64,000 bases of DNA from contig JAUXPL010000018.1 of NCBI GenBank assembly GCA_030683605.1, positions 1 to 64,000 of the forward strand, given 5' to 3'. The notes below the pieces were generated by a model. The model made no database searches, was not told where the DNA came from, and saw nothing but the letters and a program-made list of their open reading frames with translations. Position numbers and translations under genes: made by a program. Within the stretch, counting starts at the first letter, position 1, and every line of letters begins with the position of its first letter. This document shows, piece after piece, positions 1 through 64,000 of the stretch. The DNA is from Candidatus Altimarinota bacterium. Its GTDB lineage: Bacteria > Patescibacteriota > Gracilibacteria > BD1-5 > UBA6164.

Positions 1-104
1 GTATTAATTATTCTGTTTTACTTTCTCTTTATTGGAAAAATCCTGCTCAATTTTTTAGTAGATACAAATTAATTCGTGATCAATTTTTAAAAAATAGAAA
101 CTAA
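1..104 (+). CDS. C-terminal end of a gene cut by the window edge
   Basis: Reading frame 3 is open from the window edge and ends at TAA 102-104, giving about 33 residues that include SRYKLIRDQFLKNRN. The stop codon lies inside the stem of the terminator hairpin that follows, which is common for a true gene end. No family can be named from so short a tail. Confidence 0.5.
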   Translation, partial: INYSVLLSLYWKNPAQFFSRYKLIRDQFLKNRN

Positions 105-120
105 TTTTAGTTTCTATTTT
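91..120 (+). terminator. Rho-independent terminator
   Basis: A perfect 12-bp stem (AAAATAGAAACT / AGTTTCTATTTT) with a 6-nt loop overlaps the stop of the truncated gene at the window start. The arms are A-rich and T-rich, so it could work in either direction. Confidence 0.7.
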
Positions 121-472
121 GATTAGTGTGAGCGATTACAACTATTGATATTTACATAAATTAATAAAGTAGTATAATTATAAAAATTTATCTTACTAAG
201 TCAATTTTTTAGATTATCATAATTGCAAAAAAAATATTAGTCTATACTTAAAATAATATACAATTTTTTAAATTATTAATTTATATTTAATGAATCTTGG
301 TATAATCACTCAGAAATAAAAAAATTTTGAAATAGTATAGAATTGTAAAACAAAATTGATTAAATAAAAAAATCTATAACAAAACTGGTATACTCCTATC
401 CCCTTCAAATTCAATAATTTTTGTTCTAATCTCATGTACTAAGGAGTACCAAAAGAGAAAGAAAAAATCATT
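121..472. other. Intergenic stretch, no gene seen
   Basis: About 350 AT-rich bases between a terminator and the end of the DUF3179 gene. No open frame with protein-like composition was found under code 25 on either strand. A loose inverted repeat (GGTATACTCCT near 387 and AAGGAGTACC near 441) has a loop too long to call a terminator. Confidence 0.5.
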
Positions 473-1507
473 TTATTTACTCCATATATTTTTATTTCAC
501 ATATTATGTGTTATAAAACTAAACCACATTTCATAGTATCATGGTATACTTTCTCACTCAAAATTTACTTCAATAAGTCATTTATTATATATTGCATTAT
601 AAACTTTATCTCAAATTTGTAAGCTAGCAGTTTCCTCTTTTACCAAATCTTTAAGATTAAAAGCTATAGAAAATCAAGAGTGATTCACTATATAAAACAT
701 TTCTTTTTTATGAAAACTAGCATCAGTATTTTGTATAGGAAAATACAATAAATCACTTTTATCATAGTTACCGTATGGTATTACTCAATAATTTCTAGAA
801 AAACCTGTTTTATCACTTAAAACTTTTCAATCAGGAAAATTACTAATAAAATCACTAAAAGATAACACATTTCATCTAATATTTTCTAATTGTATTCATA
901 ACATATCTCAAACAACTGCTTTTCAAAGACTTTGAGACCATAATGTTTCAGTTTTATTATCATACATCAACATATTTAATTCATAAAGTTTTCAACTAAC
1001 TCCAAAATACAATTCTTCTCAATTTACTACTCTATCAAAAACTATACTACTTCAACAAAGAGGACAAAAAGTAACAGCAAATTTATTCTCTCATATAACA
1101 TCATTAACTATCTCATGCCAAACTAATATAGAAAAAGGATAAAATCTAGAAATTCAATCAAGTGAAACAGCAATTCAAGTCTCATCATCTGTTAAATATT
1201 TCATATATGACTTAGCTTCACTTATAGATAAAAAGTTTGGTTTATTTATCGCAGGTATTCAGTCTTTTCATGGTCATCAATCAAGAACTAATTTTATATC
1301 TATACTAGTTTTTTTTGTATTAGTTTTTAATTTATCTCTAGAAAAATTAAATTCTTTTTTTTCTTGTGGATTTTTATTTTCTTTTAACTGTTCAGTCTTT
1401 ATTACTGGAGTTTTGTCTGATTCAATAGAACAAGAATAAAGAAAAATAACATAAGCTATAATTATTATATATTTAATCATAATAAATTTATTAAAAAAAT
1501 AAGCCAT
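473..1507 (-). CDS. DUF3179-domain lipoprotein
   Basis: 344 residues under code 25. The N-terminus has a hydrophobic segment ending in a lipobox (LYSC, Cys about residue 26), so the protein is probably a membrane-anchored lipoprotein. From about residue 80 it matches DUF3179: a DGIPAI-like start, a FCPLCGSS Cys pair, the FGVSGKLYELNMLMYD block, then LWSQSLGKAVVGD. More than twenty Gly residues are UGA, including the Gly of PLCG. Two starts are possible: ATG at 1507, or an internal Met about 10 codons later just ahead of the signal segment. The biochemical role of DUF3179 is unknown. Confidence in the family is high. Confidence 0.9.
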
Positions 1508-1703
1508 AAAGAAATCATAACAAAAATTTTTAGAAACAAATATAAAAAAGTTACTTCATAATAATTATGAACCTTAAAAAAATCTAAAATAAATTTATTC
1601 AAAAATTTTACTCCATTAGAAAGTACTCTTAGTATGTGAAAAAATCTTTGTTTTTATTCTTAATATAGTATTTTTAAGAGGCTATTAAGGAAACGATAAT
1701 TAA

Positions 1704-1731
1704 AAATACCTAAATAATTATTTAGGTATTT
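1704..1731. terminator. Terminator hairpin downstream of the PiT-like gene
   Basis: Inverted repeat AAATACCTAAAT / ATTTAGGTATTT with a short loop and T-rich flanks, placed about 40 bp past the stop of the minus-strand permease gene. It lies between two minus-strand genes, so it most likely ends the permease transcript. Confidence 0.65.
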
Positions 1732-1769
1732 CTCTTTAAGTTATTTTTGTAGTTTTTATTTTATTTTCT

Positions 1770-2720
1770 TTATGCTCATATTCATTGAACTAATAAAACA
1801 GTAATGATTGAAATTGCTAAACCAAATAATACTTTTATTAAATCTTTTCAAACTATTGGAAATAAATCTTTAAATACAATATTTTTATTAGTTGCATATA
1901 ATCAAAACTCTCTTCATGCTAGAAGTCAAACAAAAACCCATGTAGTAGACATTGGAATATTATTATATTCTTTAAAATATAATAATATAAATGCATAAAC
2001 TAAATCAATTAATGTTGCCGTTTTTATATACTCTATATTTGTTTTAGATAAAATTAATTCTTGTATTTTTCATCATCTTTGTGCAAAGATATACAGTAAA
2101 GCTAATGAAAAAGCAATACTAACTAAAAACATTTGATATAATTCTATATTTCTAGGTAAAAATACTGAAATATTTGCCATATCATGAGTTAGCCATGACC
2201 ACCATAAAAATCATGTAGAAAACCATTGAAAATATCTCCACCTTTGTTCTGATTTTTTAGATAGTTCAGCTTTAAAATAATTTTCAAAAAATTTACTTAT
2301 TATATACCATAATACCATAGCTACTATAAAAGCTATAGAATATCATAAAAGTGAATTTGTTAATATTTTTGAAAATACAACTCAACTAGCAAAGGTTGAT
2401 AAAACTAATAATGATGTAGAAACCGGAATTCAATATCTTGTAAGAATCACTAAACTAATCGGAGCAGCCACATGGTACCATTGTATTTCTTGGAAAGGTA
2501 TTCTATCTAGTCTTCAATATGAAATATCTCACGAATATGCAAACCAACTATACCAAATAGTAAATAATAGTATAGATGTTATAAATAACCATAAATATTG
2601 CCACTTTACTTTTTTATTTGATGCAATGAATGTTCCCAAAGTTTGCATACTATCGTTAGCAATTACTGAATAAACAGTAAACGAGAAACCTAAAACCATA
2701 AAAATACTATATAATTCCAT
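1770..2720 (-). CDS. Multi-pass membrane protein, distantly PiT (phosphate permease)-like
   Basis: 316 residues with roughly eight hydrophobic segments. Motifs recall the inorganic phosphate transporter (PiT) family. IANDSMQTLGTFIA near residue 20 corresponds to the GAND...N..GT signature of PiT repeats, and GIPVSTSLL near residue 100 corresponds to its IPVSTTH motif. A charged loop (AELSKKSEQRW) sits mid-protein. UGA encodes Gly throughout. This is either a divergent PiT permease or an uncharacterised family sharing the PiT fold; the substrate cannot be read from the sequence. The start at 2720 gives an N-terminal helix directly. Confidence 0.6.
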
Positions 2721-3120
2721 TAGATATTTTTACAAAATAAATTAAATAAATTAATAAAATTTAATAAGTATTTTTTTCAATAAAATTAAATATTATATTA
2801 ATTTATTGAGCTTATTATTTAAAATTTAATTTAAATATAAACTTAATTTTGAGTTTAGTTATTAAAAAAAATAAGTCAAAAAAATTATCTTAAAATTGTA
2901 AAATAAAAAAGTTTAAAGGCATAATCTAAATTATAGTGGAGAAAGTAAAAATTTAATTATAATAATAAAGTACTAAGGTTCTATTCCTCAAAAATTATAT
3001 TATGTAGCTAATTTATATGTTTTTTAGATATATTGTCAATTTTATTCTTGACTTTTTATATTTTTTATATATAAATCTCATACTGAAAAATTATTCAAAC
3101 AAAAACAAAAGGTATCAAAA
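2721..3120. other. Intergenic stretch between divergent genes
   Basis: 400 bases of extremely AT-rich sequence separate the minus-strand permease from the plus-strand secreted protein. No open frame was convincing. The only recognisable signal is the promoter at 3048-3075. Confidence 0.5.
3048..3075 (+). promoter_or_regulatory. Sigma70-like promoter of the secreted protein gene
   Basis: TTGACT at 3048-3053 and TATAAA at 3070-3075 with a 16-bp spacer, 45 bp upstream of the ATG at 3121. The spacing matches that of the rpoD and ATP synthase promoters in this window. Confidence 0.55.
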
Positions 3121-3600
3121 ATGAATATCATCAAATTTATTGGAATAGTATTATTGTTTTTTATTTCTCATACTGCTTCAGCTATTGAGGTAAAATCAAT
3201 AGTTGATAAATTGAACCAAATTCCTGCTAAAAGCTTCATAAGTAAGCAAGTTGTTTTTGATGATCAAGAGCTAGATGATGAAGCTCATGTTTCTGGCAAG
3301 TATAGATTACAGGTCACTTTCATATCAAATGGTACTTTTTATACCATATGGGATTATGATAGCTATGTTGGAAACGATATACTTCTGGTATCATATGTAC
3401 CAGTAAGTGTAGTGAACCAAAAATATTCTTCAGTATTTAGTTTAGATGAAGTAACTGGTGAGATTATTGATATCATGGAAGCCAAAGACGGTGGTAATAC
3501 AATCTATGCTAATTACTCTGAGACTACAATAAAAAAACAAAATACTAAACAAATAGTTAAAAAACATCTGAATAATATCAAAGCATTTCTAAAAATGTAG
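3121..3600 (+). CDS. Secreted protein of unknown family, free of UGA-Gly codons
   Basis: 159 residues. The N-terminus is a classical signal peptide: a hydrophobic stretch ending ASA, with cleavage likely before IEVKS (about residue 21). The mature part is mixed and probably beta-rich; I do not recognise it. An AAAGGT stretch about 8 nt before the ATG is a reasonable ribosome binding site, unlike most genes here. All Gly codons are GGN and none is UGA, and the gene ends in TAG followed by a GC-rich terminator. Most neighbours of this length contain many UGA-Gly codons, so recent acquisition from a standard-code donor, or selection against UGA, is possible. Confidence 0.75.
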   Translation: MNIIKFIGIVLLFFISHTASAIEVKSIVDKLNQIPAKSFISKQVVFDDQELDDEAHVSGKYRLQVTFISNGTFYTIWDYDSYVGNDILLVSYVPVSVVNQKYSSVFSLDEVTGEIIDIMEAKDGGNTIYANYSETTIKKQNTKQIVKKHLNNIKAFLKM

Positions 3601-3620
3601 AGATATTATTTAGCGAAAAC

Positions 3621-3646
3621 AAAAGCCCTCGTAATGAGGGCTTTTT
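3621..3646 (+). terminator. Strong Rho-independent terminator
   Basis: AAAAGCCCTC / GAGGGCTTTTT with a 5-nt loop directly after the secreted protein gene. It is the most canonical GC-rich terminator in the window. Confidence 0.9.
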
Positions 3647-3712
3647 AATTTGTATTGATTTTATAATATTATCATTAGTATATTAAATAATAATATCATC
3701 TAATACAAAAAT

Positions 3713-4414
3713 ATGCTAAAACAATTAATTCAAGACCTAGAAAAATTATCTGATCCAAATAGAGCTATCAATTCTGCGAGATATTTCAAAACATGATTAT
3801 GACAATACTGAGAATGAGATAAATTTTATGGCATCACTGTTCCAGAAACTAGAATAGTAGTAAAAAAATATTATAAATTACTGAGTTTGGATGATGTAGA
3901 AAAATTGATACTAAACGAATACCATGAACAAAGATTGACAGGATTGTTAGTATTAGTAGCCAAATTCAAATCTGCAAATGAAGATGAAAAAAAGAGTATT
4001 TATGAATTTTATATGGCTCATACTAAAAATATAAATAATTGGGATCTAGTAGATACTTCTGCATCGTATATTGTTTGAAATTATTTATATGACAAAGATA
4101 GAACTATATTATATGAATTATCAAAATCAGATAATCTATGGGAAAAAAGAATATCAATAATCTCTACATTTTTCTTCATAGCAAAAAAAGATTTCAATGA
4201 TAGTTTAAAAATATGCAAAATACTGATGAACGATAGTCATGATTTGATTCACAAAGCGACTTGATGGGCACTAAGAGAAATAGGTAAAAAAGATGAAGAA
4301 GTACTGACTAAATTCTTGGATGAAAATACATTACATATGCCTAGGACTATGCTCAGATATGCAATAGAAAAATTTGATGAAAATAAAAGAAAGCATTATT
4401 TGAATCTGAAATAA
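3713..4414 (+). CDS. DNA alkylation repair protein (AlkD/AlkC HEAT-repeat family)
   Basis: 233 residues, the usual length for this family. The N-terminal block RYFKTGLGQYGEGDKF followed by GITVPETR is the family signature; four of its Gly are UGA. The middle has MAHTKNINNWDLVDTSA, matching the conserved NNWDLVD helix, and the rest is alpha-helical HEAT-like. Members are glycosylases that excise alkylated purines (3-methyladenine, 7-methylguanine). The ATG at 3713 follows the upstream terminator by about 65 bp, and the gene ends in a strong hairpin. It appears to be a single-gene unit. Confidence 0.9.
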
Positions 4415-4450
4415 AAAACACACATACAAAATCTTGTATGTGTGTTTTTT
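4413..4450. terminator. Bidirectional terminator
   Basis: AAAAAACACACATACAA / TTGTATGTGTGTTTTTT hairpin between the convergent AlkD-like gene (plus) and the cold-shock gene (minus). Arms end in A-runs and T-runs, so it can serve both transcripts. Confidence 0.85.
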
Positions 4451-4458
4451 ATGAATAA

Positions 4459-4656
4459 TTATATAACTTTTACATTTACAGCATTCATTCCTCTTTTTCC
4501 TTCTTCAAGGTCAAATTTAACATTTTCTCCTTCATTTAATTCTCTATTTCCTTCAACTCCAGAAATATGAACAAAATATTCATTGTTAGTATCATCTTCT
4601 ACTATGAACCCAAAACCTTTAGTTTCGTTAAAAAACTTAACTTTACCTGTACTCAT
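4459..4656 (-). CDS. cspA: Cold-shock domain protein (CspA family)
   Basis: 65 residues, typical length. It has the RNP1 motif KGFGFI and RNP2 motif YFVHIS, starting MSTGKVKFFNETKG. It binds single-stranded nucleic acid as an RNA chaperone. All Gly codons are GGN, which fits a highly expressed gene under codon selection, although neighbours use UGA freely. It faces the PadR gene across a 246-bp divergent intergenic region. Confidence 0.97.
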   Translation of the reverse strand: MSTGKVKFFNETKGFGFIVEDDTNNEYFVHISGVEGNRELNEGENVKFDLEEGKRGMNAVNVKVI

Positions 4657-4805
4657 TATAATAATGTATAAAAAATAAATAGATTAATATTGAATATAAT
4701 AATTATATTAAAAATTAATGACATAAGATTACTCATTTTTTTCTGATAATCAATACAATATTATATTTTATATAAAATTACTTTACAAATAAATTTAAAA
4801 CAATA

Positions 4806-4830
4806 TACTACCTTGTAATACAAAGTAGTA
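4806..4830. promoter_or_regulatory. Near-perfect palindrome, candidate PadR operator
   Basis: Left arm TACTACCTTGTA (4806-4817), centre A, right arm TACAAAGTAGTA (4819-4830): 11 of 12 positions pair. It lies in the divergent region about 75 bp upstream of the PadR-family gene. PadR regulators commonly repress their own operon through inverted repeats of this kind. The position is seen; the operator role is inferred. Confidence 0.5.
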
Positions 4831-4902
4831 AAATATTTATTTACTATAAATAAATATTTATTATATATTTGTATATTAGTATGTAATACCTATTTTAATT
4901 AT

Positions 4903-5259
4903 ATGTCTGAAAATATAGAGAAAATAACTTCCCAAATGCGTAAATGAATATTAGAATATGTCATTTTAATGATTATTGATTCAGATGAAGTATATTCTAG
5001 TGATATATTAAATATTTTAAAAAATAACAAACTTATAGTAGTAGAATGAACTCTATACCCTCTTTTATCTAGATTAAAAAATGATTCTCTTATAGCATAC
5101 TACTGGGTAGAATCCAAGTCTGGGCCTCCTAGAAAATACTTAAAATTAACAAAACAAGGAAAAGAAACACTTAAAACAATGAGTATAATCTGGAATGAAT
5201 TAAAGTCTGCTGTAAATAATATATCAATTAAAAAAAATAGTTTAATAATAAATAATTAA
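4903..5259 (+). CDS. PadR family transcriptional regulator
   Basis: 118 residues with a winged-helix domain. MRKGILEYVILMII at residues 12-25 is the first helix, EGTLYPLLSRLKNDSLI is the recognition-helix block (typical GTIYPLL), and PPRKYLKLTKQGKE is the wing (typical RKYY.LT..G). The Gly before TLYP is UGA. It probably represses the operon it starts, together with the PspC-domain gene 2 bp downstream. PadR-PspC pairs are often envelope-stress modules. Confidence 0.9.
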
Positions 5260-5261
5260 AT

Positions 5262-5807
5262 ATGAATGAAATAATTATAAATGAAAAGAAATATTTACTA
5301 TCTGAAACTGCAAATGTTTTTTTGAAGAAATATTTACTTAGGATGAAAAACTTCATAAATACTAATAAATTAGAAATAGAAGTTTACAATGATATAGAAG
5401 AAAGAGTATCTGAAAAATTTGATGAATTACTTGAAAAACAAGAAATCAAAGAAATAAGTGACAAATCAGTAATATCAATAGTAAATGAGATATGAGAGCC
5501 AACTGAAATATTTAATGATATTTTAGAAGATGATAAAAATACTAATAATGATACAAAAAACACTATAAAAGAAATATTTTCAAACAAAGCTAAACCACTT
5601 ACAAGAAATTCAAGTAAATGAATAATATCATGAGTATGTTATTGAATAGGTGAAAAATTTGATATAGATCCTTTATGGATTAGATTACTGTTTATTATAG
5701 GTACTTTTGCATGATGAAGTACTATTATTCTATATATTGCCCTAATAATACTGTTACCAGATGTATCTGAGAATAAAAAAATTGGAACAAAAACAGAAAA
5801 CAAGTAA
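5262..5807 (+). CDS. PspC-domain membrane protein
   Basis: 181 residues. The N-terminal 100 residues are charged and helical, with ERVSEKFDELLEKQEIKEI, and likely cytoplasmic. The C-terminus (about 110-170) is a PspC domain: ISGVCYGIGEKFDIDPLWIR followed by two hydrophobic segments. This is the stress-response toxin regulator/phage shock protein C fold. It starts 2 bp after the PadR stop, so the two are co-transcribed and probably translationally coupled. UGA is Gly at GVCYGIGEK and TFAGGS. PspC-like proteins sense envelope stress, and the PadR partner probably controls dosage. Confidence 0.85.
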
Positions 5808-5842
5808 CAAAAAAACTTACATAAATTTATGTAAGTTTTTTT
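5808..5842. terminator. Bidirectional terminator
   Basis: AAAAAACTTACATAAATTTATGTAAGTTTTTTT, a long AT-rich inverted repeat between the convergent PspC gene and the DEAD-box helicase gene. Confidence 0.8.
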
Positions 5843-5843
5843 G

Positions 5844-7112
5844 TTATATAGTTGGTTTATTTCTCTTGTTTCTTGATCTCCTAATATTCCTCTTACTATT
5901 TGCTGAAACTGGTTTTTTTTCTAGAAATACTTTTTTGGTTTTTGATGGTTTAGATGATTTATTAGTTAAATCTATAGTTATAGGATATGGATGATCTGTA
6001 ACAACATCTATTTCCCTACCTATTATTTTTTGTATATCTAGTAAATATTCTACTTCTTCATGATTACAAAATGAAAATGCAGTTCAATCAAGTCAAGCTC
6101 TCCCAGTACGTCATATACGGTGTACATATGTCTCTGGCTCGTTCGGTAAATCATAATTGATAACATATCATAATTCTACTACATCTATTCATCTAGCAGC
6201 AATATCTGTAGCTATTAATACTCTTGTCTGTCATCACTTGAAATTACTCAATGCTCTTTGACGAGCATTTTGAGATTTATTCCCATGAATAGCTTCTGCT
6301 GCTACTCATGCTGCTGCCAAATCTTTCACAATTCTATCTGCTCAATGCTTAGTACGGCTAAATACCAATATTGCTTTCATTTCTTTATTTGATAATAAAT
6401 GAGTTAATAAATGTTTTTTATCATTTTTACTTACAAAAAATAATGATTGTTTAACAGTATCAGCAGTAGATGATACTGGAGTTACTTCTACATGTACAGG
6501 ATTATGAAGTATAGAATTAGCTAAAGTCATTATTTCTTTTGGCATAGTAGCTGAGAAAAACAATGTTTGTTTTTTGCTAGGTAATTTAGTCAATACTTTT
6601 TTTACATCGTTTATAAATCACATATTTAGCATTCTATCTGCTTCATCTAATGTAAATATTTCTACTTTTTTCAAATCTATAAATCATTGATTCATCAAAT
6701 CAAGTAATCTACCAGGAGTAGCCACTAAAATATCTACTCATTTATTTAACTTAATCACTTGAGAATGCTGATTTACTCAACCAAAAATAACAGCATGACT
6801 TAATCATAATTCTTTTCAGTATAAATTTATATTTTCTTCTATTTGAATTGCTAACTCACGAGTTGGTGTCAAAATAAGACATTTAATACTTTTTGATACA
6901 TTTCAAAGTTGCTTTTTTGTATAAAGTGTTTGCAAAATAGGTATAGCAAAAGCTGCTGTCTTCCCTGTTCATGTCTGTGCTGAACCTAGTACATCTCTAG
7001 CTGCCAATATATGAGGAATGGCTTTTTCTTGAATAGGAGTTGGATTAGTATATCATTTTTTTTCTAGTGATTTAAGTATAGGACTAATAATTTCAAGTTG
7101 TTTGAATAACAT
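5844..7112 (-). CDS. DEAD-box ATP-dependent RNA helicase
   Basis: 422 residues. In order: Q motif (GYTNPTPIQEKAIP), motif I AQTGTGKT, Ia PTRELA, Ib TPGR, motif II DEAD, motif III SAT, motif V ATDIAARGMDV, motif VI HRMGRTGRAG. The tail is rich in Lys/Arg (RRSRNKRNK), as in RhlE/CsdA-type helicases that act in ribosome assembly or RNA turnover in the cold. UGA encodes Gly in several motifs, including the last GLD region. The cold-shock gene nearby suggests a shared theme, but they are separate transcripts. The start at 7112 gives a standard N-terminus (MLFKQLEI). Confidence 0.95.
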
Positions 7113-7178
7113 TAATGATTGGTTAAAAATAATTTAATTAAGAAATAGATTATATTCACAAAAGTAGTTTTGTCACAA

Positions 7179-7213
7179 AATAATAAAACTTCAGTATAAG
7201 AAGTTTTATTATT
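7179..7213 (-). terminator. Terminator of the 23-25 kDa hypothetical protein
   Basis: AATAATAAAACTTC / GAAGTTTTATTATT, a 14-bp stem that overlaps the last codons of the minus-strand gene ending at 7209. Confidence 0.8.
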
Positions 7214-7847
7214 CATTTTCATTATCAGATTGATGAATATTTTGTAAAACTATTACTGTTCATGTTAACCATTCATAAATTCTATCATCATCATTCGAAT
7301 CCATAAAAAATAAATTCAAATCTTTTGTTTCATTATTCATACTTGGATCAAAATAATCATACTGAATATTTCATTCTCATAAATATATAGTAATATATCT
7401 ACCTTGATTTTCAATATTAAATATTTCAAATTCTAAATTTGGTCAATTTATTTTCTTAATAACCCCTACATTCATTCATTTATCCTGTAATAATAATATT
7501 ACATATTCCAATTCTTTTCTAAGTAAATAATATTGTATTTTTTCTGTCATCTTGAATACAGCATTATCTAAATCAGCTTCTGGTAAGCTTGAATCTATAA
7601 AATATTTTATAGGTACTTTTTTATCATAATATAAATTTCAACTTAACAAAAAATCTCAATTTAATGTTTTTGATAATTTTGCCTCTGTAAATTTTATTTT
7701 AAAAATACCATTAGATAAATTTAGTTTAATTATAGATGATGTTTTTTGTTTTATTGTTTCCATTATAACTGAGAATTTTTTTCAAAATATGTTTGTTAAT
7801 TCCAATCAATATTTTTGGATATCAACATTAGAGCGATTAATTGTCAT
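7209..7847 (-). CDS. Hypothetical acidic protein
   Basis: 212 residues under code 25; I do not recognise the family. The upstream ATG at 7847 is preferred over an in-frame Met at 7763. The intervening 28 codons read through two UGA-Gly and look protein-like (MTINRSNVDIQKYGLEL). The protein is soluble, with no signal or membrane segment, mixed alpha/beta, and ends in an acidic tail (HQSDNENE). It is followed by its own terminator and appears monocistronic. Confidence 0.7.
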
Positions 7848-7960
7848 TATTAATGTATATTATAAATAATTTTATATATAATACTTATAAATATGATTAA
7901 GTCAATACTATTTATAGTAATCTGTAGAAATTAAAGTTTAATTTGTATTTTAAGCGAATA

Positions 7961-7995
7961 AAAAATATGAGAGTTAAATTAACTCTCATATTTTT
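7961..7995 (-). terminator. Terminator hairpin
   Basis: AAAAATATGAGAGTTAA / TTAACTCTCATATTTTT, overlapping the stop of the small membrane protein gene (minus). T-rich in that direction. Confidence 0.75.
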
Positions 7996-8209
7996 ATTTT
8001 CTTACTTTACATTCGTCCCCATCACATTTAAGTAAAGGACATTTTACTGATTTATGTCATGCGACAGATATCATGGTAAAAAATATTCCTATCAAGAAAA
8101 AAGCTAATCAACTAAGAAAACCAAGAGTCTGAATACCTGGATTATTTATCATCAAGTAAACTCAAATCGCTAATACTGATAATCTAATAACTAATGCTAA
8201 GTATTTCAT
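7994..8209 (-). CDS. Small two-helix membrane protein with C-terminal Cys cluster
   Basis: 71 residues. Two hydrophobic segments (about 3-22 and 28-48) are followed by a short tail with three Cys (VKCPLLKCDGDECKV), which could bind metal. UGA is Gly in both helices. The family is not recognised. It lies between the hypothetical gene and msrAB, all on the minus strand but each with its own spacing, so an operon is uncertain. Confidence 0.65.
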
Positions 8210-8283
8210 ATTTAATATTTTAATAATAAATGTATTTACATTATAACAATTATTATTATTATACAAAATAAATATTATTTATT

Positions 8284-9255
8284 TTAAAATAATCCCGAAT
8301 ACTTCTCATAGCCTTTTTCTTTCATTTCACTCAATGGAACAAATTTCATTGCAGCACTATTTATACAATATCTAAGTCATCATTTATCAGTTGGTCCATC
8401 ATCAAATACATGTCACAAATGTGAATCCGCATTTTTACTTCTGATTTCTGTTCTAGTAGAAAAAAGAGTGTTATCCTGTTGTTCATCTAGCATACTATCA
8501 TCTATAGGTTTTGTAAAACTTGGCCATCCAGTACCAGAATCGAACTTGTCTTTAGATGAAAAAAGTGGAGTTCAATCTATCACATCTACATAAATTCCAT
8601 CTTCATGATTGTCCCAGTATTCATTATCAAATGGTTTTTCTGTTCATGCTTCTTGTGTAACTTTGTATTGTAGAGGAGTTAATTTCTTTTTCAATATATC
8701 TTGAAAATCTAAACTAGTTGATTCAGGTTTATTATATTTTTTTATGAAATATTCTCTACCTGATCATTTCTTGTATAGGTTATATCTAAAACTAGATTTC
8801 TTATAATAGTCTTGATGATATTCTTCAGCAGAATAAAAAGTAGTAAATGGAATTATCAAAGTAGCTATATCTTTATCAAATCTTTTTGAATCTTGTAATG
8901 CTTTTTTTGAACTTTCTGCAATAGCTTTTTCTTCATGGTTTTCATATATTATTGCAGTAGTATATTGATATCATTTATCAGCAAATTGTCAGTATGGATC
9001 CGTTGGATCTATTTGACTCCAGTATAGTTCTACTAATCTTTCATATGATATTTTACTTGGGTCATATACTACTTTTACTGCTTCTCTATGATTTGTATTT
9101 CCTGTGGAAACTTTATCATAAGTAGCATCCTCTTCACTACCTCATGCATATCATGAAATAGCTTCCTTTACTCAGTCTTGTGCTTCAAATATTCATTCCA
9201 TACACCAAAAACACCCTCCTGCAAAATATGCTTCTTTTAGATCAGTATTTGACAT
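8284..9255 (-). CDS. msrAB: Peptide methionine sulfoxide reductase MsrA-MsrB fusion
   Basis: 323 residues: MsrA (about 1-165) then MsrB (about 185-320). MsrA shows the catalytic GGCFWCME motif at residues 13-20 and GYAGG. MsrB shows GTGWPSF, the conserved HLGHVF and the catalytic Cys in RYCINSAAM. The CxxC zinc pairs of many MsrB are absent. The protein repairs oxidised methionine, S-sulfoxide by MsrA and R-sulfoxide by MsrB. No signal peptide is visible, so it is probably cytoplasmic. UGA-Gly occurs within MsrA, for example GYAGGS. Confidence 0.97.
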
Positions 9256-9368
9256 AATTTTATTATTAGTGTTAAAATTTGTAAATGCTTATTAATATAA
9301 AATAAATAGTAATGAATATAACAAGTGAAATAATTAAAATTTTCATAAAATTTTCATTTATTTTATAT

Positions 9369-10064
9369 CTATAATCTAGAATATTTTTCTTTTATTAATT
9401 CTGTTTTAACTCATAGTTTATACAAAATTCTTAAATATAACATAAAAATAAGAGTTTTTGTAGTTCAATTTTTCAAAAATTTTACAGATGAAGTAATTGT
9501 TTTATTTTTTATAATAAATATTTTTCATGATTTATTTAACTTTTTTGATATTTCGACATCTTCCATCAAACTTATTTCAGGAAATCATCATATTTTAAAA
9601 AATAATTCTCTAGTTACAAAAATAGAATTGTCTCAAAGTAAACTTCAAAAATATTTAACTCTGATATTTGTGATAAATGAATTTATTTCTAATAATAAAT
9701 TATTAGGTAAAAATTGTTTATAAAAACCACCATAATTATATTTAGTAATATCTAGATTGGATAATATTTCATGGTAAGATTTAGGTAAAATAGTATCATT
9801 ATGTAGAAAAAGTAATATATCTCCATTAGTATTTTTAGCTCATAAATTCATCAATTTAGACCTAGTTGATACTCATAAAAATTCTATTAACTTAATATCT
9901 ATATCAAATATATCTATTTTTTCCTTCAAATATGAAAATCTATTTCACTTATAAACAATTATCAATTCTATATTTTTTGTAATATTTATTAGATCTTTTA
10001 CATTTTTTATTGTAATATTTTCATCATAATAAGCAGGAATTATTATTGAGATTTTATTTTTCAT
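9369..10064 (-). CDS. Family 2-like glycosyltransferase, TIGR04283 type
   Basis: 231 residues. It starts KISIIIPAYYDE and has the LLFLHNDT motif (DxD-like) near residue 95, GGF acceptor-site motifs and MEDVEISKKL (ED motif). The combination SKLMNLGAKNTNGDILLFLHNDT matches TIGR04283, the rSAM/selenodomain-associated transferase 2 family (also described in arsenosugar contexts). It overlaps the stop of the TIGR04282-like gene by 11 bp, so the two are translationally coupled and probably act on the same sugar-type substrate. The actual product is unknown. Confidence 0.85.
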
Positions 10065-10707
10065 TTATTTTTGATATTACTGTTTTAAAAAATCAAGATT
10101 TGTCTATTTTTGCTTCTTCAATTATATCAGAAAGTTCATCTATATCTCTTTTTTCTATTAACAATCAATAACTATTAGAATTATTAACTATTTTAAAAAC
10201 TGTTTCATCTAGCACTCAAGGAGTAGAATATATAATATCATCAAATATGTATGTATTTAAATCTTTCATTCATACTAAATAATATCATCAATCAATTGCT
10301 TTTCATAAAACAAAATCTTTATTTTCTAGAATAGTAAAAGCTTTTTTAAAATCTATATCTTGTAATAATGGTATATCACTTCATATAAGTAAAACTTCTT
10401 CATAATTTCAAATAGTTTTTTTGAAAATAGAACTCATTACAGATCATAAATCATCTCAGATCGGAAAAAATATATCTTCATTCTTTACTCAAAATTTATT
10501 TACAAAATCGTTTATTTTGTATCTTTCTTTTAAACATACTTTGAAGTCATATTTTTTATCTAAATTAAAATAATTATTATTCAATAAATTTTTTATAAAT
10601 ATTTCCTGTACTTGTGCAGATTTGTCAAATCATATATCCTTTGCAAGTCTAGTTTTTACATTTCATGCTTCTGGGAATTTCGTAAGCATTACTACTATTT
10701 TTTTCAT
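10054..10707 (-). CDS. Nucleotidyl/glycosyltransferase, TIGR04282 (DUF2064) type
   Basis: 217 residues. The N-terminus KIVVMLTKFPEAGNVKTRLA is the signature of the CofC-like DUF2064/TIGR04282 family (rSAM/selenodomain-associated transferase 1). The central LLISGDIPLL and GKAIDGGYYLVGM follow the family layout. It has the GT-A nucleotidyltransferase fold. The next gene starts inside its last codons. TIGR04282 and TIGR04283 genes normally occur together, as here, and often beside a MerA/TVP38-type gene, which lies 63 bp upstream. Confidence 0.88.
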
Positions 10708-10770
10708 TTATTTAAATTATTTATCAAGTATTAATTATGATATTAAAATATGTATATGTTTCATAAATAT

Positions 10771-12798
10771 CTAATATCATTTTTTTCTTAAAAATTTAGC
10801 CAATAACAATGATAATCCAAATAATACTATAGATAACATAACTAAAGTAAAGTTTATCTCTATCTGACTAAAATCAAATTCTCAAACATTTTCTACACTA
10901 CTTCAAGCTAATATAAAAACCAAACTTCAAGGTATAATTCAAATAAGTGTTCATAATATAAATCATTTTTTTTCTACTTTTAATATTCATGATAAATAAT
11001 TAACAATATCAAAAGGAAAAAATAATAATCTAGTTAATAATATAGGAACAAATGAATCTTTTGATGTTTTAGCTTTTAATTCAGATAATATTCACTCTGA
11101 TCAATCAACAAATAATCTTTTTCAAAATATATTTCAAACAATATAAGAAAAGTAAGCACTAATATTTGCTCATATGATTGTATAAAAAAACCCACCTCAA
11201 ATTCAAAAAATAGCTCAAGACATAAAAGTCAAAAATGTAGCAGGAAAAAATACTAATGGTCTAATAGCATATATAAAAATATATATTAAAGGTCAATAAA
11301 TACTAGAAGTAAAAAAAATATATAATTCTTTAGCAATATCAGTATTTGTAAGGCTAAATTTATCCTTGAAATATAAATAAGAAATAATTATTCATCCCCA
11401 AATTATTGCAGTTATTATTTGTAAAATATGTAATTTTAGTAAATATCTAATTTCTCATTTAATATTTGAAATTGTAGTAATTACAAAATTATCCGCGACT
11501 TTTTTGATAAGTTCAGCTTTTGTAGGATAAGTAAAAATTATTTTTGATAATTTGTATGCTGAAATATTGTTTTGCATCGCTGAAGTCAATACAGGTAACA
11601 TTTCTCATCAATTTATGGATACAATTGTAGCTCATAATATTCTTCATGATACTCTTTTAAAATTTATTTTTACAAATCATATTTTACTATTTGTTAATAT
11701 ACTTCTATCATTTTTATCAAAATACATAATTTTTGAAACTATATCATCTGACTCATAAATTTCAAGTAATTCTTCCTCTGTCTTTCAAATCCTAGAAACT
11801 TCAATATTTGTATAAAGTGTAGCTGGTAGTATAGCTTTTCTAATAGATGATTTCAAAAATGGGACTAATATATTTCTAACTACTCATCTTCATTCATTAT
11901 TTGCCCAATGTGTAAACATAGGATTATTTTCTACACAATCTCAAATAGCATATATATTTTTTATATTTGTTCTATTATATTTATCAACAATTATTCATGA
12001 TTTATACTCTATTCAAGCATTTTCAAGATTTAATCACGCTATATTTGTTTCTCTTCATAAAGATATTAATATTTTATCATATTTAATTTTTTTTGTTCAG
12101 GTTTCATTTTTTACAATTAAAAAATTATCTTCTGCTTTATCTATATTCGTAGAAGTGAGTACTTGAATTCATTTTTTTTCAAAATCTTGTTTTAAAAATT
12201 CTCTTGTTTCTAGCTCTTCTCTTGGAATTAAATATTTATTTCTTTGAATAATTGTGACTTTTACTCATAAATTAGCAAATGCTTCTGATAATTCACATCA
12301 AATATATCATCAACCAATAACAATTAAATCTTTTATTTCTTCCTCTATTTCAAAAATAGTTTCATTTGTTAGAAAATCTTTTTTATTAACTCAATCAATA
12401 TTTATTAAATTTGCATGACTTCAAGTAGAAATAATTATATTTTTTGCTGTAATTTCATTTTTTCCATCTATCAAAATAGTATTTTTATCCTTAAAACTAG
12501 CAAAACCGTAAAATACTTTAATACCGTATTTTTCTATTTTTTCTGGTGTTTCTTCATCCTGTATAATTTTTCTTCTTGTTCTAACTTTTTCTAAAACTTG
12601 CTTTACAGAAAGTCATTCATGATTATTTTTTGCTAAATCTATAAATGCCTTGGAAGGCACACATCAAAAATTTGTACAATCTCCACCTATAAGTCATTTT
12701 TCTATAAGTGCTACTTTTTTTCAGGCATTAGCTAATCAAATAGATACTGTCAATCAACCTGACCCTGATCATATAACTATTACGTCAAAATTTTTCAT
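10771..12798 (-). CDS. FAD-dependent disulfide oxidoreductase (MerA/Lpd-like) fused to a TVP38/VTT membrane domain
   Basis: 675 residues. Residues 1-460 are a class I pyridine nucleotide-disulfide oxidoreductase: FAD loop IGSGSGGL, redox disulfide CTNFGC in GGDCTNFGCVPSK, NAD loop IGGGYIGCE, AIGDC before the FAD end, and a C-terminal dimerisation domain. Residues about 490-675 are a multi-pass TVP38/TMEM64 (VTT, DedA-like) domain with FFPATFLTFMSGAIFG and PGSLVFILAG. In many bacteria these are neighbouring genes; here they form one ORF with no stop between. Six of the Gly in the two dinucleotide loops are UGA. The substrate of the reductase is not evident. Confidence 0.9.
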
Positions 12799-12836
12799 AT
12801 TTTTGTTTTTTATATTGTATTTATATTATAATACTA

Positions 12837-12866
12837 AAAAAATAAGATATTACTATCTTATTTTTG
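12837..12866 (-). terminator. Terminator of the ccdA transcript
   Basis: AAAAATAAGATA / TATCTTATTTTT with a 4-nt loop, downstream of the minus-strand ccdA gene and ahead of the next minus-strand gene. Confidence 0.8.
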
Positions 12867-12920
12867 AACCTTAAATAATTCTTAATAATTATATAGATTA
12901 TTTAATATTCTAATTAAATG

Positions 12921-13658
12921 TTATTTTTTTACTCAAGTACTATCAATCAAACTTTCTTCAAAATTACTCAAATCTATAAAATATCAATTTCATATCAAAA
13001 ATGATTCAATTTTTTTATCATATCAAGTAAATATAGCTATTCAAACAATAATAAATATAATTGCAAGTATTTTTTTGAAATATCATTTAGGATTTGCTAC
13101 TATTTTCATTTTTGAAACTATAGATTGTCAAAATAATGCTATTAATAATAACATAGTAGATAGTCAAAGTGCATACATAACCAAGTTTAATAAACCAAAC
13201 AAAAATCAAGCTGGTAAAATAATAGCTAATATCAAAGCATATGTAGGACTACAACTAGTAAATACAGGTCATAGTGAAAATCACATAAGTATACTTTTTT
13301 TGTATCATTTTGATTGTGTAGATTTAGAAAATACTTCATTAGTTTTATTTTCTATACCTAGTTTATATGTAATATTTTTCCATAAATCTGGAAACAATGT
13401 GATAATTCAAAGTCAAATAATTAATCATCATGAAAACATAGACCAAAAACTTTGTGGTAATGTGATAAAAAAAGTAGTTGCTTTTAATAATATTGAAAAA
13501 AGTATCATAGAAATAGCCAATGAAGCTATTATTATATATGGTCATTTTTTACTATTATCATCTATACTTCATGCAAGTATTATTGGTAAGAGTGGTAAAA
13601 CACACGGAGCAAGTATAGTTAAAACACCAGCTATAAAAGATATAATTAATAGTATCAT
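12921..13658 (-). CDS. ccdA: CcdA-type thiol-disulfide transport membrane protein
   Basis: 245 residues with about six transmembrane segments. The two redox Cys lie in the family motifs: ILAPCVLPLLP (residues 12-22) and LGPVFTSCSPTYA (about 135-147). CcdA/DsbD membrane domains carry electrons from cytoplasmic thioredoxin to extracytoplasmic thiol proteins. The upstream gene, four bases away, encodes a membrane-anchored thioredoxin-like protein that is the likely partner. UGA is Gly in LGPVF and elsewhere. Confidence 0.92.
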
Positions 13659-13662
13659 AATA

Positions 13663-14229
13663 TTATAATTTTTTTACTAAATCTGCTACATTACTAGCTC
13701 ATGACCATTTTTTAATTTCATTTCAATCTTTATCAACTATTACAAAAGTATGTTGCATAGTAACACTATATTTTTCTTTTAAATCAGAATATTTATCATA
13801 ATCAACTTTTAACAAATTTATATTATCAGGTATTGTTTCAGTAGAAAAATTTTTATCTGCTGATTTACAAGATGGACACCATGAAGCAGCAAAAAATAAT
13901 ACATTTGTTTTATCTGCTACTAACAAATCAGATCAATATTCTCTATATTTATTCTCAATTTTTACAGAAACATTTTCTATACTTTCAGAATTTGTATTTG
14001 CTATATTTTCAGAATTTGTATTTTCTATATTTTCAGAATTTGTATTTTCTACTAATATATCTTGAGTATTTTGCTCAACTAATTCTTCTTTGATACTTGT
14101 ATTATTAGAATAAAGAAATAATCATCCAATAACTAATAATATAATAACTATAATAATAGGTATCTTCATTTCTGCACATTTTCCTGTTTTACAAGCTCAA
14201 TTCGAACTTGAATTATTATCATTTCACAT
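13663..14229 (-). CDS. Membrane-anchored thioredoxin-like protein
   Basis: 188 residues. A Cys-containing N-terminal stretch (GACKTGKCAE) precedes one transmembrane segment (about 23-43), then a low-complexity linker built from three copies of (E/A)NTNSE(N/S)I, then a thioredoxin fold with SWCPSCKSAD as the CxxC active site (about residue 122) and a cis-Pro-like region replaced by MQHTFVIV. The domain faces outside the membrane. It is directly upstream of ccdA (4-bp gap), forming a disulfide-reduction pair. Confidence 0.85.
13974..14045. repeat. Three tandem 24-bp repeats in the thioredoxin-like gene linker
   Basis: Units at 13974-13997, 13998-14021 and 14022-14045 differ at two or three positions. 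Each encodes eight residues, so copy number can change without breaking the frame. It is the flexible spacer between membrane anchor and thioredoxin domain. Confidence 0.85.
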
Positions 14230-14300
14230 AAATTAAATTATTAATAAATAAAAGTATAGATATTATATATAGTTACCTTAAATAATTCTTAAATAAATAA

Positions 14301-14951
14301 TTAAAATCAAAATTTATATCAAACTCATTTTACAGTTTCTACTATTCTTTTATCGAGTTTTTTTCTTAATGTAGAAATATTCACATCTAATTTTGCATCA
14401 TCAGAATAAAGATCTTCTCATCACCAAACATATTCAATAATATCTGTTCTTGTTAATAATCTATCCTTATTATTATAAAGAAATTCAAATATTAAATATT
14501 CTTTTATAGTAAGTTTTATTATTTTTCAATCTTTTTTAAATTGTCTTTTTTCAAAATCCACTTCAATATTATTTATTGTAATTATTTTGCTATTTAGTTT
14601 TAGATTTGATTTTACACGAGCTACTAACTCTCTCAAATCAAATGGTTTCACTATATAATCAACTGCTCAATTTTCAAATCAAATTAATTTATCATTTATA
14701 GAATCTTTAGCCGTAATCATGATTATTGGAACATCTATTTTTCTATTCAATTTTGAAGCAATAGTTATTCAATCTATCTTTGGTAACATCAAATCAAGCA
14801 AAATCAAATCATACTTTTTCAATAATGCTTTATCCATTCATTCTTCTCAATCAGATGCTATTTCTACAATAAATCATTCCAATTCTAAGTATTCTTTTAT
14901 ATTATCTCTTATTTCTTTATTATCTTCTATAAGTAATATTTTTATGTTCAT
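14301..14951 (-). CDS. OmpR/PhoB-family response regulator
   Basis: 216 residues. The receiver domain (1-120) has the acidic pair IEDN, phosphoacceptor Asp in LILLDLMLPKIDG (about residue 51), the switch Thr in MITAK and Lys in VKPFD. The C-terminal winged helix (125-216) has the LTIKEYLIFEFL and KGVGYKF blocks. It forms a two-component system with the histidine kinase gene upstream on the same strand, but a GC-rich palindromic element of about 160 bp now separates them. Confidence 0.95.
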
Positions 14952-14987
14952 TTCTTTATGATTATGTTCTATTCCCTCTCTAATATT

Positions 14988-15152
14988 CAATACCATTAAG
15001 TTAAGGAATTAATTAAATTTCTCCCTTTTTTATTGAAATGTATCCTTTAGGACAAAGGGAGTACCCGCAGGAGGAGGGATTAGAAACAAAGTACAAAATT
15101 ATCCTTAACTTAATGGCATTGCCCTAATATTAGGGAGGGCTAGGGTGGGTTA
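14988..15152. repeat. GC-rich palindromic element between histidine kinase and response regulator genes
   Basis: The outer inverted repeat is TACCATTAAGTTAAGGA (about 14991) against TCCTTAACTTAATGGCA (about 15101). Inside is the ACAAAGGGAGTACCCGCAGG motif, shared with the elements at 28521, 34591 and 57309. On the right is CCCTAATATTAGGG, shared with 18116 and 18557. The terminal GGGTTAA supplies the TAA stop of the kinase gene. It is strikingly GC-rich against its surroundings. Confidence 0.85.
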
Positions 15153-16484
15153 ACTAAATTTAACTATAAATTTTGTTCATTTTCATTTATTAGTTTTTAT
15201 TTGAATTTCCCAATTATATAAATCAACTAATCTTTTAACTATAAATAATCAAACTCAAAATCATTCTATATTTACATCATTTCTATGAAATTTATCCCAT
15301 ATTTTATCTAAATTATCTTTATCTATTCACTTTCAATTATCTTTTATCCAAAATGAATTTTTATTAGTTCATATCTCTATGATTGGATTATCTCATGAAA
15401 ATTTGATAGCATTTGATAATAAATTTTCTAATATAATATAAAATGTAGTGATTTCTATATCTAACAATAAATCAGATTTTAAATTATAATTTATAGTTAC
15501 ATTTTTTTCTATTCCTTGTAAATAATTTTGTACTATTGATTTTACACATATATTTAATTTATAATTTTTTTTCTGAAATTGGTCCAAATTATTTTCAATT
15601 CTAGAAATTAAAAAAAATATTTCTAATAATCAATTCAACTTAATAGTCTTAGATTTTATCTTATTTAATAATTCCCTTGTATCATTTTCTGAAGATTTAT
15701 TTTTTTCACTTTTTTTATTATATAAATCTATTTGTGAATTAATAATCATTAAAGGAGTCTTAAATTCATGACTTACATCAGTAATAAATTGTTTTAAATT
15801 TGAAGTCTGCTTATGTATATGACAAATAGATTTGTTTAATGTTTCTGCTAGGATATTTATTTCATCATCCTTGTTTCAAATAATATCTATTTTTTTAAAA
15901 TCCTTTTCTATATCTATTTTTTTAGTTTGATTTATTATATTTTTTAAATTCTTCAAAGCATATTTAGAAATACTTTTTCAAACAAAATAATTAATAAATA
16001 ATGATAATAATATTATCATTAAACTAATCTTTATAATAATTATTTGTGATTTTACATATGGAGTTGTATCAAAAAATACTTTTATTTCTCAAATTTCATC
16101 ATAATACTCTGAAAATATAAAAAAAGTTTTTTCTCAATTATTATAAAATAATTTATCTTTAATTTCTTCTATATTATTATGGACTTTAGTCTCAACTCAA
16201 TTAGAACAAATTAAATCACTTCAATCATTAGGTATTATTAATGTATCTTTTTGAAGTATATATTTTTTAAATGCATCTAAATTATTATCAGTTTTTTCTG
16301 TTAAATACATATTATAATTTACATTCATATCATACATACTTTCATTTTTTTGATCTGAATACCAACTGAAAAAATATATGATATTTATTCATATAAGTAA
16401 TACAATTAGAGAAAAAAAATTATAAAAAGTAAATAATATACTTATTTTTTCAGATGTTTTTAAATTGATAATAAATTTTCTCAT
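15150..16484 (-). CDS. Membrane sensor histidine kinase
   Basis: 444 residues. Two transmembrane segments (about 15-40 and 150-175) flank an extracytoplasmic sensor of about 110 residues with two Cys, then a HAMP-like linker. The H-box is FITDVSHEFKTPL (about residue 240), the N-box is LENLLSNAIKFS, and the GFGVGLFIVKRL G-box precedes the end GKGTKFIVKFS. Most ATP-lid Gly are UGA. It is first in a two-gene operon with the OmpR-type regulator. The TAA stop lies in the end (GGGTTAA) of a palindromic element. Confidence 0.93.
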
Positions 16485-16552
16485 TTTTTTATTTAAATTA
16501 TATTAAGGCTGAATTGAAAACTAACATCTAGAAAAAATATTTTTATTATTAC

Positions 16553-16574
16553 GAAAGACTTTTTTAAGTCTTTC
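16553..16574. other. Hairpin without T-tail
   Basis: GAAAGACTT / AAGTCTTTC with a short T loop, upstream of the histidine kinase start. No T-run follows on either side. It could be a protein or RNA regulatory site for the two-component operon, or a decayed terminator. Confidence 0.4.
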
Positions 16575-16630
16575 CTTGAATATTACTAAAAATTAATGTA
16601 ATAATAATAAAAATGATGATTTTTACAAAC

Positions 16631-16656
16631 AAAAAAAAGATTGTTTACACAATCTC
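16631..16656 (-). terminator. Terminator of the Asp-rich lipoprotein gene
   Basis: Read on the minus strand: GAGATTG, 6-nt loop, CAATCT, then eight Ts. It starts about 12 bp after the lipoprotein stop codon. Confidence 0.8.
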
Positions 16657-16667
16657 ATTTTTTGTTA

Positions 16668-16913
16668 TTATTGAACTTCTTCATCAACTATAGAATCAAC
16701 TGCAGCATCATCAATTACAGTAGTATCATCCATTGTATTAGTATCATCCATTGTATCTTCGATTACAGTAGTATCATCCATTGTATTAGTATCATCCATT
16801 GTATCTTCGATTATAGTAGTATCATCTATTACATCTTCAACAACTGGAGCGTCTTTACTTGCTCCACAAGAAGCTAAAAATACCATAATAGAAACTAATA
16901 ATATTTTTTTCAT
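16668..16913 (-). CDS. Small Asp/Thr-rich repetitive lipoprotein
   Basis: 81 residues. A signal peptide with lipobox FLASC (Cys 16) is followed by a mature part made almost wholly of Asp, Thr, Met, Val and Glu. EDTMDDTNTMDDTTVI is repeated twice in tandem (48-bp DNA repeat, about 16717-16812). It contains no UGA codon. Strongly acidic surface peptides of this kind may bind cations; no function is known. It is monocistronic with its own terminator. Confidence 0.85.
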   Translation of the reverse strand: MKKILLVSIMVFLASCGASKDAPVVEDVIDDTTIIEDTMDDTNTMDDTTVIEDTMDDTNTMDDTTVIDDAAVDSIVDEEVQ

Positions 16914-17078
16914 AAAATTTAATATTAAATATAAAATAACAGGTGGATTATAATACTAATTTCAAAAAAAAAAAATTTTTTTTTAAATTTGACTGTACTT
17001 ATATAATTAATTATTTATAAATAAGTTTTTAACAATTTATTAACAATTATTCTTTTGACTATATAGGTATTATCTAAT

Positions 17079-17714
17079 TTATTTAATTATTTCTACTATT
17101 TTTTGTTTATCATACCTAACTTTTGGTGATTTTGAATATTTATCATAAATATTTCTATATCATATAGGTAAAACAACTACTGATTTTAAATTTTTTTCAG
17201 ATAATCACAATAATTCATCATATTTAGTAGGATTGAATCATCCTATAGCACATGAATCTATTCATTTTTGAGCCAAAGTATTTAATACTATTCATAATGC
17301 AATAAATACTTGTTCTCTAGCCCATTTTTCTTTTGCTTCTTGGTTCATAGCTGAAAAATAAGATTTCATAACATTTTCATATCCTGATAGATTTTCTCTT
17401 GATGCTCCAGTTATTTTTGTATTATTATTTAAATGTTCATCTATGAAATTGTCATCTAAATCTGTTCTAATAGTAAAAACTAGTAAATGTGAAGATTCTC
17501 ATACTTGTTTTTGATTATAAGAATAATTTACTAGTTCATTTTTTATCTCATCGTTTTCTATAACTATAAGTTTCCACGGTTCTAGACCAAAACTAGATGG
17601 AGTTAATCTAAAACTTTCTATTATATCTTCCAAATCATCACTACTTACTTTTTTACTTGTATCAAAAGATTTAGTAGCATATCTCCAGTTCAAAGCTTCT
17701 ATTATTTTTGTCAT
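17079..17714 (-). CDS. Nitroreductase-family FMN oxidoreductase
   Basis: 211 residues, typical length. RYATKSFD near residue 11 is the FMN-binding start, TPSSFGLEPWKLIVI follows, and IDSCAIGGFNPTKYDELLGL is near the C-terminus. This matches the NfsB-type nitroreductase family, which uses FMN and NAD(P)H to reduce nitro compounds or quinones. Its stop is TAA at 17079. The gene lies 21 bp downstream of yraN on the same strand. UGA is Gly in the GGF motif. Confidence 0.92.
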
Positions 17715-17735
17715 TTATGTTTTCATTAAATATTA

Positions 17736-18092
17736 TTATATCTGCACATTTTTATAGTGTTTTACAGTAAAACTTATTTCTCATTTCAGAATAGTTATCA
17801 CATCAAATCTAATTTTTTCGAAATCTAGCCTGTTTTTCACCACATAGTATTCTACTGTTTTTTTACATTTTCTCAATTTATTTGCAGTAATAGATTCTTC
17901 AGGTATTCAGTATTTATCATTATTTCTATATTTCACCTCTATAAATACTGTTAAATCATCTTTTTTTGCTATCAAATCTATTTCTCAAAATCTACCAAAT
18001 TTGAAATTGCTATCCATTATACTATATCCATTTTTCTGTAAATATTTAATAGCAATCACTTCTCCATTGTCTCATGTTTGTTTTGTTGTCAT
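17736..18092 (-). CDS. yraN: YraN/UPF0102 family endonuclease-like protein
   Basis: 118 residues, the usual length. It has GDNGEVIAIKYLQKNGYSIM, then FGRFGEIDLIAKKDDLTVFIEVK, the restriction-endonuclease-like core (E..Y, GEIDLI, EVKYR) that defines UPF0102. UGA is Gly at TGDNGE and FGEIDL. Its role is unclear, but the family is often associated with DNA repair or processing. The downstream nitroreductase may be co-transcribed. Confidence 0.93.
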
Positions 18093-18115
18093 ATTTTATT
18101 TGTATTTAGATTTAA

Positions 18116-18166
18116 TTAACCCACCTTTGAATTTCCTCCCTAATATTAGGGAGGAAGGCTCATTAT
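18116..18166. repeat. GC-rich palindromic element (TAACCC type) after the DUF559 gene
   Basis: Starts TTAACCCACC and contains the palindrome CCTCCCTAATATTAGGGAGG, then AAGGCTCATTA. The last bases form the TAA stop of the DUF559 gene. Same family as 18557, 23019, 39633, 46904 and 47351. Confidence 0.85.
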
Positions 18167-18540
18167 AATAAAAATGTTTTAATTTTTTCTAAAACTAGAT
18201 TTAAATTATTTTCTAAATCATCATTTTTAATCCTTATAACTTTAATTCAATTTTTATTTAATATTTTTTCTTTATAAATATCTAACTCATATACTTCTTT
18301 CAAATTATGAATATTTCAATCAACTTCAATAATAATTTTTTTTTCTTTACAATAAAAATCTGGAAAAATAAATCTATTTAATCAAGAATCTTCAGTATAA
18401 ACATACATAGGATTTTGTCTTAAAAATTTAACTCACAATTTATTATTTTTTAACTCATTCCATAATATTTTTTCTGAATAAGTCATATTTTTTCTCAAAT
18501 TTCTTCATATCTCTACTATATTATTTGGTACTATATACAT
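18163..18540 (-). CDS. DUF559 (Vsr-like) endonuclease-domain protein
   Basis: 125 residues. It has AREMRKNMTYSEKILW-like starts (here NLRKNMTYSEKILWNELKN), FLRQNPM, FIFPDFYCKEKKIIIEVDG and IRIKNDDL. This is the DUF559 domain, related to the very-short-patch-repair endonuclease fold (conserved D and E of PDFYC...IIEVDG). The Gly of EVDG is UGA. The gene is boxed between two palindromic elements (18116 and 18557). Its cellular role is unknown. Confidence 0.9.
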
Positions 18541-18556
18541 TTTTATTAAATTATTA

Positions 18557-18598
18557 TGTAGCTATTCCTCCCTAATATTAGGGAGGTTAGGTGGGTTA
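18557..18598. repeat. GC-rich palindromic element (TAACCC type) between tmk and DUF559 gene
   Basis: CCTCCCTAATATTAGGGAGG core followed by TTAGGTGGGTTA, inverted relative to the copy at 18116. It ends 3 bp from the tmk stop codon. Confidence 0.85.
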
Positions 18599-18600
18599 TT

Positions 18601-19254
18601 TTATATTATCTCTCCCAATATATCATCACTTATTTCCTCTATACTTCTCATTTTTCATTCTGATTCACAATCTATTTTTACCCAATCATCAAACTTATTT
18701 ACTACTTCAATAGCTGAAGCATGTGCATTTTTTAGATGATTTTTATCAGCTTCATGCAGGTCCATTTTTTTACCATCTTTCAAATATTCTCTGTCATTTT
18801 TCATCATTACAAGACTCTGACTCATTTCAGGGCTTACATTTAAAAATATTGTTTTATCAGGTCTAGGTATTTTAAAAATATTGTATTCTAAGTCAGATAA
18901 CCATTCTAGAAATTCTTGTCTGTCTATAGTATCTGATATCTTACCTGCTTGGTGTATCATACTAGCAGACACATATCTATTAGAGATAATATAATCATAC
19001 TTATTATAATCATTTCTCAGATTGAAACTATCATCATATCTATCAATAGCATAAAAAATACTTGCTTGTTTCGCTGTCACATCTGTACCATAATCTCCAT
19101 TCAAATATTTCTCTACTGCAAATGCTGATTTTTCTCCATATCTAGGATAATCTAGGACTTTTACTGTTTTTCACATAGCAGTTAGTCTTTGTTCCAATAG
19201 CTTAACTTGAGTTCCTTTACCAGAACCATCTATTCAGTCTATAACTACAAACAT
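18601..19254 (-). CDS. tmk: Thymidylate kinase
   Basis: 217 residues. P-loop GIDGSGKGTQ (residues 7-16, first Gly UGA), the DYPRYG substrate motif and the ISNRYVSASMIHQAGK block of the DR(Y/X) catalytic region, then NVSPEMSQ. It phosphorylates dTMP to dTDP for DNA synthesis. It is somewhat more like the archaeal/eukaryotic subgroup in the DYPRYG region. It is transcribed away from dnaG across a 259-bp region that holds a palindromic element. Confidence 0.95.
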
Positions 19255-19276
19255 AATTTAATATTAAGAAGTATTC

Positions 19277-19387
19277 ACCTCTCTCTTGTCGCCAGGATTC
19301 ACCCACAAGGGGATCAATTCTCTCCCCTTCCAGCTACGAGTCCCGTCTTTAGCGGGAAAGACTGGACACGTATCAGGGGAAAGAGGC
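19277..19387. repeat. GC-rich palindromic element upstream of dnaG
   Basis: Contains CTCTCTTGTC, TCTCCCCTTCCAGCTA, TCCCGTCTTTAGCGGGA (hairpin) and GACTGGACACGTATCAGGGG. The same blocks occur in the intergenic copy at 23019-23169 and in the protein-coding copy at 34150-34225. It lies between the divergent tmk and dnaG genes. Confidence 0.85.
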
Positions 19388-19513
19388 ACAATATAAGGTA
19401 TAATTTAACAGATTATAATCGTAATTTGCAAATATAAAAATTAAAAACTCTTTTTTCTTTACAAAACAAACAATTAATTTAAAATAAAGATATTAATTAT
19501 AAGATAAAACTAA

Positions 19514-21184
19514 ATGAACATTTCAGAAGAACTAGAACAAGCCATAGACATAGTAGATTTGGTTTCCAAATATGCTAGTCTAAAAAAAGCAGGAGCAAAC
19601 TATAAATCAGTTTGTCCTTTTCCTGGGCACAATGAAAAAACCCCTAGTTTTATGGTGTCTCCTAGTAAACAAATTGCTTATTGTTTCGGTTGTCACAAAT
19701 GATGATGAGCTATCAAATTTGTAATGGATATAGAAAACTGTGATTTCAAAAATGCTATAGAAATACTAGGTGGATATACTGGAATAGAAGTAAATACAAA
19801 TTTTAATAAAGAAAAACACGAAACAAAGAAAAATATTTATAGTCTGTACAAAGATGCAGTAAATTATTATAAAAACTCTTTAGATAAATATCCAGAAGTA
19901 AAAAAATATGTATTTGATAGAGGATTAAATGAAAAAGTGATGCAAGATTTTCACTTCGGTTATGCTGATAGTGGAGTAGAATTATACAATTATCTGAAAT
20001 CAAAATGATATGATGATGATATGATAGTGCAATCAAATATTTTCATAGATATAAAAACTAGAAAAGATAAATTTATAAATAGACTTATATTCCCTATCCA
20101 AAATGCTAGATGAGATTTCGTAGCATTTACTGCTAGAATAATATGAGCATGAGAACCTAAGTATTTGAACTCTCCAGCATCGGATTTATATGATAAATCA
20201 AATATATTATACTGATTATTCAATGCTAGAACTTCTATTAGCAAGCTAGATTTCATAATAGTAACAGAATGACAAATGGATACTATTAGCTTGCAAGCAG
20301 CAGGTTTTACTAATACTGTTGCAGTATCTGGTAGTGCTTTGACTGATAAACATCTGACACTTATAAAAAGACTGACTCACAAAGTATTTTTGTGTTTTGA
20401 TTGAGATTCAGCAGGAGAAAAAGCTACGAAATCAGCACTAGAAAAGATGAAAAATAATTGATTTGAAGTCAGAATAATATATTTACCAGAATGAAAAGAT
20501 CCAGATGATGTAATAAAATCAGGTTGAAACTTCCAAGAATATATAAATAAAGCACTCACACCTATTGGTTATTATATAAAAAAATCAAATTTTGATTTAA
20601 CAAGTATAGATGAAAAAAAGAAGCTATTATTAGAACTACTAGAAATAGTGAAATCCTACAGTGATAACATAGAAAAAGATTATTATCTAAAAGAAATATC
20701 AAAAAGACTAGATATAAACCAAAACTTGATATACGATTCATTTAACAGAATAAAATTTACTACAAATACTAGTAAAGACCCAAAAATAGAAGTAAGTAAA
20801 ACATCTAGTGAAGATATGGTAATATGATATTGTATACTAGAAGAAAATAACATAGAATTTTTTAACAAACATATATTATTCAAAAACTGATTAGCTCAAG
20901 ACTTGAAAAAAGTATTAGAAGATTGACTATCATATATCAATTCTCTAGAACTAAATAAAAAAGAGAGGTATAGATGAATAGCTCTCAAAATAGAAGCAGA
21001 AAATGAACATGCAAACAAAGAGCATTCAGACGAAGAACTACAAAAAATAGTTAGCTGACTAAATCGTGAAGTATACAAAAAGCTCGTAACAACTCTCAAA
21101 AAAGAAATGGCAAATGGTAACAATGAAGCATTTGTGAAATATACACATCTAGTAAACGAAGCAAAAAAAATATGAATAAAGTAA
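19514..21184 (+). CDS. dnaG: DNA primase
   Basis: 556 residues. The CHC2 zinc finger is at about 36-63: CPFPGHNEKTPSF, then CFGCHKGGG, in which the three consecutive Gly are all UGA. The RNA polymerase domain follows (FAGRIIG-like FTARIIGAGEPKYLNSP), and the TOPRIM fold has VTEGQMD and CFDGDSAG. It synthesises primers for the replisome. The C-terminal DnaB-binding part is present but shorter than in E. coli. It lies upstream of rpoD in the same direction, as in the classical macromolecular synthesis operon, but with a separate promoter between them. Confidence 0.97.
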
Positions 21185-21262
21185 TTTATTCATATTTTTT
21201 TATTATAAAACTAATATTTAGAAAAAATGTAAAATTATAATTTAAAAATTGAACAAAAAAGT

Positions 21263-21290
21263 TTGATTATTTTGAAGTTTATTATATAAT
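21263..21290 (+). promoter_or_regulatory. Sigma70-type promoter of rpoD
   Basis: TTGATT (21263-21268) and TATAAT (21285-21290), spacer 16 bp. It lies between dnaG and rpoD. Sequence and spacing are identical in type to the ATP synthase promoter at 62281-62308. Confidence 0.65.
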
Positions 21291-21323
21291 CAAAATCGAA
21301 AAAGAAATATAATTCTTTTAAAA

Positions 21324-21416
21324 ATGAAAAAACAGATAAATAATACCCTTTTGGTCCTTCAATCTAATAATTATGAAGGAATTTTTTGTATTGTTTGAGA
21401 TAAAACTTTATTATAA
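21324..21416 (+). CDS. Possible 30-residue leader peptide before rpoD
   Basis: An ATG at 21324, about 30 bp after the promoter -10 box, opens a 30-residue frame (MKKQINNTLLVLQSNNYEGI...) ending at TAA 21414-21416. A terminator-like hairpin lies inside it. This is the layout of a leader/attenuator, but the frame is short and may be chance. Confidence 0.3.
21355..21388 (+). terminator. Terminator/attenuator-like hairpin in the rpoD leader
   Basis: TCCTTCA / TGAAGGA with a 12-nt loop, followed by ATTTTTTG, between the promoter and the rpoD start. It could attenuate rpoD transcription or end a short leader RNA. Confidence 0.5.
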
Positions 21417-21436
21417 TATTAACTAATTATAAATAA

Positions 21437-23008
21437 ATGGCTCCAAAAAAAGATTCTAATAAAAGAGATAATACAGCATTTGAAATAAACTTAAACCAAA
21501 TAGATTTAGATGAATTAGCAGAAGCTTGATTAAATCTAGATGATTTAAAAGATTTAAATGTTTGAAAAATTAAAAATAGTGACAAACTAAAAGAAATAGA
21601 ATTATGAAATATAAGTACTAATAAAATAAACAAAAGGGATTTTGAAAATTTTGCTGCAGAATATAAAAAATGAAAAAATAATAAATCAGATGATTTTGAT
21701 GATGATGAATTTGAAGAAGATGAAATAGATGATTTTGATTTTGATGATGATTTCATTATTGATGAACCTAGTGAAGAAGATTTGAAAAATATCGCAATGA
21801 CAGAAGATGGTGAAGAAATTGCTTTTGCATTACAAAAAGAAAAATGACTTAGTAAATTACCAAAAGATAGATCAGATGATAAAAGAAGAGTTGGTAAATG
21901 AATTCAAGAATTCATAGATGTAACAGTAGAAGAAATATATCTTGAATGAATGCCTACAAAAATTCAAGAATTGATGAAAAAGTGAAAAAAAGAAGGTAGT
22001 GTAACTCAAGATGAAATAATGTCAGCTATACCAAACGCTGAAGATGATATAGAATTATTGGATGAGATATATACTAGATTTTTACAATTAAAAATTGATA
22101 TAGTAGACAATCTAGACAAAGATAATTTGTTTGATAGTGATAAAAGAGGTAAAAAAGAAGGTAAACAATCTATCTCATTATCAGAAATCAGTGATGATTC
22201 TATTAGAATGTATCTAAATGAAATATGAAGAGTTGAATTACTTAGCCCTGAAGAAGAAATAGCATTATGAAAACAAATCAAATCAGGTAGTATGGCAGCA
22301 AGAAAAAAACTAGCAGCAGCAAACTTGAGACTAGTTGTATCTATAGCGAAAAAATATATGTGAAGAGGTCTATGATTATTAGACTTGATACAAGAATGAA
22401 ATGTATGATTATTTAGAGCTGTTGATAAATTTGATGCTGAAAAATGATTCAAATTTTCTACTTATGCTACTTGGTGGATTAGACAATGAGTGACTAGAGC
22501 AATAGCAGACCAAGCTAGAACAATCAGAGTACCAGTTCATATGATAGAAACTATCAATAAATTTACTCATACTTACAGAAGACTTACTCAAGAACTTACT
22601 CGTGAACCATTGATGGAAGAATTGGCTACAGAGCTGGATATGGACATCAGAAAAGTGAGACAAATCATGAGAATATCTCAAGATATATTATCACTAGATG
22701 CGCCAGTATGATCAGAAGAAGACACTTCCCTATGAGATTTCATAGAAGATGATAAAAATCCAACTCCAGATGTTCAAACTAATATGAATTTGTTAAAAGA
22801 CAATCTGTATGAAATGCTAGATTTCCTAACTCCAAGAGAGAGAAAAATCATAATAATGAGATTTGGTCTAGATGGATGAGATGTACATACACTCGAAGAA
22901 GTAGGTAAAGAATTCTGAGTAACAAGAGAAAGAATCAGACAAATAGAAGCAAAAACTCTTGAAAAATTGAGAGAACATCCAAATGCTGACAAAATCAAAT
23001 TTTTCTAA
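21437..23008 (+). CDS. rpoD: Primary RNA polymerase sigma factor (sigma-70)
   Basis: 523 residues. A long acidic N-terminus (about 1-250, rich in Asp/Glu; region 1.1-like with an extended acidic run near 95-120) precedes region 1.2 ([16 protein letters not shown]), region 2 ([43 protein letters not shown]), region 3 and region 4.2 ([19 protein letters not shown]). UGA encodes the invariant Gly of EGN and FGLDGGD. It is the housekeeping sigma factor. It has a dedicated upstream promoter and leader. A palindromic element follows 10 bp after the stop. Confidence 0.97.
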
Positions 23009-23018
23009 CAAAAAAGAA

Positions 23019-23169
23019 TAACCCATCCTTGAATTCCTTCCCTTAAGCCTAAGGGAAGGAGGCTACAATAAATTAAATGTAGCCTCTTTCCCCTGATACG
23101 TGTCCAGTCTTTAGCTGGAAGGGGAGAGAATTTATCCGAAGGTGTATCCTGTGGACAAGAGAGAGGTTA
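23019..23169. repeat. Composite GC-rich palindromic element after rpoD
   Basis: The left half is the TAACCC type (TAACCCATCCTTGAATTCC, then CCTTCCCT ... AGGGAAGGAGGCTACA). GTAGCCTC repeats as its inverse, and the right half carries the CCCCTGATACGTGTCCAGTC and GCTGGAAGGGGAGA blocks also seen at 19277 and 34150. It sits between convergent rpoD and the surface-protein gene and may act as their terminator. Confidence 0.85.
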
Positions 23170-23173
23170 TTTT

Positions 23174-25936
23174 TTATTTACCAAACAATGGTGGAGGACT
23201 AGATTGTAGAGTAGAATTATATTTAATAATTATTGGGTAATTAGCATAACTTGCTTTATATTTATTATTATATCATGCTCTTAAATAATTCAAATCATAT
23301 TTTTGAGCAACTACTGAATCATTACAATTAATTCATTCTGATTTTGTCCAGAATGGACATAAAACTGGAACTTTTCTAGATCATCAAATAGTATTTTCTG
23401 AGAAAACTGTACCAAATATATATAATTGATTTTGCATTACTGAATTATCGATATTTCAATCAACTTCATGACTTTTAATTGAATCAGTATCACCATTATC
23501 ATAAATTTCATTATAACTCATTATTGATTTATAAGCAAATATTACAGCATCTACTTCTTGTACATTTGTATCTATATACACTTTTCATCATCTATTTAAT
23601 TCATCTGGAATTACTATTATTCATAATATATCATTAGATGAATTATTTATAATATTTGATTTAATATATAAATTTCATCATTTTACTATAATTGTCTTTT
23701 TTCATTCTAAATTTCAAGTTGTATCATTTATTTCTACATTAGCTCATGCTAAATTACCAAAATATATTATATTTCACAATTTTTTTCAACCATTACCACT
23801 AGATAGCCATCAAGATCATGATAAATTTGTGATTTGAGAAGTTCCATTATTTGGAGTTACAAATTTAATTGTTGTAAGTGCATTTTTTACTATATCTGCT
23901 CTGAGAGTAGATTTAGTTATTTGTCATGCTAGATTTTTCACATCTTTTTTATCTTGGTCTGCAGTTAAATCTTTTTGTTTACTTTTATTTATATTAGTAA
24001 TTCAATATATTTTTAAAGTTTCAAATGATTGATTATTTGTTTCATTTAATGTTCAAGCAAGATATGTTACAATATTTCAATTTAAATTATACCTAATGTA
24101 TCATTTTAATTGAACATCTTTTATATAATTTAAATATCACGTTCAACCAATTGTAAATAATGTTCTGAAAATATAATTAGTAGAAATATTAAATGCAGAA
24201 ATAAAATTTGTTCATATATTTGTTTTTAATATACTTAATTCTGGATTTGTATTTATTTTTCAAGTTCAAGAAAAATAACTACTTCAACTTCATGTTTGTA
24301 AAAAATATAATCAGTCTACAGTAGGATTAACTCATCAATTTTGGTAGATGACAATACTTCATGTTTGAACTGTTCATTCTACAAATCAATCTGTTACTAT
24401 ATCTCAAGCAAAACTAGCTTCATAAATAGGTTTGAATGCAAATTGTAAATTTGTTCAGGCAATTGATTCATTAGATGGGTTATCTCATCAAATTATAGAT
24501 GTAGTTCTATTTACATCAAATGTTATACTATTTATTGTATAATCATTTCAAGCTATTATATGATTTGTAGGAGCTAATACTCTATATCAAAAAACATAAT
24601 CTCAATTATTTATATTAGATACTGATTGACTGTCAAAACTAACATTTAAAACTGTTCATGTTGATATACGATCATTTTGGAAACTAGAAGAATCAGATGG
24701 TATAGACATAAATACAGCTGATCATCAAGAATTGTTTGATTGATTTAAGTATAAATTATTATTTACATTAAAATTAAAATCTATAGTTCTTCATATAAAA
24801 GTAGCAGGAATAATCGGATTACCATGAATATCTATTAATCTAATTGTAATATTTTTTGTAACACCATCTGCTACATTATTATGTGTAGAAGTAACTTGTT
24901 CAGTTAAAGTTTTAGTAATATTTAATGTATTTGCAAATACTTTATAATTATATGTTTTTATTCATGCATTTGAACTAACTGCATTTAATGTTCATAAAAT
25001 ATTTCATGCTTCATCTCTAATATATGTAATTTTAAATGAATATTCTCTATATCATCAAGCATTGAAATCACAAGTTGGTTTTACTTCTTCAATATTATGA
25101 GTAGCTGATATTGTTGTAATTGATGAAGAATTTGAATCAATTCTTGCATGAAATCAATTAGAACAATTAGAACTATCTTCAAAAAATCATTGTATTTGTA
25201 CTATTGGTGAACCTCCATTGTTTGATGGAGTAATCGTAAAAGTTTGTGTAATAGTAGCTAATAAATTTGAATTATTAGATGGATTTACTGAAGGAAAATT
25301 ATCAGGTAAATCTAATACTGTTGGATTTGTTTTGTCTAGCATATATATTCAACTCCAAGTTCATACATTTCATGCTGCATCTCTCGCACATAGATATAGA
25401 GTTCTAGTTCATTCAGTTGAATTAGTTATTGTATTTCAATTACTAAAAAGAGTTCATCAAGATGTACATGTTGCATCTAAATCATTAGACCAACTATATC
25501 TAGCTTGAAACCAAGTACTTGTTGGAGTTCAATTTTTTCAAGTATCATCAGTTGATAAAGTAATTGATATATCACTATTTCTCCATACTGTATTAGATGA
25601 ATTATTTGCAGAAACAGTTGGATTAGTATTGTCCCAACTTAGACATGTTATCTGAGTCACATTTTGAGTTAAAACTCTTAAGCCTGTTCAACAAGAAGTT
25701 ATTCATGATTTATTAACAACTACATTATAACTAGCATTATTTGGTAAATAATTATATGTAGTAGTACAAGCTCTAGTTCATGATGTTGAAACTGAATTAG
25801 TATTTGATGATGGTACTCATGTAGTACAATTACTAATTCATGAACTAACAGTCCAAGAAATTGATGCATTTACATCTAATATTCAAAAAAATATATAAGT
25901 AACAAAACAAAGAAATATAATTATTGATTTTTTCAT
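23174..25936 (-). CDS. Large secreted Ig-like repeat surface protein
   Basis: 920 residues with an N-terminal signal sequence (hydrophobic 5-21). The rest is Ser/Thr/Asn-rich and beta-sandwich-like. Blocks such as ARDAAGNVGTWSGIYMLDKT and YIRDEAGNILG are the conserved strands of bacterial Ig-like (Big/HYR-type) domains. Several Cys pairs suggest extracytoplasmic disulfides. The C-terminus has a segment like a prepilin or surface-assembly protein (VDAVIFAYKSIMS) and ends in a Pro-rich tail. UGA-Gly is dense. It is a plausible adhesin for host contact in an epibiotic CPR cell; that role is inferred. Confidence 0.75.
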
Positions 25937-25940
25937 ACAA

Positions 25941-25976
25941 AAAATAGTAGTAAATTAATTTAATTACTACTATTTT
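25941..25976. terminator. Inverted repeat upstream of the surface protein gene
   Basis: AAAATAGTAGTAA / TTACTACTATTTT with a 10-nt loop and a T-rich flank. It lies between the stop of the HExxH peptidase gene and the start of the surface-protein gene, both on the minus strand, so it probably terminates the peptidase transcript. Confidence 0.7.
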
Positions 25977-26003
25977 CTCATATTTTCCATTTTTTTACAA
26001 ATA

Positions 26004-27128
26004 TTAGTATATTAAATATTTATAATTTTGATTTACTTCATTAAAATGCTTATTTTGTGCTTCTTTTGCCTTCAATAGTATCTCTTTACTAGGGTTCAAT
26101 TTACGTATCAATTCGTCCATTTTTGATATTACGAAATCTATCTCTTCTGATATCTCTTTTCATAACTCAGTTAAAACAGCATATTTTTTTATCGTTCTTT
26201 GTAAAAATTTGGTTTTCATATAGTACAATACTATTTTATCAAGCCATGATTTATCATCTCATAATGCTCATTCTAGATATGATTTCATTATCACATACAT
26301 AGTTGGAGCAAAGGCATGATATCATAAGAATACTCATATAATAGGCCTTGCATCAGGTCTGATAGCAGAATAATATATCTCTTTTTTATCGTTTAAAACT
26401 ATTTCATCAAATTGCATTATCAGATTCAATTTATTATGACTAGATTCATGAATAATTGCTTCTAGATTATTGATTTCTGGATTTTTTGAATCTATTGTAT
26501 ATCACATATATAGATGCCCAATACATTCTTTATAACTAGCTGAATTATGCATTGACCTAGCTGTTCATAATGGCACTATTTTGTCTATGATTTGGTTCAA
26601 TTCATCATATATTCATTCATCTATTTTTTTTAATAATTCAAACGTTTTAGTATATACTTCGAGCCACTCTTTCTCTGATCTTTCTCAATATCATATAATT
26701 GCTCAATTTTGAATATGTTCTGGATGAGCTTCTTGAGTTTTAAACGGATTATTGTCTATATTTGTTAGCTTGATGTTTGTTCCATATATTTTTGTTCACT
26801 GATTCATTATTAGTTCTTCTTCTTTTCATGCCAAAAAGAAGTCTATTTCTTTTTTGAATAGTTCTACATAAATCGATTTATCTAATAGTTTTTGAGACTT
26901 ATTTTCTACGAATTCTTTGTATAGTAAATTTATTACTGATGACTGGTCAGGATTTAATAAAAATTGTCTATTTTCTATTTGTAACAATTTGTTTATTTCT
27001 TGTGACAATATTCATTTTTCTGATATTTCTTTTAAGTCAGAAATTAATTTATTGTAATACTTGTCAAAATACTTTTTGAGTAGTGGAGAATCTTTTACTC
27101 ATAAAACATAATATTTTAAATCTTGCAT
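26004..27128 (-). CDS. HExxH-motif protein of the peptide-modification type (TIGR04267-like)
   Basis: 374 residues, no signal peptide. The zinc-protease-like motif IIHESSHNKL is at about residue 245, followed by YYSAIRPDARPIIGVFLGYHAF. That arrangement (HExxH, then R.D.RP, then G..H.F) is characteristic of the HEXXH domain found beside radical SAM peptide-modification genes (TIGR04267). UGA is Gly in several places, including FLGYH. It lies 1.5 kb upstream of the first radical SAM gene of the island. It is either a protease for a modified peptide or a hydroxylase-like enzyme; the sequence cannot decide. Confidence 0.7.
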
Positions 27129-27180
27129 AAAGTGATAATTAATTATACTAATTATAATTATTATATTAAGTCATGATTAA

Positions 27181-28488
27181 ATGCAATATCTTTTTTATAT
27201 TTTATCTATTCCATTTTTATTCATAAATTATAAAATTATAGTTAGTGATATAAAGAATAAAAAAATCCCAAATAAGTATTTAGGATATTTATTGTTATTA
27301 CTTCCCCTTTATTATTTATTTTACATTTTTTCACAGATTCACATTGATTTATATATATTTTTCACTCAAATAATAATCAGTTTTATTGTTTCATTTATAC
27401 TTTATTTTTATTGAGTTTGGGCCGCTTGAGATGCTAAATATTTGCTTATTTTATCTCTCTTTTTACCACAAATCTGAATCATACCAATTGTTTGAAATCT
27501 ATCTCTAATCACATTTATATATTTATTATTGTACTTCATATGGTTTTATAGTATCAAATTACCATTAAATAAAAGTTATAGTAAATGATTATATGAAAAT
27601 ATAATAAATGATTTAAAAGAACAATGGCTAAATTACAAAAATAATAAATGATGAAATAATGTATTTATAATAGCAAAGTATCTAATTATATTTCTGACTT
27701 TTTTTGTAAGTTTTAGATTACTTAGATGATATTTGATGGATAATTTTATTCTTAGTGATAATAATAGCATTGATATAATAAAGGACTTACTAGAAAAATA
27801 CAATTATTATATAGTATTTTTTATTATGTTATTATTCATTGTTACAACATATATTATAAAAAATACTTATAATTATTTAAGTAATTTATTAGTAAAAAGA
27901 TATAATTTTAATAAAAACTATATAGAAAATTGAATGATAATTACAATTTTATGTTTACTTATTATATATATATCATACGAATTTGTACTAAATCCTAGCG
28001 AGATAACAAAGAATCTATACAAAATATTTACAGTTTATATTGCTATATATTTATTTATAAAAATACTTATTTATAGCTATAAAATAACTTTTTGATTAGC
28101 TGAAAGTGATACTATATTTTTAAGTGATTTGAGGGTTGGAGATACGGTTGACAAAGTATATTTACTGAAATTATTTTGAAATCAAGACTCTCTAAAAGAA
28201 AAAAAAGAAGAATTATATTGAGTATCACCTGAACATTATTTCACGAATATCAAAAATCCTATAGATGAAACAGAATTATTAACTATCAAAAAATCATTTG
28301 AAATAGTAAATAATCACCAAAGTGACAAAACATATCATCAAGAACTCAATCAGTTAAAAGTACTAAATACCTTCGCATTTGGACCTTATATATTTACATG
28401 ATTTATTATCACATTCTTATTTGGAAACAATATTTTTATAACTATTGTATGATGGTTTATAGTTATTATGAAAAATATTTATAGATAA
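27181..28488 (+). CDS. Prepilin peptidase-like polytopic membrane protein
   Basis: 435 residues. The N-terminal half resembles the A24 prepilin peptidase core: SDIKNKKIPN near residue 24 supplies the first Asp, and AAGDAKYL near residue 85 supplies the second (GxGD-type aspartyl motif; the Gly after V is UGA). It has about eight or nine membrane segments. The C-terminal half (about 200-435) is an added membrane/cytoplasmic region not seen in simple TadV/PilD proteins. It would process type IV pilin-like leaders, and such pili are common in CPR bacteria. No pilin gene is in the window. Confidence 0.75.
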
Positions 28489-28520
28489 TCTCATTAATTT
28501 AAGACACAAATGACTAAAGC

Positions 28521-28669
28521 CCAATACCATTAAGTTAAGGAATTGTGTACTATGGTTTTAATCCCTCCCCCTGCGGGTACTCCCTTTGGAAAAGGGAGAA
28601 AAAAAATTAAATCAAAAAAAAGGATCTATTTCTTCCCTTTTCAAGGGAAGTCCCGAAGGGGATGGGTTA
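28521..28669. repeat. Composite GC-rich palindromic element abutting the first radical SAM gene
   Basis: Left block CAATACCATTAAGTTAAGG, middle CCCTCCCCCTGCGGGTACTC and CCCTTTGGAAAAGGGAG, right CTTCCCTTTTCAAGGGAAG and CCCGAAGGGGATGGGTTAA. Nearly the same order of blocks recurs at 57309-57480. The terminal GGGTTAA gives the TAA stop of the radical SAM gene (28667-28669). Confidence 0.9.
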
Positions 28670-29617
28670 AACAATTCCTTTTATTTTTTTTATTAATTCT
28701 TCCTTGTCTGATTTAGAAAGTTGTCTTGGATATACATTTACATAATTATAATAATTGTCATACTCATATATTCCTGAACAAATACTATTTAAATCACAGT
28801 TTTTACATGCTTCTAATTTATCATGCTCCCAATGTTTTCATTGCTGTCTAATTGTTTCTCTTTCATCCAAAAAGTGTACCATTCTCTCTTCATCTTTTAC
28901 TATTTTTCTAGTTTCAGTAGATGCCCGCTCATATCATTGCATATAACAAAGTGGAAATCTCTCTACTCTAAAAGTTCTATTAGTAGAATCCAAATAAGCC
29001 ATAGCTTTTAATAATGATTTTGATGCTTCGTCATAGTTTGGTAATGTAGACAATGCTGTTTTTGTCTTTCTCATCATAAGAGGGTCTAGATTATTCCATA
29101 CGAAATGTTTGATTTGAGGAAAATGCTTAGTCAAAAATATAACAGTTTTATCTAGATGATTTTCGTTATAATGATTTATTACTGTATTTATTTGTACTCT
29201 TACTCATAGTTTCAATGCATTTGTTATAGACATCATCAATTTTTTCCAGCTACCAGGCGTATCAGTCAAAAAATCATGTATTTTCTCATGACAAGAATAA
29301 ACTGAAAAATGTACCAATTTCAATCATGCATCTGCTAATTTTTTGCTAAAATTATAGTCACTACACATCATTCCATTTGATATCATTCTGTTTTCCATTC
29401 ATATATCATTAGCATATTTTATCCACTTTGCTAAGTCAGGTGACAATGTTGGCTCTCATCAAGTAAATATTATTCATTTATATTCCCTTTTTATAAAATC
29501 ATCTATCAACTCTATTCCTCTCTCTAAACTAATATTGTTTCAATTACTTGGATTACTACAAAAATGACACTGATTGTTGCAGTATCTGTTTACTTGTATG
29601 TATCCTATATTTGCCAT
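28667..29617 (-). CDS. Radical SAM protein (island member 1)
   Basis: 316 residues. The SAM-cluster motif is YCNNQCHFCSN (CxxxCxxC, about residues 12-20), then FTGGEPTLSPD with both Gly encoded by UGA. A C-terminal Cys group CKNCDLNSICSG (about 280) could hold a second Fe-S cluster, as in SPASM/twitch proteins. The substrate is unknown. It stands alone, about 600 bp downstream of the five-gene radical SAM operon on the same strand. Its stop codon is formed by a palindromic element. Confidence 0.9.
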
Positions 29618-29666
29618 GAGTTATTATTTTATATATGCTAATATTTATATCTTAATTATTTATTTA

Positions 29667-29762
29667 TTATTGTAAACAATTATTGAATAATAATGTAAAT
29701 GCTGCATATGTGATGTCTGTGGTATAACATAATGGGTAAGTACTTCATCATTGTTTTTGCAT
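29667..29762 (-). CDS. Possible 31-residue peptide upstream of a radical SAM gene
   Basis: ATG 29762 to TAA 29667. MQKQGGSTYPLCYTTDITY is followed by a hydrophobic tail with one more Cys. The Gly-Gly pair is UGA-UGA. It lies about 50 bp upstream of the radical SAM gene on the same strand, which is where precursor peptides often occur. There is no homology evidence and no clear ribosome site, so it is a weak candidate. Confidence 0.25.
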
Positions 29763-29835
29763 AATAATTAGTTAATTTTAAAACAATTTAATTATACATA
29801 TTTATATAGAAAATAAGATGTTTTTATTTTTCTCA

Positions 29836-29863
29836 TTGACTATTAAATACTAATTTTCATAAT
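29836..29863 (+). promoter_or_regulatory. Promoter-like pair for the small basic ORF
   Basis: TTGACT (29836-29841) and CATAAT (29858-29863), 16-bp spacer, about 100 bp upstream of the ATG at 29963. Confidence 0.4.
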
Positions 29864-29962
29864 TTGTTTTACTTTTAATTAAATGTTTATATATTGTATA
29901 TACTTTAATTTTTACTTTCAAAATTAAAGTACCAATATTTTATTTTTTTAAACTTTATCAAT

Positions 29963-30058
29963 ATGAAAGTATTAATAACTTTTCCTGTTTGGAAAGGTTA
30001 TGTTGCATCTTTTTCACTTAGAAAGAAAAAATTTTCTAGAAAAAGAAAAACAACATAA
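29963..30058 (+). CDS. Possible small basic peptide gene or short RNA
   Basis: 31 residues: MKVLITFPVWKGYVASFSLR, then a run KKKFSRKRKTT. It has a promoter-like pair upstream and an excellent terminator starting at its stop codon, so a short transcript is well supported. Whether it is translated is not clear. The strongly basic tail recalls nucleic-acid-binding or antimicrobial-type peptides. Unknown family. Confidence 0.4.
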   Translation: MKVLITFPVWKGYVASFSLRKKKFSRKRKTT

Positions 30059-30087
30059 AAAGAGAGGTTTCACACACCTCTCTTTTT
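30057..30087 (+). terminator. Strong terminator after the small basic ORF
   Basis: AAAAAGAGAGGT / ACCTCTCTTTTT with a 7-nt loop. It overlaps the stop codon at 30056-30058. Confidence 0.85.
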
Positions 30088-30186
30088 ATATATCCAATAT
30101 TTTATTAACTTCTCAATATGGAAGTTATAAATATTATATAAAAATTATACTCAAAAGTCAAAATAATTTTATTTTTTATCAAATAT

Positions 30187-30227
30187 TACCCCCTCCTTAC
30201 TAGGGAGGGTGGTAGTGGCTGGGTTAA
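30187..30227. repeat. Short GC-rich palindromic element abutting radical SAM gene 2
   Basis: CCCCCTCCTTACTAGGGAGG followed by TGGTAGTGGCTGGGTTAA. The GGGTTAA end supplies the TAA stop of the radical SAM gene at 30224. Confidence 0.8.
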
Positions 30228-31516
30228 ATAACACTTTCCAAAACCTTAAATCCATAACTCCTCACAAAATTTATATGTATTCATTTACATTCTTTATCAT
30301 ACTTACATTTTTTACAATTCAAAGACTTTATTCTATACAAATTATTTATATATTTATATGTGTAATCTTCTAAAGTATCATACTCTTTTATATCATTATA
30401 TGTTTGATATATTCATGATCATCATAGACATTTAGGTATATTTATTAGCTTTTTGTTGTATGATTTTAGTTTATTTTTGAAGTCCTCTATTTTATCTCAG
30501 TATTTTTCATATACTTGACTTGGAAATTCTTCTCATAATATAATAAGCAATCCCCTTTTTGGTACTTCCATTGATAATGGAAGAAAATCTAGTTTTTTTG
30601 TATTTATGTTCTCTATAAAACTATGACAATAATCTTTTTGAAAACATACTGAACAAGCATCACCATAACAATTTGGTTTTATTTTTCAGTCTGATTTTAT
30701 AAATTTTTCAAATGTTGAATATGCCTCTCACATTACTTCTGATTTCATTTTTCTAGGGTCTTGAATCAAGTCTTCATATCATTCAAATGCTTCAGCAGGA
30801 AATCTATTTGTCCACATATACATTCATGGTACTTTAGATAATTCCCATGTTTTTTGTAAATACTCTATATTATCAGATATATTATAGAATAGTTTAGATT
30901 TGTATTCTTTGAATCATCTTCCAAATGGAATTATTTGCAATATATCGTATTCATATACTCAAAATTTCATAAAAAATTTAACTATATCAGGCAAAAATCT
31001 AACATTTACTTTATTCACTACTATATCTATATTCACAATAACTTCTGGAAAATATTTCTTTATATTCAATAATCATTTAATAGACCTATTAAAAGCTCAT
31101 GGAGTAGCAACTAGATAATCATGAAGTGTAGAATTGTGTCAGTGAAATGAAAAAGTAATCTCTTGCAATCCAGCATCTACTACTTTTTTACAAAAATCAA
31201 AACTATGGAACATATTTCAATTCGTAACTGTCTGTACTCTATTATATCATAGTTCCCTAGCATACTTTATGTATTCATTAAATTTTGGATTAATTGAAGC
31301 TTCACCTCATGAAATTATTACTCTATTTTCATATCATTGTTTAAATCATTTTTTTATCTCTTCTTTTACTATATCTTCTTTTACTAATACTCAGTTTTGG
31401 GCATCTGAATCTAGACAAAACAAACATTTATTATTACAAGCAGCAGTAATACGAACCCAAACTCTATTTTGTTTGGTTGTTTTTTCTTTTGATAATAAAT
31501 TTTGTTTATTTTCCAT
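30224..31516 (-). CDS. Radical SAM protein (island member 2)
   Basis: 430 residues. AACNNKCLFCLDSD (about 25-38) binds the SAM cluster, and IISGGEASINP follows with UGA-Gly in GGE. There are two more Cys groups: CYGDACSVCFQKDYC (about 268-282) and CKKCKYDKEC near the C-terminus. The latter is a SPASM-like auxiliary cluster motif shared with members 3 and 4. It is last in a five-gene minus-strand operon; its first 11 bp overlap the end of member 3. The reaction is unknown. Confidence 0.9.
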
Positions 31517-32552
31517 TTTTTAAAAAATTATTTATTTTCTCTTTTGCATAATCATCTCATACGAAACTTACCCAGTTTTTATAAAATCACAAACAATAAT
31601 CATTGTATTTGCATTTACTACACTCATCAAATTTCTGTTTTTCTTTCCATAAATACTTATATGATTCAAAATTTCAATTATTTATAGTTCAGTTTTTTTC
31701 ATCTATTCTTAGTTTTTTCATCCTTTCATGTTCTAGATTGTATTCAGGATAATCCAAAACACAAAGTGGTGGACAAACGAAATGAAAATCAGGTAATATA
31801 TTATTTTGTCTACATAGATTTACTATTTTGTCTACTTCTATTATGTCATTTTCACTATATTTTATTAATACTTCTTCTTTATTTAGCTCTGCATATCAAT
31901 TTGGTTGCACAAATCAAAAAGATATTTTATGTGTTTTATTTCATCAGAAATGATCTCTTTTTGGAATAATATTTATAAATCAAATCTCTAATAGCAATGA
32001 AATATAATCATAAATAGAATACAAATTTATCTTTGTTACTACTATATTTAGATATATTGATATTTTTTTATTTATATTGTTATCTATTATATATTTAGTC
32101 CAATCTTTGAAGTCATTAATACTATAATAACTTCCTAATTGTTTATTTATATCATCATTTCATGAATGTTGTGCTAAAAATATCTCATCTAATCAGGCTT
32201 CGATCAATTTCAATACATAATTTTTTTCTTTGAATAATTTTGTTCCATTTGTCTGTATTTCTACTACTCAAACTCATATTTCTTTTGCAAGACGAATATA
32301 TTTAAGCAGATTTTTATTCAATGTAGGTTCTCATCCTGAAAATGATAATATAAGTTTTTGTCTTTGTTCAACTGTATATTTTTTAATTAACTTCAATATT
32401 TGATAAATTATTTCTTTATCAGTTACATCTTGCTCTCAGAAATTATTTGTTTTTAAAACATTACAAAACTTACACTTCCAATTACATTTGTAAGTGACTC
32501 TAATTATTTCATTTATATATATCTTTTCTGCATTTCCCTTTTTTGAAGTCAT
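31506..32552 (-). CDS. Radical SAM protein (island member 3)
   Basis: 348 residues. TYKCNWKCKFCNVLKT (about 20-35), LSFSGGEPTLNKNLL, then the C-terminal CSKCKYNDYC, the same CxxCxxxxxC pattern as members 2 and 4. GGE is GGA-UGA. It starts 6 bp after the stop of member 4 and overlaps member 2. These three are probably recent paralogues or act in sequence on one substrate. Confidence 0.9.
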
Positions 32553-32558
32553 ATTATT

Positions 32559-33497
32559 TTAATAAATAGTATTTATTTCATCTGTTCAATATAGCAATTT
32601 GTAGACATAAGAAGGACCCCAACATGATTTATTATATTTACAATTTGTACATTTTTTTATTTTTCTTCTTTTTCTAGGTAATTTTCTAAAATCAGCCAAA
32701 TCTCACCTATCCAATTCTTGATTATTATGATTTATTTTTACTCTTGTTTCGAAATCGTAATCATCAGTAAGTTTTATATATTCTTCTCTAATATTTTCAG
32801 GAAAAACACAAAATGGAAAATCAGGTAATTTCAAACGAATTTCTTTATCTCTTAAATATTCTACTACTGGTATTATTTTAGTTATACAGTCAGTATAACT
32901 TGGTGCTATTTTCTCAAGTACAAATTCTTTTCAATAATATCAATAATTTATATCTGGATAAGTTATAGATATATCTTTTACTCATTTTTCTACTACGAAT
33001 TTAACCAAATCATAAATATGACTTAGATTATCTTGCGTAATTACTATATTAGCTTTGAGAGTTTTTCAGTTCCAATATTTATATATATTTTCAAATACTT
33101 TATCCCAATGCACATAATTTTTTGTTCTAGATATTTTTTGTTGTTCTTCTATTCAAATAGCTTCTACAGATAAAAATAATTCATCTATATATGGTAAAAA
33201 CTTACTAGCTTGAGAGTCTAAATGAAGTGTAGTACAATTAGTAGTAACTAAGATAGTATATCAAAGTTTTTTTCATAAATTCAAAGCATCCAGAAAAACT
33301 GCTTGAATTAGAGGCTCTCCTCATAGATAAGTTACATGATTATATCATAGTTTCTTGTATTTCAACAATTGCTTCAATATATCATATTTACTTACTTTTT
33401 TTGTCCATGCTTGCTCCATATTTTCAAATTCTATACAATATGTGCATTTTTGGTTACATGTCCATCAAACATATAATTCTAATCTTTTATAATTCAT
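32559..33497 (-). CDS. Radical SAM protein (island member 4)
   Basis: 312 residues. GWTCNQKCTYCIEFE (about 11-25), YLGGEPLIQA, C-terminal CTNCKYNKSCWGPS. Short radical SAM core plus one auxiliary Cys group. The ATG lies 1 bp after the stop of the GT28-radical SAM fusion gene, so translation is coupled. Confidence 0.9.
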
Positions 33498-33498
33498 A

Positions 33499-35637
33499 TT
33501 ATATTTCTATCTTACAATTTAAACACCCCTCTGAAATATTAGGAAACTTTTTATTCAAAAATAATTCATATTGTCTAGACAAAACTATTTCAAGTAAACT
33601 ATTTTTATTTATATTTCATAGATTATTCTCATAATCATCTAATATACAACATGGAGAAAAATCACCATTTTCATTTATCCTTATCTCTTTTTTAGACTTT
33701 ATAAAACTACAATTATTTCATTCTATTTTTTCAAAACTATTATTATTTAATATAAAATATATGAATTTATCAAATTCTCATTTATAGTAATCAGGAGAAA
33801 AAACTACTTTTATATTATTTTTATTTTCTAGTATATATTTTTTATCTTCATCGTAAAATATTTTTAATTGCTCCATAGTAGGAAATAAATATAATGTATC
33901 ATTTATAGGTGCTGTAGATATCATAGAAAAAGATATAGAATCTACTCATTTTTTCTTAAAAAAATCAAAAATATCCTTACTTTGGCTTATATTATCTCTT
34001 CTAATAGTAAAATTTATATGCACATTTATTCAATACTCTTTTAAATTAGAAATATTTTTATCAATCGTATTAAATAATCAGTTTATTCATCTGATTTTAT
34101 CATGTAATTCATATAATCAATCTACTGAAATATCCATATAATCAATAGAAACCCCTCTCAATTCTCCCCTTCCTGCTACGAGTCCCGTCTTTAGCGGGAA
34201 AGACTGGACATGTATAAGTGGAGATGAAGAAAATATATTAGTTGATTTATTTTTTACAATATTTTCGTAAAAATTATTTCATAATGTTGATCAATTCGTT
34301 GAAACTGAACTTATTAAATTCAGAGATTTACTTAAGTCTAATAGTTCAAAAAATCATTTATAAATAGTTGGTTCTCATCATGTAAAATTTACGACTTCTC
34401 ATCATAATTTATAAAAATCTAGTATAGATCTTTTAATATTTATAATATTATTATATTCCCGTTTTCTCTTTATTACTCAGCACATATCACATTTTGCATT
34501 ACATGCATTTGTTAGTCTGATTTTTATGTATTTGTATTTTTTATAATTTACGATAAACGATGCAGATAAATAAGCTCAAGAAAAATTTAAAATAATCCCT
34601 CCCCCTTCGGGTACTCCCTTTGGGAAAGGGAGATTTATAAACAATTTAGAAAGTTCATTTAAATTAATTTCATTTCAATTATATAAATAAATCACTTTTT
34701 TTGATAATATATCTAATCTAGCTTGTTGTTCTGTATCTGTTTTTCTAGGATAAATTATTGTAATTTTTTTATAATAAATATTTTCATATATATTATTGTA
34801 TCCTCACATAGTCACAACTAATTTTGCTTGTATTTTTAATTCTAGAAAATTATCAAAATAATCCTTTATTTCTAATTTGTTATTTGTTATAAGGTGTATT
34901 TTTTCTACATTTTCTTCAGTATAATTCTTTCATAAGTTCACAAATACTTTTCAATCAAAACTAGTATTATTTAACTTTTCTAAAAAATCTAGTACAAATT
35001 CAATTCCATCTTGTCATCCTCATATACTTATGAGAATATGATTTTTTTCTATTGTAGATTCTTTTAAATTATTGTTTACTATAAATCATGTATAGATTAT
35101 TTTTCTAGATATATTTTTATGAAATTTATCATTATAATTTATTATTTTTTCATCACTATGAATTAGAAATCTATCAAATAATTTTAGATTTTTTTCTTGA
35201 ATAGACTCTATATCAAATATATCTCTAACTGAACAAAAAACATTTCATTTATGATTTAATTGCTTATATTTTTTAATTAAATAATCTAACTCAAAATCTA
35301 AAAAATTTCTTCAAAAAGGATAATGTTCAATAATTAATGATTCTATATCTGTAATAGAAAATAATTTATCAAAAATAACTTTTCTAAATATTTTTATTTT
35401 TTTATTATGATTATTATCGATTAATTTATAATCAAATATTTGATAATTCGGTAAATTAATTATTTTTAAATTATTAGATTTTTTAAATAAAAAATCTTGT
35501 TTTTCTCAACTATTAATAACTATAATATTGTAATCAACTCAAAAATTCTCAATTATATTCTTTATAATTAGAGCTATTCTATTCCCATGACCAAGTCATC
35601 AGAAATTGTGATAATAAAATATTAATGTTTTTTTCAT
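33499..35637 (-). CDS. GT28-like glycosyltransferase fused to a radical SAM/SPASM protein
   Basis: 712 residues in one frame (33499-35637, no TAA/TAG). Residues 1-340 resemble MurG/GT28-type glycosyltransferases: YYHNFGGLGHGNR start, ISIGGGQDG, TMGGYNNIYE and RKTDTEQQAR. Residues about 375-712 are radical SAM: LTNACNAKCDMCGV, FTGGEPT, and a SPASM-like end (FSPCCILDD ... GCLNCKIE). The linker between them (about 335-350) is read from a palindromic element (34591), and a second element (34150) adds about 26 residues inside the radical SAM half. Either the fusion is native or an element removed a stop. It starts 8 bp after the upstream gene. Confidence 0.85.
34150..34225. repeat. In-frame palindromic element inside the GT28-radical SAM gene
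   Basis: Carries CCCCTTCCTGCTACGAG, TCCCGTCTTTAGCGGGA and GACTGGACATGTAT, the blocks of the intergenic element at 19277. In the host gene it is read, without stop, as about 26 residues (SPLIHVQSFPLKTGLVAGRG and flanks). They fall between TNIFS and IDYMDISVDG, where other radical SAM proteins of the island have no insert. Confidence 0.85.
34591..34633. repeat. In-frame palindromic element at the GT28/radical SAM junction
   Basis: CCCTCCCCCTTCGGGTACTC plus CCCTTTGGGAAAGGGAG, the block also found at 28561, 57354 and (inverted) 15050. Read in the host gene as NLPFPKGVPEGGGII, exactly between the two enzyme domains. Confidence 0.85.
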
Positions 35638-35645
35638 TTTACAAA

Positions 35646-37937
35646 TTAAATTATATATTTAAATTTACTACAATCCCCTAATTCAAAAAATTCATTTTCT
35701 CAAATTTTTATTAGTTCAAAATCTATTCATACGAATTGATTTAACTTTGTTATTAACAAATCATTATCAATATTGTTAAAAGAAAAATAATACAACTTAT
35801 ATTCATCAAACTGATAAAATAGTATTTCACAGAAATATTCACTGAAAAAATTATCTAAATCTTTAAGAGTTTTACTATTTAATAATTGATTTTTCTTTCC
35901 ATTTATAATAATATTTTTTCAATCATAATTTCATAAATCATCATTTTTGTATCTAATAAATGGAAAATATGGATTATCCAAATCTGTGACTACAAATTCA
36001 GAGGAAATCTCTTCAAAAATAATATTATCTCAATACAATTGCTTATTTCCGTCAATATCTATACTGATTGGTCACACTTCACTACATCCATAATTATCAA
36101 ATACATTACAATCAAACACTTGTTTTATATATTTTTTTAGACTTTTATTTGTATAAGTATATGTCAAACTTATAGCTTTTAATTTCGGTAAGTCTAAATC
36201 AAATTTCTGGAATCAAAGTATTAAATACAATAAATATTTAGCATCTGAATGGAGATACTTCGTATTTTTATTATCTTTAAATATATTTTGTATTTTTATA
36301 AAATACTCTTTTTCGAAATAAAAATCTGATATACTGATATATATTTTTTTTACATAATCTGGCTCAACTATATTATTTATTGCTTTTTGATTACAATTAA
36401 TTGGTGTCAGTGAGAAGTAAGAATCTTTGAATGTGAAATCAGACTCATGAGAAAAAATAGCTATTTGTTTAATATGTCTTTTGAAATCAAGTGGATAAAC
36501 AAATTTAAAAGCATTTCCAGTATTTCATGATGTTTTTCAATAGAGTACTTGTTTATTTTCGCTTAATTTAAGTATTTGCTCATAATTTTTTTTCAAAATA
36601 ACTTTATCCAAGATTGGCAATTTCTCTATAAATTCTAGAGAATTCATGTTTTCTATATCAGATTTACTTATATTATTATTTAGTAATAATTCTCTATAAA
36701 ATTCTAGATTGTCATAAAAATGAAATAATTGTTCTTTTAATTTTTTTAGTTTTATATTATTTATTAGAGAAACATCCTCAGTAAATAATTCTTTTAAATA
36801 TCTATAATAATTTATAGCTATACTCTTATCATATAGTTCATCATTTAGATATATTTCATTGAATAGAGTTTTTCTAGTATAGAAATTACTAGCACATTTA
36901 GAAGCATATCCACATTTTTCATTTGAGTTTTGTCTATATTTTTCATATTTTTCTGAATTTCTTATTTGTGAAATATCGTTTTCTAATACATTTCATACTG
37001 ATACACTAGGACTTCTTTCTACTACACAACAACCATACATATCACCAGTATAATTGATAGATGAGTGGTCTAATGGTCAAAAACAACCATATTTATCATA
37101 GAAATATTTTCCATAGATTCATTCATAGAAACTATTTATTTCCGAGTGGTATTTTTCTATATCTGATAAATTTTGCAATACTTCATCATTGTTTTTTCAT
37201 ACTAATTCACTTATAAATGGTGAAAAATCTACATTAATATTATACAGTTTAGCTTTATTGAAAATCAGTTTAATTTTCTCTCTAAAAAAATAAAAAAACT
37301 CCCTTTTTGATAGATTCAAGCTATCAATATCTTTCCTATTTTTATCATTCAAAAATACAAAACTCACTCTATCAATATCGTATTTTTTTCACAAATCTAT
37401 CATTTGGTCTAGAGTTTCAAAGTTGTATTTCATCACAACTGAGTTTATATATATCTTTAAATCAGGATTTATTTTTTTTGATTTTTTTATTATATCAATA
37501 TTTTTTGCAAATGATCCATTTACTCATCTGATATAATCATGTATCTCAGCACTTGGTCCATCTATAGACAAATACAATTCATCCAATCAGTATTTTAATA
37601 TTTTTATCAATCTTTTATCACTAAGTAGCCATGCATTAGTTTTGATTGCAACTTTTAATCACAGTTTTTTTGAGAATGCTATTAGGTCTTCCAATTTGGC
37701 ATACATAGTAGGTTCTTGCCCGTGAAACCTAATATAATTGCAATTGTAATCTTTTTTTAATTTAAGAATTATTTTGTATAAGTCATCTTCTGTAAATTTC
37801 ATCTCTATTTCCCTTTTCCAATTATCACACATCACACACTTAAAATTGCATCATCATATCAGATGCAAATCTGCCCTAAAAATCAAACTTTTTCAAGTAT
37901 TTTTGTGGTGTATGTAATTTTGTGTAATTTGGTGCAT
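35646..37937 (-). CDS. Radical SAM domain fused to a PaaK-like adenylate-forming ligase
   Basis: 763 residues. The N-terminal radical SAM has IGGCNFKCVMCDNWK (about 28-42), YIRFHGQEPTMYA in place of the usual GGEP (here HGQEP), ISIDGPS-like LYLSIDGPSAEIHD, and an auxiliary region with CGYASKCAS. The C-terminal half (about 430-763) resembles phenylacetate-CoA ligase/CoF390 synthetase: YWKTSGNTGN (about 470), YGCSEVGP (about 617), VVTDLDNPYFPFIRYKNDD. Such domains activate a carboxylate as an acyl-AMP. One protein that makes a radical and activates a carboxylate is unusual. First gene of the five-gene minus-strand operon. Confidence 0.85.
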
Positions 37938-38362
37938 AGGAGTTACTAAAAATTAAATCTGATGAAATTTATATAATATGAATAATACAAAAAATATAAT
38001 AATAGCAAAGTGTAAGAATATTTCGAATTCAATATATTTTTATATCTCAAAATGAAAATTATAAAACTTGATAATATAAAAATGGTCAAAAATTTTAACT
38101 CTTTTTCTTTTATTTCTAATACAAGTGGTCAAAATAATGTATTTGATATATGTATAAGATATAAATATGTACTAAAATAAATGAAAAAAGTGATAAATAC
38201 TGTTAATGTGAAAAAATATATTAAATCTTTATGTTTATTAAAAAAAAGCATATTTATTTTTGTTTGTAATATAATTTTAGAAGAATCTTATAAACTAATC
38301 AATCAGAATCTGAAGTATTCTGTTGATTTAATGTATTGTTATAATGTTATATTCACAAAAGG
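37938..38362. other. Intergenic region with weak small ORFs
   Basis: 425 AT-rich bases between two minus-strand genes. Two plus-strand frames (38052-38180, and one starting at 38181 that runs opposite the glycosyltransferase end) are the only open stretches. No terminator or promoter is convincing. Confidence 0.35.
38052..38180 (+). CDS. Weak 42-residue ORF
   Basis: MKIIKLDNIKMVKNFNSFSF ... YKYVLK, ATG 38052 to TAA 38178. It is antisense to the local operon direction, has no recognised family and no ribosome site. Its interest is only that it lies next to a radical SAM operon. Confidence 0.15.
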   Translation: MKIIKLDNIKMVKNFNSFSFISNTSGQNNVFDICIRYKYVLK

Positions 38363-41300
38363 TTACATACTCAACAACTCCTCCAACTTCTCAACCCCCT
38401 TCTCACTTCAAAATTCCTCTTTGACCTTTTCTAATCAATTAACAACAATCCTTTCAAAATCAAAAAGTCCCTTTATCTTCTCCAAATCTTCCTCTACATT
38501 TCCACTTAAAACTACTCATGTTTCTCAGTCAATTATTAATTCTCCAATCCCTCAAACAAGCGTGCTAAATACTAGATTTCAACTAAGCATATTTTCAAGT
38601 ATCATATTTGGTATTCAATCTGTATCTCAGTTAGTTGATACTTTTGAATAATTGATATATGTATTATAATTATTAATCTGCTTTAACAAATCTTTATGCT
38701 CTAAAAAGCCAAAATACTTGATTTTATTAGTTAATCATAATTCATATATTTTTTTGAAAATATCATTTTTTAATTCTCCATCTCAGATTAATCATATTTT
38801 AGCTACTAAATCCTGCTTTTCTAAAAGTGCTATCAAATCTAGTACTTCTACAATCCCCTTTTTTTCTACGAATCTTCATCATATAAGTATATTTAATTTT
38901 GAAAAATCCTTCTTAATAAAAATATACTTTGAAAAATCTAATACACTTCTAACTATTTCTATTTTTTCATTTATACCTAATTTCTCCCTTTTTCAAAGGG
39001 ATTGGCTGAAAGCCGAGGGATTAGAAAAATCAATAACACTTATTGTAGCCCCTTGCCCTTTTCAAGGGAAAGGATTTATGCCCGAAGGGAGGTATCCTGT
39101 GGACAGGTTAGGGTTATTTAAATGTTTCTCTAATTCTCATCTCATCTCCCCATCCCTCACAAATATCTTATCAATATTATCCAGAAACTTATTTTGATTT
39201 TTTAAAAAACTATACACATCATATCACCTAGCTGCTGAATATATTTTTATATCTAGTAATAATGTTTTTATCTTTGAGATAAAAAATGCATCAAATAAAA
39301 ACTCTGTATAAATTATTTTAATATCATATTTCTTTATTAAAAAAACAAAATATTTTAAATATTTAATATATAATTCTGTATCATTTATTTTTGGGTATTC
39401 TATATCTAATAATGTATCAAATTCTTTCCTATAAACTATATTGAAATTATTCGGAAATATATGATTATTATCCATTTTAAGTGTAAAAATTATAGGATTT
39501 ACTTTTTCTAGGAGGCTAAGTTCTTCATATATAAAATTCTCTGATTTAGGCAAAAATATATTCTTAAAAACTAATATATTTCTCTTATTTATTTCTTTTA
39601 TTATTTCCTCACTTATAATTTTTTTTCCATCTTGTAGCCTCCTTCCATTTTCAAGGGAAGGAATTCAAGGATGGGTTAATAATTTGTCAAAACAATTTAA
39701 ATCTTTATTCTCATCATAACTCCCCTTCTTAATAAAATCTACTCCGAAATGATTCATAAAAAAATCTATTCTATCAGATTGATTTTCAGCGTTTCTTTCT
39801 ACTGGAAATAACAAACACTTTGTGTTTGAAAAAAATACTTCATTTATAGTATTGTATCATCATCTACCGATAAATAATTCTGAGTTTATAATACTTTTTG
39901 ACAAATTGTTATCAAATTGTGAAATATTTATGAATTCTGGAATCCTTAAATTAGCTGTTAATTCATCATAATATTTTCATAAGACAAATGTGATTTCATA
40001 TTTTGAAAATAATTCTATATTTGAATTTATTAGTTTAGTTACAAATTCAAAAAAATATTTTGTATTTTCATAGTCTCAAGCATATCCAGGTGAAACTAAA
40101 ACCCCTCCGGCTTTCAGTCACATACCCTTATCAAGGGAGGAAATATTTATATCTTCATAAACATATCATGAGAAAAATATATTCTTGTAGTTATTATAAA
40201 GATCCTGTTTTTCCTGAGATAATTCTTCTATAATATGAGGAATAAATATTTTCTTAAAAATAAATAAATAAGTTTGTATAGAATTTAAATAATCTAGTTC
40301 ACTATCTCTTAAAATCAAAAAATGTGATAAATCTGGTCTATTATCTAATACTTTTTTTATAAAGTAAGTATCATGTATTATTATATCTATGTTGTTTTGT
40401 TTTATGATTTCATTTATTTTTGAAAAATTTTCAGATTCATATTCTTGAAAAGAAGTATTATTTAAACAATCCTCTATTCAATAATCTAATGATAAAACTC
40501 TAAATCATGCATCCTCTATTAAAAATGGATTTTTACTATTAGTTACAAATATTATTTCTCATATAACATCTGATTTATGAAGTTCTTGTGCTATTAACAA
40601 AGTCCTTTTTATATGTCATAATCCTATACCATTTATAGAATGAATTATTGCATTTTTTTTATTTAAAAAATATTTTTTAAAATCATTTGAAAGCTTTGAT
40701 TTTAGATTTTTTTCTAGATTATTATATCTATCATAAATATATCTTTTATAGTCAGGAGAATTGTGTTTTTGATAGTTTTTGAGCCAATTATTAGATAGTG
40801 ATTCAATATTTTTTTCTTCTAATATTTTATATGGTGGATTATACAATTTTTCTGATAAATTAAGTACTTGTAGATTTTCATTAAATACTATTTTGTGTCC
40901 TGCTTGTTGTAATCTAAATCAAAACTCAGTATCCTCATCTCACCATGAAACAAGTGATTCATCAAATCATCAAATACTTAAATAAATATCTTTTTTGATA
41001 AAAAAATTGGATGCACAGAAAAATTCCCAGATTCTATTTTTATTTTGTTTTTCATGATAGAAATTGATTCTGAAATCACTAAAATCTGGATTATTTATAT
41101 ATCAATTATCTATGAAAAAATCTATGCCTTCATCATTTAATTCTTTTTCTAAATTATTATATCATAAGTATGGTCAAATTATTACATCATCTTTATCTAT
41201 ATATTTTAGTATTTTTTCTATATGATTTTTACTAAGAATTGTTTCCTGATCTATAAAATATAGATTTTGACTTCATGCTAATTCTGCTCATTTATTTCTA

Positions 41301-41536
41301 GCTTTGCATACTCTATTTAGTCAGTTTTTAGGTCATAAATAAAAATATATTATCTCTAAATCTTTGAATTTATTTATTGTTTCTTTATATATATTTTGAT
41401 AATTTTGTCTTGATCAATCATCAATAAAAACAACTATTATCTTTATAGCTTTGTTTTGCTGTTTTTTTATTGATAATAATTGTTTTTCAATATAATCAGA
41501 ATTATATAGTGGGATTATCAAATTTATGATTATCAT
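38363..41536 (-). CDS. Three-domain glycosyltransferase (GT2 + GT28-like + GT4)
   Basis: 1057 residues in one frame. Residues 1-250 are GT2: LIIPLYNSDYIEKQLLS, FIDDGS, IDQET, GGFDESLVSWGDEDTEF. Residues about 298-620 are GT28/MurG-like: HSINGIGLGHIKRT, VLVSPGYAGDYENT, IGRGGYNTINEV. Residues about 640-1057 are GT4: GGRFVEKKGI, LIGDGELKN, GIPNMILENMLSG. Palindromic elements are read in frame at about residues 465-478, 620-634 and 807-852. The protein would transfer several sugars in a row, for example in a surface glycan. Its start is only 15 bp from the divergent asparagine-synthetase-like gene. Confidence 0.88.
38981..39117. repeat. In-frame composite palindromic element in the GT4 domain
   Basis: Two palindromes, TTTCTCCCTTTTTCAAAGGG and CCCTTTTCAAGGGAAAGG, plus GAGGTATCCTGTGGACAGG, shared with 23019. 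I traced every codon from 38978 to 39124. It encodes about 46 residues (HLNNPNLSTGYLPSGINPFP onward) with no TAA/TAG and two UGA read as Gly. Confidence 0.9.
39633..39678. repeat. In-frame palindromic element (TAACCC type) between GT28 and GT4 domains
   Basis: The minus-strand sequence TAACCCATCCTTGAATTCC with its CCTTCCCT/GGAAGGAGGCTACA arms is nearly identical to the intergenic copy at 23019. Read as LTHPGIPSLENGRRLQ; one Gly is UGA. Confidence 0.9.
40101..40142. repeat. In-frame palindromic element in the GT28-like domain
   Basis: CCCTCCGGCTTTCAGTCACA and CCCTTATCAAGGGAGG. Read on the minus strand as SSLDKGMGLKAGG just before VLVSPGYAG; one Gly is UGA. Confidence 0.8.
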
Positions 41537-41551
41537 CTTTTTTTAAATTAT

Positions 41552-42898
41552 ATGTATACTAAAAATAGTAATGAATTTTTGAATAAATCAATAAAAATAA
41601 TTATAAAGTGAAATATTTATTGAATAAGTAAAGAGGAGCTAATAAAAAATATAGTAAAAGACTATAATTGAGATATAAAAAATATTATAGATATTATCAG
41701 AAATATAGAATGAATCTATGTTATTATTATTAATGATTTTAAAACTAATAATACATTTATAATAAACGATAAATTATGATTATATCCATATTATTATAAA
41801 AAAATAGATAATAAAATCATCCATAAAAATGATATAATAAAATTATCAAATATTATGAATCATTCTTATTTGAATCTGAAAAGTATTTTGGAAATTATGC
41901 AGTTATGATATATAACAAAAAATAAAACAATAATAAAGTGAATCAAAAAAATATCTCCATGATCAATATTATCTATAAGTTATAATAATGAAGTAAGTGA
42001 ATCAAAATATTTTAATTTAAAAGCAATAAATAATACTAACATAGAAAAAATATATGATAATTTCAAAAAATGAGTGGAAAAAAGAGTTATGTGAGAAAAA
42101 ATGTACAGTGATTTAAGTTGATGATTTGATTCTAGACTTATAATGCTGACACTTATAAAAGAGTTAAAACAAATAAACATAATATTTATAACAAATAAAT
42201 ACTATGATATAAAAGATACTGAAATATCAAAAGTATTAGCAAATAAATTATGATTAAATCATTTAATTTATGAAGATAAGTCTGTTTTTGATAATCATTT
42301 GTATTGATTCTCTTGATTATGCTGATGAGAATTATTATGAAATTCTCTTATGAAAGAATGGTTTGAATATGAGAATATTGAAGAATATTTGATAGACAAA
42401 AATACAATAATAAAAAGTAAAAATATTAATTACGGAATAAAAAGTTTCATAAAAAATATTCTCAGAAGTGAAATAAATACAGTTCAATGAAATTGATGGT
42501 TGAATCCAATAAATCAATTCAAATCAAATCTATTATTACCTTTCTTGGATACAGATTTTTTAAATAGTATTATTTGATTAGAAATTGACGAATTAAAAAA
42601 TTATAAAACATATAAAAATATATATGAAAAATATTTTAATGAATTCTTAGATATTAAATATACATTTAATAGTGAAAGAGAATGAGTAAATAATATAGAA
42701 GAAGAATTTTTATACTTCAAAAATTATAAATTAAATAAAAATGAATATATAAAAATAGTAATTTTCAATAAAAATAATTTTGTAAAAAGTAATTTATCAA
42801 AATTATTTAATTATAAAATAATATATAAAAAACCTTTAGAACTTTATTGAATAATAAAATTTATAGAAAAAATAAACAATATAAAATGAAACAAATAA
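41552..42898 (+). CDS. Asparagine synthetase-like protein
   Basis: 448 residues. The N-terminal part (1-150) resembles a class II glutaminase domain (GIYVIIINDF, LGLYPYYYKK), but the catalytic N-terminal Cys is absent (protein starts MYTKN), so it probably does not use glutamine. The synthetase domain has YSDLSGGFDSRLIM (about 195), the SGGxDS pyrophosphatase loop with Gly as UGA. It would adenylate a carboxylate and form an amide. First gene of a plus-strand operon with four radical SAM genes; the next gene overlaps its end by 13 bp. Confidence 0.85.
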
Positions 42899-44571
42899 TA
42901 AAAAAAATATTGTATCAAAAATTGTATTCTAGATACAAAGAGATTTTTGAAATAGATATAGACGAAATAATAGAAATATGAATAAAAAAATTTATTCAAA
43001 TATTAAAAGATATTTCAATTAATGAATCAAAATATAAAATAAAGTACTTCCGTTTGGATAATATAGAATATGATGATTACTTCAGTGTTAACAAATGAAA
43101 AATAATCATATGAATAAATAATATAGAAAATATAGAAGCAAAAATTAAAACAATAAAAATTCTAGTATTAACAAATGTAGAATTCAAATTACTATACAAA
43201 ATAGAAACAAATAAAAAATATTTTGAAAATGATTTTTACAAATATATATCACAAAATATAATTTTTTCAATATTTATTAGTTCAAAATATAATAAATATG
43301 ATTATAATTTTTTATTGAAAAATTCTAATAAATTCAATGATAAAGAAATATACATCTGATTAGATAAATTAAAAAATCAGAGTGATGTGGAAAATGAAAT
43401 AATATTTGAAATAATTGAAATCATAAAAAATGCTTGATGACATATAAATAATGATCTAATAAGATTGGAAAGTGCTTTTAAAAAAATATATATACTTTGA
43501 CCTAAAGAATTACATCTTGATTTATATGAATATTGTAATGCTAGCTGTAATTTTTGTGTTACTAATTGACCTTGATTCTTGACTGATAGAATTGATAATA
43601 ATGAAAATAATTACAAAATACAATACAAATGAATTGATTTGATAAAATTATTTAAAAAAATAAAAAAATCTCAAACAGAAAGTCTAGCATTATGAATTAC
43701 TTGAGAACCATTTTTACATCCAGAAATTAAATATATTTTGACAGAATTATGTAACATAAATATAAAAGTATGATTTCTCACTAACTGATACAAGTTACTT
43801 GAAAACTTAGAATTAATACTAAAAAATAAAAATGTAATACATTTTTATATAAATATTTCTGCTTGAAATATAGAAAGCTTTAAAAATACTAGACCAAATG
43901 ATAATTTTTATAATTTTCTGAATGTATGGAAAGCAATTAAGATAATAAGAAAAAAAAGACCCGATATAATAATAAGAACTCTTTATGTAATAACACCCCA
44001 AAATATTAATTGACTAGATGATTTTATAGATTTATGTATTAAAAACAATGTTTGAGAAATAGAATACAAAAGAGTAGTACCATATATTTTTAGTAATAAA
44101 GATTTATTTTTCAATGATTCAGAAGTACTCAAAATAATTAACTTAATAAAATCAAATCAAGAAAAAATAAGTAAAATAAACAATAATAGTGAATATATAA
44201 TCAATGAATTTAATGAAATTCTTGAGTGAAAAACAGTTCAATATCCTGAAGATGATGAAATGGATAAATCTAATTTAGTTTGAAAAACAAATAATTGTTA
44301 TAATCCGTATTTTTATATATCAATATTTAGATCTTCTTCTTATACTTGTGGTAAATTTGTAGCAAAATTATGAACTCTTTCAAACATTGATTTATACGAA
44401 AATTTATTTGAAATAAAGAATACAAAAAATATACTAGATACAAGTGAGAATATAAAAAAATATTTATGAGAAAATAAATGGAAAGAGAAGTGTAGTAGAT
44501 GTCATCATTTAGATGTAATTAATATAGTAAAACAGTATATAGATATAAAAAAAATATCATTAAAAAATTAA
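42886..44571 (+). CDS. Radical SAM protein with long N-terminal region (island member 7)
   Basis: 561 residues. The first 200 residues are a charged helical domain of unknown kind. Then comes EYCNASCNFCVTNGPGF (about 219-235), LALGITGEPFLHPE (GEP without the first Gly of GGEP), and a C-terminal SPASM-like region with YTCGKF and CSRCHH. The ATG at 42886 lies inside the last codons of the asparagine-synthetase-like gene, so coupling is likely. Confidence 0.85.
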
Positions 44572-44575
44572 TCAC

Positions 44576-45484
44576 ATGCTTAAATCAATAAATTTTGAAA
44601 TAATAGATATATGTAATCTCAGATGTAGTATGTGTGATATTTGGAAAAATACACAAAGAAATACTATATCTATTTATGATTTTGAAAAAATACTTGAATC
44701 TAAATATATTTCAAAAAATACAAATATTACACTTACTTGATGAGAACCTTTATTACATTCAGAAATAAAAGAAATATTTCTAATATTTCATAATAAATGA
44801 TTTCAAATACATACTCTTTCTACTAATTGATTTCTATACGAAAAACTAGAAGAATTACTCATATATTGTATTTACAAAGATATACAAATACCAAATATCC
44901 ATATTAGTGTAGATTGAATGGAAGAAGTACATGACTTGCAAAGATGAGTGAAATGAAGCTTCAAAAAAAGTATAAATACAATAATGATGCTCAAAAAATC
45001 ATACAAAAATATAAATATCAAAATCAAATATACAATAACAAAAAATAACATAGAAGACATAAAAAAAGTATATTTATTATCGCAAAAAATGTGAGTAGAA
45101 ATTGACTTCAAAGCAGTAGAAAATGATAATTTTTATACAAACAAAATACAAAAACCACAATTACTAGACAATAATGATAAAGAATTAGTAATAAGTATAC
45201 TTAGATCAATTTATAGAAATAATCTATATGCAAATAATCTAATCCATTACTTAGAATTCGGTAAATTGAGATTCAAATGTACTACCCCAAATTATAATCT
45301 GTTTATAATGGCAGACTGAGAAACTTATTGTTGCACGAAGTATGAATCAATCTGAAATATAAAAAATAATACACTAGACGATATTTATTACAATCTAAAA
45401 CACAAAAATATTATTGCAACAGTGGATCAAATTAATTGTAGTAAATGTTATAGTTTGCATGGTAGTTTTAAAAGTGTGATTTAA
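44576..45484 (+). CDS. Radical SAM/SPASM protein (island member 8)
   Basis: 302 residues. IIDICNLRCSMCDIWKN (about 9-25), LTGGEPLLHSE with both Gly UGA, STNGF, ISVDGMEEVHD. The SPASM end is ETYCCTKYESIGNI ... INCSKCYSLHG. It is like AslB/MoaA-type peptide-modifying enzymes. Four bases after the upstream gene; a composite palindromic element follows before member 9. Confidence 0.9.
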
Positions 45485-45487
45485 CAC

Positions 45488-45610
45488 TTAACAGCCCTCA
45501 CCTAACCTCTCCCAAAGGGAGAGGAAATTAAGGATAATTGTTTTTTTACATATTGTCCCCTCTCCCTTTGGAGAGGGCTAGGGTGAGGGCATTCATTAAT
45601 AAGGAGGGGG
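45488..45610. repeat. Composite GC-rich palindromic element between radical SAM genes
   Basis: The outer arms GCCCTCACCTAACC and GGCTAGGGTGAGGGC pair imperfectly. Inside are CTCTCCCAAAGGGAGAGG and CTCTCCCTTTGGAGAGGG. It ends AAGGAGGGGG, about 26 nt before the next ATG. It interrupts an otherwise tight operon. Confidence 0.85.
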
Positions 45611-45635
45611 AAAATAAAAACTAACAAATAAATAA

Positions 45636-46622
45636 ATGACTCATTATATAAAAAGTATAAATTGGATATTTACATATAAATGTAATCTGAAATGCAATCA
45701 TTGCGACATCTGGAGTTATGATTATAAATCAGAACTAAGTATAGAAAAAATAAAAGAAATCGTAAATTCAAAAATCATTCAAAATAGTTATAAATATTAT
45801 TGAGAATTTTTTGATATTGGTATAAGTGGATGAGAACCATTATTAATAGAAAATTTGGAAGAAAAAATGCTTGTAATAGATGAGTATTTACCTAACTCTA
45901 TACATTCAATAAGTACAAACTGAATATTGACTAATAAGTTGATGAAATTGCTTATATTTTGGAAGAAAAAATGAAAAAGTTTTAAAAAGATAAATATTTC
46001 AGTCGATTGAAAACAAATAAACCATGATAGACAAAGATGATCCCTATGAAGTTTTATAAAAGTTTTAGAAACTATTTGAAAAATAAAAAAAGTATTTCCT
46101 AAACAGATTATAGAATTGAAAATGACTATAACAAAAAATAATTATAAAGATATAATATTTTTGTGTAGATTAGCAAATAAACTATGAGTAAATTTTTCAT
46201 TTAAACCTGTGGAAAATATGACTAATTATACTAATCAAAAAAATGATTATAATGTGCATTTTACTGAAGATGAAATAATTGAAATCGAAAATCAAGTATA
46301 TGACAATCCATATATAATCGAGCAATGAAATTATATAAATAAAAATTTTTTCTATAAAATACCTGATTACTTGAGAAACTGATTATGAGAAGAAAAAAAG
46401 AATTGTAGTATAGCAAAAGATTCTATTACTATTATGCCTGATGCTAATGTTTTTTCTTGTATACTTATGAATAAAATCTGAGATCTAATAGAAAATAATT
46501 TAGATGAAATATGGAATTGAAAAAATATTAAATTACAGAGAAAAGATATTGAAAATGGAGATTGTCCAGAATGTATGCTGATGTGTGGAGCATTTAAATC
46601 AAAAGAAATATATGACAGATAA
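45636..46622 (+). CDS. Radical SAM/SPASM protein (island member 9)
   Basis: 328 residues. TYKCNLKCNHCDIWSYD (about 13-29), ISGGEPLLIEN, ISTNGIL, ISVDGKQINHD, and a SPASM end with VFSCILMNKIGDL, IWNGKN and CPECMLMC. GGE is GGA-UGA. Its stop overlaps the start of member 10 (ATGACAGATAA). Confidence 0.9.
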
Positions 46623-47673
46623 ATATATCATAAACTGGGAATTATCACTTGCCTGCAATTTAGATTGCTCTTTTTGTAGTCAAAAAGAAAGAAGGAATCT
46701 AAATAATAAAATACCTAGTCTAGAAAATATTTATCAAATAATTGATAATTTACCTAATAATACTCACATATCATTTCTATGATGAGAAACTCTAATGTTA
46801 CCAAATATAATAGATATATTTAAGAAACTTGAAGAAAGATGAATCTCATATGAAATAACTACAAATGGAATACTTCTAGATAAATTTTTTGGTGTTGTTA
46901 TGAATAACCCAACCTTAAATTCCCTCCCTAAAATTAGGGAGGGAGGCTACAATAAAATTGAACAATTAAAACATTTAACTCAAATAAATATTTCTATAGA
47001 TTGATATGGTGATTTTCATGATATATCTAGATGAAAAAAATGATTATTTAATAAATTAAAAAAAGTTATTCCAGAATTAATAAATATCAAAAATATTACA
47101 ATATCCACTGTTATCAGTCCGAATCTAACTAATGAAAATATAGTCAAATTGCATCTATGGTTAAATAGTATATGAATAAAAGAACACAAATTGATTTATA
47201 TGATGAATTTTTCCAAAATAGATGTAGAAAATTCAAAAAATAAAATAAAGGAATTAAAAATATGATTACCTGGTTCAGAAAAGCTAGATAATAATGTATT
47301 GAAAAATAATTTCTTAGAAAAATTATCACTACTAAAAAATCTATGAAATAATAACCCCTCCTTGTATTCCTTCCCTAAAATTAGGGAAGGAGGCTACAAA
47401 AAAATTCAAATAACAATAGAACCTATTGCCTTATTTAAAAAATGAAAGATTTCATGTAAACAATTAGATAAACAATTGAGAATAGATGAAAATGGAAAAC
47501 TTTCTATATGTGAATTTATCACAAATAATTTCGATGATATTTCAAAAATAAAACTAAATGATGCTATAAAAAATAATGATTTTATTGAATTTAAAAAAGC
47601 TATTAAATCAAATTTCCCACTAGATATATGCAAAACTTGTTGTAAATTATATAATGAAAACTCCTCTAACTAA
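46612..47673 (+). CDS. Radical SAM/SPASM protein with two in-frame palindromic inserts (island member 10)
   Basis: 353 residues. The ATG at 46612 overlaps the previous stop and is preferred to an upstream GTG. ELSLACNLDCSFCSQKE (about 9-25), FLGGETLMLPN, ISIDGYGDFHD; SPASM end LSICEFITN ... DICKTCCKLYN. Residues about 98-115 (NNPTLNSLPKIREGGYNKI) and 247-264 (NNPSLYSFPKIREGGYKKI) are nearly identical and are the translation of two copies of one palindromic element. Last gene of the plus-strand operon. Confidence 0.9.
46904..46956. repeat. In-frame palindromic element, copy 1 in radical SAM member 10
   Basis: TAACCCAACCTTAAATTCC, CCCTCCCTAAAATTAGGGAG, GGAGGCTACAATAAAAT. Read as NNPTLNSLPKIREGGYNKI. 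The same DNA as 47351 with a few substitutions. Confidence 0.92.
47351..47401. repeat. In-frame palindromic element, copy 2 in radical SAM member 10
   Basis: TAACCCCTCCTTGTATTCC, TTCCCTAAAATTAGGGAAGG, AGGCTACAAAAAAAT. Read as NNPSLYSFPKIREGGYKKI, the same frame and orientation as copy 1. Confidence 0.92.
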
Positions 47674-47856
47674 TAAAATAATTTATCAATAAATTCATTT
47701 AACAAGAAAAATTCTATTGCCTGTTTAGTAGACTCTATTATTGATTGTAATTTTCAATTTAAAAGAAGTTTTTAATAATCATTATATTCATTAATATTAT
47801 AATTTAAAAAACAAATTATGATAAAATTTGATTGTTAATGTGGATTATTAAGTAAT

Positions 47857-47889
47857 AAAAAAATTCTTGATTTTATCAAGAATTTTTTT
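47857..47889. terminator. Bidirectional terminator
   Basis: AAAAAATTCTTGAT / ATCAAGAATTTTTTT between the convergent radical SAM operon (plus) and the asparagine-synthetase-like gene (minus). Confidence 0.85.
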
Positions 47890-47890
47890 G

Positions 47891-49231
47891 TTATTTTACT
47901 AAAACTTTTTCTCTTACAGTTTCATTTATTACTTGATTTACATTAGTTGTCTCATACAAAAAAACTTGATTATTTTTTACATAAAATATTAATTGTAGAA
48001 TAAGAATTATTTGTTTTGAGTTTTCATACCAAAGAGAATCTTCTATAAATTTATCAAAATTATTCAAGAAATCTAATCAGAAAAAATTAGATAAGAAATT
48101 AATATTTTCATTTACTTGGTTAATTATTTGCGATTTATTTTTTCTAAATGATTGTTCATAATTTAATACTGTTCAAGTATGAAGATTATTTAATAATTCT
48201 TTATTTATTTTTTCTTTTGATATCTCTCTTATAATAAATTTCTTTTCTTTAGTGTATGGATTATACAAGAAATTATCAGGTATATTTAATGAAATCACTT
48301 CTGATATTACTTTCTTACTACCAAATGGATTATAATGATTAACTCCTAGATTTTTATATGGTAAATTATATGGATTATATCTATTAGATAAACTAGTAGT
48401 AATAATAAAATATATTTGTTTTTTTAATTCAGAAATATCTGATCTAATGTTTCACACATTTTCATTGAAATATTTAATAGAAATATCTTGTAAAGTATTA
48501 TTTAAATTATAAGCATAATATTCTCAATATTTAATGAAAAAATTACTTCATAAAGGTGAGTTTATTTTATCTAGTACATATTTTAAATAATATTTATTTC
48601 ATCATAATACATTAAAAATATATGATTTATCAATCAAATTTGAGTTGTATAATTTTTCCATAAATGAATTTCTAAATAAATCCATTCCCGCAAAAACATA
48701 ATCTAGTCAAAATCAAGAAAATACTATTTTACAATCTTTTACTACTTCTTTAGATAATATATGATTCATAATCAAACTATCTTCTCATTCTAAATCATAG
48801 CAATTTTTATATATTTCATCAAATGTATCAAGTAAATGTGATTCCAAATCATATATTACTTCTCTATGAATTGTATTGTATTTCTCTGCTATATTTTTAG
48901 CTTTTATTAAATGTGAATCACTAGAATTGTATCATAGTGTATAAGTATAGATTTTTGAACTAGGAAATTTATCTATTATTATATCTAATAACAATGTTGA
49001 ATCTAATCAACCAGATAATAATAAACCAATATTTTCTCAATCATTTATTTTGTATGAATCTATTTCATTATTAAATATATTTAGAACAGATTCTTTAAAA
49101 AACTCAATATTTTTATCTGAATTATCTATTAAATTAATAGAATTTAAATAATCTATATCTATAAAATTTGAATTTGATCAAACTGTGAAAGCAAGAAATT
49201 TAGTAATTTGTTCTTTTGATAATGTTTTCAT
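47891..49231 (-). CDS. Asparagine synthetase C-domain protein
   Basis: 446 residues. It has no glutaminase domain: after about 60 residues comes GLLLSGGLDSTLLLD, the SGGxDS ATP-pyrophosphatase loop (one Gly UGA). FSGFGLDYVFAGMDLFR matches the GEGADE-like second motif in position but is altered. It would form amide bonds by adenylation with an unknown nitrogen donor. It is the second such protein in the island, not a close copy of the one at 41552. It is first after the lipoprotein and DegT genes on the minus strand. Confidence 0.8.
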
Positions 49232-49256
49232 AAAAATTTTATTAATTAATTATTTT

Positions 49257-49988
49257 TTATAATTCTGGTCAAGTATTTATATTCAATTTTTCTATCAATT
49301 CTGATATAGTACTATCCATGTTCCACTCTTTTATTATATCATTTTTGTATTCTTTTACATTAGAGAAATTTGAATACTCCAATCTAGAATAATTTATATA
49401 TGTATTTTCTACATCAAAATTCTTATCTAATATTTTCTTACAAGATAAATATTGGATAATATTATCATTATCACACTTAATATTTTTTGTACTTAAATTT
49501 GTAAAAGTATTATACATATTTTTAGCAAATAATTCTTCTTCATTGTATTTTTTATATATGTCTACAACCTTTTCTTTATCTTTAAAATTATCATATAATT
49601 CATTACACATTGATTTTTTATCTTCTAAAACTATATTATTACATTGATTTTTATCAGATAAGTATATAGATTGTAATATATAAAACTCATAAAAAGGACT
49701 TTCTGTAAAATATGAATTTATTCTTGGTAATTCTTCTAAATAATCTCAACTTTTTATCTCTTTTAAATTTTTTATGGCTTCTTCTTTAGTTATCAACTTA
49801 GAAATTTTTTCATTAATACTTAATTCTTTTACTTCTGGAATTATTATTCCAGTTTCAGTCAAACTTCAAGAAGAAATATTTGTTATTCAAGAACTAGTAT
49901 TTACCTTATTAGTATCTTTATTTTCTACTCAAAAACAAGAACTCAACATAAAAATAGTAAAAAGTACTAAGTATGCATTTTTTTTCAT
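49257..49988 (-). CDS. Lipoprotein of unknown function
   Basis: 243 residues. Signal peptide with lipobox LSSC (Cys about 18), a Ser/Thr/Asn linker, then a helical, Asn/Lys/Glu-rich domain with four or five Cys (NQCNN, SMCNE, IKCDN, LSCKK) that could form disulfides outside the cell. No family recognised. The gene is 25 bp upstream of the asparagine-synthetase-like gene on the same strand. Confidence 0.8.
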
Positions 49989-50023
49989 AATTTATAATCA
50001 AAAAATAATTAAATTTATTATAT

Positions 50024-51052
50024 TTAATTTATTCAAAAATAAAAATTTAAACTCAAATTAGTTTTAAAAAAAATATCAGTATTTTTTAAAAAATTTTTAT
50101 TATTATATTTATTGAATGCTATATGTTCTTGCAAATTTATTTCATAATATTTTCTTCATAATCAATTTGAAATATAGTGTTCTCTATCTTCTGACAAAAC
50201 CGTGAAATTTCTAATATGAAGTCTATTTTTTTCTAAATCTAATTTAGGAAATATCATATTTGAATCTTTGTATTTTTCTATATATGACTTATACAATTCT
50301 AGATTTGAATCTATTATTTTATCAATATATTTTAATTTGAATAATAGGACCAATGATTCCATTACTCATATATTTGCTGGAGTTCTAAGTGAATTAAGTA
50401 CTTCAATATTTTGATTATCAGGAAAAATATAATTATCTATCTTTTCAAATAATATTTTATCTTTTGTAAAAAAAATTCATCCATTTCAAAATGTTCAGAA
50501 ATTCTTGGATAAATGACAGCTAAATGCTCATATATCTCAAATTGTTCATAGTTTTATTCAATTGTATTCTCATCAAAATGCATGTGATGCATCTTCTAGT
50601 ATTTTTATTCAATACTTAGTTGCAATACTTTGTATATTTTCCATTTCACAATTGTATCAATAAAGATGTACTGGTATTATTACTTTTGTTTTATTTGTAA
50701 TTTTGTTCTCTATATCTCTATAATCTATAGTGTAACTATCTAGATTTATATCAGCAAATACTGGAATAGCTCAAATATTTGTTATAGCAATTGCTGTTGC
50801 TGAGTAAGTATTCGCAGGCAATATTACTTCATCTCAAGCTTGGACTCATAATGCTAAAAGTCAAAATTGAAGTGCTGTAGTTCATGAATTTAATAGTTTC
50901 ACATATCATCATAAATATTCTCAAATCTTATTTTCTACAATAGAAATATATTTATTTGGATTTCATAAAATGTCTGTATAATACTTGTGTGTAAAAGAAA
51001 AATACTCTTCTTTTATTAATTCATTTATATATTTTGTAGTGAAAAATTCCAT
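50024..51052 (-). CDS. DegT/DnrJ/EryC1/StrS-family aminotransferase
   Basis: 342 residues. KLLNSGTTALQFGLLALG (substrate/PLP loop), [26 protein letters not shown] and [17 protein letters not shown] with the PLP Lys in SKN. These enzymes transaminate nucleotide-activated keto-sugars. It fits the surrounding glycosyltransferases: an amino-sugar for a surface glycan. Its ATG is immediately back-to-back with that of the divergent radical SAM gene (CATATG at 51050-51055). Confidence 0.93.
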
Positions 51053-51973
51053 ATGCCTAATATTATTATAAACAATTATTGTAATCAAAAATGCTCATAT
51101 TGTTTCGCTAATGAAAATATGAAAGACGAAAGTCTGAAAAAAAATATGAGTATATCTACCTACATAAAAATTCTCAAATATCTAAAAAATAACAATGATA
51201 ATAATGTAAGAATTCTATGATGAGAGCCATTAATATCACCAAATATAAGAAAATTCCTACAAATAGCAAATAAATGATGATATGATATAATTGTATTTTC
51301 TAATATTAATATGAGTAATGAAAATATATATAATATTTTTAAATGACTTGAATGAATAAGAGTGAATTGTAATATCAACGATAGAGATTTTTATAATGAA
51401 CAAGAATTATTAAATATAGATAAAAATATTTCTACACTAATCAATTTATGAATCAAAGTAATAATTGGTTATAATATTACAGATATACATAAAAAGCCTG
51501 AATTCGTATTCAATCTAGCAAAAAAACATAATATTTGAGCAGTAAATCTGAAAATTACTAATTCTTCTCTATGATGAGAATTACTTATTGATAATAGATC
51601 TAGAGAATTATGAATATATATATTTGAGACGATAAAAAAATATAGTAGAGAATTTTTTATAGAAATTTCATGCTGACTTGATAAAAATATATTTACAGAA
51701 AATGAAATAGATTACATAGAAAAAAATACAAGTATAAAATTAAAATATTGATGTGAATGAAATATTTGAAAGTTTGATATAAATACTGACTGAACAATTT
51801 TTAAGTGTTATCCTTTGGAAAGTATTTTCAGAAATGATCTATATTCATTTATAAATATAGATAATTTACTAAAAAATAATACAAGTATTCAAAATGTATT
51901 AAAAGTCTTAAATAAGTGAAATATAAGCGATGGTGAATGTAGCGCAAACAAACAAATAAAAGAGAAATCATAG
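51053..51973 (+). CDS. Radical SAM protein (island member 11)
   Basis: 306 residues. NNYCNQKCSYCFANENM (about 7-23), RILGGEPLISPN with UGA-UGA for GG, and a C-terminal Cys region (IFKCYPLES, GECSAN). It lacks the typical motifs of HxsC, so I do not assign it to the Hxs cassette although it converges on it. Its last codons form half of a perfect terminator stem. Confidence 0.88.
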
Positions 51974-51991
51974 ATTTCTCTTTTATTTGTT
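51951..51991. terminator. Bidirectional terminator between radical SAM 11 and the HGS-repeat gene
   Basis: A 19-bp perfect stem (AACAAATAAAAGAGAAATC and its complement) with a 3-nt loop. It overlaps the end of the plus-strand radical SAM gene and touches the stop of the minus-strand precursor gene. Confidence 0.9.
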
Positions 51992-52401
51992 TAATAACTT
52001 CAATGAGAACCATGACTTCAATGTGAACCATGACTTCAATGTGAACCATGACTACCATGAGCTGAAGCACTACAATGTCAATTATTTATTGCAGGAGTTG
52101 CACTATAATGCCCATTAACAATTCAACTTGCATGTTGTGCTGACCAACCTGAAGTAGATGTATTTATAGTTAATCACGCAAATGGTGTAGTTACATTTCA
52201 ATGTCAAACAGGGCCAGGTCATATTGGAGTTAAAGGGTAGTTCATATGACCTCAAGCATATCATTCTTCTACTCAAGTAAGTAGTAATGCTCATGCACTT
52301 AATCACATAGCATCTTTTTTAGTTATTTTTCATGATTCATCAGTCAAAAAATTCTTTATTTTCTTTTTTAACTTTGGGAAAAATTTTTTATTATTTGTCA
52401 T
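51991..52401 (-). CDS. hxsA: His-Xaa-Ser repeat precursor (HxsA-like)
   Basis: 136 residues. The leader (about 1-45) is basic then hydrophobic: KKIKNFLTDESGKITKKDAM, LSAGALLLTGVEEGYAGG. The middle has Gly/Thr/Pro/Ser-rich sequence, with one Cys in GHCSAS. The C-terminus (115-135) is seven exact His-Gly-Ser repeats, then Tyr. His-Xaa-Ser repeat proteins are the proposed substrates of the Hxs radical SAM system. An HxsB-like maturase gene starts the upstream side 59 bp away, and HxsD-like genes precede it. About 20 of the Gly are UGA, so the peptide is invisible under the standard code. Confidence 0.8.
51997..52059. repeat. Seven tandem 9-bp His-Gly-Ser codon repeats
   Basis: Seven 9-bp units. 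In order from the N-terminus the Gly codons are GGT, GGT, UGA, GGT, UGA, GGT, UGA, so the last six fall into 18-bp higher-order units. This suggests unequal crossing-over of an 18-bp unit. Confidence 0.92.
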
Positions 52402-52460
52402 GATAAATTATTAATTTTAAATTAGTCTTATATTAAACAATTTATAAAATTTTACAAATA

Positions 52461-53939
52461 TTAAATTATATTACATAATATTGGTTCTGTTTTCATACCT
52501 ACCCATTTTTGAAATAATGCCTTATTTTCTTCTTTTCTTAAATTATCAAAAAGGAAATCAAGTACTGCATAATCAAGTATTTTTTTATGATCCTTAGAAT
52601 AATTTGGTATTATATTTCATGTAGTTTTGTATGAATGTATAGGACAAACTCAAATATATGGTTTATAAACACTATCATTGTATCATGGTAATCAATCCAA
52701 TGTAGAGGCTTGAACCATAACTTTTGTTGTTTCTGACTCTATCATATTTTTATATGTTTCTGCTCAAGAATCTGAAACAGTAGTCATCAAAAAGTTTTCA
52801 TCTCACATTCTTCATAGCATTCTTCATTCATCACAGCTATATATTTTCCCATCGTAATTATATGCTACTTGTCAAATACAAGCTCAACAAGGACTTCTCT
52901 CATCTAAATAATTAGGATCAGTATCTGTAAGTATTTTTGATAAATATATCATACTTAATGATTCTCTAAAATTTACTCCAGATTTATTTAATTCCAATAT
53001 ATAAGCCATAGATTTATAATAAAATTCTATGAATTCTTCAGGTTCATATCACAATTTTTCTAATTCTGCAGCAGCAAATCAATATGGATTCAATGGTCTT
53101 AAAAAAATAGAATCAAGTCATAATTTTATATATGTATCTATTATTTCCTTATATCTACTTAATGATTTTTTGGTTACAGTTAATAGTGCTCATATTTTAT
53201 TATTTATTCATCTTTTAGAATATTCTTCATTTATTCTTTTTATCCAATATGTAACTTGTTCATAACTATTCCCTTCTTTGAATGTTCTATTATAATTATG
53301 AGTTTCTTCATCTCAATCTAAAGATGTAGATATTCATACATTATTCTCTATTAGATAATTCATCTTTTCTTCGTCCATCAATGTTAGATTTGTAACTAAT
53401 GCAAAAGTAACATTTTTTTTCAAATGATAAGATTTAATAGATGCATATTCAATAATATATTTTACTATATCCCAATTAACTAGTGATTCTCATCATTGAA
53501 ATTCTATAGTTAGATTTTGACTAGAAGTGTAAAATATTGCATCTACTACTTTTTTTGCTGTATCCTCTGTCATATCCATATTTTTTGCTGTCATTGGAGC
53601 TACAGCTGCATGACAATATTGACATTTATGGTTACATCTAAGAGTTGTTACAATAATATGCAATGTTGGTCAAAATGCCAAAAAAGCATTTTTTTGTGCA
53701 AATGATTTAGCCATATCTAGCTCATAATCATTATTTTTTATAAATTTTTTACTTAATAATTCATCATATTTTTCTCACGAATTTAATTTACCTGAAATAA
53801 AATCTCAAAAATCATTTTTATCTATAAAACAATATTTTCAAATATCGTTAGTTATTAAATAAGAATCTAAATCAAATTTTTTAAATCTAAAAAATCACAG
53901 ATTATTATTCAATTTTTTAATTTTTCCAATTTCTAACAT
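52461..53939 (-). CDS. hxsB: HxsB-like radical SAM maturase
   Basis: 492 residues. The N-terminus has the HxsB-type layout (FFRFKKFDLDSYLITNDIG, then DFGDFISGKL), followed by LHIIVTTLRCNHKCQYCH (Cx3Cx2C at about 96-103), NMDMTEDTAKKVVDAIF, IEFQGGESLVNWD and TSLDGD. The SPASM-like C-terminus has SPCGACIG (about 350), YSCDEGRML and GVCPIHSY. The strings IEFQGGE and TLRCNHKC.YCH are what I know of HxsB (TIGR03978). It would modify the His-Gly-Ser repeat protein. 3 bp separate it from the upstream small gene. Confidence 0.82.
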
Positions 53940-53942
53940 AGA

Positions 53943-54137
53943 TTATTCATTAATTAATCAAATAACATAATTTCAAAACTCTAGAAATATTTCATCTATA
54001 TCTTCATTTGAATCTCACACAATTATCAATTCATTATTCTTCATTGTTATTATTGCAGCATCTTTATAATCAGAAATAGCTTCTAATATTTTTTCTTTTG
54101 GATAAATATTTAAATCTATTTTTATATTTTTTTTCAT
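53943..54137 (-). CDS. Small HxsD-like protein
   Basis: 64 residues: MKKNIKIDLNIYPKEKILEA, DAAIITMKNNELIIV, then FLEFGNYVIGLINE. The pattern (N-terminal strand with IY, helix, strand with a charged turn, late F..N) is that of HxsD but shorter. It is sandwiched between hxsD (9-bp gap) and hxsB (3-bp gap), hence an operon member. It could be a precursor-binding partner, like the RRE-type helpers of other RiPP systems; that is inference. Confidence 0.6.
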
Positions 54138-54146
54138 ATATTCTTT

Positions 54147-54704
54147 TTATTTACTAATATTTTCTTTTGCTTTTTTTACTCACTCTAGATTAATCATTAT
54201 TTGTGGTTTTTCTTCACTATTAGATTCTTCCTCTATTTCTTTTAATATACGAGCTATTTCCTCTTCATTTATTTGCAAATCAGGATCATTTTCTATCTCT
54301 TTCAATATATCATCTATATCTTTATCAAAATCAATTTGATTATTTTCTATATTATTATCAGTATTTATTTCTCTAAAATTATTTATATCCAAACTATTTC
54401 AAATAGCTGCTCATACAATTCTCTCTCTTATTTCTTTATTGCTTATTTCTAAATCACTTCTCAAATTAACAGACAAAAGTTCATCAGAAAAATCCAATAA
54501 TACTGTTTTTGCATCTTGTTTATTATCAGATTTTTTAGTAAATTGTACTATTATATTTTTATTCTCATCAAACTTGAAAAAGAAATAACCTTTGTCTAAA
54601 AAATTATAAGCTGCTTTCAAAACTATATCTTTACTAAAAATATTTGAATCTATTAATAATTCAAATTTTTCTCACTCAACTACTTCATTTAAAAATATTT
54701 CCAT
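54147..54704 (-). CDS. hxsD: HxsD-like protein with acidic C-terminal extension
   Basis: 185 residues. Residues 1-110 follow the HxsD (TIGR03976) layout: SNIFSKDIVLKAAYNFLDKG, strand IIVQF, LLDFSDELLSVNLR, then SNKEIRERIVGAAIGNSL. Residues 115-185 are an added acidic segment (DDILKEIENDPDLQ, NEEEIARILKEIEEE) that looks like two related helices. It is first in the four-gene cassette, 76 bp downstream of atpC on the same strand. HxsD is a required partner of the Hxs maturases with unknown biochemistry. Confidence 0.7.
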
Positions 54705-54751
54705 AATAAATTTTATTTATATAAAATATAATCTAATTCTAATCAACAAAC

Positions 54752-54781
54752 AAAAAAAACCAAACTAAAGTTTGATTTTTT
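54752..54781 (-). terminator. Weak terminator after atpC
   Basis: Read on the minus strand: ATCAAACT, AGTTTGGT-like arms, followed by eight Ts. It may separate the ATP synthase transcript from the Hxs cassette, or allow partial read-through. Confidence 0.6.
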
Positions 54782-55212
54782 TATTTACCTAAATCTCATA
54801 ATTTTAATTGTGTAACAGATTTTAATAATAAATCTTCTGCTTCAATAAATTTATCCATATCAATTTTATCTTTTGAATGTTTATATTTTTCCATTAACTC
54901 TATAGCATCTTTTTTTGCCTTTTCAGCTTTTTCTGTATCCAATGTATCAACAGTTACAAGCATATCAATAAGTACTTTAACTTCTGAATTTGATACTTCC
55001 AAAACTCATGATCATATAGCAAAATCTTTTTCTTCTTTTTCTCATAATTCATTTATATATACAATACTAAGAATAGAAGGATTAAGTACAGTAACCAATG
55101 GAGTATGACCATTCAAAATAGTTATAGCTCATATCTTTGTATTAGCATTAACAGATTCTACTGTATCTGATTTAAATAAATTTCATTCAAATGACAATAT
55201 TTCTATTTTCAT
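54781..55212 (-). CDS. atpC: ATP synthase epsilon subunit
   Basis: 143 residues. The N-terminal beta-sandwich starts MKIEILSFEGNLFKSDTVES, with GAITILNGHTPLVTVL the conserved block, and a C-terminal helical hairpin (EKAEKAKKDAIELMEKYK) ends the protein. Central-stalk subunit of F1. Separated from atpD by 78 bp that hold a palindromic element. UGA-Gly occurs in GNLF and GEKEEK. Confidence 0.95.
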
Positions 55213-55252
55213 ATTTTTTTAAATTACTAATAAAACCCACTTTATTTTAGTT

Positions 55253-55290
55253 TTACCCCTCCCCTGACAAGGGGAGGTTGGGAGGGGTTA
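55253..55290. repeat. Short GC-rich palindromic element between atpD and atpC
   Basis: CCCCTCCCCTGACAAGGGGAGG, then TTGGGAGGGGTTATTA. It sits directly after the atpD stop (55291). Confidence 0.8.
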
Positions 55291-56682
<1,392 letters not shown>

Positions 56683-56705
56683 TTAAAGTTTATTAATGAT
56701 TAATA

Positions 56706-57233
56706 TTATTTTATTTCCTTACCTATTTTTATATCTAAATTAGGAAAATTATCTACTATTTCAATGTTATCATTATTATTTATATAATTTTCATTATTAT
56801 AAATAATATCAGGTTTAAATCATTCAGTTTTATCAATATCATTAACGATTATATTTACTCACTCGTCTTTTAAATCATCAAATTTTGAAAATACATTTAA
56901 ATCATTTTGAGATTTTTCTTTCAAAATATTGTTTTCTTGATTTTGTTCAACTACTATATTATTATCTGTTTTCAATTCATTATTTTTTTCATGAGATGAA
57001 AATATAGGTAAATAAAAATATTTTCTAAGAATTAAAGTAAATATAAAAATTAATACAACTATAGCAACTTGTATAATTTCAAATATTGGATCTGTAGGAT
57101 CTAAAATATCCTTTCATAACATTAATAAAATACTAGGAAAAATAAATGAAAAAATTATCGAAACCAAAAGAACATAAAATATGTAAAACAACATATTTAA
57201 AACAACTCTATATAAATTAATTTTCTTTTTCAT
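56706..57233 (-). CDS. Two-helix membrane protein with acidic tail, inserted in the ATP synthase operon
   Basis: 175 residues. Two hydrophobic segments (about 10-38 and 48-68), then a hydrophilic, Asn/Asp/Glu-rich tail. It is not AtpI (no matching motifs) and no other family is recognised. It lies between atpG and atpD, normally adjacent genes, in the same direction, 23 bp from atpD. Upstream it is separated from atpG by a large palindromic element. It may be an assembly or regulatory factor, or a chance insertion. Confidence 0.75.
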
Positions 57234-57308
57234 AAAAATTTTATATTATTTAATAAACAATTGTATTGTATAATAAATATTTTATTTGTAAAGAGCTACT
57301 TTTGTCTT

Positions 57309-57500
57309 TAACCCAATAACTTTAAGTTATGGAATTGTGTACTATGGTTTTATTCCCTCCCCCTTACGGGTACTCCCTTTGGAAAAGGGAGAAATTTCTT
57401 CCCTTTCCAAGGGAAGTCCCGAGGTACGAGGGGATGGGTTAGAAAAATATACCACATATTCACATAACTTAATGGTATTAGTTACCCCCCCGCAAGGGGG
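57309..57500. repeat. Composite GC-rich palindromic element inside the ATP synthase operon
   Basis: Outer pair TAACTTTAAGTTATGG (57315) and CATAACTTAATGG (57462). Inner blocks CCCTCCCCCTTACGGGTACTC, CCCTTTGGAAAAGGGAG, CTTCCCTTTCCAAGGGAAG and CGAGGGGATGGGTTA, the same order as in 28521-28669. A further CCCCCCGCAAGGGGG hairpin follows. It lies between atpG and gene X. Confidence 0.9.
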
Positions 57501-57544
57501 TAAGTTCTGTCAACCAATCGCTTTTCAGGCTATTTGGACATCAC

Positions 57545-58447
57545 TTATTCTTTCATAGACTCAACTCAACTTACTATTTCTGAAATTTCTTTAGTAATAG
57601 CAGCTTGTCTAGCTTTATTATATTGTAGTACTAATTTTGAAGCAAATTTATTTGCATTATCTTTTGCATTTTTCATAGCAATCATTCTAGAGCTATGTTC
57701 AGAAGCCTTTGACTCAATTAATATATCAAAAAACATAGAATCAACCAACATAGGTAATACTTCTTCTAACAAGTCATGTAATGAGGGTTCTACTAAATAT
57801 GCAGATTCATCATTTTTATTATCAGAGTATTTAAAATCATCTCACAAAATATCTCTAAAATATTTTTCAATAGAAACATCCGTCAATGGTAACAATTCTC
57901 TAGATATAGGAATTTGTCTAATAGTATTTACATAATAATTATAAAATACTACTACTTTTTTGTAATTTCAAGTAGAAAATTTTTCTAAAATCATTCTAGA
58001 AACTGACTTAGAGAAAATTAAATTGATATTATCTCAAAAATGATCTGAAAAATCAGCAACTATATTATTTCATGTTCTAGCTAAAAATTGACTTCATCTT
58101 TTTCACAATGAAATAAAATCTATATCAGTTCTATTAGATTTCACATATTCATTAACTTTTTTCATTACATTAATATTATAACCTCAACATAATCATTTAT
58201 TTGAAGTTATAACTATTCATAATGTTTTAGAAGAATTACTTTCTTTATTAAAATATATAGACTCAGAAAAATGTCAGTTAATATTCATAAAAACTTCCAA
58301 TATTCATCTAATATACTCTTTTTTTTCTAGAGCCAAATCTTGGGCTTTTTTCATCTTTACAGTAGAAATAAGCTCCATAGCCTTAGTTATTTTTGAAGTA
58401 TTTTTAATTGATTTTATTCTTCTTTTAATTTCTTTTCAAGTTGCCAT
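57545..58447 (-). CDS. atpG: ATP synthase gamma subunit
   Basis: 300 residues. N-terminus [33 protein letters not shown], and C-terminal [14 protein letters not shown]. Rotor shaft of F1. UGA encodes the Gly of GLCGGYN. A palindromic element follows about 45 bp after the stop. Confidence 0.97.
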
Positions 58448-58479
58448 ATTTTTTATATGTTATTTAAAAATGAGAATTT

Positions 58480-59985
58480 TTATTTATTGATTTCAACTAC
58501 TTTTCCAATAAGTTCTTTTAATTTAGCCTCAGCTTCTTCTGTTAATTCATTTTTAGTTGAAATAGTTTCAAGTATAGATTTTTCATCATCCAAATTCAAA
58601 TATAATTCATGTTCAAATTTCTTTATACTAGATACTTCTAATCCGTCTAAATATCCTTTTGATCAAGCATAAATAGAACAAACTTGCTTTGGTACAGAAA
58701 CTGGCTCAAATACACCTTGTTTTAATAATTCCATCATCCTTTTACCTCTTTCTAATTGTGCTCTAGTAGAAGCGTCTAAATCAGAAGCAAATTGTGAAAA
58801 TGCAGCCAATTCTCTATATTGAGCTAAGTCTAATTTCAAAGTACCTGATACTTTTTTCATAGCTTTTATTTGGGCTGCTCATCATACTCTTGATACAGAT
58901 AATCATACATTTATAGCTGGTTTTTGTCCAGAATTAAATAAATCTGATTCCAAGAATATTTGACCATCTGTGATAGAAATTACATTTGTAGGTACATATG
59001 CAGATACATCACCTCATTGAGTTTCAATTATAGGTAATGCAGTTAATGAACCAGCTCATAATTTATCATTTAGTTTTGAAGCTCTTTCTAATAATCTAGA
59101 GTGTAGATAAAATACATCTCATGGATACGCTTCTCTTCCTGGTGGTCTTCTAAGTAATAATGACATTTCTCTATAAGCATTAGCTTGTTTAGATAAATCA
59201 TCATAAATGATTAATGCATGTTGACCATTAAACATGAAGTATTCTGCCATAGAACATCCAGAATAAGGAGCTAAATATTGCATAGCAGCTGAAGAAGATG
59301 CTCAAGCTGAAACAACTATAGTATAATCCATAGCTCATCTACTTCTCAATTCTTCAACTATTCTAGCAACTTTACCTTCTTTTTGTCAAATAGCAACATA
59401 TACACAAGTCATTCATAAACCTTTTTGGTTAAGAATAGTATCAATTGCTATTTGTGTTTTACCTGTTTGTCTATCTCAAATGATTAATTCTCTTTGTCAT
59501 CTTCAAATTGGTACTAATGCATCAATAGCTTTTATACCTGTTTGCATTGATTCATGTACTGATTTTCTAGACATTACTCAAGTTGCAACTCTTTCTACTG
59601 GATATTTTTCTGTTGAATTGATTTCACCAAGTCAATCTATAGGATTTCAAAGTGCGTCTACTACTCTACCGATAAGACCATTTCAAACTGGTACTTCTAA
59701 TGTTCTACCAGTAGCTTTTGCTTTTTCTCATTCTTTTATGTTTGAAAATCATTCTAAAATAACAACTCAAACATAATGTTCTTCTAGATTCAAAGCTATT
59801 CAAACAGCTTTAGAATCAAATTCAACTACTTCATTATAAGCCACATTTCTAAGTCAAGTTACTTTAGCAACTCCATCTCAAAGATAGAAAACTTCTCAAA
59901 TATTTTCTATTCAAGGTGTAGTATCTAAAATATCTATTTTTTTCTCTATGTCACTTATAATTCAGCTCAATAAGTCATTTGACAT
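58480..59985 (-). CDS. atpA: ATP synthase alpha subunit
   Basis: 501 residues, full length. [11 protein letters not shown] (P-loop), [57 protein letters not shown]. Non-catalytic hexamer partner of AtpD. UGA is frequent, including the GGAAQ region. 32 bp from atpG. Confidence 0.98.
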
Positions 59986-60010
59986 AAGTAATTTAAATTA
60001 CAAATTAAAA

Positions 60011-60382
60011 TTATTTAAGTAAAAAGCTTTCAATCTTTTTATAACTTAAATCTAACATATCATAATCACTAAAAATCCTCAATCATCAATTCAACTCTGG
60101 ATTTTCTTTAAAAATAATTTCATCAGTTGGAACGTTTTTATTAAAAGCTTTACTATATATAGAAATACTTAATGATTCTAAATCTTTTTGTGACATAGAT
60201 GGAAAATATTCCACTATATATGAAGATTTTCAAGTATTTACTTTTGTAAATTCTTTAAATCATCTTTTATTTCATAAATCTTTTAATAACATTTTAACTC
60301 ACTTCAAATCTTTAAGTAAACTTTTTAGTTCTTCTCTATTTAAATTTTGCCAATCATTTAAATGGCTATTAGTATTTTCCAT
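60011..60382 (-). CDS. atpH: ATP synthase delta subunit (short)
   Basis: 123 residues, shorter than the usual 170-180. The C-terminal signature is present: NPELNGGLRIFSDYDMLDLS matches the conserved GG.R...D.v.D.S block. The N-terminal six-helix domain is reduced. Position between atpF and atpA confirms the call. Confidence 0.85.
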
Positions 60383-60391
60383 AAAATTTTA

Positions 60392-60865
60392 TTAGTTTAT
60401 AGAATTTAATTCTTTTTCTACAAAGTCTTTATTAATATTTTCTTTATCAAAAAGTTTCTTATTAACTTTTAGAGCTAAATCTATTACTCTAGTTTTGATA
60501 TTTGAAAGCATTTTGTTTTTTTCTACTTCCATTTCTTTTTCAGCAGATGAAATCAATGCTTTGGCATCACTCATTGCTTTAGAAAGAATACTTTCTTTTT
60601 CTTTTTTAGCAGAAGCTATAGCAAATTCTTCAATTTCTCATACTTTTTTTCTAGATTCTTCAAGTATTTTTTGTACTTCAATATCTGCCAATTCTAGTTT
60701 TTCTTTATATTGTTTTTGCATCAAATCAATATTTTCTAATTTTGATTTTCTATCTTCTATTGCATCAACTATTTTTTTTCATAGAAAATGCTTAAAAATA
60801 AAAAGTAATAATAGAAAATTTATTATTTGAGCTATAATTGTTCAAAAATTTAATCCTTCATTCAT
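60392..60865 (-). CDS. atpF: ATP synthase b subunit
   Basis: 157 residues. N-terminal membrane helix (FGTIIAQIINFLLLLFIFKHF) followed by a long charged coiled coil. It forms the peripheral stalk. Start at 60865 (MNEGLNFG), with UGA for the second Gly. 32 bp from atpE. Confidence 0.95.
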
Positions 60866-60897
60866 TTAAATAAAATTAGTAAATAATCTATTCCTTA

Positions 60898-61338
60898 TTA
60901 TCCTAAAATTTGCATTGCAACAATAAGACCATAGATAGCTGCAGATTCAACCAAAGCTACAAATAGTACCATAAAAGTTAACATTTTTTGTTTATTTTCT
61001 GGATTTCTATTCATTGCTTCTAATGATCAAGCTATTAAAAATCATTCTCAAATCGCAGCTCATAATCAAGCTAATCAAACAGCTAAACCAGCTCATGCAG
61101 ATTGAATTAATGATAAACCTTCTGTTCACAATATTTTTTGTGCAACAATTAATCAGTAAATAGCTGAAGATTCAGCTAAAGCTATTCATAATACTGTAAC
61201 TGTTAGAAAAAATGAAATCATAGCAGGATTTCTACCCATTAATTCAACCGATTTTTTAGCAATTATTCATTCTCAAATACCAATTCCTATTCAAGATAAC
61301 CCTATAGCTAAACCAGCTCAAATATACATTTCATTCAT
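60898..61338 (-). CDS. atpE: ATP synthase c subunit, tandem double hairpin
   Basis: 146 residues, twice the normal length. Two homologous hairpins: AGLAIGLSGIGIGIGEG ... LAESSAIYGLIVAQKILG, and AGLAVGLAGLGAAIGEG ... LVESAAIYGLIVAMQILG. Each has a polar loop with RNP (GRNPAM, NRNPENK), the ion-binding Glu in AES/VES, and a Glu in helix 1 (GEG). Two carboxylates plus ES..Y are the pattern of Na+-binding c-rings. Fused c subunits are typical of V-type and of a few F-type enzymes. Many of the helix Gly are UGA. Confidence 0.93.
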
Positions 61339-61371
61339 AAAATATAATTAATTATAAAATAATAAAAATAA

Positions 61372-62238
61372 CTAAACCTTTGATACTTTAATAAATATTG
61401 CTACAAGCAGTGAAAAAACAAATGCTTGAATAAGAGCTACTAAAGTTCATTGCAAGTAAACAATTAATGGAAAAACAACAGGAAAATCTATATTTGTCAT
61501 CCATTGTGTAAGCGAAATTAATCATCAAACCATCATCATAAGTAAAACAGATCATGATGTAACATTTCAAAACAACCTAAATGATAATGATACGACTTTA
61601 GCAAATACTCAAATAATATCTAAAAATCCTAAAAATAGTGATAAAAATATATCAAATATTTTTACTAATATTCATAGAGGAATATCATAAATAGGTTTTA
61701 ATTTTCACTTTTCATAAGGTATATAATTCTTTCAAAATATAGGTACATATTCATGAAAAAATTTAAATAATCATAAATGTTTTGCTTGTATAAACAATAT
61801 TAATAAAACTGATACTATTGCCATTGCCAAATCAAAACTCATAAGTGTAGTCGGAGTAGATATGTAATCTCTCAATTTCAAATCTTGATTTATAATTCAA
61901 GGCTGAGTTTCAAATGCTGGTAATATTATATCACTAAAAGTTCATAATAAATTTGAAAATAATATAACAAAAAATAAACTTATTATATACATTTTTACAA
62001 ATCTTTGTTCATCTTTTCATAAAATATCTTCGAAAAAATTATAAATATTTTCAAATGCTAATTCAAAAAGTTGATAAAATTTGCTCTTATTAAAAAACTT
62101 TGAGGATATTATTAATATTGTTAAAAATAACATCAAAACAATAAGACCTGTTGAAAATCATGTATTTGTATAAAAACTTATCATTTCCGCAAAAGTTTTA
62201 TCTACAAATTGTGATACTCAACTTAAACCTTGTTCCAT
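61372..62238 (-). CDS. atpB: ATP synthase a subunit
   Basis: 288 residues, about five membrane segments. SLSFRLFGNVTSGSVLL holds the essential Arg of helix 4, and LVALIQAFVFSLLVAIFI is helix 5. It forms the half-channels against the c-ring. First gene of the operon, directly downstream of the promoter at 62281-62308. UGA is Gly in FGN-adjacent positions. Confidence 0.96.
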
Positions 62239-62280
62239 ATATTATAGTTAAGAAATAAGCTTTTTTTTAAAGCAGCAAGC

Positions 62281-62308
62281 ATTATATAAAATAAAAATTA
62301 AAAATCAA
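62281..62308 (-). promoter_or_regulatory. Sigma70-type promoter of the ATP synthase operon
   Basis: On the minus strand, TTGATT (62308-62303) and TATAAT (62286-62281) with a 16-bp spacer, about 43 bp upstream of the atpB ATG. Same boxes and spacing as the rpoD promoter. Confidence 0.7.
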
Positions 62309-62346
62309 ATTATATTATATATATATTTTTTTAGCCATATTATTAA

Positions 62347-62391
62347 AATAAAAACTAAGATATTATACTATTTTATATCTTAGTTTTTATT
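62347..62391 (-). terminator. Terminator of the beta-propeller gene
   Basis: AATAAAAACTAAGATAT / ATATCTTAGTTTTTATT, 17-bp stem, just after the stop at 62400 on the minus strand. Confidence 0.85.
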
Positions 62392-62399
62392 TATAAATA

Positions 62400-64000
62400 T
62401 TAATTACCCAATTTAACACTTGCTTTATTTGCTCATGTTTTTATATCTGTACTTTTAATCATATCATCACTTATAGAATAAGTATTACTTCATACCCATA
62501 CAGCTCTTTTTATGAAACTTTTACTATATTCCCAACTCTTTGATGCCACATATTCTCAAATAGTAGAATCTGCGTAACAATATCTAGGTACATAACTATA
62601 TTGAACATCTTCACAATATTCACCTCATCAGATTAATTGTACACATTTCTTTTGAGTACTTTCTTTTGTATATACTGAACATTCTTTTTTTCTTTCAACT
62701 TCAGCATTAGTAGTATCTAAATGTGTAAGTCTAAAATCTTCTTTTATTCAAGTGTCTTTATTTACAGTTAGAGTAACTAATCATTGGAAGAAATCTTTTT
62801 GTCTATATATATCTACTTTATCATTTGTATACAAACTTACTGGTAAAAATAATTTGTTATCACTAGCTTTCCACATAAACATCCTAGGATTATCCAATGC
62901 TTCTGAATAACTACCGTATCATCATAAAGTTTGAGAATATTTTTGTTTAACAATTATTCACTTATAATCACCTGTATCACATTTTGTTTTTTCTTCTGCT
63001 GTTAAATTAGTATCTCAACATTTTTTGTTATAATTTATTTCATACAAATCTACTTTTACTCAATCATTAACTACTCCTCCCCATTGATTTTCTTTTGTAT
63101 TATATCATAATCATATCAAATGATTTGCATCATATGGATGTAAATAAGTACTATAACCTGGAATCTTTAGTTCCCCAAGTACTTTTGGTTTTGCTCCATC
63201 AGCTACATCTATTACAAATAATGGATCAATCTGTTCAAAAGTAACTAGAAATAATTTATCTCAAATATACCTACTTCATTTGAATTGTTCTCATTTTCAT
63301 AGATTTTTTAGACTTCATTTAAGTTTTAAATCTTTGTCTAATATATATAAATCAGTAAAACTATTATTACCACTATTATCCCAATTATTGGTTTGAGTTA
63401 GTATTCTAAAATCTCATTTATATTCATCCATAGAATATTGAGTGAGTGGATTACCTGGAACTATTGTAGATTGTTGATATTTTAAATCAACTCACTTAAT
63501 ATTTACCTTATGTACTAATGTATTAGTTCATCTAGAAAACCATGGGATCATACATCTAGCATTTACAGGACAAGAAAAATCATAATTATTATACATATAT
63601 GAAGTCAAATACATATTTTCAGTACTCATATACAATTCAGCATTTGATCATGCTATTACTTTTGTTTTTACTTCTTTTGATGTATCTTTTGTATCTATAA
63701 TAGAAATAATATTATATGACGGATCAAAATCATATTTTTTGATAGTTTCTTTATCTGGTAATACATATTCTATTTCATTACATTTAGCTATATTTCAAGC
63801 TGTAATATTATATGGTAATTTTTTTCCTCTTAGATTTAGATTTTGTTTAGTTGTATCTGAATTTTTACTAATATCTATTTTTTTAGGTAATATATTAGCT
63901 GAATCAACAACTATATCATCTACTGATTTGAAATTATAATATGGTATCGAAAAATTGTTTGTAGTTACAACATAAACCAAATCTCATATTTTTCTAGTTT
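62400..64000 (-). CDS. Secreted beta-propeller domain protein (truncated at the window edge)
   Basis: At least 533 residues; the start lies beyond 64000. Repeated beta-propeller blades with TRKIGDLVYVVTT, GELKIPGYSTYLHPYDANHLIG and DLYILDKDLKLKGSLKNLG are typical of the bacterial beta-propeller domain family (PF09826-like). Several Cys (CPVNARC, CGDTNL, CSVYTKES, CYADS) indicate an extracytoplasmic protein with disulfides. The C-terminal part (VGSNTYSISDDMIKSTDI) closes the propeller. Probably a surface protein; ligand unknown. Confidence 0.85.

Follow-up and report, generated by a model that had tools for sequence, protein, structure and literature searches.

A radical SAM/SPASM enzyme joined to a PaaK-like ligase in a single predicted protein of Gracilibacteria

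Known relatives of the two halves

Radical SAM enzymes and acyl-adenylate-forming enzymes are among the most versatile tools of natural-product and surface-glycan chemistry. The solved radical SAM core closest to the one described here belongs to BlsE, the cytosylglucuronate decarboxylase, which is, going by its name, a sugar-nucleotide enzyme, comes without a ligase domain and carries GGEP where the present protein has GQEP. For the ligase, the best matches outside the protein itself are PaaK relatives from Methanohalobium, Patescibacteria and phage contigs, with glycosyltransferases or sugar dehydrogenases nearby, which we call CapK-type, taking CapK to be the name for the PaaK relatives of polysaccharide gene clusters; they stand alone, with no adjoining radical SAM gene in the loci searched, whereas here the radical SAM domain lies in the same chain. 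The ligases of the DVU_1553 family (NF045666) are likewise separate proteins of 331 model positions, in contrast to a domain that forms part of a longer chain. PaaK1 (2y27), ClxA (9s3l) and NatL2 (6tm4) have the fold and the ATP-site residues in common with our ligase, which differs from them in being joined to a radical SAM/SPASM enzyme and in scoring below the cut-offs for PaaK, FlxY and DVU_1553-type ligases. Excerpts of the reports on NatL2 (PMC7204872) and ClxA (PMC12519233) indicate that the PaaK family can form esters or amides, not only CoA thioesters.

Both domains are known; what appears to be new is that a single chain unites a PaaK-like ligase with a radical SAM/SPASM enzyme, outside any named equivalog seen. 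The titles and abstract openings of the open-licence PMC literature yielded no description of a radical SAM domain fused to a PaaK or adenylation domain, and those concerned with Gracilibacteria radical SAM enzymes, CapK and TrsS/DVU_1553 held nothing on such a protein; an excerpt of the one paper found to name both radical SAM and phenylacetate-CoA ligase (PMC2988823) treats them as separate proteins.

The gene, its frame and its genetic code

The gene lies in the window, that is, the whole stretch of 64,000 nucleotides that was analysed.

35646..37937, minus strand: radical SAM-PaaK fusion gene, 763 aa under genetic code table 25, one frame with 20 TGA codons read as Gly

An earlier note had placed one open reading frame at these coordinates, correctly, although the strand is minus and table 25 is required: under table 11 the 763-aa frame contains 20 in-frame stops, all of them TGA. 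The TGA codons fall at Gly sites common to the homologues, and TGA is read through within most genes of the window. The four close homologues on named contigs, found in a scan with two short peptide patterns that catches close relatives only, all belong to Gracilibacteria or Patescibacteria assemblies, which agrees with the TGA=Gly code. A chance open frame is excluded by the Pfam, NCBIfam and PDB matches and by the preservation of the full-length frame down to 45-46% identity. Could the joined frame nevertheless be an artefact, either an assembly chimera or a misread code? The source genomes are multi-contig assemblies, and the frame depends on TGA being read as Gly. We reject this explanation, together with that of a chance frame, as wildly improbable because the same joined frame recurs in five separate assemblies, at 46-92% identity to the window protein, and because the shared Gly sites and the reading of TGA inside most window genes argue against a misread code.

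The radical SAM half

37392..37859, minus strand: radical SAM core, residues 27-182 (PF04055, E 2.2e-25; best PDB match BlsE, 7vob, E 3.4e-15)
37827..37850, minus strand: cluster motif CNFKCVMC in the sequence, residues 30-37, invariant in 5/5 homologues
37710..37724, minus strand: HGQEP, a variant of GGEP, residues 72-76, with H72, G73, Q74 and E75 invariant in 5/5
36894..37085, minus strand: SPASM domain, residues 285-348 (PF13186, E 1.6e-10, 41.5 bits, cut-off 21.5)

Judged from its motifs and profile matches, the segment of residues 1-370 is a predicted radical SAM/SPASM enzyme. The score of 90.2 bits with PF04055, against a curated cut-off of 29.5, places it in the radical SAM superfamily; the cysteines of the CX3CX2C motif (C30, C34, C37) are invariant in all five homologues, and so are those of the SPASM region (C285, C303, C304, C342, C348), as befits an auxiliary-cluster domain. 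Among the best 25 of 49 families, every named NCBIfam radical SAM family stays below its cut-off, TIGR04466 (BlsE cytosylglucuronate decarboxylase) scoring 68.3 bits against an equivalog cut-off of 400, and identity with a named equivalog was rejected on these grounds. The match to BlsE spans the core only (residues 24-181, E 3.4e-15), so that it does not fix the substrate of the fusion.

The GGEP motif varies across the radical SAM superfamily. The earlier note had it altered to HGQEP in this protein, and the letters are indeed there, but the change is smaller than that wording implies: YIRFTGGEP of BlsE is aligned with YIRFHGQEP of the fusion, so a single Gly is replaced by Gln and the His precedes the motif. 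The Glu is kept and the second Gly is Gln in all five homologues, P76 being Ala in one of them (G047). Among the Cx3Cx2C frames listed for the window and the fetched loci, GQE is confined to the fusion proteins. The Gln could change SAM binding; we do not argue that HGQEP marks a new SAM-binding mode, given that one Gly has become Gln and the Glu is kept.

The ligase half

The features of this half are given with reference to two alignments, A6 (11 rows: five fusions and six standalone relatives) and A10 (28 rows).

35649..36827, minus strand: predicted PaaK/CapK-type acyl-adenylate ligase half, residues 371-763 (NF045666, AlphaFold2 model, PaaK1 fold match)
36513..36530, minus strand: P-loop motif SGNTGN, residues 470-475, aligned with TSGSTG of CapK relatives
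36069..36092, minus strand: YGCSEVGP, residues 616-623, including E620; Y, G and E invariant in A6
35937..35954, minus strand: RYKNDD, residues 662-667, including D667; R, Y and D invariant in A10
35664..35666, minus strand: K758, candidate C-terminal catalytic lysine, invariant in A6 and at least 90% conserved in A10, located where confidence in the model is low

Profiles, predicted fold and ATP-site residues together identify residues 371-763 as a putative PaaK/CapK-type acyl-adenylate ligase. The best NCBIfam profile is NF045666 (DVU_1553-type AMP-dependent CoA ligase), which is matched at E 6.4e-15 and with 55 bits against a cut-off of 300, and which all five members match. FlxY, PaaK and related models are matched as well; five of these models, NF045666 among them, are matched in all five members, and every match is under cut-off; with 27.6 bits against the equivalog cut-off of 646 for TIGR02155 (PaaK proper), the protein is not filed as PaaK, and the PaaK equivalog identity was rejected since the NCBIfam cut-offs are missed in 6/6 rows. 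Among PDB chains of the PaaK type, 9s3l (E 2.8e-9) and 4r1l (E 6.8e-7) match this half. Pfam, applied to the C-terminal half alone, returns no family for the window member, and AMP-binding appears in three of the five members at a best E of 0.16, short of significance.

The AlphaFold2 model of this half, built from 28 sequences, has a pLDDT of 86.3 and a pTM of 0.85, but is poor in two loops, the P-loop among them, and over the final 12 residues. The earlier note had staked its ligase assignment on whether residues 430-763 match an adenylating enzyme fold, and the assignment survived: the best Foldseek match is PaaK1 (2y27, E 1.2e-18), and VIA-align superimposes 362 of 393 residues on it (Z 30.0, rmsd 3.2, 17% identity), with the reservation that the alignment behind the model included PaaK/CapK-type rows, which makes the fold match partly dependent on the sequence match. 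Next among the PDB fold matches come BT_0428, ClxA and NatL2/AjiA1-type ligases, and identity to PaaK-family chains is 13-20% (VIA-align). Both domain calls of that note hold, and the motifs that it had placed in one frame are present (C30-x3-C34-x2-C37, S470-GNTGN, Y616-GCSEVGP); its ligase call stands as well, with a start nearer residues 371-390 than the residue 430 that it gave.

Residues invariant in A6 are P441, K445, G471, G474, I604, Y616, G617, E620, T651, P659, R662, Y663, D667 and K758, so the P-loop, the YGxxE and RYxxxD motifs and the C-terminal Lys of PaaK-like ANL ligases are represented in all 11 sequences. K758 sits in CSKFK / ECGKYK, facing (S/T)GK of the relatives. In an excerpt of PMC7204872, the C-terminal Lys422 of PaaK is described as contacting the alpha-phosphate. 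The fold match runs along PaaK1 residues 5-427, the end of the model lying opposite the last of these; because of this, K758, in its low-confidence region, would fall near Lys422 of PaaK1 if there is no gap between. Could the ligase half instead be catalytically dead and now help the radical SAM enzyme by binding or recognition? The CapK relatives have a longer C-terminal region, the hinge GR motif reads GK, and the AMP-binding match is not significant; against inactivation, there is no variation at the ATP-site residues or at the C-terminal Lys, and the fold is matched over the stretch of PaaK1 just given. We consider loss of activity quite unlikely.

Distribution and selection

The full-length fusion occurs in 5/99 relatives searched, own genome included, the identities being 89% in G004, 88% in G002, 55% in G012 and 45% in G047. 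Some match is found in 38 of the 99, the remaining 33 matching the radical SAM part only. When the ligase half was searched alone, the same five genomes were recovered out of the 77 of the order, so that the fusion is intact in every genome carrying this half, as it is in the four named contigs. In the phylum sample the ligase half has a match in 10 of 379 genomes; besides the own genome, these are nine whose PaaK-like frames stand alone and measure 227-484 aa. The rarity of the fusion refers to the order (77 genomes), to this sample (379 genomes) and to close homologues.

Both halves are under purifying selection. Within the genus, dN/dS in three pairs is 0.07-0.13 for the radical SAM half and 0.10-0.17 for the ligase half (Nei-Gojobori estimates at 23% GC, with rough dS values), and both halves are therefore kept by selection.

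The search for separate halves showed that standalone relatives of the ligase half exist and that none of those found has a radical SAM gene beside it or fused to it. The profile of the radical SAM half has no match in the ORFs of the nine phylum loci and the Methanohalobium stretch, nor among the neighbours of 36 distinct CapK-type ORFs on phage contigs. The best plasmid match to the ligase half, from Methanohalobium, lies between GT2 and GT4 genes; in a patescibacterial locus (L053) the homologue of the ligase half continues on from a GT2 domain, and a UDP-sugar dehydrogenase is nearby in all three phage loci tested. A viral scan with the C-terminal half gave no relatives among 244 pattern matches, one with the full fusion gave radical SAM matches only, at 26-30% identity, and in the phage collection the C-terminal half had no match. 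CapK-type PaaK ligases are carried by viral contigs (L065-L133), one of which (L089, 4001-6490) has an ORF of about twice the usual length.

Partner gene and neighbours

38363..41536, minus strand: glycosyltransferase fusion, GT2 / GT28-like / GT4 (Pfam), 1057 aa; homologue upstream of the fusion in G002, G004, G012 and G047
33499..35637, minus strand: partner gene, GT28/PseG-like domain fused to radical SAM/SPASM (PF04101, PF04055, PF13186), 712 aa
32559..33497, minus strand: radical SAM protein, 312 aa; homologues follow the partner gene in G002, G004 and G012
31506..32552, minus strand: radical SAM protein, 348 aa
30224..31516, minus strand: radical SAM protein, 430 aa, HxsC4-like (133.5 bits, cut-off 500)

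The partner gene starts eight bases downstream of the radical SAM-PaaK gene and is present in exactly the same five of 77 genomes. Identical sets would arise by chance with a probability of 5e-8 for independent genomes and of 1.7e-4 at the genus level (3 of 34); the relatedness of the genomes, which represent three genera only, limits the weight of this co-inheritance. The order glycosyltransferase, radical SAM-ligase, GT28-radical SAM is found in the own genome and G047, and in G002 and G004 with two more radical SAM genes inserted; in G012, where the contig with the fusion ends behind it, the partner gene is on another contig. A 101-aa ORF that has no Pfam match lies between the glycosyltransferase fusion and the radical SAM-PaaK gene. 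In G012 the triple glycosyltransferase fusion is represented by two ORFs.

The radical SAM island

52461..53939, minus strand: HxsB, anchor of the island (TIGR03978, 499 bits, cut-off 370)
51991..52401, minus strand: His-Xaa-Ser repeat peptide, HxsA4-like (NF038313, 44.3 bits, cut-off 55)

All these genes belong to an island at 28667-54704 (about 25 kb) that contains 12 of the 21 PF04055 matches of the genome and also carries HxsD, HxsD-like, two Asn-synthase-like genes and a DegT-type sugar aminotransferase. A carbamoyltransferase-like gene is present in G002, G004 and G012, identified by Pfam in G004 and by its similar start and place in the others. HxsB occurs in 48 of the 77 genomes of the order, including all five with the fusion; the fusion, found in 5/77, is accordingly no regular companion of HxsB, and its assignment as a core Hxs component was rejected on this comparison.

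Proposed function and its alternatives

The union of the two enzymes in a single chain predicts a pathway step that needs both activities. Given the sugar-transfer and radical-enzyme neighbours, the protein probably decorates a surface sugar or peptide. From the computed domains, residues, selection, co-inheritance and context we infer the activity of each half, a shared product, its substrate class and the order of steps, in the form of a tentative hypothesis to which we give slightly less than even confidence, namely that the protein is bifunctional and acts as a tailoring enzyme in the making of a glycoconjugate (or glycopeptide), combining carboxylate activation with radical chemistry. The C-terminal PaaK/CapK-type half would convert ATP and a carboxylic acid to an acyl-adenylate, from which the acyl group would be passed on to an amine or hydroxyl of a sugar or peptide, or to CoA. 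The N-terminal radical SAM/SPASM half would cleave SAM and alter the same product by radical chemistry, for example through dehydrogenation, decarboxylation or epimerisation; this step might take place on the acid prior to activation or on the acceptor. The radical SAM-PaaK fusion, the neighbouring glycosyltransferases and the GT28/PseG-like-radical SAM fusion would work together as one module. An acyl-decorated, radically modified sugar or glycopeptide is suggested because the fused radical SAM enzyme is closest to a sugar-nucleotide enzyme and has glycosyltransferase neighbours, and the glycan reading draws further on the facts that CapK-type relatives adjoin glycosyltransferases or UDP-sugar dehydrogenases and that NatL2 and ClxA acylate an amine or hydroxyl.

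The His-Xaa-Ser peptide system of the island counts against the glycan reading and makes a peptide target possible. In that case a ribosomal peptide, whether the island's own His-Xaa-Ser protein or a precursor that escaped notice, would be modified by the radical SAM half, and the ligase would acylate this peptide or activate its carboxylate. The island's HxsA4-like, HxsB, HxsD and HxsD-like genes, together with HxsB in every fusion genome, speak for such a role, but the distribution of HxsB given above shows that Hxs does not need the fusion, the nearest neighbours are glycosyltransferase genes whereas the peptide gene is ~14 kb off, and within the 763 aa Pfam reports no peptide-binding domain of its own, so that we regard peptide tailoring as rather unlikely. 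A comparably low probability attaches to the view that the halves are linked for co-expression only, acting on different substrates or at different steps, with no channelling. The junction, near residues 365-390, is poorly conserved after residue 387, and the full-length AlphaFold2 model (5 sequences, pLDDT 54.5) is too weak to judge the interface between the halves, both of which would fit mere linkage; on the other side, the fusion is never split in the five genomes with this ligase family or in the four named contigs. A bolder proposal is that the chain holds the acyl-adenylate or the transferred acyl group while the SAM-derived radical acts on that group or on the acceptor, and that this step contributes to a heavily modified glycoconjugate made in Gracilibacteria by the HxsB-anchored island with its dozen or so radical SAM enzymes. 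We know of no characterised precedent for such radical acyl-transferase or ligase chemistry, and we consider this proposal improbable.

The small conserved module of glycosyltransferase fusion, radical SAM-ligase and GT28/PseG-like-radical SAM fusion, set in an island with more than half of the radical SAM matches of a reduced genome, suggests investment in an elaborate surface or secreted product by Gracilibacteria that have a tiny genome and have lost much else. The radical SAM-PaaK fusion is a concrete protein for assay.

Further observations on the island

Similar arrays of radical SAM genes next to HxsB are seen in hand-picked relatives, for example on contigs C18 of G022, C82 of G064, C8 of G010 and C13 of G059. 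Short GC-rich palindromes of the type TTCCCTCCC-TAAAATTA-GGGAGGGAGG occur twice in frame at 46900-47450, inside the radical SAM gene at 46504-47673, and an inverted repeat, CCTCTCCC, lies between genes at 45501-45582; these elements are REP-like, and coding sequence tolerates them. The 712-aa partner gene may hold an insert of the palindrome type, its relatives being without ~40 residues at that place. In G002 (L045, 11891-16638) the island includes, near a reverse transcriptase, a protein that combines a Fib_succ_major domain with a pilin-type N-terminus, a set that could possibly constitute a diversity-generating retroelement and is absent from the window. In G004 a pilin-like gene occupies the same place, the counterpart of the gap at 29618-30223 in the window.

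Follow-up and report, generated by a model that had tools for sequence, protein, structure and literature searches.

The window, the whole stretch of DNA that was analysed, comprises 64,000 nucleotides of a 1.54-Mb genome (1,538,616 bases in 57 contigs, 96.6% complete). Few long open reading frames appear in it under the standard code, and a normal gene layout appears when TGA is read as glycine (code 25); the best match of the sigma factor among named relatives is a Gracilibacteria MAG, at 82%. GC-rich repeats are conspicuous in the window because its GC content is only 23.4%, and an Rfam search of the window returned 0 matches. A glycosyltransferase gene lies among several radical SAM/SPASM genes (window 35646-47673), with which it perhaps forms a peptide- or sugar-modifying cluster. 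The first-pass annotation was right to read it as a single glycosyltransferase of 1057 residues, since it is one open frame under code 25 with several Pfam glycosyltransferase domains. Orthologues are present in two congeners, G004 and G002. Palindromic elements, at least four in all, occupy three sites in the gene:

38363..41536, minus strand: glycosyltransferase gene, host of the elements; code-25 open reading frame of 1057 aa, Pfam glycosyltransferase domains
38982..39023, plus strand: D-family element, in frame, site 3; R2, E 5.5e-13; common to G004, absent in G002
39045..39115, minus strand: C-family element, in frame, site 3; R3, E 1.4e-11; common to G004
39633..39678, plus strand: A-family element, in frame, site 2; R1, E 4.0e-14; A-like in the relatives, in another frame
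40101..40142, plus strand: decayed D-like element, in frame, site 1; better kept in G002, absent in G004

The extra in-frame stretches were found where the first-pass annotation had located them, but its count of three independent insertions needs correction: there are at least four elements, and they are not simply private to this gene copy. The 46-residue element that it had placed at 38981 is a real extra stretch made of two adjacent elements, D at 38982-39023 and C at 39045-39115. This C and D arrangement of site 3 is shared with G004, and G002 has a single A-like element there. At site 2 (39633) an A-like element occurs in this genome, in G002 and in G004, and its frame here differs from both. 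The D-like element of site 1 (40101) is shared with G002, while G004 has a shorter, unrelated stretch; this element is decayed and is not listed by the final profile search, and we accepted it because the G002 orthologue is better preserved at that place and G004 has none. Different elements, or none, thus stand at the same sites in sister species, which indicates that the same linkers take different elements. A search for target-site duplications at the glycosyltransferase and RecG sites defined none.

Alignment of the window copies and their neighbours defined family A (~48 nt, TGTAGCC-hairpin-GGGTTATT), family D (~42 nt, two hairpins and a tail GGGTTA or GGATTA) and family C (~70-92 nt); family E, of CCTCACCCTARCCCTCTCC type, was added after these three. 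Most aligned A copies start TGTAGCC and so carry the tetranucleotide GTAG, which C has in its reverse complement and D lacks. The hairpins of D covary: both sides changed in 20 cells, whereas shuffling gave a mean of 6.7 and 0 of 500 shuffles reached the observed count. Covariance models run on the genome itself at E<=0.05 gave at least 103 matches for A, at least 148 for D and at least 89 for C, those for A and C falling partly on the same places. Outside the glycosyltransferase gene, the window holds these further copies:

23019..23067, minus strand: intergenic A element, the copy earlier compared with 39633; best R1 match, E 2.8e-16
23079..23168, minus strand: intergenic C element; R3, E 2.7e-20
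30544..30585, minus strand: in-frame D element of a radical SAM gene (30224-31516; Pfam), a weaker match; R2, E 6.2e-8
34593..34634, minus strand: D element, in frame in the gene 33499-35637; R2 model, profile
46905..46951, minus strand: in-frame A element of a radical SAM gene (46585-47673; Pfam); R1 model, profile
47352..47398, minus strand: second in-frame A element of that radical SAM gene (46585-47673); R1 model, profile

In the alignment the 39633 copy and the intergenic copy at 23019 belong to the same family A, in keeping with their earlier pairing. Also borne out is the difference of frame: the 39633 copy is read as LTHPGIPSLENGRRLQ, and the copies at 46904 and 47351 are read in another frame, as NPTLNSLPKIREGGYN and similar.

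We took the census of the repeats on 85 stretches (the window, 20 first stretches and 76 around matches, merged), which cover 747,264 of the 1,538,616 bases and were picked for holding matches; a simple purpose-written caller found 739 genes there, with 85.1% of the sequence coding. The profile search of these 747 kb gave 323 non-overlapping palindrome copies (150 D, 82 A, 61 C and 30 E), and the reversed-sequence control with the same profiles gave 0 hits. Most copies (250) are intergenic, 69 are genic and 4 lie at gene edges. With the 4 edge copies omitted, genic copies number 69 of 319 against an expected 271, and the density in coding DNA is 20.6-fold lower. Many contig ends of this genome fall at D elements (C8, C9, C14, C18, C19, C31, C38, C42 and C52), which makes it probable that the assembly breaks at the repeats and that the copy numbers are lower bounds. 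The Y1 tyrosine transposase family (PF01797) had 0 matches in this 96.6% complete genome and did match in control genomes, and a RAYT was rejected as the mobiliser on this result.

The 69 genic copies are spread over 50 genes, which include unrelated conserved hosts. Hosts identified by NCBIfam or Pfam include LigA, MiaB, TatD, UvrB, CysS, the N-terminal part of DNA polymerase I, RNase R (whose gene has four elements), GalE, QueA, PrmC, RecG, malic enzyme, a class A PBP, UDP-glucose dehydrogenase, MnmA and a PriA-like fragment. UvrC and two of the three LigA stretches were weak E-like matches of a first survey and are absent from the final list. Genic copies use several frames and both orientations, and E is mostly read in one frame (11 of 17). 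An in-frame TGA occurs in 16 of the 69, and these would therefore be truncated under the standard code; for D elements, the mean number of open frames out of six rises from 4.65 to 5.25 when TGA is glycine. The 69 copies are not all independent, as two cases illustrate. Several prepilin-like genes (GFTLVELIV) carry a common D element in the leader peptide (L004 8640-8753, L009 10101-10142 and stretches of C25, C35, C37 and C53), which probably reflects duplication of one decorated gene. The malic enzyme gene (L120:2201-2337) carries a tandem of three in-frame D elements spaced 48 nt apart, so that elements may also grow by tandem duplication.

The first-pass annotation had attributed frame preservation either to selection against frameshifting insertions or to a target preference, and had proposed to compare the genome-wide in-frame fraction with the one third expected by chance. 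The copies form 236 clusters, of which 61 have a genic copy and are by definition inside an open frame, and 175 do not. To these 175 we applied a split-gene test, which looks for same-strand coding sequence reaching both sides of a cluster, with a strict and a relaxed score. Four passed the strict and 10 the relaxed score, and all 10 looked like true gene boundaries or opposite-strand genes when their translations were judged by eye. The positive control recovered 44 of 50 internal in-frame clusters under the strict score and 48 of 50 under the relaxed one, so that frame-breaking copies should mostly have been seen. No clear frame-breaking copy was found among the 175 non-genic clusters of the 85 stretches; such copies are absent or rare there. 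Even if all 10 are counted as broken, 61 of 71 are in frame in these stretches, far from one third. The proposal of selection against frameshifting insertions is supported by this fraction and by the lack of a clear gene-splitting copy among the clusters examined. That of a target preference finds no support: survivorship alone gives the pattern, coding DNA is avoided about 20-fold, and several orientations and phases occur. Cells with broken genes are lost, so the in-frame pattern shows selection and is silent on target choice; selection against disruption suffices to explain it.

A clue to the source of the repeats lies elsewhere in the window, where a DUF559 gene stands between two inverted A-type elements. 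PF04480, the Pfam family of DUF559, has five matches in this genome:

18163..18540, minus strand: DUF559 nuclease gene of a putative A-type unit spanning 18117-18598 in the window (PF04480 match C17 18169); 125 aa; PF04480 E 7e-24; AF2 model, fold search
18117..18169, minus strand: A-type end 3' of this gene, tail outward; inverted pair with 18550-18598, flank score 28.7; R1 match 18117-18162
18550..18598, plus strand: A-type end 5' of this gene, inverted relative to 18117-18169; flank score test
C15 24994: DUF559 of a D-type unit, inverted D elements on both sides
C52 8768: degenerate DUF559 copy, placed between D matches
C23 23508: DUF559 fused to a dehydrogenase-like open reading frame, judged by eye
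C4 13634: DUF559 of an E-type unit, inside RecQ

Around C23 23508-23813 (L133), DUF559 appears joined in frame, by way of an element-like peptide, to the beginning of a protein that resembles short-chain dehydrogenases, again judged by eye. By its fold, the DUF559 protein of the window is a predicted Vsr/EDxHD-like nuclease. Its AF2 model (pLDDT 88.7) aligns with 3hrl (Z 14.0, rmsd 1.1, 89 aligned), I-Bth0305I (Z 11.0, rmsd 2.5, 91 aligned) and Vsr (Z 9.6, rmsd 2.1, 97 aligned); Foldseek was also run on the model, and the rows for TnsA and a Holliday-junction resolvase, with Z <8, were not used. A DUF559 profile matched 3hrl (1.2e-31) and I-Bth0305I (1e-5) in the PDB, and the residues invariant in 26 DUF559 sequences include E22, D60, E71, D73 and H77. 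Model and profile thus suggest a likeness to I-Bth0305I and Vsr. I-Bth0305I is encoded in a phage group I intron, whereas the nuclease here either stands alone or continues the reading frame of a host protein, has dispersed palindromes at its bounds and came with no splicing element in the host frames and loci searched.

The same arrangement recurs in relatives. Many of the best D copies of the congener G002 are inverted pairs ~434 bp apart; in the five pairs inspected a short open reading frame lies between the inverted D elements, all of them within longer inverted repeats, and this frame is DUF559 (PF04480). We scored the left flank of each gene against its inverted right flank, in a Gracilibacteria sample of 40 regions from relatives plus other loci (50 tried, 4 dropped for short flanks). 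With thresholds that were set after the scores had been seen, 31 of 46 Gracilibacteria DUF559 loci reached 22, against 6 of 628 genes of this genome, two of which are DUF559 themselves and four of which are not; six near-identical G002 rows enter the first count, and 26 of 41, with these merged as one, is the fairer figure. The test missed one real unit, G002 C8 30099, which has a broken frame. A, C, D and E-like kinds all occur among the paired ends; the only C-type pair found at a DUF559 gene is in G022, with none in this genome. In the A and D pairs inspected, the tail points outward and the hairpin faces the gene.

PF04480 occurs in 75 of 286 genomes of the phylum, and among 30 loci listed from these 21 scored at least 14, against 1 of 186 random positions of the same loci. 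It also occurs in 19 of 50 genomes from other groups; of 30 loci listed there the 16 stronger were tested and weak matches omitted, and 10 of the 16 scored at least 18, against 0 of 229 random positions. The positives are from Chiayiivirga, Sphingopyxis (4 of 4), Acinetobacter, a gammaproteobacterial bin, a Schekmanbacteria bin and two other bins, and their ends are mostly CCCTCTCCC-GGGAGAGGG-type palindromes. A PF04480 match was found in 39 of 72,556 plasmid records. At these three thresholds, each set after its scores had been seen, 15 of 46 Gracilibacteria, 9 of 30 phylum-wide and 6 of 16 outside-phylum loci have no clear inverted pair. Counts of D elements and of DUF559 correlate over 59 genomes with kinship ignored (Spearman 0.58; two-by-two counts 16/4/18/21, Fisher 0.012); 18 genomes have DUF559 but no D matches, D being the only end family modelled there, and four (G023, G027, G031 and G040) have D elements but no DUF559 match.

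The reading that we favour, and regard as probable, is that the in-frame elements are the ends of a small mobile unit bearing a DUF559 nuclease, that lone ends and nuclease-less pairs spread as well, and that selection keeps the frame. An unrelated transposase or recombination could instead move the repeats, with DUF559 a passenger caught between them or the cargo of an insertion sequence. The D-element genomes with no DUF559 match fit such a passenger, and so do two local observations. At least five near-identical D-DUF559-D units of G002 lie inside a longer inverted repeat, GCATAATCTAAATTTTGGTGGA (L185, L187, L188 and L189), as if a second, unrelated mobile element may have picked up the unit, and this repeat may have moved the near-identical copies. 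A 458-aa gene without DUF559 is likewise framed by D elements (L018:4625-6001, on C10; flank score 48.3), which may be chance nesting or captured cargo. Against a passenger, however, the association with inverted ends recurs across many lineages and for several families of ends, DUF559 and its ends enter RecG and other genes as one unit, and Y1, the transposase family searched, has no match in this genome. We therefore consider movement by an unrelated system unlikely.

The entry of whole units into genes is the second line of evidence for a mobile DUF559 unit. Many DUF559 domains are embedded in longer open reading frames. By Pfam, they have host sequence on both sides in RecG, MiaB, TsaD, MnmA, RarA and RecQ, and stand at the N terminus of a MiaA-like and of a methyladenine glycosylase frame; in a further frame a nucleotidyl transferase-like part lies on one side and QueH on the other. 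An HsdM-like methylase of a standard-code bacterium also has a DUF559 unit in frame. The residues at the junctions of host and nuclease resemble element-coded peptides, for example PHPNPLLRGEG and SPLLQRRGVGGEG. At the main RecG site, 29 loci were parsed of 30 listed: 9 have DUF559 (one of them, in G025, cut by a contig end), 1 is nuclease-less and 19 are empty. In the RecG of this genome the insert adds ~61 residues, which E-type ends make up and which include no nuclease; among the congeners the site is empty in G004 (whose first 313 residues are 93% identical) and in G002, and full in G001. That full, empty and nuclease-less alleles exist at one RecG site is secure. In MiaB this genome has a lone C element where three relatives have a DUF559 unit. 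A FastTree tree built from 56 sequences mixes the units found in RecG, MnmA, TsaD and RecQ, and the nucleases do not group by target site, which suggests transfer between genes; apart from these, the free-standing A- and D-type nucleases cluster together with the fusions to MiaA and glycosylase.

A homing-type nuclease domain with a patchy distribution, at the same site of conserved DNA and RNA enzymes in several genomes, would also be expected if these units were unusual inteins or introns, removed after translation or transcription, with the small in-frame repeats as their remnants. We found no intein (Hint/splicing) domain in nine host frames (Pfam, E up to 1e-5) and 0 matches to intron RNA models at the Rfam gathering score in 13 unit-bearing loci. 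Full RecG inserts add ~145 to 185 residues, ~105 of which are nuclease, and a separate splicing domain of known size exceeds the residues left; nuclease-less inserts, moreover, persist in frame. We consider removal by splicing very improbable. Equally improbable to us is that common hairpins of the transcription-terminator or REP kind account for the repeats, with genic copies as chance in-frame survivors and nothing special about DUF559: the 250 intergenic copies among 323, the possibility that hairpins near gene ends terminate transcription and the sufficiency of selection to account for the frame all suit it, but the gaps holding elements (105 co-directional, 28 divergent and 22 convergent) have the proportions of all gene gaps (337, 86 and 68) and so are not terminator-like, and both the enrichment at DUF559 flanks and the in-frame units opposite empty sites in close relatives are left unexplained.

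A mobile DUF559 unit, then, would have the layout tail-hairpin, DUF559 gene or in-frame domain, hairpin-tail, with its ends inverted. Secure observations on which this builds are the repeats, the in-frame genic copies, the absence of detectable frame-breaking ones, the inverted palindromes at DUF559 and the in-frame units. DUF559 would cut target or element DNA, and repair would copy the element in, in a homing- or REPtron-like manner; we infer that the nuclease drives movement of the unit and, in trans, of lone ends. Lone ends and nuclease-less pairs would then spread like miniature elements. Insertion could possibly occur anywhere, and genic copies would last only where the frame is kept, no stop is added and a loop or linker is tolerant. 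Selection rather than aim would produce the in-frame pattern, with TGA as glycine helping genic copies to avoid stops. Host proteins would carry the insert unspliced, retained in the finished product.

Several known systems resemble parts of this picture, as far as the accessible parts of the cited papers describe them. The palindromic elements of Rickettsia (RPE) lie in frame inside genes; like the elements here, they comprise several palindrome families, occur in unrelated conserved genes as well as between genes, and have no known mobiliser (PMC10969869, PMC2229807). By description they are nevertheless set apart, being ~105-150 bp long and encoding a conserved peptide (PMC10969869, PMC2229807), whereas the elements here are mostly ~42-70 nt, are read in several frames in a host with TGA as glycine and are tied to a DUF559 nuclease. 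REPs and REPtrons share the hairpin with a tail, the frequent inverse pairs and the position at a putative mobiliser gene, and REPs are reported inside replication and repair genes (PMC3733652); the gene flanked here, however, is a DUF559 nuclease and not a RAYT, in a genome with no Y1 transposase match. CGTC REPs are described there as lacking a dedicated transposase (PMC3733652), which makes a link to DUF559 a possible question for them. The ShiLan domain of a phage methylase is likewise an insertion compatible with the host frame; it has a homing-type nuclease, and no splicing domain is detectable in it (PMC11855218). Its nuclease is an HNH enzyme out of frame with the host (PMC11855218), whereas DUF559 is in frame in the units here and the palindromic ends also occur alone in many copies. 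Insertions in rRNA genes of CPR bacteria are a separate phenomenon (PMC11270868). On the nuclease itself, PMC9403480 names DUF559 as an EDxHD homing endonuclease family in a sentence on inteins, homing endonuclease families including EDxHD are reviewed in PMC3943268, and a DNA-damage response has been attributed to a Caulobacter protein with a DUF559 domain (PMC12907096). In-frame palindromes, REPs in repair genes and DUF559 as EDxHD are thus already known; in the literature searched, mostly without subscription papers, we found no link between DUF559 and palindromic repeats or in-frame protein insertion.

On a broader scale, we put forward tentatively, at somewhat less than even chances, that DUF559 units bounded by inverted palindromes form a self-spreading class, widespread in bacteria and outside known transposons, inteins and introns, which enters conserved proteins in frame and does not splice, and whose lone ends and nuclease-less pairs make up many orphan REP- and RPE-like palindromes within and between genes, including those of CCCTCTCCC type. 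Many bacterial genomes hold short palindromes that have no known mobiliser, some of them in frame in conserved genes, and a candidate enzyme with matching ends would make their origin testable. In organisms such as this one, where TGA as glycine opens extra frames through the elements, recoding may ease their spread. If the proposal is true, a nuclease-bearing element would reside inside translated proteins without removing itself, and enzymes such as RecG and MiaB would carry a foreign domain of ~105 residues.

Follow-up and report, generated by a model that had tools for sequence, protein, structure and literature searches.

The stretch of DNA analysed here (the window, 64,000 nucleotides from a Candidatus Altimarinota bacterium) has a G+C content of 23.4%, and TGA is read through in its genes. 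At 46612-47673 (+) lies an intact gene which, under code 25 (TGA as Gly), encodes a 353-residue protein with a radical SAM domain at residues 11-183 (PF04055, E=7.9e-18) and a SPASM domain at residues 282-343 (E=2.4e-4). The Cys motif (CNLDCSFC), a Cys-rich SPASM domain and profile matches above cut-off all place the protein in the radical SAM/SPASM family, and the solved folds nearest to its predicted model are radical SAM enzymes (SuiB, Z 11.4). Two stretches of this gene are copies of a palindromic element:

46903-46959, +, insert 1, residues 98-116, read as NNPTLNSLPKIREGGYNKI; hairpin of -19.1 kcal/mol
47350-47406, +, insert 2, residues 247-265, read as NNPSLYSFPKIREGGYKKI; hairpin of -19.8 kcal/mol

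The original prediction held that one palindromic element occurs twice in this gene, in the same frame and orientation, and both parts proved correct. Compared over 46903-46962 and 47350-47409, the two copies share 87% identity (60 nt) and form the longest direct repeat within the surrounding 7 kb, and the code-25 translation places them on one strand and in a common reading frame; only the start of the element, given as 46904, was 1 nt late and is moved to 46903. The RNA of each insert folds into an 11-bp hairpin with a 4-nt loop, with additional pairs around the hairpin in insert 2. The window holds 12 sites that resemble CCCTAAAATTAGGG with at most 3 mismatches, where 3.7 are expected, and none of 100 shuffles reaches 12. 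Insert 1 is contained in the radical SAM Pfam match, at a distance from its Cys motif, and insert 2 falls between the radical SAM and SPASM matches. On the suggested check for surface loops, residues 99-113 and 247-263 are predicted to be low-confidence coil between helices and strands. Since the model rests on 4 sequences and has a mean pLDDT of only 53.6, this placement is merely suggestive.

The search for orthologues covered 77 genomes of the order, among which G000 denotes the window's own genome and other G numbers the further genomes. The radical SAM gene is present in five (its own, G002, G004, G012 and G064), and only the own genome carries both inserts together. The orthologues of G002 (80% by BLAST), G012 (53%) and G064 lack both. 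In that of G004 (83% by BLAST), site 1 is occupied by another and longer copy of the element, HNPSLSTGYLPTGINSFPKIREGSYN, and site 2 is empty. The gaps in the orthologues amount to whole codons, about 20 at insert 1 and about 17 at insert 2. Homologues carrying the same residues at the same places would have refuted the original prediction; none was found among the four orthologues, and its claim of lineage-specific in-frame insertion is borne out by sites that are empty or differently filled. There is thus next to no doubt that a dispersed element has been inserted in frame into this gene. Movement within a species has not been observed.

The element is widely dispersed. A BLAST search of the own genome with copy 1 returns copy 2 (E=1.4e-14), a further intergenic copy (8.5e-11) and copies across the genome, and both BLAST and a covariance model detect an intergenic copy in the window:

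23017-23071, +, intergenic element copy

An alignment of thirteen copies, among them both inserts, DUF559 ends and copies from prepilins and intergenic DNA, has a mean column identity of 78%; the hairpin of these copies shows 18 both-side compensatory changes (shuffle mean 6.9), no one-sided change and one broken cell. The covariance model built from these copies gives minimum counts of 44 for the own genome, 43, 51 and 48 for three of four congeners and 31 for G012, and finds some copy in at least 24 of the 77 genomes. It scores the two inserts at 77.8 and 74.8 bits, values that are partly circular because both are among the 13 copies. A search of the window against Rfam matched no known structured RNA. 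Open reading frames cover about 90% of the window, and of 27 own-genome model hits examined only four lie inside long ORFs, to which BLAST adds one more prepilin copy; insertions into genes seem to be mostly purged. All five remaining intragenic copies are in frame and on the strand of the host gene, the hosts being the radical SAM gene (twice), a 1057-residue glycosyltransferase and two prepilins. In both prepilins the insert sits in the leader, before the FTLVE processing region, and would be removed along with it. Element copies in or adjoining type IV prepilin leaders are seen at L030 and L035 in the own genome and at L155 and L159 in G004. At another locus of the own genome (L034, C9:10633) an element AACAACCTCACCC...GGGTGAGGTTGTT is apparently nested in a different one (CCTATCC...GGATAGG), an arrangement that could give exact boundaries. 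The window also holds intergenic close pairs of GC-rich hairpins at 28580-28650, 45506-45577 and 57373-57416, which resemble the gene-less two-ended units described below.

Further in-frame copies lie in neighbouring genes:

34600-34660 (bounds approximate), -, related element type in a 712-residue gene (33499-35637, -), read as NLPFPKGVPEGGGII; also in G004, different in G002
38979-39127, -, second, larger in-frame copy in the 1057-residue glycosyltransferase gene, NNPNLSTGYLPSGINPFPGKGQGATI...; absent from G012, variable in G004 and G002
39629-39680, -, copy in the same glycosyltransferase gene, read as THPGIPSLENGRRLQDG in another frame, with TGA as Gly
40098-40148, -, third in-frame element-like copy in that gene, ISSLDKGMGLKAGG; absent from G004

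Because the copy at 39629-39680 reads TGA as Gly, recoding gives access to a frame that is closed under the standard code. When the glycosyltransferase and radical SAM proteins of the cluster are aligned with those of G004, G002 and G012, the same loops prove to be filled with different element copies from species to species; for instance, the window has THPGIPSLENGRRLQDG where G004 has NPFSYLRERGYKE, G002 NPFSNFRERGYKE and G012 a compound of about 50 residues. Insertion at the same tolerant loops is recurrent. In the radical SAM part of the 712-residue protein, about 36 residues, SSSPLIHVQSFPLKTGLVAGRGELRGV, are absent from both G004 and G002, and the DNA of this stretch resembles a further palindromic repeat type.

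That DUF559 genes lie among palindromes of this kind was a lead that was then put to the test. One such gene lies in the window between two inverted element copies:

18116-18163, +, left palindromic end, TTAACCCACCTTTGAATTTCCTCCCTAATATTAGGGAGGAAGGCTC..., assigned to the family of the inserts
18163-18540, -, DUF559 (PF04480) nuclease gene, 125 residues under code 25, E=7e-24
18554-18598, -, right palindromic end, inverted, TTATGTAGCTATTCCTCCCTAATATTAGGGAGGTTAGGTGGGTTA

Together these make up a composite unit of about 480 bp (18116-18598), with a palindromic end, the DUF559 gene and an inverted palindromic end. The left end is matched by model R1 at 18115-18167 (E=1e-11, the copy itself being in the model's alignment), and the inserts very probably belong to the same family as the DUF559 ends. 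Five PF04480 matches occur in the own genome, the one in the window (18169-18513) scoring 84.2 bits against a curated cut-off of 20.6. The outer ends of the unit read TTAACCC/GGGTTA in inverted orientation. Neither a target-site duplication nor an exact junction is readable at this unit or at the two inserts, the flanks being 15-20% diverged from the empty sites. At the orthologous intergenic site the whole unit is missing from G004 and G001; what G002 holds at this site is a remnant that comprises the two ends and an apparent part of the DUF559 gene, as an internal-deletion derivative would show.

Relatives of the unit take several forms. The end adjoining a DUF559 gene of G012 (L098), AACCCATCCTTGAATTCCTTCCC..GGGAAGGAGGCTGCA, differs from insert 2 by a few bases; in G060, G061 and G068 matches to the element model face each other on both sides of DUF559; and certain relatives (L277) have ends of about 45 bp that are almost perfect inverted repeats of one another, each with a hairpin. 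Solo ends and gene-less two-ended forms (L012, L013) are both frequent, which gives the family the look of an autonomous unit accompanied by non-autonomous derivatives. The multi-copy DUF559 units of G002 lie inside a separate MITE-like element with 23-bp inverted repeats, GGCATAATCTAAATTTTGGTGGA, for which 8-bp target duplications were read by eye at four copies. This element carries near-identical DUF559 units at many places (L085-L093, L111-L126), and one of its copies (C28:3218-3361) lacks the DUF559 gene and one palindromic end. Elsewhere in G002 (L247, C16:164.9 kb) the palindromic end stands three times in tandem, 77 bp apart, beside a DUF559 gene. In G075 (L279, C28) a tRNA-like sequence immediately precedes a DUF559 gene, which has a palindromic end on the right only.

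The model of the window's DUF559 protein has a pLDDT of 89.7 and is closest to 3hrl, the endonuclease-like protein NGO0050 (Z 14.0, rmsd 1.1, 89 residues aligned), followed by the homing endonuclease I-Bth0305I (Z 11.2, rmsd 2.4, 91 aligned) and Vsr (Z 9.6, rmsd 2.1, 97 aligned); the match to TnsA (Z 7.1) is in a range that possibly reflects only a common arrangement. Residues D61, E72, D74, H78 and D87 are invariant in 42 sequences, a set that presumably suits a PD-(D/E)XK nuclease. The profile score and the modelled Vsr-like fold place the protein in the DUF559 family; cutting of the element ends is inferred. The Vsr-like/EDxHD homing endonucleases, to which I-Bth0305I belongs, are also alike in being nuclease genes that spread with their own DNA. 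They differ in that DUF559 lies in no intron or intein, palindromic ends flank the gene, and no homing to an allelic site has been shown. A role as a clear defence protein was considered and rejected, padloc giving weak matches only.

Paired ends are a property of DUF559 genes well beyond this lineage. When 138 ORFs from about 156 kb of DNA (the window, G004, G002 and G012) were ranked by inverted-repeat similarity of their flanks, the two DUF559 ORFs took ranks 1 and 2, the window's gene first; the other is the G004 match at C14:23498. An initial DUF559 alignment of 15 divergent rows contained no stretch conserved enough for a collection scan, and a closer set was used. Across 57 DUF559 loci from Bacteroidota, Cyanobacteria, Chloroflexi, Zixibacteria, Calditrichaeota, Nitrospirae, Gammaproteobacteria and others, the flank score averages 22.2, compared with 9.4 for distant flanks and 11.0 for mispaired flanks. 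Forty-three loci exceed every distant-flank control (p=1.9e-10), and the other 14, about a quarter, fall within the control range, without clear paired ends. Scores of at least 16 are reached by 18 of 39 DUF559 ORFs and by 1 of 59 other ORFs of the same loci (p=3.7e-9). Paired inverted palindromic flanks are thus general for DUF559 genes in many phyla. Within the order, DUF559 is present in 22 of 24 element-bearing genomes versus 23 of 53 others (p=5e-5). The two element-bearing genomes without it, G058 and G064, hold one copy each and are each at most 80% complete.

Insertion relative to the orthologues, membership in a copy family, paired inverted ends, empty sites, a nuclease fold and the general association are all observed, and the inserts are probably best explained, as a whole, as solo ends of the DUF559 unit, spread by its nuclease and inserted in frame. 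By this account a short dispersed palindromic mobile element would have entered an active gene twice, and both inserts would have survived by keeping the frame and hitting a tolerant loop. Each insert would correspond to one hairpin, the solo end of a composite unit of about 480 bp. The DUF559 protein, as a putative PD-(D/E)XK nuclease of the Vsr/I-Bth0305I fold, would recognise the hairpin ends and cut there, and repair or copying after cutting may then spread the whole unit, the gene-less two-ended forms and, in trans, the single ends. Solo ends are inferred to arise by deletion or one-ended events. Whether DUF559 is in fact the mobiliser remains evenly poised, recognition and cutting of the ends and mobility itself being inferred.

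Alternatively, DUF559 may be a passenger or a Vsr-like host repair gene that merely collects hairpins or is carried, with an unrelated DDE transposase moving the palindromes as ordinary MITEs. The G002 copies that ride inside a MITE with 8-bp target duplications speak for this; that MITE-like element is possibly the mover of the G002 units, and other transposases can move such units. A Caulobacter DUF559 protein has likewise been proposed to act in a Vsr-like manner (PMC12907096). Against this stands the specificity of paired inverted ends for DUF559 ORFs relative to their neighbours, which holds in many phyla and with different palindrome sequences, and the left and right ends of one locus are far more alike than ends of different loci. 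This alternative as a whole is unlikely, though far from negligible.

The elements could also be GTAG-type REPs moved by RAYT tyrosine transposases. GTAG/CGTC REPs are similarly short, dispersed hairpins, occur singly or as inverted pairs and are sometimes intragenic, even twice per gene (PMC3733652). The inserts end in GGCTACA (TGTAGCC on the other strand), so that, as in GTAG REPs, the hairpin is immediately preceded by GTAGCC on that other strand. This tag is not found on all family copies, several of which carry CTCA or CTGCA in place of CTACA. The hairpins flank DUF559 rather than a RAYT gene, and no RAYT-type Y1 transposase (Y1_Tnp, PF01797) is present in G000, G002 or G004, all of them element-rich. 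Across the 77 genomes, Y1 transposases are not associated with the element (9 of 24 element-bearing versus 11 of 53 other genomes, p=0.16); this value and the corresponding one for DUF559 are both optimistic, as the compared genomes are related. Movement by RAYT is thus improbable.

It is more improbable still that the inserts were selected for a function, either as a peptide that helps the enzyme or as an mRNA hairpin that tunes expression. The mRNA hairpins are stable (about -19 kcal/mol), and frame and hairpin are intact in both copies, yet neither site is conserved among orthologues, and sister species carry different copies and frames at the same glycosyltransferase loop. The dN/dS of the gene is also about equal with and without the inserts (0.18 for the window versus G004, 0.18 versus G002 and 0.21 for G004 versus G002), which places it under purifying selection either way. 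Least probable of all is that copy 2 arose by duplication inside the gene: no other pair in the surrounding 7 kb is as similar as the two copies, but no repetition extends beyond the element borders, G004 has site 1 filled and site 2 empty, and similar copies exist elsewhere in the genome, so that this is largely refuted, although the two copies may still have undergone gene conversion with each other.

Reading the inserts as coding palindromes is thus right, and they form a new family of a known kind. The Rickettsia palindromic elements (RPEs) and the coding palindromes of Wolbachia likewise occur both between genes and in frame within conserved genes, where the protein tolerates them (PMC2229807). 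The parallel with RPEs drawn in the original prediction stands for the mode of working, and membership among them has not been shown. The present element belongs to a different phylum and measures 48-60 nt (51-60 nt for inserts) in a code-25 genome of Patescibacteria type, whereas RPEs measure 105-146 bp; given these differences in size and lineage, it shares the mode of working of RPEs without being one of them. We know of no encoded nuclease partner for RPEs, whereas here one is in sight.

A second comparison is offered by the BoxC/PIT/TMECO repeats, which occur in E. coli and in over 260 prokaryotes and are G/C-rich palindromes laid out as C-tract, G-tract, TTA and G-tract. The right end of the window's unit (CCTCCC..GGGAGGTTAGGTGGGTTA) has, by eye, a BoxC/TMECO-like layout, and the inserts represent the other end type. 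The BoxC/TMECO study reports no mobility gene near TMECO sites and, in the part available, neither a link to DUF559 nor any coding insertion (PMC4666352). In E. coli K-12 MG1655, ycjD (L303, 1868-2221), between sapF and fabI, is a DUF559 gene. The repeat downstream of it contains CCCTCGCCCCTCTGGGGAGAGGGTTAGGGTGAGGGG, identical to TMECO-9 of that study (PMC4666352); at the threshold used, this family occupies a median of 18 places in an E. coli genome. The full ycjD segment is present in 3361 of 5426 E. coli genomes. The gene is a candidate partner for BoxC repeats; as its left side carries a different palindrome, E. coli is only a partial example. As a clean empty/filled pair ycjD was rejected: strains without it have an efflux operon there (PMC12817139), so that there is no empty site at that place.

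How such palindromic elements transpose has no experimental support, according to a review (PMC2229807), and beyond RAYT-linked REPs the mover of short bacterial palindromes is an open question. With inverted palindromic flanks across many phyla and a homing-endonuclease fold, DUF559 is a direct suspect. Tentatively, with somewhat less than even confidence, DUF559 proteins may be the missing mobilisers of widespread bacterial palindromic repeats, including E. coli BoxC. The units would then represent minimal mobile elements of a new class, in which two structured palindromic ends enclose a nuclease gene of the Vsr fold. Their solo ends would spread in trans and, in genomes of Gracilibacteria type, would enter genes in frame and make proteins longer. 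As far as the sources consulted were accessible, a link of DUF559 to repeats is undescribed (neither PMC12907096 nor PMC12308824 ties it to palindromes, and abstracts of other papers on DUF559 show no hint of it), and this link turns a curiosity into a hypothesis on repeat spread that is testable in E. coli K-12 via ycjD. For the organism itself, the two in-frame copies in the radical SAM gene, and those in nearby glycosyltransferase genes, show such elements at work as a supply of new protein loops in a lineage remote from Rickettsia.
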